Shown one piece after another: positions 1-24,094 of a stretch of DNA of 24,094 nt (position 1 is its first letter; every line of letters begins with the position of its first letter). The notes beneath the pieces are model-generated. The model was given only the letters and a program-made list of their open reading frames with translations, had not been told where the DNA came from and did no database searches. The stretch is taken from positions 1-24,094 of the IMG/VR virus record IMGVR_UViG_3300042945_003483. One strand, given 5' to 3'. A program made the translations under genes and the position numbers. The DNA comes from a virus.

Positions 1-2055
1 AGACTGAACATCCAGAGGATCTAATCTCATGGTCAGGTTAATTTTTCTGTTAAAGGGATCGTAGATCCAATCGATAAAATCCGACCAGTATTCTGTGTAA
101 AGATCGTTCTGAACTTTACCCGTATAGGTACTGTCTGCACTCCATAGAGCATCTTCGCTTTGGAAAGAAAGCTGTAGGGTTGAAAACTCGTTCGGAGGAA
201 ACTCAGAGTAAGGACTCATGAGTGGATATTGATCTTGAGCCGCTCCAGTCACTCCTGGGTAATCTACCATTAAATACCAGTCAACCGGATTCGATCTTTT
301 ACCGTTGTAGAATAGGATTCTTGGTTTGGGTTGGATAGGTTCCACCTTGCCCGCTCTTTGTTCTGTAGGATCACCAGGTTGGATTCTGGCCAAAGCTGGC
401 AAAACCCAATCAGGATATTGTGGAGAGGTTTTCTTTGGAATAGATTCCAAAGGTGTAGAACCAAACCCTATCTCGATATCCTGTGTTCCTTTCAGAAGCT
501 TAATATTAGAATCAAATTGCCGGAAAGCGTAGTCGAGTTTAAACTGTTCTTGGTAAGCTTTGTTTTGGAAATCCTCATCCATCTGGCCTTTGAAAGCAAC
601 TATTCTTGGTTGGTCTAAAAACACTGCTGAACTCTGGAAGTCAAAGTTGCCATCCCAATACTTGGTCCAGTCTTTAACACCACCCAAGAGAATCCAGTCT
701 TTCCAAGGTTCGATAATTAGTTTTCTCTGTTGTGTCTTGGAAGGTTCGAAAACCAAGTTAAACATTTTAGTGATGCTTTTCAGGAAATCAATTTTTTTCA
801 TGACTGTGGCGTCAGGTAAAAACTGCTTCATGTTCTGAACGTCCGCCGGGGAAGTTACCACGGCAAACTGGGAATCCCTAAATAGTACATTGACGTTTGA
901 CCAAGTTAGGTTTTCAATAGTCAAGTAAACCTTTTGCCCTTGGGTGAACGTGTAAGTTACCCCAGCCGACCATTGCACTCCCTGAAAGTAGGTATTACCA
1001 GGAACTGCTATTGGAGTGATCCAAGTATAGGGTGTATTAATAACAGTGTTGTCCGCGTAGAGTTTAACGATAAACTGAGCCTGTGGGAAAGCAAACTGGT
1101 ATGAAGGTGGATAGGCATATCCGGTTCCGTACAAAGAATAACTTCCAGTCTGGGGACAGGTCCAATAGTGGTCTTCAGTATTGTAGACTTTATTGGGATC
1201 TGAAATGGTAACAGAGAAAGGTACGACCCTTGTTAAACCCAGGCCGACTCTAAACACCGGTGCGTTAATCTGGCATTCTCCTACTGGGATAGCATATTCT
1301 GGCTGTGCCTCTTGGTCGTAAACCATATAGAGGTTGTCGAACAATTCCGATTCTAAGAATGTAGATTCGTAGGTATATCCTGCTTGTTCAAAGATCTTAT
1401 CCCATAACCATTTAATCTTGGTGGCCGGTTTCATCTGGGAAAGTTCTAAGCCACCCGTGATACCACGTGTAAAGCTCTGGGGGAATCCAACTGACACTGT
1501 AGATTCGTTCGGAAAATTGTTGTTATTATAGGTGTAACCCCAGTCACACAATGGATAGACCACGTTGCCATCTACTAAACCTCCAGTAGTTCCCACTACT
1601 GCATCCCAGGATTTTGTGATGTTCTCGTAGTTGATGAAGTGTTCCAAGTCTGATGTGTCCAACTGGTCTAAGCCACCCTCTCCTATTTCGGAAACTAAAT
1701 CAGAAGTATCCCCGAGGAAGTAACACTCGTATTCTATGACTCCAGTTCTTTCGTTATAGAAAACACTCTGTAGATTTAGGTTACCCACAGCAAACAAAAA
1801 TCCATCGTTAAGAATCCAGGCAGATGCACTTTGTGCTGGGTTAAAAGAATACCCATTGACAGAATAAGCATCCTGAAAGAACTGAACGTTGGGTCCAACT
1901 GCTGGGATTCTGAAGGTCTGCGAGTAGAATGAACTGGGGGTAAACGGATTTAACTCAGACACACTCAGGTTCATCTTCACCGGAGAGTCTTCAGTCAACT
2001 GAAGCAGAACTGTATCTCCTAATGGATTGATTGCGTATAATTGGATTCTGCTCAT
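1..2055 (-). CDS. Large tail protein, C-terminus cut off by window edge
   Basis: The reading frame is open from an ATG at 2055 to the left edge: 685 codons with no stop, so the C-terminus is missing. It starts one base after the stop of the 642-residue gene, indicating translational coupling. The N-terminal region has the sequence FYSQTFRIPAVGP near residue 45, a pattern I associate with large tail proteins of Bacteroidota phages. The rest is rich in aromatic residues and beta-strand-like segments, with no transmembrane segment or enzyme motif. I infer a tail-tip, baseplate or tail-shaft role from this resemblance and from the upstream tail genes. It could also be part of a receptor-binding complex. 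It lacks the long helical composition expected of a tape measure. Confidence 0.8.
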   Translation of the reverse strand, partial: MSRIQLYAINPLGDTVLLQLTEDSPVKMNLSVSELNPFTPSSFYSQTFRIPAVGPNVQFFQDAYSVNGYSFNPAQSASAWILNDGFLFAVGNLNLQSVFYNERTGVIEYECYFLGDTSDLVSEIGEGGLDQLDTSDLEHFINYENITKSWDAVVGTTGGLVDGNVVYPLCDWGYTYNNNNFPNESTVSVGFPQSFTRGITGGLELSQMKPATKIKWLWDKIFEQAGYTYESTFLESELFDNLYMVYDQEAQPEYAIPVGECQINAPVFRVGLGLTRVVPFSVTISDPNKVYNTEDHYWTCPQTGSYSLYGTGYAYPPSYQFAFPQAQFIVKLYADNTVINTPYTWITPIAVPGNTYFQGVQWSAGVTYTFTQGQKVYLTIENLTWSNVNVLFRDSQFAVVTSPADVQNMKQFLPDATVMKKIDFLKSITKMFNLVFEPSKTQQRKLIIEPWKDWILLGGVKDWTKYWDGNFDFQSSAVFLDQPRIVAFKGQMDEDFQNKAYQEQFKLDYAFRQFDSNIKLLKGTQDIEIGFGSTPLESIPKKTSPQYPDWVLPALARIQPGDPTEQRAGKVEPIQPKPRILFYNGKRSNPVDWYLMVDYPGVTGAAQDQYPLMSPYSEFPPNEFSTLQLSFQSEDALWSADSTYTGKVQNDLYTEYWSDFIDWIYDPFNRKINLTMRLDPLDVQS

Positions 2056-2056
2056 A

Positions 2057-3985
2057 TTAGTAACCTTGAACTACATCTGGTTGTGCCTCTGTGAATGAAA
2101 CGAAGTATTGAAAAAGCTTTTGGCGTGCGTAGGTTTCCACTGAGTAGTTGGCATCCGTGATTGTGATAGCAACTGGTTGGGTTCTGCCAGGCAGGTAAGC
2201 GAATACACTCGGGGAAGCGAACATGCTTCTCAACCATTCAGATTGCTCTTCAGTAATCCAGTCTGTGGAAGCTGTCCAAGTGTTGGTTAGATCCACATTG
2301 AAAACTGTGGTGCCCCAACGAGAAGGGTTAACCTGTTGGATAGAAAAGGAAGGAGCCGACCAATAGCCAGGCACTCTGAACATCGTAGATCTCTGAGCAG
2401 TTTGGACATTGGTGTTGCGCTTCATAAACGTAAACCAATCGCGCCCGCCCAAGTTATTCATCCATGTGAAACGGATGGGTTGGAAACCCCAACAGTTATC
2501 ATCGTTGATTTCGAGACAGATGGTTTCTGAAATTGGATCGGGATCCACAGCACACTGGAACGGAAGCTGGGTCGTTTCGTATTTGTGAAGATCCAAACAG
2601 AACTTATCGAACGTTTCGTCAAAAGGACCAGTGACTGTGAAGAAGCTGTTAGGGGTAGCAAACGGTCCAATAGAAGAACAGGGTTCACTGGAATTCCCAA
2701 CATACATTCTTAGACCTATTCCATACATCTGAGCAGCCAGAGTGTAAGAAATAGAATACTCGTGATAACCCACGGGATTTTCGTTGATAGCAAATTGGTC
2801 CAGTTGAATCCAGTTTGCTCCATCATCGGTAGCTGGATCCGGACATCCCCAAAGATAGAGTTCGGGATAGTTGGTTCCCCATGTGTTCTGGGATGGGATA
2901 ACGAACTGGATTGTCGAACCAGTGGCCAGTATCATGTCCTGGAAAACTAAAGCAGAATCTCCGCCGACTGGAGGGGATTCTAAACAGTGGTCGTCGTTTA
3001 GGTATTGGTCATCATCATTAATCAGATTGATCACCGCCGCCGGACTTAGATTAGTGTCTATGTAGCCCGGGAAAATTTCTCCTACAGGTTCGTAAGTCGA
3101 TCCGGGAGTTCCCCAGTTGTTGAAGAGTTGGTCTTGGTCTCTGGTATAAGTGGCCGGGGGATCTGAAGGATTTATCTTAAACGAGTAAAGCCAATAGTTA
3201 TCCCCGGTTACCCCAGTGTAACTTGAGCACGTGTTCCACCCGGTTCCTCCGTTGGGAACAGTGAACAAGTAATCGTGATAACCTACCTCCACGTTGTTGT
3301 CGTAGAAAGTGGCTCTCATTGAATAGGGAACCTCGCCGTTGACCTCTTCAGTTTCGAAGTTCCAGTTTAACCAGGTTAGTGTGAAGTTTTCGTCTGATCT
3401 GATCGTTTGTGGTGAGTCTGGACAACGGGTAAGGAACTTGCCATCAACATCTGGGTTGGGCAGGTTCATCTCGTAAGCCAAGATAGCTTCTCCCGAAGTG
3501 GCGTAGTAGTTATAGCTTTCTTCAGCTCCCTGTCCGCTCGCCCAAGCAATGACTGGAGTGGTTGAGTTAGGAGCAGGTCTCCAATCTCCATCAGCGTACA
3601 AAGGAAAGTCAGGTTGACCAGTAGCGCCCATTCCATTATAGAGAACAGGTTCACCGTCAAGAGTCGTTGAGTATTCTTCTCCCACTTTAAGGTAGACAGT
3701 AGTTGCCAGACCTTCTCCGGAATAGAACGGTAGAGCAGAAAGGAACGGAACATTCTCCGCTATGTTTAGTTCTCCAGCTACCAATGAACTCACATCTATT
3801 AATCCCTTGCCCTCGGGATTGGGTGGCACTTTGAAACGGATGAATGTGGGTTGCTCGTAGATGTACACGTCAAACACGTATCTGAATTTGAACTGTGTGG
3901 TTTCATTTGAGTCCACCATCCAGATAATCGGGTTGTAGGCTGGAGACCAAACCGGTGGGGCTTTTAAGACATTTACTATGCTCAT
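2057..3985 (-). CDS. Tail structural protein (642 aa)
   Basis: This ATG-started frame lies between two tail-type genes, with one base separating it from each. The N-terminus (AYNPIIWMVDS near residue 16, then FRYVFDVYIYEQ, then a PPNPEGKGLIDVSS segment) matches a pattern I recognise from a tail-protein family common in Bacteroidota phages. The middle and C-terminal parts are beta-rich with many Trp, Tyr and Asn residues and no visible catalytic motif. A role in the distal tail or baseplate is inferred from context. Its partner is probably the next gene, which is coupled to it and also looks like a tail protein. The family resemblance is fairly firm, the exact function is not known. Confidence 0.75.
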   Translation of the reverse strand: MSIVNVLKAPPVWSPAYNPIIWMVDSNETTQFKFRYVFDVYIYEQPTFIRFKVPPNPEGKGLIDVSSLVAGELNIAENVPFLSALPFYSGEGLATTVYLKVGEEYSTTLDGEPVLYNGMGATGQPDFPLYADGDWRPAPNSTTPVIAWASGQGAEESYNYYATSGEAILAYEMNLPNPDVDGKFLTRCPDSPQTIRSDENFTLTWLNWNFETEEVNGEVPYSMRATFYDNNVEVGYHDYLFTVPNGGTGWNTCSSYTGVTGDNYWLYSFKINPSDPPATYTRDQDQLFNNWGTPGSTYEPVGEIFPGYIDTNLSPAAVINLINDDDQYLNDDHCLESPPVGGDSALVFQDMILATGSTIQFVIPSQNTWGTNYPELYLWGCPDPATDDGANWIQLDQFAINENPVGYHEYSISYTLAAQMYGIGLRMYVGNSSEPCSSIGPFATPNSFFTVTGPFDETFDKFCLDLHKYETTQLPFQCAVDPDPISETICLEINDDNCWGFQPIRFTWMNNLGGRDWFTFMKRNTNVQTAQRSTMFRVPGYWSAPSFSIQQVNPSRWGTTVFNVDLTNTWTASTDWITEEQSEWLRSMFASPSVFAYLPGRTQPVAITITDANYSVETYARQKLFQYFVSFTEAQPDVVQGY

Positions 3986-3986
3986 C

Positions 3987-4781
3987 TTACACTATATTTT
4001 TGCTGCGCTTGAACGGCCAAATTGCTTTCCCGAATCTGGTCACGCTTCCACGCCAACCAGTTGAACGCTTCTCTAATCTTAAGCTCCGAAGCTTTTTGAA
4101 ATCCGAGAGGATCCTCTCCGGCCAATACGTTGAGTACTCGCCACCAGGATCGGGCTGGAGAAATTGTTTGACGAGCTCCTGGCCTTGGGGGTCCAGCATC
4201 TTCATCTCTGGGAGTTTCAGCAAAGATTCCACTGTATTCTTTAAAGATGAGTTTGCGGACTGCAAAAAAAAACTATTGGCTGACTTAATGTAGGCCAATG
4301 GTAGATCCTGAAAGAGTGCCAGGCGTTCTTCGTAACCCTCCGAGTCGTAGTCTGCTATCTTGATTGACCAGGCAGTTTGTCTGATCACTGGACGATAGAG
4401 AACTGCTGCGATCTCTGCGAGTTTCTTTTCCGCACCCTGTGAAGTTATGATCGTGTCCAGATCCGCGAACTCACCGACCGTGATGTCTTCGATTTTAGGT
4501 AGAGCGTATTTTTTACCCTTCCATTCTATGACGGGTCTGATAGCATCTGTTGTGCCTTGGAGATCCGTGATGTGGACGTTGCATTCTTCCCAGACCAAAA
4601 TCCAATCTTGGTATTTTAGTTTCTTAAGTTCCTTGACGGGACAGTCTGTGACAGCTTCCACAATCTCGTATTCCGTGCCCTTCTTCGGGGAGTTAAGAAT
4701 CTCCTGAAGTTTGTAGTAGGTCTTCAGATCAATCTCTTTAAATTGGTAGGTTGTTTTACCTATTCTAAATTTTGCTTGCAT
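3987..4781 (-). CDS. Tail assembly chaperone-like protein
   Basis: A 264-residue protein starting at ATG 4781, two bases after the gp10-like gene stops and one base before the next tail gene. The N-terminal half has a compact alpha/beta look (FRIGKTTYQF), and residues near 100 carry the segment ITVGEFADLD, followed by AAVLYRPVIR. That pairing is familiar from phage proteins sitting between tail-completion genes and large tail genes, often tagged as tail assembly chaperones or T4 gp26-like baseplate proteins. The C-terminus is very basic (KRSTGWRGSVTRFGK). Position supports a role in tail assembly, but I see no slippery site of the classic G/GT type. The specific role remains a guess. Confidence 0.6.
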   Translation of the reverse strand: MQAKFRIGKTTYQFKEIDLKTYYKLQEILNSPKKGTEYEIVEAVTDCPVKELKKLKYQDWILVWEECNVHITDLQGTTDAIRPVIEWKGKKYALPKIEDITVGEFADLDTIITSQGAEKKLAEIAAVLYRPVIRQTAWSIKIADYDSEGYEERLALFQDLPLAYIKSANSFFLQSANSSLKNTVESLLKLPEMKMLDPQGQELVKQFLQPDPGGEYSTYWPERILSDFKKLRSLRLEKRSTGWRGSVTRFGKAIWPFKRSKNIV

Positions 4782-4783
4782 TG

Positions 4784-5173
4784 TTAACGTTTTTTAGCCA
4801 TTCTTCTTAGTTCCAAAGCCACGTATTTGTCCAACGCATCCTGAAGAATTTTCTTTACTCTTCGAATGGTGGAGTTATTTAGCGTGGTGAAGAAACGTGG
4901 AATTATCCCGCCCTTTCCCTTGGGCGGTTTAGCGTTCCATCTGCCTCTTCTTGTTTTCCTGTAGGGTCCAGTTCCGTAATCAACATAGCGACCATACTTG
5001 GTATACTCAGAGGAGTTCATTTCGAAAGCATAACCATCATTGGTCTCGATGATTCTGGTTTTGATACTCCGCTTCAGCTTCCCGGTTTTGACTGGGGTCT
5101 GATCCTTGATATTGGAAGTGATCAGTCCGGCGGCTCTCGATAATGGTCCTCTAAGTTCTGCTGGTATTGCCAT
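4784..5173 (-). CDS. HK97 gp10-like minor tail / tail completion protein
   Basis: A 129-residue, strongly basic protein starting at ATG 5173, two bases after the preceding stop. The N-terminus contains the phrase TPVKTGKLKRSI around residue 25, which is the hallmark of the HK97 gp10-like family, followed by EYTKYGRYVDYGTGPY, the usual 'extends to a wall' segment of these proteins. Family members sit at the head-tail interface or top of the tail and help complete the tail. The C-terminal half (FTTLNNSTIRRVKKILQDAL) is helical. Position after the tail-terminator-like gene agrees with this. The family call is strong; the precise position in the virion is inferred. Confidence 0.8.
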   Translation of the reverse strand: MAIPAELRGPLSRAAGLITSNIKDQTPVKTGKLKRSIKTRIIETNDGYAFEMNSSEYTKYGRYVDYGTGPYRKTRRGRWNAKPPKGKGGIIPRFFTTLNNSTIRRVKKILQDALDKYVALELRRMAKKR

Positions 5174-5175
5174 GG

Positions 5176-5652
5176 TTATTCGAATGCTGCTGAACAGAGA
5201 TTAAATGGCGACTTAATAATTACATTAAGCGTGGCTGTCCAACCCGCTAAGTTATTATTAAAGGATTCCTGGAAGGGCTCAATAGTTATTGGTGTTTCTA
5301 ATTCCATGCCAACTGCTTCCCAATCCGTCATAATGATCTTAGAAAAAATATCCTGTAGAATCATCAGGGTATTGTTATGGGTGTTGGTCTGAAAGGGTTG
5401 TTCGTTATCTCTTGCTATATCAGCACAGATCATATCGAATCCCAAAGTTAGTTTACCAAACCTGTCCATCGTGGAAACTGTAGGAATCATATGCACCAAA
5501 GGAAATCTTTGGAAAGGATGAACATCACTTTCGATGTCTACGTCTGATAACATTCCCACTTGGAATTGCTTCACAGACATTTGCTGCAAACAGATATCCT
5601 CGAACAGTTCGACTACCTGTTTGTAAGTGGTGGGTTGGGTGGTAACTGCCAT
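5176..5652 (-). CDS. Tail completion / tail terminator-like protein
   Basis: A 158-residue protein from ATG 5652, starting a coupled group of tail genes after a 47-base gap. The pattern NTHNNTLMILQDIF (residues about 90-103), followed by METPITIEPF-like sequence and FNNNLAGWTATLNV, resembles a neck/tail-completion family in Bacteroidota phages that is predicted to cap the tail tube. There is no membrane segment or enzyme motif. The start has a CATACTTAC box 11 bases upstream. The downstream partner is the HK97 gp10-like gene, the usual order for neck genes. Function is inferred from resemblance and synteny; a distinct neck protein is the main alternative. Confidence 0.65.
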   Translation of the reverse strand: MAVTTQPTTYKQVVELFEDICLQQMSVKQFQVGMLSDVDIESDVHPFQRFPLVHMIPTVSTMDRFGKLTLGFDMICADIARDNEQPFQTNTHNNTLMILQDIFSKIIMTDWEAVGMELETPITIEPFQESFNNNLAGWTATLNVIIKSPFNLCSAAFE

Positions 5653-5663
5653 AGGAGTTTTAA

Positions 5664-5672
5664 GTAAGTATG
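5664..5672 (-). promoter_or_regulatory. CATACTTAC box before tail completion gene
   Basis: The minus strand reads CATACTTAC, followed by TTA and 8 further bases before ATG 5652. The same 9-mer precedes three other minus-strand virion genes. Candidate promoter element or translation signal. Confidence 0.4.
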
Positions 5673-5699
5673 ATTTATAAAGTATTTATCGGAGGTTTT

Positions 5700-6962
5700 T
5701 TACCATGCTTCGTAGGCCGAACGGGACTTTCCTTGGACAGCGTATTGGGGTGCCTGACCTTCCTGGAAGTTTTTCCACGCAAAAGCCAGTGACATTACTA
5801 TGTCATCATGTAGACCTGAAGGGGCACCATAGCTTAACTTGCCCGACGGAAGGATCTTGTAGGTAAACGTGGATAGTTCCAGATGTAGATCGGGCATGAG
5901 TCTTTCATCTGGGATTGCTATTTTCTCGTCGGAGAATGCAAGTTTCAGGGATTCGATCAGGTCGGACTTGTTAGCCCCGGTGGTGATCGACTTAATCTTG
6001 CTGCCCAGAGATTTCTTAAGCTGTTCGTGAACTACTGAACCAATGGAGTTTAGTTCGACCAGGGTTTGGCAGTTCCATTTGCGGATCAGTGCGTCCACCT
6101 TACCGATGATCTGTTCCCAAGAGGTCTTGTTTTCGCGGAACATGTACACCAGGTTGCCTTTTGAATCCAGAATGGTTAAGACTGTAAAGTCGTTAGCCAA
6201 AGCAAGATCCAGTCCAGCGTAGTATTTTTCGCCCGGAATGGGTTCGGAAAGCTGGGAGATCTTGGTGCACTTTTCATATTCTCCGAACACACCCGAAGCA
6301 CTCTCTGTGAAGATGCCCATATACTCTGAAAGAAACACAGCTGGGGGCAGAGTCTTTTTTGCTATCTCCAGCTCCTCTTGGTTGAGGTATGGGTTTTCTT
6401 CTGAGTTGATTCTATAGGAGGTCCAGTTCTTTGCTTCAGGATCTTGACCTCTCTCGAATAATTGGTAAAACCAGTTCTTGGCTCGGGGTGTGGAAATGAA
6501 CAGAACCTTCTTGCCTCTGATCATAGTGGCTGCGGAAAGTACTTCGGTCCATAGGGATTCCTTCACATACGCCGCTTCATCAACGACCAGATGAGTTAGT
6601 GTAACACCCCTGAGGTTTTGTTCTGTTTCTGCAGACACCATACGAATGATTGATCCGTTCTTGAACTGCATCATCAGATCAGTTGCGTTGGCTGATTGGA
6701 TGAGGGGATTGTCAGGTCCGGCAGCTTTCATTAATTCTAAGAAAGCTTTCTTGCTCTGGGAAAAGATCGGGCTAACCAACATGCAATAGTTGTTGGGAGT
6801 CTCCAGTGACCACTTGAGCAATAAATTAAGCGCCATAAGTGACTTACCTACTTGGCGGGAAGAAACCAAGACGTGATACTTTTCCTTACCCTCGAGGATT
6901 GAGGACAGAACTCTGCTCTGGGCTGGGTAGGGTTTAAAGTTGCTCTGGATCTGTATCGCCAT
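5700..6962 (-). CDS. terL: Terminase large subunit
   Basis: DNA-packaging motor with an N-terminal ATPase and a C-terminal nuclease domain. Counting from ATG 6962 (420 aa), the Walker A-type loop SSRQVGKS is at 34-41, and Walker B HLVVDEAA is at 124-131. ISTPRAKNW at about 156-164 fits the coupling motif. The RNase H-like nuclease shows acidic residues in GLDLA (D252), LVELN (E303) and LHDDIVMSLA (D386, D387). A TTG at 6968 lies in frame, but the ATG at 6962 is preferred. The gene overlaps the small-subunit frame by 29 bases, as is common for terS/terL pairs. Length is usual for the family and no key residue is missing. It should cut and pump DNA through the portal encoded at 14110-15285. Confidence 0.95.
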   Translation of the reverse strand: MAIQIQSNFKPYPAQSRVLSSILEGKEKYHVLVSSRQVGKSLMALNLLLKWSLETPNNYCMLVSPIFSQSKKAFLELMKAAGPDNPLIQSANATDLMMQFKNGSIIRMVSAETEQNLRGVTLTHLVVDEAAYVKESLWTEVLSAATMIRGKKVLFISTPRAKNWFYQLFERGQDPEAKNWTSYRINSEENPYLNQEELEIAKKTLPPAVFLSEYMGIFTESASGVFGEYEKCTKISQLSEPIPGEKYYAGLDLALANDFTVLTILDSKGNLVYMFRENKTSWEQIIGKVDALIRKWNCQTLVELNSIGSVVHEQLKKSLGSKIKSITTGANKSDLIESLKLAFSDEKIAIPDERLMPDLHLELSTFTYKILPSGKLSYGAPSGLHDDIVMSLAFAWKNFQEGQAPQYAVQGKSRSAYEAW

Positions 6963-7239
6963 CAGCAACTGTGAAATTAAAGGTCACATTCGAGAACAGA
7001 TCTTTTCCATCTTGTCCGGTGACTTCGGTCCTATTTAGTTTAGGAACGAAGTATTCACTTATCTGGATTATGATGGCAAAGCGTTTCGCCGGATCGTCTA
7101 TCTGACTGAGCCAGACTTGGAAATCATCTATGTTGTTCTCGACAAAGGCCTGATAGGCCTCGCGAATCTCTTTGGTTGTTTTGTTCGGAGTGTTACCTCG
7201 GCCCTTGGGGTTAAAGTTATTTCCTGCTGGTGCTGCCAT
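6934..7239 (-). CDS. terS: Terminase small subunit-like protein
   Basis: A 101-residue protein from ATG 7239, immediately upstream of and overlapping the terminase large subunit. The N-terminus (NFNPKGRGNTPNKTTKEIREAY) is basic and followed by helical segments (AFVENNIDDFQVWL, DPAKRFAIIIQISEYFVPKL), then a short acidic tail. This helix-rich pattern is typical of small terminases in Bacteroidota phages, which recognise the packaging site and activate the large subunit. An obvious helix-turn-helix is not visible. The assignment therefore rests on size, composition and position. An A/T-rich 78-base gap precedes it and may hold its promoter. Confidence 0.75.
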   Translation of the reverse strand: MAAPAGNNFNPKGRGNTPNKTTKEIREAYQAFVENNIDDFQVWLSQIDDPAKRFAIIIQISEYFVPKLNRTEVTGQDGKDLFSNVTFNFTVADGDTDPEQL

Positions 7240-7317
7240 AAGATAAAGAAAGATTCTTTACCTTATATATGTAGATTGAGAAAAGTGACTAACTTTAGAC
7301 TGTTATTCTAAACGTTT
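7240..7317. promoter_or_regulatory. A/T-rich gap upstream of terS
   Basis: A 78-base gene-free stretch between the repeat-protein gene and terS. On the minus strand it contains CATATATAAGG about 30 bases before the terS ATG, which could serve as a -10-like element. No hairpin with a U-run was seen after the repeat-protein gene. No experimental-grade promoter call is possible. Confidence 0.25.
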
Positions 7318-8250
7318 TTATTTTTGTAGGGGAGGGTATTGGTTTTTTAAGTACAAATCAAAATTAATTGCACTTCCATTGATTCCTTTGTGAACCATTG
7401 TTATGTAACCTAAATCTCTGAAGTGGTACGAGAATTTAAGATTACTGGGAATTCCTACCTGCTTTGCCAATGAAATAAGTTCCTTCATCGAAAAAGGTTT
7501 TTGTGGTAAATGATCATAAAGTTTTTTCTCCCTTTCTTCTCTAATTGATTTGTATTTTTCGGCCATTGCCTTTCCACCTAAGGTAGCTCCGATTTTTTGA
7601 ATGTTATTCATGTGGCCATTTTCAGCGTTTATCTTACCTTGTTTAGGACCCACTATTTTGCCAGACATTGATGAATATTTTTTTTGTAACTCACTTCCAG
7701 GATAACCACTTTCAAACAGAGCCTTTTGCATATTTTTCATGTGGCCCTTTTCAGAATTAATTTTTCCTTGCTTAAGACCAATTTCTCTAAAAATTGTTTT
7801 GTTTTTTTCGGACTGTAAATAACCGCTTTCTAATAAAGCCACGACAGCCTTGCATCCGGGGGTTCCAAAAACATTTTTTTCTTTTTGCTCAAACCCTATT
7901 CTTCGTGCTTCATGTGTTAATAAAGGAAGGGTAGGAATTTTAGGTCCCACTAATTCTGTCCAAAATTTATTTCTCATTTTAGTTGCTTCGGAATCGTCAT
8001 AGATTCCTAAGATTTTGAAAGAATCAAAATCCCATTTAGTTCTTCTTAACTTTTTTCTGTCTAAGTCTATGAATAGCGTTCCACTAACAAACCAAGAATC
8101 TCCATTTAATTTTTTTGCCAAGAACAACATGACCTTCTTATCAGGAAATTTTTTGGCATTTGAGAAAGCTTCCGTCACTAAAGAATTGGGATTGGCCGCA
8201 ATCCATATAGCAGTAAGTGCACTAAGCTTTAGAAATTCCCTGCGTTCCAT
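7318..8250 (-). CDS. Homing-endonuclease-type repeat protein with Tat-like N-terminus
   Basis: A 310-residue protein from ATG 8250, overlapping the previous stop by one base. Residues 138-176 and 177-219 are two tandem copies of a unit beginning AL-ESGY and ending GKIN-E-GHMxNxQK. This GK-N-GHM pattern is found in NUMOD/HNH-associated repeats of phage homing endonucleases. No HNH, GIY-YIG or LAGLIDADG catalytic motif is evident, so an intact nuclease cannot be claimed. The C-terminal 70 residues resemble a small DNA-binding domain (KELISLAKQVGIP). The N-terminus reads RREFLKLSALTAIWIAA, strongly like a twin-arginine signal peptide, which is odd for a DNA-acting protein. The gene is visibly more A/T-rich than the terminase genes and sits between phage modules, suggesting insertion. 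Confidence 0.6.
   Translation of the reverse strand: MERREFLKLSALTAIWIAANPNSLVTEAFSNAKKFPDKKVMLFLAKKLNGDSWFVSGTLFIDLDRKKLRRTKWDFDSFKILGIYDDSEATKMRNKFWTELVGPKIPTLPLLTHEARRIGFEQKEKNVFGTPGCKAVVALLESGYLQSEKNKTIFREIGLKQGKINSEKGHMKNMQKALFESGYPGSELQKKYSSMSGKIVGPKQGKINAENGHMNNIQKIGATLGGKAMAEKYKSIREEREKKLYDHLPQKPFSMKELISLAKQVGIPSNLKFSYHFRDLGYITMVHKGINGSAINFDLYLKNQYPPLQK
7594..7839 (-). repeat. Two tandem copies of a ~40-residue unit
   Basis: Within the 310-residue protein, residues 138-176 (bases 7723-7839) and 177-219 (7594-7722) align over AL(L/F)ESGY and GKIN(S/A)E(K/N)GHM(K/N)N(M/I)QK. At DNA level the segments around 7608 and 7738 are also similar (CATGTGGCC shared). Confidence 0.7.
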
Positions 8251-8651
8251 TAGTGCTTTTCACGATAAGTTGCCCAAAGTCTTGTTACTCTCTCCAGCAT
8301 GATCTCATCCTCATCTGAAATTACCATTGATTTCAAGAAAGACAATTTGGATTCTATGAACGAGATATCTCCAGACAAATACCAATCCTTTTGGAAGTAG
8401 GCTTCGGTAGTGGAATACTCCTCGTCGAATTGATTGACCAGAGAAATAATTTTTTTGACATCTTTGGGGAAATCACCCGTCAGGGTAAATCGATCTACAG
8501 ATTTCCTGAACTTGGAATTGGTATCTAAAGTTTTTTTCTTAACGACAGTTTCCAATTGTTTACCAGCAGATCTACCTAATTGGAGACCGAAACCTCTAAT
8601 CAGATCGTTAGCTAATTTGCCCCCGACAGTTGATTTGTTTATTCTTGTCAT
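8250..8651 (-). CDS. Unknown phage protein (133 aa)
   Basis: I do not recognise this family with certainty. The protein starts at ATG 8651. Its N-terminal 45 residues are basic and helical (NKSTVGGKLANDLIRGFGLQ, then LGRSAGKQLE), and the C-terminal half is helical with mixed charge (SFIESKLSFLKSMVISDEDE). A glycine-rich amphipathic N-terminus of this type could associate with membrane or nucleic acid. There is no clear transmembrane span. Its stop overlaps the start of the repeat protein by one base (TAATG). The 57-base upstream gap contains a palindrome. No function is proposed. Confidence 0.6.
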   Translation of the reverse strand: MTRINKSTVGGKLANDLIRGFGLQLGRSAGKQLETVVKKKTLDTNSKFRKSVDRFTLTGDFPKDVKKIISLVNQFDEEYSTTEAYFQKDWYLSGDISFIESKLSFLKSMVISDEDEIMLERVTRLWATYREKH

Positions 8652-8676
8652 CTTTTTGTATTTTGATAGAGTAAAA

Positions 8677-8696
8677 GTAAGACTTACCCTCGAGGG
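8677..8696. promoter_or_regulatory. Adjacent palindromes GTAAGACTTAC and CCCTCGAGGG
   Basis: Bases 8687-8696 form the perfect palindrome CCCTCGAGGG, abutting an interrupted palindrome GTAAG-a-CTTAC at 8677-8687. They lie in the only gap of this gene block, 26-45 bases before ATG 8651. A possible operator, or part of a weak hairpin followed on the minus strand by a C/T-rich run; unproven. Confidence 0.25.
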
Positions 8697-8708
8697 GAAA
8701 AAATGAAA

Positions 8709-8876
8709 TCAGAACAATTTATTGCTTGCTTTGCCCAATTCTTTCCTGACCAAAGCTTTTTGATCCAATGGCAAACTCTTAACCCACCAATCCCTTTCTC
8801 TTGGCGATGGGAAGCTATTCCACACTTTCATCAAAGCTTGGGTCTTGTCTTCTTCTGTACCTTTGTATGATTTCAT
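8709..8876 (-). CDS. Small unknown protein (55 aa)
   Basis: A short open frame from ATG 8876 to a TGA ending at 8709 encodes 55 residues. It is soluble, basic and helical in look (EEDKTQALMKVWNSFPSPRE, then WWVKSLPLDQKALVRKEL). It fills an otherwise empty 180-base stretch between the DUF1376-like gene and the 133-residue gene, on the same strand, with an 11-base gap upstream. The sequence has sensible amino-acid composition with Trp and Lys and no low complexity, which supports a real gene. I do not recognise the family. Confidence 0.6.
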   Translation of the reverse strand: MKSYKGTEEDKTQALMKVWNSFPSPRERDWWVKSLPLDQKALVRKELGKASNKLF

Positions 8877-8887
8877 AAAGTTTGGGG

Positions 8888-9349
8888 TTAGGACTCGTAA
8901 AGGTCGTCTAAGCTCTGGAAAGTTCTCGCGTCTAAGACTTCTATAGGATTAATAAGTTCTTTATCTTTATCTTCATCTTTAACTCGCGTGCATTCATCCG
9001 GCATTTGATTTGGCATATGCGGTGGCATACTTTTGGCCCATCTTTTGTTTGCTCTTTCAGTTTGACGCAGCTTAAATACCTCTCTTTCCATCATTACCTC
9101 CCGCATTTTCTTGTTAAAATAGGTTCCGTCAATATCAACTTCGAATTTAAGTCGTACCACTTCTATATCCGAATCGATGCCACCGCATGCTTTTCGCATA
9201 ACTGCATCGGTGATTTTAATTCCTTGGTGTTGTAAAGTCATTAAATCTACAAAGCATCCTTTCTGGGCTTGTGTCATTGCGTATGTTCCCATCATCCAAT
9301 CTTCTGAGTAGAAAAGGAAACATGGATCTTTTTTCTTGTCTTTCTTCAT
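8888..9349 (-). CDS. DUF1376/YdaU-like replication-associated protein
   Basis: A 153-residue protein from ATG 9349, overlapping the winged-helix-like gene by four bases (ATGA). After a lysine-rich start, residues 8-40 read DPCFLFYSEDWMMGTY then MTQAQKGCFVDLMTLQHQ. This is the familiar N-terminal pattern of DUF1376/YdaU-like proteins, found next to replication initiators and helicase loaders in phages. A second helical stretch (FNKKMREVMMEREVFKLRQT) precedes a charged, probably disordered tail. It may act as a small replisome organiser together with the coupled upstream gene. A structural role is unlikely. Family level is fairly sure, activity is not. Confidence 0.65.
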   Translation of the reverse strand: MKKDKKKDPCFLFYSEDWMMGTYAMTQAQKGCFVDLMTLQHQGIKITDAVMRKACGGIDSDIEVVRLKFEVDIDGTYFNKKMREVMMEREVFKLRQTERANKRWAKSMPPHMPNQMPDECTRVKDEDKDKELINPIEVLDARTFQSLDDLYES

Positions 9350-9651
9350 AGTTCGAAAATATCTTTTTTTATTTCTGGGGTCGGTGAATTTTCAACTTTT
9401 TTGCTTCGGATTAGTCTACCACCGGTTCCTACAATTTGTTCAATTAAACCGAGGGACTCCAACCGAAGTAGGGATAGTAAGATCTCCCCGTCTCCTACTC
9501 CAAAAAAAGAAGCAAAGAAACCATCCTTGGCGAAGCATGGTCTGCCCTTTAGTTCCCAATCCTTGATGTAAGAAAGAATTAATTTGTCCAGCAAATCCAA
9601 CCGCGGATCCGCCATGACTGCAAAGTTAAATGCAATAAGTCTGTGTGCCAT
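9346..9651 (-). CDS. Winged-helix-like protein, possible replication or regulatory factor
   Basis: A 101-residue protein from ATG 9651. Residues 18-75 look like a winged helix: LDLLDKLILSYIKDWE, then a turn, then DGEILLSLLRLESLGLIEQI, and a basic strand GTGGRLIRSKK. This arrangement is typical of phage replication initiator N-termini and helix-turn-helix regulators. It is coupled by a 4-base overlap to the DUF1376-like gene, so both probably act in the same DNA process. A second protein with the same apparent layout is encoded at 11632-11949. No catalytic motif is visible. Confidence 0.6.
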   Translation of the reverse strand: MAHRLIAFNFAVMADPRLDLLDKLILSYIKDWELKGRPCFAKDGFFASFFGVGDGEILLSLLRLESLGLIEQIVGTGGRLIRSKKVENSPTPEIKKDIFEL

Positions 9652-9667
9652 GTCGTAAAATTAAGGA

Positions 9668-10237
9668 CTACCAACGTCTTTTCTCTGATCCTTTGAGTCT
9701 TCTAACTTGACAAATCCAACCATCTCGGCTGGGCACGTCGGGTAAGCCTAAACGATAGGCCAACCAACCGTAAGACTTGCCCAATCTTTCCTCTACCTGT
9801 CTCTTGGATTCCAACCAAATGATCTCATCTGGATTGTGGATATTCCAAACTTTGTAGGTGTAAGCCTGGTCCTTTTTCACGTTGTAATCGTGATTGACCC
9901 ACTGCAGATTGCTCCAATGGTTGTTCGCTTTGTCGTTATCGATATGGTCAACCTCGGGAAAATCATGTGGGTTATCCACAAACATCGTCGCCACCAATCT
10001 GGCTATCCCCACGGTTTTTAGTCTGCATTTAGAGGGTTTACCTCCGGTAGCCAAATGAATAAACCAATAACCCGTTTTCGTTACTTTAGCGGCAAGGATG
10101 TGTCCATTGGGTTTGCGGGCAAAGCTTTTAACTCTGCCGTAGTTGGAAATCATGTACTTCTTTTCGTAACCCGGAATCCATTTGAAAATTTCCTGGTCTG
10201 AGTACTTCTGCATTAGTTGTGTGTAGTCTGCTAACAT
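9668..10237 (-). CDS. NUMOD4-HNH homing endonuclease
   Basis: A 189-residue protein from ATG 10237. Residues 17-42 (EIFKWIPGYEKKYMISNYGR then VKSF) are a clear NUMOD4 DNA-binding motif. Residues 78-115 give the HNH fold: ARLVATMFVDNP, then VDHIDNDKANN and NLQWV, with H98 and the Asn residues in place. The C-terminal part (ESKRQVEERLGKSYGWLAYR) resembles a NUMOD1-like helix-turn-helix. Such free-standing enzymes cut related phage genomes and spread their own gene. It is flanked upstream by a terminator and an A/T-rich box and stops 17 bases before the next gene, so it looks like an independently transcribed insert. Confidence 0.9.
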   Translation of the reverse strand: MLADYTQLMQKYSDQEIFKWIPGYEKKYMISNYGRVKSFARKPNGHILAAKVTKTGYWFIHLATGGKPSKCRLKTVGIARLVATMFVDNPHDFPEVDHIDNDKANNHWSNLQWVNHDYNVKKDQAYTYKVWNIHNPDEIIWLESKRQVEERLGKSYGWLAYRLGLPDVPSRDGWICQVRRLKGSEKRRW

Positions 10238-10252
10238 AATCTATTTTTATGT

Positions 10253-10265
10253 ATATATATCATTT
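10253..10265 (-). promoter_or_regulatory. AAATGATATATAT box before HNH gene
   Basis: The minus strand carries AAATGATATATAT, ending 15 bases before ATG 10237. The same 13 bases occur on the plus strand at 15337-15349 in front of the glycosyltransferase. Candidate promoter core. Confidence 0.4.
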
Positions 10266-10286
10266 GAATACAAAAAAATTTCGCAC

Positions 10287-10316
10287 AAAAAAGGCCAGAC
10301 TTTTTTTTGTCTGGCC
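10287..10316 (-). terminator. Intrinsic terminator
   Basis: On the minus strand GGCCAGAC, an 8-A loop and GTCTGGCC form an 8-bp G/C-rich stem (10293-10316) followed by six T residues (10292-10287). It lies 8 bases after the stop of the CxxC gene and separates that operon from the HNH gene. Confidence 0.85.
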
Positions 10317-10324
10317 CTAGGGTT

Positions 10325-10525
10325 TTATTGACTAATTTTTTTGGCCAGGTTTCTGACCCGAGATATAACCGCTCTGCGACATGATCCACAGCCCGTATCT
10401 CGATTGTTGAGTCCATTGGCTTCGTTATCGATCTCGTAAGCCAAGGCCATTTCTTCAGGAGTCCACGTCCTTCTCTCCGGAGTGAACTTACTGAGATTTG
10501 CTTGTAATTTTTCTTGCCAAGTCAT
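10325..10525 (-). CDS. Small CxxC protein (66 aa)
   Basis: A 66-residue protein. The ATG at 10525 is preferred over an in-frame upstream start at 10555, because it leaves a one-base gap to the previous stop, like most junctions here. The C-terminal third reads TGCGSCRRAVISRVRNLAKK, with C46 and C49 followed by a basic helix. I associate this small-protein pattern with Bacteroidota phages, but with no known role. The cysteine pair could bind metal or be redox-active. It is the last gene before the terminator at 10287-10316. Confidence 0.6.
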   Translation of the reverse strand: MTWQEKLQANLSKFTPERRTWTPEEMALAYEIDNEANGLNNRDTGCGSCRRAVISRVRNLAKKISQ

Positions 10526-10526
10526 A

Positions 10527-10796
10527 TTAGAAAATGTTAGTGTGAATCTTGTCAAACTCGTTGGTTATCAAACCAATCGCTGGCGCTGCTATCAGCGACA
10601 GTATCACCGGTTGGTAAAACACCCAGAACAGGATTATCATTCCCAGCCAAGTCCCCAGACACGTCGCGCAGTTCAGCGGAGGCCTTTCGAGGCTTAGTTT
10701 TCTTAGAATCCACCGATAAGGCTTCGACTGTAGGACAGGAGGTATCGCCATTGCTATCAGCAGGCACTGCAGGATTAGGTTGATCATTAATTCCAT
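10527..10796 (-). CDS. Small membrane protein with CxxC motif (89 aa)
   Basis: An 89-residue protein from ATG 10796. Hydrophobic stretches at about 5-23, 47-61 and 63-79 predict two or three membrane spans, separated by a basic loop (SKPYRWILRKLSLER). The second span begins at NCATCLGTWLG, with C43 and C46, a layout seen in small phage membrane proteins of unknown role. A holin or inner-membrane exclusion protein is possible, but nothing shows it. For 245 bases the gene is overlapped by another frame on the same strand (10552-10923). The adjacent downstream gene also carries a CxxC. Confidence 0.55.
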   Translation of the reverse strand: MELMINLILQCLLIAMAIPPVLQSKPYRWILRKLSLERPPLNCATCLGTWLGMIILFWVFYQPVILSLIAAPAIGLITNEFDKIHTNIF

Positions 10797-10923
10797 CGAG
10801 TAAGATTATTTTAGTTGAGGGGTCTATGTGATTGGCATAGGCCATTTTAGAAATGTCTCTGTCCAAGTTGTGCGGAGCAGAAACGAATTTAATTTCGGAG
10901 TTTTCAAATTTCCAGGTTATCAT
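10552..10923 (-). CDS. Unknown protein overlapping the membrane gene (123 aa)
   Basis: This frame starts at ATG 10923 (a TTG at 10935 is an alternative) and overlaps the preceding small basic gene by 20 bases. The first 45 residues (ITWKFENSEIKFV, then a helix and KIILLDGIND) look like a small folded domain. The rest is Pro/Ser/Asp-rich and likely disordered, and is exactly the part that overlaps the membrane gene at 10527-10796 in a shifted frame. The unique 127-base part would otherwise be an unexplained gap, which favours a real gene. The tail may be a by-product of the overlap, or a sequencing frameshift might have lengthened the frame. I do not recognise the family. Confidence 0.45.
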   Translation of the reverse strand: MITWKFENSEIKFVSAPHNLDRDISKMAYANHIDPSTKIILLDGINDQPNPAVPADSNGDTSCPTVEALSVDSKKTKPRKASAELRDVSGDLAGNDNPVLGVLPTGDTVADSSASDWFDNQRV

Positions 10924-11137
10924 AGTGTTGTACAATTTCTTTTATGTCAGGAGTGGGAGTCAACATGATGCCTCCACCTTGTGGCTGAGAATGAGTGGGA
11001 GCTGGAGGTTGCAAGGTTTCGAAAGCTGTCTCGAGCTCAGCTACCCACTTCTTGACGTTCTTCCTTCGGGCTTGGATTTCATTTCTCCTGGCCTGAGCTT
11101 TTTTCTTTTGTGATTTACGATTACGTGATACTGGCAT
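10904..11137 (-). CDS. Small basic protein (77 aa)
   Basis: A 77-residue protein from ATG 11137, overlapping the stop of the sigma-like gene by one base (TAATG). The N-terminal 30 residues are extremely rich in Lys and Arg (RNRKSQKKKAQARRNEIQ), followed by a short helix (WVAELETAFETL) and a Pro/Gln/Gly-rich tail. The basic arm suggests nucleic-acid binding. Coupling to the sigma-like gene hints at a shared regulatory role, but this is inference. I do not recognise a named family. Confidence 0.55.
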   Translation of the reverse strand: MPVSRNRKSQKKKAQARRNEIQARRKNVKKWVAELETAFETLQPPAPTHSQPQGGGIMLTPTPDIKEIVQHYDNLEI

Positions 11138-11622
11138 TACAGATTTTTCTTTATGTGTTTTCTGATTCGGTTTATGCTAAGAGAAATAGAAGTGCGAGGG
11201 ATTCCAGTGGCACGGGCAAGAGAAGAAATAGTGTGATTCTCTTCCATGAATATTTCAAATAATTTACGGTCGTACCAATTAAGGAGTTGTAACTCTTCGC
11301 GGATTTTATCCGCCATGGCAGTGATATCTTCTTCTTCATCTGGTATTTCACCTACAGATTCTATCTCAATATCATCGGAAGGTTTTCTGTAAGTATGATA
11401 AAAAGGCGAGGTGACAGACTTCCACTGCGTCATCATAATCCTGACACAGTAGAACCTACCACCTCCGGATTCCACGATGGATTCAACATCCCTCTTCCTC
11501 AGAAATTCATCCAGAGTGTAGTGGAGTAGTTCTTCGCTCAGAGGGTCGTTACCACTGATGCGCTCCGCCGCCTCTTTGAGAGCAAGGTAGTTATCATTAA
11601 CAAACTCTTCTATAGCTCCCAA
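11137..11622 (-). CDS. Sigma-factor-like DNA-binding protein
   Basis: A 161-residue protein, starting at a TTG (11622) because the only in-frame codons between it and the previous stop are CCT AAA ACT. The C-terminus (residues 113-160: LLNWYDRKLFEIFMEE, then TISSLARATGIPRTSISLSI and NRIRKHIKK) is a good sigma-70 region 4-type helix-turn-helix. The N-terminal part (about 5-70) is helical and includes EELLHYTLDEFL, loosely like region 2. Related small sigma-like proteins occur in Bacteroidota phages. It could direct host polymerase to late phage promoters such as the CATACTTAC boxes, although this is not shown. It could equally be a packaging or replication DNA-binding factor. Confidence 0.6.
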   Translation of the reverse strand: MGAIEEFVNDNYLALKEAAERISGNDPLSEELLHYTLDEFLRKRDVESIVESGGGRFYCVRIMMTQWKSVTSPFYHTYRKPSDDIEIESVGEIPDEEEDITAMADKIREELQLLNWYDRKLFEIFMEENHTISSLARATGIPRTSISLSINRIRKHIKKNL

Positions 11623-11631
11623 AGTTTTAGG

Positions 11632-11949
11632 TTAAACTTCGACATCCATAATTCCTTCGAAGGAATCACAGGGATTAGGTTGACCTGGTATGTTGATGGA
11701 GAGACATCTGGCGCCCTGCCACTTCTCGTGGACATGAATCCATTCTCTGACTCTTAGTAGTTGGATAACCTCATCAACAAAACTTGGGGTCCATCCAAAT
11801 TTTCCAGCGATCCATTCGTTGGTTAGGTCGCAACACTCTTGTCGAATCGTGAAGGAAAAAATGAGGTTCAGCACGATCTTCTCTGGATAATTCAGAGATT
11901 CATCCTGCCAAAGGAAAGGATCAATTCTTAAAAGGATTGCTTGCTCCAT
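11632..11949 (-). CDS. Second winged-helix-like protein (105 aa)
   Basis: A 105-residue protein from ATG 11949, overlapping the previous stop by one base. The order of elements, LNYPEKIVLNLIFSFT, LTNEWIAGKFGWTPSFVDEV, LLRVREWIHVHEKW, then a strand, is that of a winged helix, as in phage replication initiators. It is similar in layout to the protein at 9346-9651, although identity is low by eye. It lies directly upstream of the sigma-like gene in the same reading frame. A regulatory or replication role is likely; the DNA target is unknown. Confidence 0.55.
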   Translation of the reverse strand: MEQAILLRIDPFLWQDESLNYPEKIVLNLIFSFTIRQECCDLTNEWIAGKFGWTPSFVDEVIQLLRVREWIHVHEKWQGARCLSINIPGQPNPCDSFEGIMDVEV

Positions 11950-12179
11950 TAGTATTCTACGTAGACTGTACCGGGTAAAGTTGCATTAACCAATTCCTCC
12001 AGACTACACAGGGTCTTAATCTGGTTGTCCTTTCTGGCGGGGTCATGTAGTTTCAGGCATACCTTTCCGGAGGCTGAAATTGTGATGTCTTGGATAAGGT
12101 ATTCTATTCCTTCGATAACGAGGTAGTTCCCTTCTGGTTTGTGGCTGCGCTTTGTTTGGCGCTCAATTACGAATCCCAT
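11949..12179 (-). CDS. Unknown small protein (76 aa)
   Basis: A 76-residue protein from ATG 12179, whose stop overlaps the next start by one base. It has a basic N-terminus (ERQTKRSHKPEGNY) and alternating beta strands (LVIEGIEYLIQDITI, GKVCLKLHDP), suggesting a small beta-barrel or SH3-like fold. I do not recognise it. The 13-base overlap with the preceding gene and the coupling downstream place it in the same operon as the winged-helix and sigma-like genes. Confidence 0.5.
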   Translation of the reverse strand: MGFVIERQTKRSHKPEGNYLVIEGIEYLIQDITISASGKVCLKLHDPARKDNQIKTLCSLEELVNATLPGTVYVEY

Positions 12180-12349
12180 TTTTTAAAAATTTGTTTGTGG
12201 TCTATTAGCATTTCGAACGGACATAATTCAACCTCGACGAACTCTCCGCTCCCAATATTTTGGAAAATAAGAACGATAGTTTCTTCGGCGAGGTAGCCAG
12301 AGACCACTTCCCAAAGTCCGTCTCTGCCATGAATTGTGTATTGTCCCAT
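12167..12349 (-). CDS. Unknown small protein (60 aa)
   Basis: A 60-residue protein from ATG 12349, three bases after the HNH-like gene stops and overlapping the next gene by 13 bases. The sequence is beta-rich (WEVVSGYLAEETIVLIFQNI, then EFVEVEL), like a small barrel, with an aromatic, basic C-terminus. A competing 72-residue frame at 12205-12423 has no junction with its neighbours and was set aside. Family and function are unknown. Confidence 0.5.
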   Translation of the reverse strand: MGQYTIHGRDGLWEVVSGYLAEETIVLIFQNIGSGEFVEVELCPFEMLIDHKQIFKKWDS

Positions 12350-12352
12350 GGC

Positions 12353-13036
12353 TTATATATCTTTTTCATCTCTGATTTTTTTAAGCCAGTACTGAACAGT
12401 GGTTCTTTTGAGCTCCAACTCAACGGCTATGGCTCGACTTCCCATTCCTGTATCCATCAGTTTTCTGATTTCTTGCATACGCTTATGGGATTGGGTTTTG
12501 TAAGCACCTCTGGTTTTCGGTGGCACGTATTCTCCCTGATAATGCTTTTCCCATTTCACATACAATTCGTAGGGAAGATCCATGATCTTCCAATAGTCCT
12601 TAGGATCTATTCCACGGGCGACTATAAAGGGCAAACGGGAATCCATGTAATCCAGAGTGGCTTTCCAAAATTGTTTACGGGCTTGGAAGTGCTGTTTAAA
12701 TTCCTCGGTCCTGCTCCGGAAACCGACCAAATTCTCATAACGGAAATCACAAAGATTGCCGTCCCGATGAAAGAAGATGTAGTGCTTATGTGAAAAGCCT
12801 TCGTAGCAATCCATGACTATTTTTTCTCTGGTTCCAATCCAATCTGCTTTCCCGTTCCAGACCATTTTGATTTTACTCTGGTTTGTGCAGGTATAAACCT
12901 CCTCATCATATTCGATTACTCCGAGTTGATTGCACTGCAGTGGTAGGATAGGATGTCTGAACCAAACCTCTTTTTCATCTTTATCCAGAAGAGGTGGAAA
13001 GCATTCGAAGAAGTGTTTTGCTGGTGAGGCTTTCAC
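12353..13036 (-). CDS. HNH-like endonuclease with C-terminal helix-turn-helix
   Basis: A 227-residue protein with a GTG start at 13036. An in-frame TAG lies 9 bases upstream and no ATG precedes residue 58. Residues 84-105 (KHYIFFHRDGNLCDFRYENL) match the second half of the HNH motif, with H90 and N102. The Asn usually found after DGN-x-x is Asp at this position (D97), so activity is uncertain. Residues 185-222 form a recursion-type helix-turn-helix (RMQEIRKLMDTGMGSRAIAV, then KRTTVQYWLKKI). A homing endonuclease or a transposon-resolvase-like DNA binder is likely. It is preceded by a strong terminator, so it must have its own promoter or depend on readthrough. Confidence 0.65.
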   Translation of the reverse strand: MKASPAKHFFECFPPLLDKDEKEVWFRHPILPLQCNQLGVIEYDEEVYTCTNQSKIKMVWNGKADWIGTREKIVMDCYEGFSHKHYIFFHRDGNLCDFRYENLVGFRSRTEEFKQHFQARKQFWKATLDYMDSRLPFIVARGIDPKDYWKIMDLPYELYVKWEKHYQGEYVPPKTRGAYKTQSHKRMQEIRKLMDTGMGSRAIAVELELKRTTVQYWLKKIRDEKDI

Positions 13037-13058
13037 ACAATTCTATAGAACGAAATCT

Positions 13059-13092
13059 AAAAAAAATCCCGGGAAAAAAGACCCGGGATTTT
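13059..13092 (-). terminator. Strong intrinsic terminator
   Basis: On the minus strand AAAATCCCGGG, an 8-base loop and CCCGGGATTTT give an 11-bp stem (13063-13092), and eight T residues run through 13066-13059. It ends the portal-connector-membrane protein unit. Confidence 0.9.
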
Positions 13093-13093
13093 A

Positions 13094-13158
13094 AGAGCGA
13101 CCAAAAAAATAGAAGACAATGACAAACTCAATAACGAAGTGTTGAAAAAAGTCGCTCT
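13094..13158 (-). other. Long-range hairpin abutting the terminator
   Basis: AGAGCGAC at 13151-13158 (minus strand) pairs perfectly with GTCGCTCT at 13094-13101 across a 49-base loop, one base before the terminator stem. It lies between the membrane gene (stop at 13164) and the terminator. It may be an untranslated RNA structure or a 3' stabiliser, or chance. Confidence 0.35.
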
Positions 13159-13163
13159 CTTTT

Positions 13164-13409
13164 CTATATATTCTTTTTCCTCTTAGAAGTTTCGGATTTG
13201 CTTCTTAGGATTTTGTATTCGTTAATTACCTTAAGTATGGTCCAGACTACGGACACCCCACCAAGCAGAACCTTAATTGCAAGATCCCAATCCATCGCAG
13301 TCATTCCCAGGAATACTCCTGTGTTGACGTAGGGAACGGGATTATTTGCCAGCTTCTTGATTACTTCTATCGTGTCCTGCATTGAGGTAGTTCTTAAGTT
13401 TGATTTCAT
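13164..13409 (-). CDS. Single-span membrane protein, possible holin
   Basis: An 81-residue protein from ATG 13409 (a second ATG at 13382 gives 72 residues). One hydrophobic segment lies at about 43-64 (LAIKVLLGGVSVVWTILKVI), preceded by a Gly/Val-rich stretch (NTGVFLGM) and followed by a strongly basic tail (RSKSETSKRKKN). The topology fits small phage holins, but no lysin is adjacent. The location after the head-tail connector gene and before a terminator suggests late expression. Holin is a guess; a membrane anchor is an alternative. Confidence 0.5.
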   Translation of the reverse strand: MKSNLRTTSMQDTIEVIKKLANNPVPYVNTGVFLGMTAMDWDLAIKVLLGGVSVVWTILKVINEYKILRSKSETSKRKKNI

Positions 13410-13470
13410 TCTGTGCCGAAGGTTTGTAAACCTTACTTAGCCTTACACAAATTTTCTTAGGGGCTTTCAT
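13342..13470 (-). CDS. Possible 42-aa ORF coupled to connector gene
   Basis: An ATG at 13470 overlaps the connector stop by one base (TAATG), the junction type used repeatedly in this window. The encoded 42 residues begin KAPKKICVRLSKVYKPSAQ and overlap the membrane gene by 68 bases in another frame. The junction and basic composition favour it, the size and overlap count against it. Confidence 0.3.
   Translation of the reverse strand: MKAPKKICVRLSKVYKPSAQNEIKLKNYLNAGHDRSNQEAGK
13419..13434. promoter_or_regulatory. Near-perfect palindrome AAGGTTT-GT-AAACCTT
   Basis: Seven-base arms around two central bases, ten bases upstream of ATG 13409. Possible operator or small hairpin covering the start of the membrane gene. 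Confidence 0.25.
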
Positions 13471-14102
13471 TAGAATACGGTAGTATTGACATACGTATTT
13501 GGGAACAGACCTTCACAACAGTTGCCTCCATCATTGACCCAGTTCCGGGACACACCCCAACGCTTCTTCCAAGCGTAAGGCATAGAGGAAGTTACCAAAC
13601 CACCGTAGATAGGATCGGAATAACTTGGCATCATCCCGTCCGTAACTCTTTGACTGAAGTAAACTGGATAATCCGCCGGATGCAACTGGATCCACTCCAC
13701 CATACGGGTGGCATAAGTATTTCCTGTATCTCTGCACTGTTGCTGAAGGAACTGAAGTTCTTGCAAAGTTATAGAATCTGCATTCTCAGCAGTCGGGGAA
13801 AGAACCGATTTGTTGTAGATCTTGTATTTAAGATTTGGCAGGGACCTCATCAAACCCCACTGGATTAACGCCTTGGAAATATAGTTGTCAAGTAGGAATT
13901 GGTTGTTTGTGTTAACCGTTCCATTCAGAACCTGATCCTGAATACTGAAGTAGAATGTAGACCCTAAATAGAACTGTAGCTCTGTGTCCTGCGCTGTCAA
14001 AATTTGTGGCACGAGATCAGCGGGACTGACGTTCTGGTTTACTGTAGTAAAGTTTTTCAGTTTCTCTTCGGAAACGAAAAGTGCTATTTTTTGTGCTGAC
14101 AT
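13470..14102 (-). CDS. Head-tail connector (gp6-like / DUF6712-like)
   Basis: A 210-residue protein from ATG 14102, seven bases after the portal stop. The N-terminal half (PADLVPQILTAQDTELQFYL then GSTFYFSIQDQVL) resembles a helix-rich connector family of Bacteroidota phages that docks to the portal ring (gp6-like/DUF6712-like). A helix TLQELQFLQQQCRDTGNTY follows. The C-terminus is loop-rich with Cys, Trp and Tyr and could contact the tail. Location immediately after the portal fits a connector. Assignment is by pattern and order. Confidence 0.65.
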   Translation of the reverse strand: MSAQKIALFVSEEKLKNFTTVNQNVSPADLVPQILTAQDTELQFYLGSTFYFSIQDQVLNGTVNTNNQFLLDNYISKALIQWGLMRSLPNLKYKIYNKSVLSPTAENADSITLQELQFLQQQCRDTGNTYATRMVEWIQLHPADYPVYFSQRVTDGMMPSYSDPIYGGLVTSSMPYAWKKRWGVSRNWVNDGGNCCEGLFPNTYVNTTVF

Positions 14103-14109
14103 ATTCGTA

Positions 14110-15285
14110 TTATTCTATTGCGTCTACAACTGCATCCCCAACCTGTTCTCCGTCTTCGTTAAAAAGTCTAAGTGGTTCAATGTAGAGTTCGTTATCTGGA
14201 TACCCGTAGTAGTTCATAAGCTTATCGAAAATCTTAAGCAAACATTTCTGAATAGGCTTAATTACTGTTTGGCTAAAGTGCTCTGACGCTACCAAGATTT
14301 CGTCTTTATTGTTGGATAATCCCGCACCACCAATATCTTTAATACCAAGCAAAAGAGGTGAAGTAATTCTGTGTCCGGTTAGAATTTGCTGAGCTATTCT
14401 TTGGGAAAGTTCAACATAATACGAATCGTTTGCGCTTTCAATCGGAGTGACTTCGGTGCCGTGTTCTTTGTCGTTAGCAAAACTTAAAAAGAATTTACCA
14501 GCTCCTTCCACTCCAGAAAATGAACTTGCCAGCTCGTCGTATATGTCCTGACGGGTCTCTGGGTCAGGGATGCCGTTATTCATGCTGATGAAAAGCGACG
14601 GAGCCAAACCATTCTGAAGATTGTACCAGTGGAACGAATCTACCATCACGTCTACGTTTGCCGCTGTCAAAGCACCGGAATAAGCTGGGATTGGATAGTA
14701 CTTGTTCCCAGGATTATAGTCAAAATAGTAAAGTATCTGGCGTGGATAAAGATCCGCTCTATTGGGATCGAAAGCTTTAATCGCTTTTGGTTTGTAAATG
14801 TCCTTTTTGTATTTGGTCCAGTCGGCAGAGTAGTAATACCATTCTACCCGATCGGTGTCTTTATCGAAATGTCCAGATCGAATATCGTTGAAATCCATGT
14901 TGTACATGTCCACGATATTGGTTCCAGTTTCGTCCCAGATAATCTGCAATGCAAATCCTCCGAAAGTTATGTAATCCAAAGTTACTCTGGAAAAAATGTC
15001 GTTCCAACCTTCCAGATCAGAATTTGCTCTTTTCAGAACATAATCGAAATTAGGATCTTTACATCTTAGTCCTTCACCAATTGTGTAAACCTGTTTCGAA
15101 ACGATGCAGGTTCTGTTCATGGAAGATCCGTTGTAGATAGGGGTGACGATGTTCTGTGGGTATAGATTGTCTACGCCGTAGTTGACCCAACTGTGTCCAC
15201 GAACCTCGAAGACCTTGGGTAGTGTGGGATCTGGAACTTCCTGAGAGAACTTCAAGATCGTCGAATTTGGCTTAGTCGTGCTCAT
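14110..15285 (-). CDS. Phage portal protein
   Basis: A 391-residue protein from ATG 15285. It has features of a portal protein: a wing-like N-terminal domain, a middle segment with FGGFALQIIWDETG (about residues 107-120), SFHWYNLQNG around 218, and a C-terminal helical stretch (AQQILTGHRITSPLLLGI, then FSQTVIKPIQKCLLKIFD). The length is near the short end of the family. It is the first gene of a leftward unit that also encodes the connector. A dodecamer in the capsid vertex is expected for the family, through which the terminase at 5700-6962 pumps DNA. A CATACTTAC box lies five bases upstream of its start. Confidence 0.85.
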   Translation of the reverse strand: MSTTKPNSTILKFSQEVPDPTLPKVFEVRGHSWVNYGVDNLYPQNIVTPIYNGSSMNRTCIVSKQVYTIGEGLRCKDPNFDYVLKRANSDLEGWNDIFSRVTLDYITFGGFALQIIWDETGTNIVDMYNMDFNDIRSGHFDKDTDRVEWYYYSADWTKYKKDIYKPKAIKAFDPNRADLYPRQILYYFDYNPGNKYYPIPAYSGALTAANVDVMVDSFHWYNLQNGLAPSLFISMNNGIPDPETRQDIYDELASSFSGVEGAGKFFLSFANDKEHGTEVTPIESANDSYYVELSQRIAQQILTGHRITSPLLLGIKDIGGAGLSNNKDEILVASEHFSQTVIKPIQKCLLKIFDKLMNYYGYPDNELYIEPLRLFNEDGEQVGDAVVDAIE

Positions 15286-15290
15286 TGTAA

Positions 15291-15299
15291 GTAAGTATG
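15291..15299 (-). promoter_or_regulatory. CATACTTAC box before portal gene
   Basis: CATACTTAC on the minus strand, five bases before ATG 15285. It also covers the first possible ATG (15297) of the plus-strand glycosyltransferase frame, so that upstream start is less likely. Confidence 0.45.
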
Positions 15300-15336
15300 A
15301 AAATTGTGGAAACTGGCAAAAGAAACCGTAGTATAG

Positions 15337-15349
15337 AAATGATATATAT
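15337..15349 (+). promoter_or_regulatory. AAATGATATATAT box before glycosyltransferase
   Basis: Identical in 13 bases to a box on the minus strand before the HNH gene at 9668-10237. It ends 19 bases upstream of ATG 15369 and is a candidate promoter core for the lone plus-strand gene. Confidence 0.4.
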
Positions 15350-15368
15350 TAAAACAGACAAAAATTAC

Positions 15369-16334
15369 ATGTATCAATCTTCTCTTGATCCCAAAACCCC
15401 AGGCACCTCAGGCATTGGTGCAGCTCCACTCCAGACAAACCTGCTCCTCCATATCAACGGAGGTCTTGGAAAATGCATCATGGCTACTGCAGTTATTCGT
15501 TCCTATAAGGCGGCGAATCCTCAGTCGAAAGTCGTGGTAGTTTCTGGTTATCCAGAAGTGTTTTTACACAATCCCGACATCTACAAAAACTTTCCCTTCA
15601 ATACTCCTTACTTATGGCAGGACTATTATGGTAAACCGGGCTGGAACGTGGAAGCTCAAGATCCTTATTTAAACGATGCTTGGATTAAAAACCGGAAACA
15701 ACACTTGATTGATATTTGGTGTGGGATGTTGAGAATTCCCAGTATACAAAAAACTCCGCTTCTCTATTTTTCGGGGCCGGAAGCTGACGAATTAAACTCC
15801 CAGATTAAAGTGGATAAACCATTGTTGGTGGTTCAATCAACAGGTGGTTCTAACCCCGGTGCCAGATCTTGGACACGTAATCCACCACAACACGAGTTTG
15901 AGGAATACTTGGCACAATTTAAGGACACACACTTTGTTCTGCATTTAGCCTTACCAGATACACCAGTTTTACAAAATGTGCATCAGCGTGTAGACAACTT
16001 CGATCGTAGAAAAGCAATGTGTCTAATGTATTATGCACAAGAGGTTTTGGGAATTGATTCTTATGCAATGCACGCCCGAGCAGCAAATCCAAATGCTGGT
16101 CCCTCTGTATTTTTCTTGCCATTAGCGGAGACAGAACAACGATTGGGCTACCAGAAAAAAACGATAAAATACTTGACCCCAAGACAAGAAATACAGGATC
16201 TATTGAAAGATCATCAGGATTATTTCGCCACAGTATTTAAACTTGGAATCGAGGATATCTCAGAAAATTGTCCTGTAGTTGCCGGAGAACGTTGGTTCGA
16301 TTTTAAAACCGCACCAATGCATGTTCAGGTTTAG
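15369..16334 (+). CDS. GT9/heptosyltransferase-like glycosyltransferase
   Basis: The only plus-strand gene. The frame is open from ATG 15297 (345 aa), and ATG 15339 is another option. I prefer 15369 (321 aa) because 15297 lies inside the portal box and an A/T-rich promoter-like box precedes 15369. The first Rossmann strand and loop read LLLHINGGLGKCIMATAVIR, the GT9 GDxLx-type nucleotide-sugar region. The C-terminal half has LLVVQSTGGSNPGARSWTR, LHLALPDTP, then DSYAMHARAA and VFFLPLA, the usual donor-site order of GT-B enzymes like ADP-heptose transferases. It would add a sugar to a lipid, glycan or protein. Its stop overlaps the convergent stop of the adhesin gene by three bases. The substrate is unknown. 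Confidence 0.75.
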   Translation: MYQSSLDPKTPGTSGIGAAPLQTNLLLHINGGLGKCIMATAVIRSYKAANPQSKVVVVSGYPEVFLHNPDIYKNFPFNTPYLWQDYYGKPGWNVEAQDPYLNDAWIKNRKQHLIDIWCGMLRIPSIQKTPLLYFSGPEADELNSQIKVDKPLLVVQSTGGSNPGARSWTRNPPQHEFEEYLAQFKDTHFVLHLALPDTPVLQNVHQRVDNFDRRKAMCLMYYAQEVLGIDSYAMHARAANPNAGPSVFFLPLAETEQRLGYQKKTIKYLTPRQEIQDLLKDHQDYFATVFKLGIEDISENCPVVAGERWFDFKTAPMHVQV

Positions 16335-17080
16335 AAGTATTGAATCACAGTAACAAAACCTGAAAGGCCGTTAGCTCCAGTAAAGGATCTATTGAAATCA
16401 AGAGAAGCGTTACCACCATTACCTCCTCTGCCCGCTGAAACTAAACAGATAGATTGTTGAGGCAAATCAAAAGTACAAATAGGAGAAGCTGAACCAGCAT
16501 TTGTAAATGTGCAGCTGACAGGTAGGACATTACAATATCTTGCTCCGCCACCACCGGCTCCACCCCTTGTTGAATCTAAAGTTGATGCATTTCCACCATC
16601 TCCCTGTGGACCGCATCCGTTCCCTCCCCGATTACCTACTTGACAATTTGCTAAACCTCCATCTCCCCAGTTGGCGTTACTACCTCCGCAAGCACCGTTT
16701 TGCCCAAATCTTCCCCCCTGGGCGCAGACTGTAGCAGTACCAGAAACGAAACAAGAGTTACCTCCGTGAGTAGCGGGATTACCCCGTGATCCTCCTAATC
16801 CTACTGTTACGGTTCCAGTAGAACATACAGCAGATCCTACAAAACAACAAACCGAAATACCTCCACCTCCTCCTCCACCTCCACCGGAAACGTTAAAAGT
16901 AGGTTGGCCAAGTGTGCAGACTTCTACTGAATCTCCTCCTCCCCCTCCACCTCCGATAGCCACTACCAAAATAGTTTTAGCTCCTGGGCAACAGTTCCAA
17001 GTCGCAGTCGAAGCGAAGTTGGTAACAACTGGCGGTGTAGCGCCACCACCAGCAAATCCTGAAGGTCCAAATAATCCCAT
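16331..17080 (-). CDS. Cysteine-rich polyglycine adhesin, copy 1
   Basis: A 249-residue protein from ATG 17080. A TTG at 17089 is in frame, but ATG leaves a one-base gap to the collagen-like gene. The start (TWNCCPGAKTILVVAIGGGG) matches the phage tail-fibre Gly-rich domain, in which a short strand precedes polyglycine stretches. Several poly-Gly runs follow (up to nine), resembling the stacked polyglycine helices of T-even gp38-type adhesins. The C-terminal strand SGFVTVIQYF matches copy 2 (VVKIIQYFS). Fifteen cysteines are present, several as CC pairs. It probably forms the receptor-binding tip of the partner collagen-like protein at 17082-18890. Confidence 0.7.
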   Translation of the reverse strand: MGLFGPSGFAGGGATPPVVTNFASTATWNCCPGAKTILVVAIGGGGGGGDSVEVCTLGQPTFNVSGGGGGGGGGISVCCFVGSAVCSTGTVTVGLGGSRGNPATHGGNSCFVSGTATVCAQGGRFGQNGACGGSNANWGDGGLANCQVGNRGGNGCGPQGDGGNASTLDSTRGGAGGGGARYCNVLPVSCTFTNAGSASPICTFDLPQQSICLVSAGRGGNGGNASLDFNRSFTGANGLSGFVTVIQYF

Positions 17081-17081
17081 A

Positions 17082-18890
17082 TTATGCAAAGTTAACTGCC
17101 CAACTTCCGTAGTAACTTGTTCCGTCGTAAAGCAGATTTACCAAATCTATTTTTCCTACTGTCGTAGACAATGTTGGAGGAATTGCGTTTGCCCATTTGA
17201 TAGTGGGCCACGTAACTGTGTAACTTCCAACACCACCTTGGGTAAGCAATAGACTATAGTTTGCTCCGGCAATTGGGTTTGAAAAGGTAAGAGTAGTTGA
17301 TCCAGTCAAAGTAAGATATTGATTATTACCTTCGTCGAAATCTACCGTGGCGGTTCCTGTCACCGACCCAATATCGAAAGACTTAGAAGCGCCCTGGCCA
17401 TAAGCAACTAAATTATCCACGTGAACAGTATCCGCTCTTTCTGAAGCCAATTGTACCCCAATAACTGTAGAATTAACGTGCGATGAACAAGAACAATATC
17501 CAATTACAGCGGCTTGTGCAGCCGAAGTTTGTGAGGATAATGAACCGATTACTATACCGTAATCTGCCAGCGAGCAATTCGAGCGACCGATAACAATAGA
17601 ACTGTTACATTCAGCAATAGTTTGGAAACCAATGGAAATACCAGTATTAGCAGAACAGGTTTGGGTTCCGATAGAAATAGAGGAATCTGATGAGCGGCTT
17701 ACTGTTCCTATCGAAATAGAAGAATAAGAACACACTCTGGCGTCATATCCGATTGCTACACTGCTGTTGAATCCGTCAACAGTCGAGCAGTTTTGGACTT
17801 CATAACCGATTGCAACTCCATAAGCTCCACTTGCAAGAGCATTGTAACCTAATACTACGTTTCCTGGTTGTGCCGAAGTAGCACCTACTGCTTCAGAATA
17901 GAGAGTGCTGGCACAAGTTACCAAAATAGGGCTCGGGGATCCTGATATACCAGAGGTGCCTGATGTTCCAGCAGCACCTGTTACTCCATTGAATCCAGAG
18001 GATCCTGAACTGCCTGAGGAACCAGAACTACCTGAGGATCCTGAAGAACCAGAACTGCCTGAGGATCCTGAAGAACCAGAACTTCCTGAAGAACCAGAAC
18101 TTCCTGATGATCCAGAACTACCAGATGTTCCGTCGACTCCAGATGTTCCATTAACTCCAGATGTTCCGTCGACTCCAGAAGTTCCCGAAGAACCGGTTTG
18201 ACCTGAACTACCAGAGGAACCAGAACTTCCGGATGAACCAGAAACACCAGAGGTTCCGTTAACACCTGAAGTTCCATTAACACCTGAGGTGCCATCCACA
18301 CCAGAGGTTCCATTAACACCTGAACTACCAGATGATCCTGAAATACCTGAAGTTCCTGAAACCCCTGAGGAGCCTGAACTACCTGAACTACCTGAACTAC
18401 CTGACAAACCTGAACTACCAGATGATCCTGAAATACCTGAAGTTCCTGAAACCCCTGAGGAGCCTGAAGAACCTGAGCTTCCTGAAGAACCTGAGCTTCC
18501 TGACGAACCAGAATTTCCTGAGCTGCCTGAAGTGCCGTTAACACCTGAACTTCCAGATGTTCCGTTTGCTCCTGAACTTCCTGAACTTCCGTTGACACCA
18601 GAGCTTCCAGAACTACCTGAGCTTCCTGACGAACCGTTGGCACCTGAACTTCCGCTTGTGCCTGCACTTCCGCTAACGCCAGAACTACCGGATGTTCCAG
18701 AGGTTCCTGCGATACCAGTTAATCCGGTAACTATACCAGTGAAATTTATAGTGGTGTCAGAAGCCTGGATTGGCAAGGGATTACCAAAACCATCTGTAAC
18801 AGTGGTTAAAGCCCCCGTAAGACCAGCGCCTCCTATATTAAGGACTCCTCCGTATGAAGAGCATATTGTAGATCCGGTTAAATTACTCAT
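17082..18890 (-). CDS. Collagen-like YadA-type beta-roll fibre protein, copy 1
   Basis: A 602-residue protein from ATG 18890. After about 57 N-terminal residues come some 260 residues of collagen-like Gly-X-Y triplets, mostly GSS and GTS with GVN and GVD. Next are about 150 residues of YadA-head-type repeats (SVAIGYDARVC, SISIGTQTC, SIVIGRSNC), with a cysteine in most turns. The last 100 residues (VDFDEGNNQYLTLTGSTTLT, then a C-terminal beta domain) match the other copy. A trimeric stalk with a beta-roll head is the expected architecture for fibres with such repeats. Proline is absent from the triplets, so Ser/Thr hydroxyls might be glycosylated. A CATACTTAC box precedes it. Confidence 0.8.
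   Translation of the reverse strand: MSNLTGSTICSSYGGVLNIGGAGLTGALTTVTDGFGNPLPIQASDTTINFTGIVTGLTGIAGTSGTSGSSGVSGSAGTSGSSGANGSSGSSGSSGSSGVNGSSGSSGANGTSGSSGVNGTSGSSGNSGSSGSSGSSGSSGSSGSSGVSGTSGISGSSGSSGLSGSSGSSGSSGSSGVSGTSGISGSSGSSGVNGTSGVDGTSGVNGTSGVNGTSGVSGSSGSSGSSGSSGQTGSSGTSGVDGTSGVNGTSGVDGTSGSSGSSGSSGSSGSSGSSGSSGSSGSSGSSGSSGSSGSSGSSGFNGVTGAAGTSGTSGISGSPSPILVTCASTLYSEAVGATSAQPGNVVLGYNALASGAYGVAIGYEVQNCSTVDGFNSSVAIGYDARVCSYSSISIGTVSRSSDSSISIGTQTCSANTGISIGFQTIAECNSSIVIGRSNCSLADYGIVIGSLSSQTSAAQAAVIGYCSCSSHVNSTVIGVQLASERADTVHVDNLVAYGQGASKSFDIGSVTGTATVDFDEGNNQYLTLTGSTTLTFSNPIAGANYSLLLTQGGVGSYTVTWPTIKWANAIPPTLSTTVGKIDLVNLLYDGTSYYGSWAVNFA
18318..18468 (-). repeat. Exact 61-bp direct repeat, 90-bp period
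   Basis: Bases 18318-18378 and 18408-18468 are identical in 61 positions and offset by 90 bp, equal to ten Gly-X-Y triplets, so frame is kept. This is a clear recent tandem duplication within the collagen-like region. Confidence 0.9.
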
Positions 18891-18895
18891 TTGTA

Positions 18896-18904
18896 GTAAG
18901 TATG
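18896..18904 (-). promoter_or_regulatory. CATACTTAC box before collagen-like gene copy 1
   Basis: CATACTTAC on the minus strand, five bases before ATG 18890, inside the 39-base gap after the polyglycine gene copy 2. Confidence 0.45.
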
Positions 18905-18929
18905 TTTTTTCTTAGTTTTGTCGTTTATT

Positions 18930-19805
18930 TTAGGAGAAGTATTGAATTATCTTAACCACGCCTTGGAATCCATTTCCGCCTTTACCAGCAGTTACTGAAT
19001 TACCAGCGTGTCCACCGCCACCTCCTGCACCATAGCAAGTTCCGTTTCCTCCGGCGGCATTTTCAGTTGACCCGCCGCAACCGGATGCTCCAAGACAAAC
19101 CCCACAGCATGTGGTTCCTGTTCTTACGGTTCCACCCAGACCTGCAGCGCAACATGATTGTCCGCCACCCCCAGCACCGCCTCTTGGTCGGAAATTTGCT
19201 GTTACGTCGGTAGGACTTCCCCCAACCAACAGAGCTTGTGATATACCTGATTGCTCACCCATACCTCCACCATTACCACCAGAACAAGCCGTTCCTGTTC
19301 CAGTATTGATGACTGCAGTTCCACCACCACCTGGGCAGTTATTAACCCCGCCGACTGCTGCTCTATTATAGCCCCCGCCATTCACGTTTCCTGAATTACA
19401 GGCAGACCCTCCGTTTGCCACCACACAAGCACCAAAACAAGATGCTCCTCCGTTTGTGCCCACATAACCACCATTACAGTTAATAGCATTTGCCTGACCT
19501 CCTTGACCAGCAGATCCTACTATTACACAAGCTGATGACGGAACTTGACCTGCTGAAAGTGTTGCTAAGGCTATACCCCCTCCACCTCCTCCTGCACCGC
19601 CGATGTTAATAAAGGTAGACGATACGGCCACCCTGGAATCTACTCCGCCAGAATTACCTCCCCCACCAGCTCCTACAACCAACACTTGGATACAGGTTGT
19701 ACCAGGGCAACATGACCATGTCCCGTTGGCAGTAAACAGTTGTTCAACTGGTGAGGGTGGAGGACTTATTCCAGATCCTAAAAAGGTAAAAGGTGAGGTA
19801 AACAT
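18930..19805 (-). CDS. Cysteine-rich polyglycine adhesin, copy 2
   Basis: A 291-residue protein from ATG 19805, overlapping the collagen-like stop by one base (TAATG). It starts with a Pro-rich linker (ISPPPSPVEQ), then FTANGTWSCCPGTTCIQVLV, the phage Gly-rich fibre-domain start, and many poly-Gly runs. The C-terminus (GVVKIIQYFS) matches copy 1. Seventeen cysteines are visible, including CC pairs and a dense block near residues 224-240. The polyglycine-sandwich architecture suggests the host-binding tip. It is coupled to the collagen-like protein at 19805-21457. Confidence 0.7.
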   Translation of the reverse strand: MFTSPFTFLGSGISPPPSPVEQLFTANGTWSCCPGTTCIQVLVVGAGGGGNSGGVDSRVAVSSTFINIGGAGGGGGGIALATLSAGQVPSSACVIVGSAGQGGQANAINCNGGYVGTNGGASCFGACVVANGGSACNSGNVNGGGYNRAAVGGVNNCPGGGGTAVINTGTGTACSGGNGGGMGEQSGISQALLVGGSPTDVTANFRPRGGAGGGGQSCCAAGLGGTVRTGTTCCGVCLGASGCGGSTENAAGGNGTCYGAGGGGGHAGNSVTAGKGGNGFQGVVKIIQYFS

Positions 19806-21457
19806 TAAGCGAAGTTCTTATTGATGTTAGCGTAGTATCCTGTAACCCCAGCTATGTAAACCATGCTGATTGCATCGACTGCTCCAATTGCTGTGGAAAG
19901 TGCAGGGGCAGTAGCACCAGCCCAATCTACATCTGCTCCCCAAGCCACTGTGTTACTACCAGCACCACCTTGTTTGAGGAATAAAGTATAAACTCCACCA
20001 TCGATAGGATTAGATTTAGTCAGAGAAGTGATGGAAGATGTAAGGGTTAAAGTCTGAACATTTCCATTATCGAAATTGACAGTGACAGTTCCCCCGGTAT
20101 TTCCAATCGTGTGTGTCTTGGAAGCTGCTTGACCGTAAGTAATCAGATTATCTACGTGAACTGTGTTAGTTTTTTCTGAAGTTAAACCGGGACCAATAAC
20201 TGTAGCTCCAGTGTGGGTTACACAAGCATTACATCCCATTGCAATCGAACATGCTACTGTTGCTCGTGAGGTATTGCCTATTGCTATTCCATGAACTGCA
20301 CAAGATTGTGCTTGAAAACCCAGAACTATAGATCTTTCCCCGAATGATTTTGAATTATATCCTATAACCACTGATCCCGAGTTGGCAGCACACGATTGCA
20401 ATCCCATTACAATCGATCCATCTGTTGCACAGCCTTGGAAACCTATAAAAGTTCCTGCGCTACTCGCACAAGAATCTCCTCCAATTATAAGAGGATTATA
20501 ACCAGAACCACAAAGGTTTCTTCCAATTAATATCCCAAAATTCCCACCATCAACAAGAGCACAGTTTCTTGCATTATCCCCGATGGCAACTCCATATCTT
20601 CCTGTTACACAAGAGTTCAATCCAAGAACAACGTTATTGATACCATCTGATTTTGCAGCATTACCAATCACCACCGAACTGTTAGCTCCAGCAAGAGTGC
20701 AAGCAGATACTCCTAACACTACAGCAGTGTTAGCGTTATTCGCTGAAGCTCCGACTCCATCAGAGACCAAAGTGTTAGTATTAACTTCTGCGATAGGGGA
20801 AGGGGTTCCCGAAATTCCAGAGGTGCCAGAAGTTCCAGCTGCACCTGGTGCACCAGCGGATCCAGTGGCTCCATTAATTCCAGAGGTTCCGGAAGTTCCG
20901 GAAGTTCCGTCTACACCTGATGTGCCTGAGGAACCAGAACTGCCTGATGAACCAGAACTGCCTGATGAACCAGAACTGCCTGATGTGCCATCGGCTCCTG
21001 AGGTTCCAGAAGATCCATTGGCTCCTGATGTCCCAGAAGTTCCGTCTACACCTGATGTGCCTGAGGAACCAGAACTGCCTGATGTTCCATCCGCTCCTGA
21101 GGTTCCAGAAGATCCGTTGGCACCTGATGTTCCACTTGTTCCGTCCACTCCAGAGGTTCCTGAAGAACCACTGTTACCTGAAGTCCCGGATGAACCAGAA
21201 ACTCCAGAGGTGCCTGCGCTTCCACTTGTCCCGTTAACTCCAGAAGTTCCATTAATTCCAGAGGTGCCTGAGGTTCCGTTAGATCCTGAGATTAGTGCAG
21301 AGTTACCGTTAGAATCTATCAGATAAACTTTGTCACCAGATCCCGAAGTAGATCCATACATGGCTACGTAGCCAGCTGGTGGGGTTTCAGGGGAATTAGT
21401 GAGAGAGAAATTTATCTGACCTCCCGTTGTTCCTACAATGTATTTTGCGTTGCTCAT
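19805..21457 (-). CDS. Collagen-like YadA-type beta-roll fibre protein, copy 2
   Basis: A 550-residue protein. ATG 21457 is chosen over an in-frame codon at 21487 that would overlap the previous gene. Residues 1-57 are a beta-rich N-terminal domain, 58-217 are Gly-X-Y triplets (GTS, GSS, GVD, GAD), and 243-430 are YadA-type repeats ([19 protein letters not shown] and similar). The head carries eleven cysteines at recurring positions. The last 110 residues form a beta domain shared with copy 1. The two copies differ in stalk length. The protein likely forms a trimeric virion fibre whose tip is the Gly-rich protein encoded directly downstream. Confidence 0.8.
20901..21084 (-). repeat. Exact 49-bp direct repeat, 135-bp period
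   Basis: Bases 20901-20949 recur at 21036-21084. The offset of 135 bp equals fifteen Gly-X-Y triplets. Following segments near 20988 and 21088 are also close matches, consistent with stalk expansion by duplication. Confidence 0.85.
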
Positions 21458-21471
21458 TTTATCATTTTGTT

Positions 21472-22143
21472 TTAGCAGTAGCCCCAAGGCGCTGCCGTTT
21501 GTGTTAGGGTGAATCCATTATCGATCGCCAAACTTGCCCCGTTTTCTATAAGTATAGTCTGACAGTATGTCACCGTGTTCTGCTCTACAACATAATCTGT
21601 CCCGGCTGGTATAGTGCACGGAAACTGGTAGAGTGGAGTATTGGTCACATAGACAATAGCATCCAAAATTTCATTGCCCCCAGTGTAAGGAACGAACTCG
21701 ATTTCACGCTCACACGGAACGTCAGAGTAAAGGAATGCCTGACCTCTGTCGATTTGCTGGAATTCAATTTCACAAACGTTCCAAACTGTCAGAGCAAAAT
21801 TCCAGAAATCCTCATCGGTTGACCAGACCGAACATGAAAGTGGGCTCTCAAATGTGATGGTTGGTGCGTTGGTGTTGAACACCATGTAATCGAAGTTGCC
21901 TTCGGGGTAAAGGTAAATGTCTCCCTGAATTGGGTTGTTAAGTCCATCCACACCCACAAGATTGACTTCCAGTTCTACGAATCTGGTGTTTCTACGAACC
22001 ACATTAGCCGCTACAGAAAAGGTCTGTTTAGAATATGAGTTCGTGAAAACGATGGTGAAGAAATTCCCTATTGCCTGACCAGCAGAAACTGTGTCTGCGT
22101 AAATAATCAGATTGTTAGTGGAATTCGGTGTGAGATTTAACAT
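21472..22143 (-). CDS. Virion-associated protein, fibre-gene neighbour (223 aa)
   Basis: A 223-residue protein. ATG 22143 is preferred over an upstream in-frame start at 22179, because the CATACTTAC box (22151-22159) would otherwise lie inside the gene. The N-terminus (MLNLTPNSTNNLIIYADTVS) followed by alternating strands matches my memory of a small beta-rich protein encoded before fibre genes in Bacteroidota phages. It may form the base to which the collagen-like fibres attach. No enzymatic motif or signal is visible. The C-terminal portion (TYCQTILIENGASLAI) is also beta-rich. Confidence 0.6.
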   Translation of the reverse strand: MLNLTPNSTNNLIIYADTVSAGQAIGNFFTIVFTNSYSKQTFSVAANVVRRNTRFVELEVNLVGVDGLNNPIQGDIYLYPEGNFDYMVFNTNAPTITFESPLSCSVWSTDEDFWNFALTVWNVCEIEFQQIDRGQAFLYSDVPCEREIEFVPYTGGNEILDAIVYVTNTPLYQFPCTIPAGTDYVVEQNTVTYCQTILIENGASLAIDNGFTLTQTAAPWGYC

Positions 22144-22150
22144 TCTAAAT

Positions 22151-22159
22151 GTAAGTATG
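22151..22159 (-). promoter_or_regulatory. CATACTTAC box before virion-associated gene
   Basis: CATACTTAC on the minus strand, seven bases before ATG 22143 and after the hairpin at 22185-22205, where a new transcript could begin. Confidence 0.45.
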
Positions 22160-22184
22160 AAATCCCGTCCACTTGACAAAACAA

Positions 22185-22205
22185 AGGCCAGGAAATTCCT
22201 GGCCT
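22185..22205 (-). terminator. Probable terminator after tail-tube-like gene
   Basis: The minus strand forms AGGCCAGG, a 5-base loop and CCTGGCCT, followed by TTGTTTTG. The stem is strong and the T-run is interrupted by G. It sits 25 bases after the stop of the 175-residue gene. Confidence 0.7.
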
Positions 22206-22229
22206 AAGTTCTGTATGCCTTTTTGTGTG

Positions 22230-22757
22230 TTAGGCGTTGACAAATGTGGTTCCAGTTAAAGCTGCCAAGTTGTTTACTTGATAAGCCATTTCTGGTTCCA
22301 TAGCTTGAAGTACAAATGAGTACTGGGTAGCGTCGCCGGGGGCTGTACCAGTTGTGGTAGTACCGGTTGAAACGACACATCCTCGGGTTAAACCGACGAG
22401 CCAGTAGAGTCCGTTGTTGTCTTCGAAGACACAGCGGGACGCTCTATTGTAGGTGAGCAATTGAATTTGTTGTCTCTTTGCAGATGACAAGTGTTGTACG
22501 GGAATCGTAACTTCTTGTTGGAAGAACGCCGTACCGTTTGTGTTTGAGATGTTAAACGTCTCCGTGAAAGACGCAACATCCTTCGCTACTTGAATCTGGT
22601 AGAAACTTCCAGTTCCACCACTTAAAGCGGTGATACCAGCAGTTGCTCCAGCAGTTACTGACGTATAGTCGAAATCGGAAGATACCCAAAGGGTCTTTAT
22701 ACCACCGATTGCGTCGAGACAGTCAAGTGCGATTGCTGATGTTAAATTACAGGACAT
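22230..22757 (-). CDS. Tail tube-like protein (175 aa)
   Basis: A 175-residue protein from ATG 22757, directly downstream of the capsid gene. The N-terminus (TSAIALDCLDAIGGIKTLWV) is a distinctive match to a small tail-tube-like family of Bacteroidota phages, followed by beta strands, a helix AKRQQIQLLTYNRASRCVF and a glycine/threonine-rich loop, ending in VLQAMEPEMAYQVNN. The family is expected to polymerise into the tail tube. Its distance (about 17 kb) from the tail-completion genes at 5176-5652 is unusual. A hairpin on each side may set its expression apart. The assignment is by sequence pattern and position. Confidence 0.65.
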   Translation of the reverse strand: MSCNLTSAIALDCLDAIGGIKTLWVSSDFDYTSVTAGATAGITALSGGTGSFYQIQVAKDVASFTETFNISNTNGTAFFQQEVTIPVQHLSSAKRQQIQLLTYNRASRCVFEDNNGLYWLVGLTRGCVVSTGTTTTGTAPGDATQYSFVLQAMEPEMAYQVNNLAALTGTTFVNA

Positions 22758-22790
22758 TGGTTCGTTCTTTTATTTTAATTTTTTTAAGAA

Positions 22791-22816
22791 GGGAGGTTCA
22801 GTTTCCCAAACCTCCC
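22791..22816 (-). terminator. Hairpin after capsid gene, weak terminator
   Basis: The minus strand carries GGGAGGTT, a 10-base loop and AACCTCCC, ten bases past the capsid stop. It is followed by TTCTTAAAAAAATT rather than a T-run, so it is probably an attenuator or 3' stabiliser. Confidence 0.5.
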
Positions 22817-22825
22817 ATTGGCAAT

Positions 22826-23770
22826 TTAGATAGTCGATACGAACTGAGAAGCATAGACCGCCGTACCCAGACGGAACTTCGACATAAAGTTAACCACGTC
22901 TTGTGAAGGATCGTAGTAGAATCTGAAGTTGTCGGCATCGTCGAGTAAGCCAGTTCCGAAGAACGCGTACTTCTTAGGACCAACGATGATGTGAGTGTTG
23001 GTGTTCAAGCCAGGAGCACCGAAGATGGTCATGTTAGTACCGGGCCATACGAATGCGTTTGGAGCGTCTCCAGAAGCGTTAGAGATGTTAGGGTACTGAA
23101 GGATCAAGCTATTTCCTTTAGCCATCAAAGCCTGAACTGCGATAGCGTAGTTTGTCATAGACATGTACATAACCAAGTCATTCTCTTGCTTAAGAGCGTT
23201 GGTCAATTTGCCGTAAATGTTCCAGATGGTGTCGAATGCGGTGTTAACTGCCAAAGGTACAGTGATACCAGCACCGGTTCCACCGATACATCCGTTAGCT
23301 ACAGTTGCTTGAGAAAGCAATCCGTCGAGGCTGCCGCCATCGCCCTGCCAGATGGTATTTTCTACGTACTGGGCGATATTGTTTACCTTGTTGTTTGCGA
23401 TCTGTTGCTCGAAAGGAACCGACTCGGCGTATGCGCTCGGGCTCAATTGAGAAGACAACCAGAAGTTTCTAAGATCTTCTGGGCAAAGTTGTTCTTTCAA
23501 CATCTTTGATTGTACGATTAAGTCGAGCTGAGAGTAAACGGTAGAGTTACCGGTTGCTCCGCCGGGTCCGACTTGAGCTGCACCGAATCCGCAAGTTGCG
23601 TCGATGATGTAAGGATTAGAATTTAGCAAGTTGATAGCAGAAGTTCCTGCTGTCTTGCCGGCCATAACGGTCAAGTATTGTACGGTGAAAGGCTTTAATA
23701 AGGCCTCAGAAATTAATTCCGTACTGAGCTGGTCCGTATACGGCGATAGTGATGATAAATCGAAACTCAT
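22826..23770 (-). CDS. Major capsid protein (HK97-fold expected)
   Basis: A 314-residue protein from ATG 23770, 12 bases after the scaffold-like gene. The N-terminus (DLSSLSPYTDQLSTELISEA) and segments such as AGKTAGTSAINLL, CPEDLRNFWLSSQLSP and SMTNYAIAVQALMAKGN resemble major capsid proteins I know from Bacteroidota phages. The C-terminus (DNFRFYYDPSQDVVNFMSKF) is typical of this group, ending in a beta strand. Length agrees with a lean HK97-like capsid subunit. The upstream coiled-coil gene and the hairpin just downstream support high-level, separately tuned expression. No protease motif is present. Confidence 0.85.
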   Translation of the reverse strand: MSFDLSSLSPYTDQLSTELISEALLKPFTVQYLTVMAGKTAGTSAINLLNSNPYIIDATCGFGAAQVGPGGATGNSTVYSQLDLIVQSKMLKEQLCPEDLRNFWLSSQLSPSAYAESVPFEQQIANNKVNNIAQYVENTIWQGDGGSLDGLLSQATVANGCIGGTGAGITVPLAVNTAFDTIWNIYGKLTNALKQENDLVMYMSMTNYAIAVQALMAKGNSLILQYPNISNASGDAPNAFVWPGTNMTIFGAPGLNTNTHIIVGPKKYAFFGTGLLDDADNFRFYYDPSQDVVNFMSKFRLGTAVYASQFVSTI

Positions 23771-23782
23771 TTTTTTAGGGGT

Positions 23783-24094
23783 TTATTTTTTAAATTTTCT
23801 TTGGGTTTTGCTGAGTTCAGCTTTGATTGTCTTGAGACCTTCCATTCTTGCTTCCATCATGGTAACAGGAGTTGAGGGTTCATCGTTGAAAGTAGGAAGT
23901 TTAGAAGCTCCTGGAGTCTTACTCATCTTTTCCATTTTGGATTTGTAAGAAGCCATTTCCTCTTTAACCACTGCAACTTCTTTGGCTACTTCTTCAATAG
24001 CTTCCATACACTGCATGATCATTTTGTTCATTTCTTCCTTCACAATTTCTGACTCAGATTTTGTGGGCTGGCCCGCTGGTTCTTCACCGGCTGG
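23783..24094 (-). CDS. Scaffold-like protein, N-terminus beyond window
   Basis: The reading frame is open from the right edge (first visible residues PAGEEPAGQPTKSESE) to a stop at 23783: 103 residues visible. A GTG at 24043 is inside the frame and is not taken as the start. A Pro/Gly-rich acidic stretch is followed by a coiled coil (VKEEMNKMIMQCMEAIEEVA, KEEMASYKSKMEKM) and a basic end (AELSKTQRKFKK). Such proteins directly before the capsid gene are scaffolds, or the C-terminal part of a prohead protease-scaffold fusion. Which of the two depends on sequence beyond the window. Confidence 0.65.
   Translation of the reverse strand, partial: PAGEEPAGQPTKSESEIVKEEMNKMIMQCMEAIEEVAKEVAVVKEEMASYKSKMEKMSKTPGASKLPTFNDEPSTPVTMMEARMEGLKTIKAELSKTQRKFKK

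Follow-up and report, generated by a model that had tools for sequence, protein, structure and literature searches.

Most GT9 enzymes act on the LPS core, and in the heptosyltransferase WaaC the Asp of the 'GD' motif is regarded as the catalytic base. The BAHT enzymes TibC and Aah assemble as dodecamers and have Ser/Thr heptosylation activity. To our knowledge, adhesin heptosylation is known for bacterial autotransporters only, and glycosylated phage virions are known from few cases. TibC and Aah heptosylate Ser/Thr residues of autotransporter adhesins, with recognition by shape and not by a sequon (PMC4358343, PMC8151025), so protein modification, which the initial annotation of the locus described here had considered a new use for a GT9 enzyme, has a precedent. 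A four-Cys iron-binding motif has been described for BAHT enzymes (PMC4358343), and the mycobacteriophage glycosyltransferases of Che8 (gp110), Corndog (gp38), and Myrna were proposed to modify a structural protein of their own phage (PMC12363180). The fold, adhesin heptosylation, and phage virion glycosylation are each already known; what is new here is that they come together with a YadA-like phage fiber, with sulfation genes, and with a GT9 active site that has changed. No description of a glycosyltransferase paired with a beta-roll fiber was found in the literature searched.

Here we examine a glycosyltransferase gene (GT; 15369-16334, plus strand, 321 aa) in a stretch of 24,094 nucleotides of viral DNA (IMG/VR record IMGVR_UViG_3300042945_003483, positions 1-24,094), the whole of which is referred to as the window. 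The host of the virus is probably a member of the Bacteroidota.

A lone plus-strand gene encodes a predicted GT9-superfamily glycosyltransferase

As first noted, GT stands alone on its strand between the fiber genes and the portal gene: it is the sole plus-strand gene of the window with homologue support, and the remaining homologue-backed genes all lie on the minus strand. The portal gene (14110-15285, minus strand; PHROG E=1e-35) is divergent from GT, while the 3' end of GT overlaps tail-to-tail by 4 bp with the gene at 16331-17089. The reading frame is open across the full length of 15297-16334 on the plus strand (345 aa for the longest ORF), with the ATG at 15369 internal to it. We consider 15369 a plausible start because it lies 84 bp past the portal start, compared to 75-82 bp in relatives. 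Homology to relatives starts only at about residue 24 of this form of the protein, and residues 1-20 of its AF2 model have a pLDDT of ~50. Among relatives, dN/dS for GT is 0.06-0.16 (pairs with unsaturated synonymous sites), and the position and orientation of the gene are conserved; GT is therefore under purifying selection and is not a chance ORF.

The divergent stretch between portal and GT (15286-15368) contains blocks kept across relatives, including ATAAGTAT near the portal start, GACA, and ATATAT, with TATAAT or ATATAT placed ~15-25 bp ahead of the GT start in the window and in relatives. It is probably a two-way control region with promoters for both portal and GT; sigma-70 and terminator scans around GT gave signals not clearly above those of shuffles.

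Elsewhere in the window, G+C falls to ~0.36-0.38 within 7001-9000, over ORFs 7318-8250 and 8250-8651, and this segment is possibly a recent insertion. A 310-aa protein encoded there has no Pfam match and contains internal repeats such as GLKQGKINSEKGHMKNMQ / GPKQGKINAENGHMNNIQ. A NUMOD4-HNH homing-endonuclease-like gene is present at 9668-10237, and relatives have HNH-like ORFs at several places, one of them beside GT in L006 (2689-3222).

Single-sequence searches with the GT protein returned no Pfam, NCBIfam, PHROG, or PDB match, and searching PDB sequences with a profile yielded nothing useful. PF01075 was absent from the window GT at E<=1, as it was from the L040 and L018 phage records. We modeled GT with AF2 (alignment A1, 28 relatives; pLDDT 84, pTM 0.84) and compared the model to the PDB using Foldseek, the kind of structure-based search for the nearest GT9 that the initial annotation had suggested. 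The top match was E. coli heptosyltransferase II WaaF (1psw, 1.5e-11), followed by a Veillonella GT9 protein (3tov, 2.3e-9) and WaaC (2h1h, 3.5e-9); TibC was matched as well (4rap/4rb4, 6.0e-7, rmsd 3.9 Å over 259 columns). Using hhalign, the GT profile aligned to Bacteroidota GT9 with 96% probability (E=2e-9), pairing GDVILAT of GT9 with GKCIMAT of the phage enzymes in the N-lobe and D-S-xx-H with D-S-xx-H in the C-lobe. By model and profile, the window protein is thus a predicted GT-B glycosyltransferase of the GT9/heptosyltransferase superfamily, as originally proposed, a likeness apparent by structure and profile-profile alignment but not by single-sequence search.

In the phage family, the GT9 'GD' motif has Lys35 in place of its Asp, and this Lys is invariant in 28 aligned sequences. 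Since the Asp is regarded as catalytic, the chemistry of the phage enzymes may differ in detail from that of GT9. In the alignment of GT relatives, C36 and C118 are the only nearly invariant Cys residues, so the conserved four-Cys iron site is absent from the phage GTs.

GT is linked to fiber genes across two phage clades

A scan of IMG/VR identified ~44 viral loci with GT relatives. The close clade has 12 representatives including the window (56-100% identity), and the distant clade (31-37% identity) is found in larger phages, on contigs that reach 140 kb. In the tree, each phage clade forms one group, with chromosomal homologues adjoining the distant clade; neighborhood similarity inside each phage clade is partly a matter of shared ancestry. 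At all close loci, GT lies on the strand opposite the structural genes and is convergent with the fiber genes, an arrangement kept in L006, L013, and L014 despite a different gene order around the portal. A beta-roll fiber gene lies upstream of GT on the same strand in at least 15/19 distant loci, and in large phages GT sits within the fiber operon in that orientation. The link of GT to fiber genes that the initial annotation had pointed out is therefore stable across relatives.

Lysogeny, expected of a phage with a lysogenic-conversion or moron gene, was set aside: the recombinase profile used, PF00589 (tyrosine integrase), had no match in eight GT-positive relatives of 19.6-32 kb, records that may be incomplete. 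The most divergent phage relative comes from a Kyanoviridae single-cell genome (L142, MH319754.1; GT 26% identical), where GT is flanked by genes for a sulfotransferase and a carbamoyltransferase-like protein, a 2OG-Fe(II) oxygenase is encoded nearby, and the fiber paired with GT is of the LamG type without a beta-roll. In L014, an ORF just upstream of GT and overlapping it (2769-3635) has no Pfam match and a DTD motif that resembles GT-A glycosyltransferases.

A predicted beta-roll fiber is the common neighbor of GT

Four host-contact proteins with Gly/Ser/Thr stalks had been proposed in the window; collagen-like stalks are present in two of these four fiber-type proteins, the other two being Gly_rich_2 domains. 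Of the latter, one is a minor-tail-like protein (PF21722; 16331-17089, minus strand) convergent with GT, and the second, also assigned by Pfam, is encoded at 18930-19805 (minus strand). Fiber protein 1 (17082-18890, minus strand) comprises an N-terminal domain, a collagen-like Gly-X-Y stalk (17934-18725; 84% G+S+T), and a YadA/BoaA/UspA1-like beta-roll head with a C-terminal beta domain (17085-17933), our proposed acceptor region. This C-terminal part was modeled by AF2 with a pLDDT of 87, and its best PDB matches using Foldseek were the YadA-like heads of BpaC, BoaA, UspA1, CbpF, and YadA. Fiber protein 2 (19805-21487, minus strand) has a collagen-like stalk at 20801-21292 (80% G+S+T) and a beta-roll head at 19808-20800. 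Both collagen-like fiber proteins of the window are thus predicted to carry a YadA-like terminal head.

Beta-roll repeats were counted with Gly-X-Y runs masked, and a count of at least 4 was taken as a pass. On the Gly-X-Y side, collagen-like stretches were present in 10/12 close loci versus 3/19 distant loci, and Pfam Collagen matched 17/19 of the fiber proteins from close loci, 1/19 of those from distant loci, and 10/16 of those from GT-negative relatives. Even among close loci, L006 has no collagen-like stretch beside GT, and L013 has only a very short one. GT-negative relatives were found using as an anchor the probable major capsid protein (22826-23770, minus strand), which was assigned by position and size and has a PHROG match of unknown function; GT was absent from them on whole-record search. 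Six of these relatives (L083, L087, L088, L098, L112, and L114), which share capsid or portal genes and have a complete fiber-to-portal interval, encode long collagen-like fibers with GSS/GTS stalks. We therefore rejected the collagen stalk as the constant partner, as it is rare in distant loci and kept in GT-negative relatives. The expectation that GT would be conserved beside collagen-like genes likewise failed, given distant relatives with no collagen neighbors.

The same six capsid-sharing relatives exchange fiber-tip proteins beside the portal (LamG-like, LRR, Gly-rich, and carbohydrate-binding module types), which reveals a modular host-recognition cassette. A Gly-rich tip was also rejected as the constant partner because tip types beside GT vary (Gly-rich, LamG-like, and others).

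The beta-roll count was passed at 10/12 close loci and 15/19 distant loci. At the two remaining close loci, the repeat was either seen on reading (L037, where it is plain) or formed a weaker chain (L014). Distant fiber proteins match Pfam LbR_Ice_bind, UspA1_rep, and YadA_head. By these sequence measures, the neighbor common to both phage clades is a YadA/UspA1-like beta-roll fiber. Beta-rolls also occur without GT in L098, L114, and weakly in L112; the head does not require GT, and a rule of 'beta-roll if and only if GT' was rejected. The association between beta-roll and GT gave a Fisher p of 0.02 at best, with two loci judged by reading and sequences that are non-independent.

Chromosomal copies and neighboring sugar and sulfation genes

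Strong GT matches were found in 1/395 Bacteroidota genomes (G001) and in 12/296 genomes of the family to which G001 belongs. At 10/13 chromosomal loci, a beta-roll gene adjoins GT or lies within ~2 kb of it. Several of these loci are flanked by housekeeping genes and so do not resemble prophages. That GT is paired in this way outside phages argues more strongly than anything else for a beta-roll protein, rather than a host glycan, as the acceptor. A secreted NHL-repeat protein is usually encoded alongside, with Por_Secre_tail in L190, and a sulfotransferase is present in five loci; some have an FkbM-type methyltransferase, and in L192 there are genes for APS kinase and for CysN-like and CysD-like proteins. 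The beta-roll protein of the chromosomal module (L169, L170, L189-L199) has no obvious signal peptide. Two of the GT homologues (L170:11295-12932 and L189:9559-11178) have a C-terminal extension of ~220 aa, and L189 has two tandem GT copies.

In the distant phage clade, GT is followed by a sulfotransferase gene in 26/27 assessable loci and by an APS kinase gene in 23/27. Both come directly after GT in L015-L043, for example at L018:11784-13027 and L040:10879-14426. L040 adds HldE-kinase-like, HldE-adenylyltransferase-like, and HldD-like genes (TIGR02198/02199/02197), whose best NCBIfam matches, below the equivalog cut-offs, suggest functions like those of heptose-7-phosphate kinase, heptose-1-phosphate adenylyltransferase, and ADP-heptose epimerase; it also has a cupin gene. 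Such ADP-heptose-pathway-like genes were found in this one relative and not in the window. HldE-kinase homologues are present in 17/18 host-family genomes, both GT-bearing and GT-lacking. Other loci carry GT4-type or GT-A-like genes.

Proposed function and alternatives

Our preferred reading, held with modest confidence, is that GT is a protein glycosyltransferase dedicated to one target, the beta-roll head on the virion's own fiber. For the acceptor, donor, linkage, timing, and purpose of the reaction, we infer the following course. GT would act in the cytoplasm, before virion assembly, using a donor that is probably of the ADP-heptose type and taken from the host, and would O-glycosylate Ser/Thr residues in the YadA-like beta-roll heads of the neighboring fiber proteins, much as TibC and Aah modify the surface loops that repeat along autotransporter adhesins. 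In the large-phage relatives, the sugar would probably then be sulfated by the neighboring sulfotransferase. Glycosylation of the fiber may serve stability, shielding, or tuned adhesion.

More tentatively, phages and Bacteroidota could have in common an undescribed cassette whose GT9-type enzyme, its active site altered, O-glycosylates YadA-like beta-roll fibers, many of them then sulfated by a dedicated sulfotransferase. If so, virion fibers would be sulfoglycoproteins made by the phage's own enzymes. A recurring cassette of fiber and GT9, with or without the sulfotransferase, would link virion glycosylation to adhesin heptosylation, and would account for some of the glycan genes that lie unannotated close to fiber genes in environmental phages.

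The main rival is that GT alters a glycan on the host surface (LPS/LOS or capsule), either to block superinfection or to keep released virions from sticking to debris, with receptor-binding and receptor-masking genes inherited together. The LPS-core activity of most GT9 enzymes fits this idea, as does the fact that in the window's group GT stands alone on the opposite strand behind an upstream region of its own, like many moron genes, and adjoins freely swapping receptor-binding modules. However, large phages have GT inside the fiber operon, the eight GT-positive relatives searched have no PF00589 integrase, and the beta-roll pairing recurs in chromosomes, a setting in which superinfection control does not matter. 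We consider host-surface modification unlikely, though still the strongest competitor.

That GT glycosylates the collagen-like Gly-Ser-Thr stalk, the target first suggested, is less probable again. The stalks are rich in Gly, Ser, and Thr and adjoin GT in 10/12 close loci, but 16/19 distant loci have no collagen, L006 and L013 depart from the pattern within the close clade, and complete GT-negative relatives keep long GSS/GTS stalks. Least probable is that GT is a degenerate, non-catalytic GT9 homologue (a fiber chaperone, for instance, in keeping with the Asp-to-Lys change and its location just downstream of fiber genes, as fiber chaperones are) or else acts on a different acceptor, for example the Gly-rich tip proteins, given strong purifying selection, many invariant pocket-type residues, adjacent sulfotransferase, APS kinase, and once ADP-heptose synthesis genes that imply real sugar chemistry, and the variety of tips beside GT.

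Comparison with known systems

Like the gtr-type phage glycosyltransferases that modify O-antigen or LPS, GT is phage-borne and near virion genes, and it shares with some of them the state of a lone gene; it differs in the eight relatives without a PF00589 match and in the fiber-operon location of the large-phage GTs. The mycobacteriophage glycosyltransferases are likened to GT by role alone, and their targets are capsid and tail-tube proteins. WaaC and WaaF have the GT-B fold and are among the best structural matches to GT, with which they have in common an N-lobe G-[DK]-x-[IV]-[LM]-[AT]-T motif and a C-lobe D-[ST]-xx-H-xx-[AS]A motif. In contrast to them, the phage GT has no PF01075 match, has an invariant Lys in place of the GD Asp, and is encoded among fiber rather than LPS genes. 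The catalytic domain of the BAHT enzymes TibC and Aah superposes on the GT model, and in both systems the enzyme is encoded beside a repetitive beta-structured adhesin. The phage GTs differ from BAHT enzymes in their length of ~290-320 aa and in having no conserved four-Cys iron site. The partners differ as well, with a predicted YadA-like trimeric beta-roll head for the phage GT and a monomeric beta-helix passenger for BAHT.
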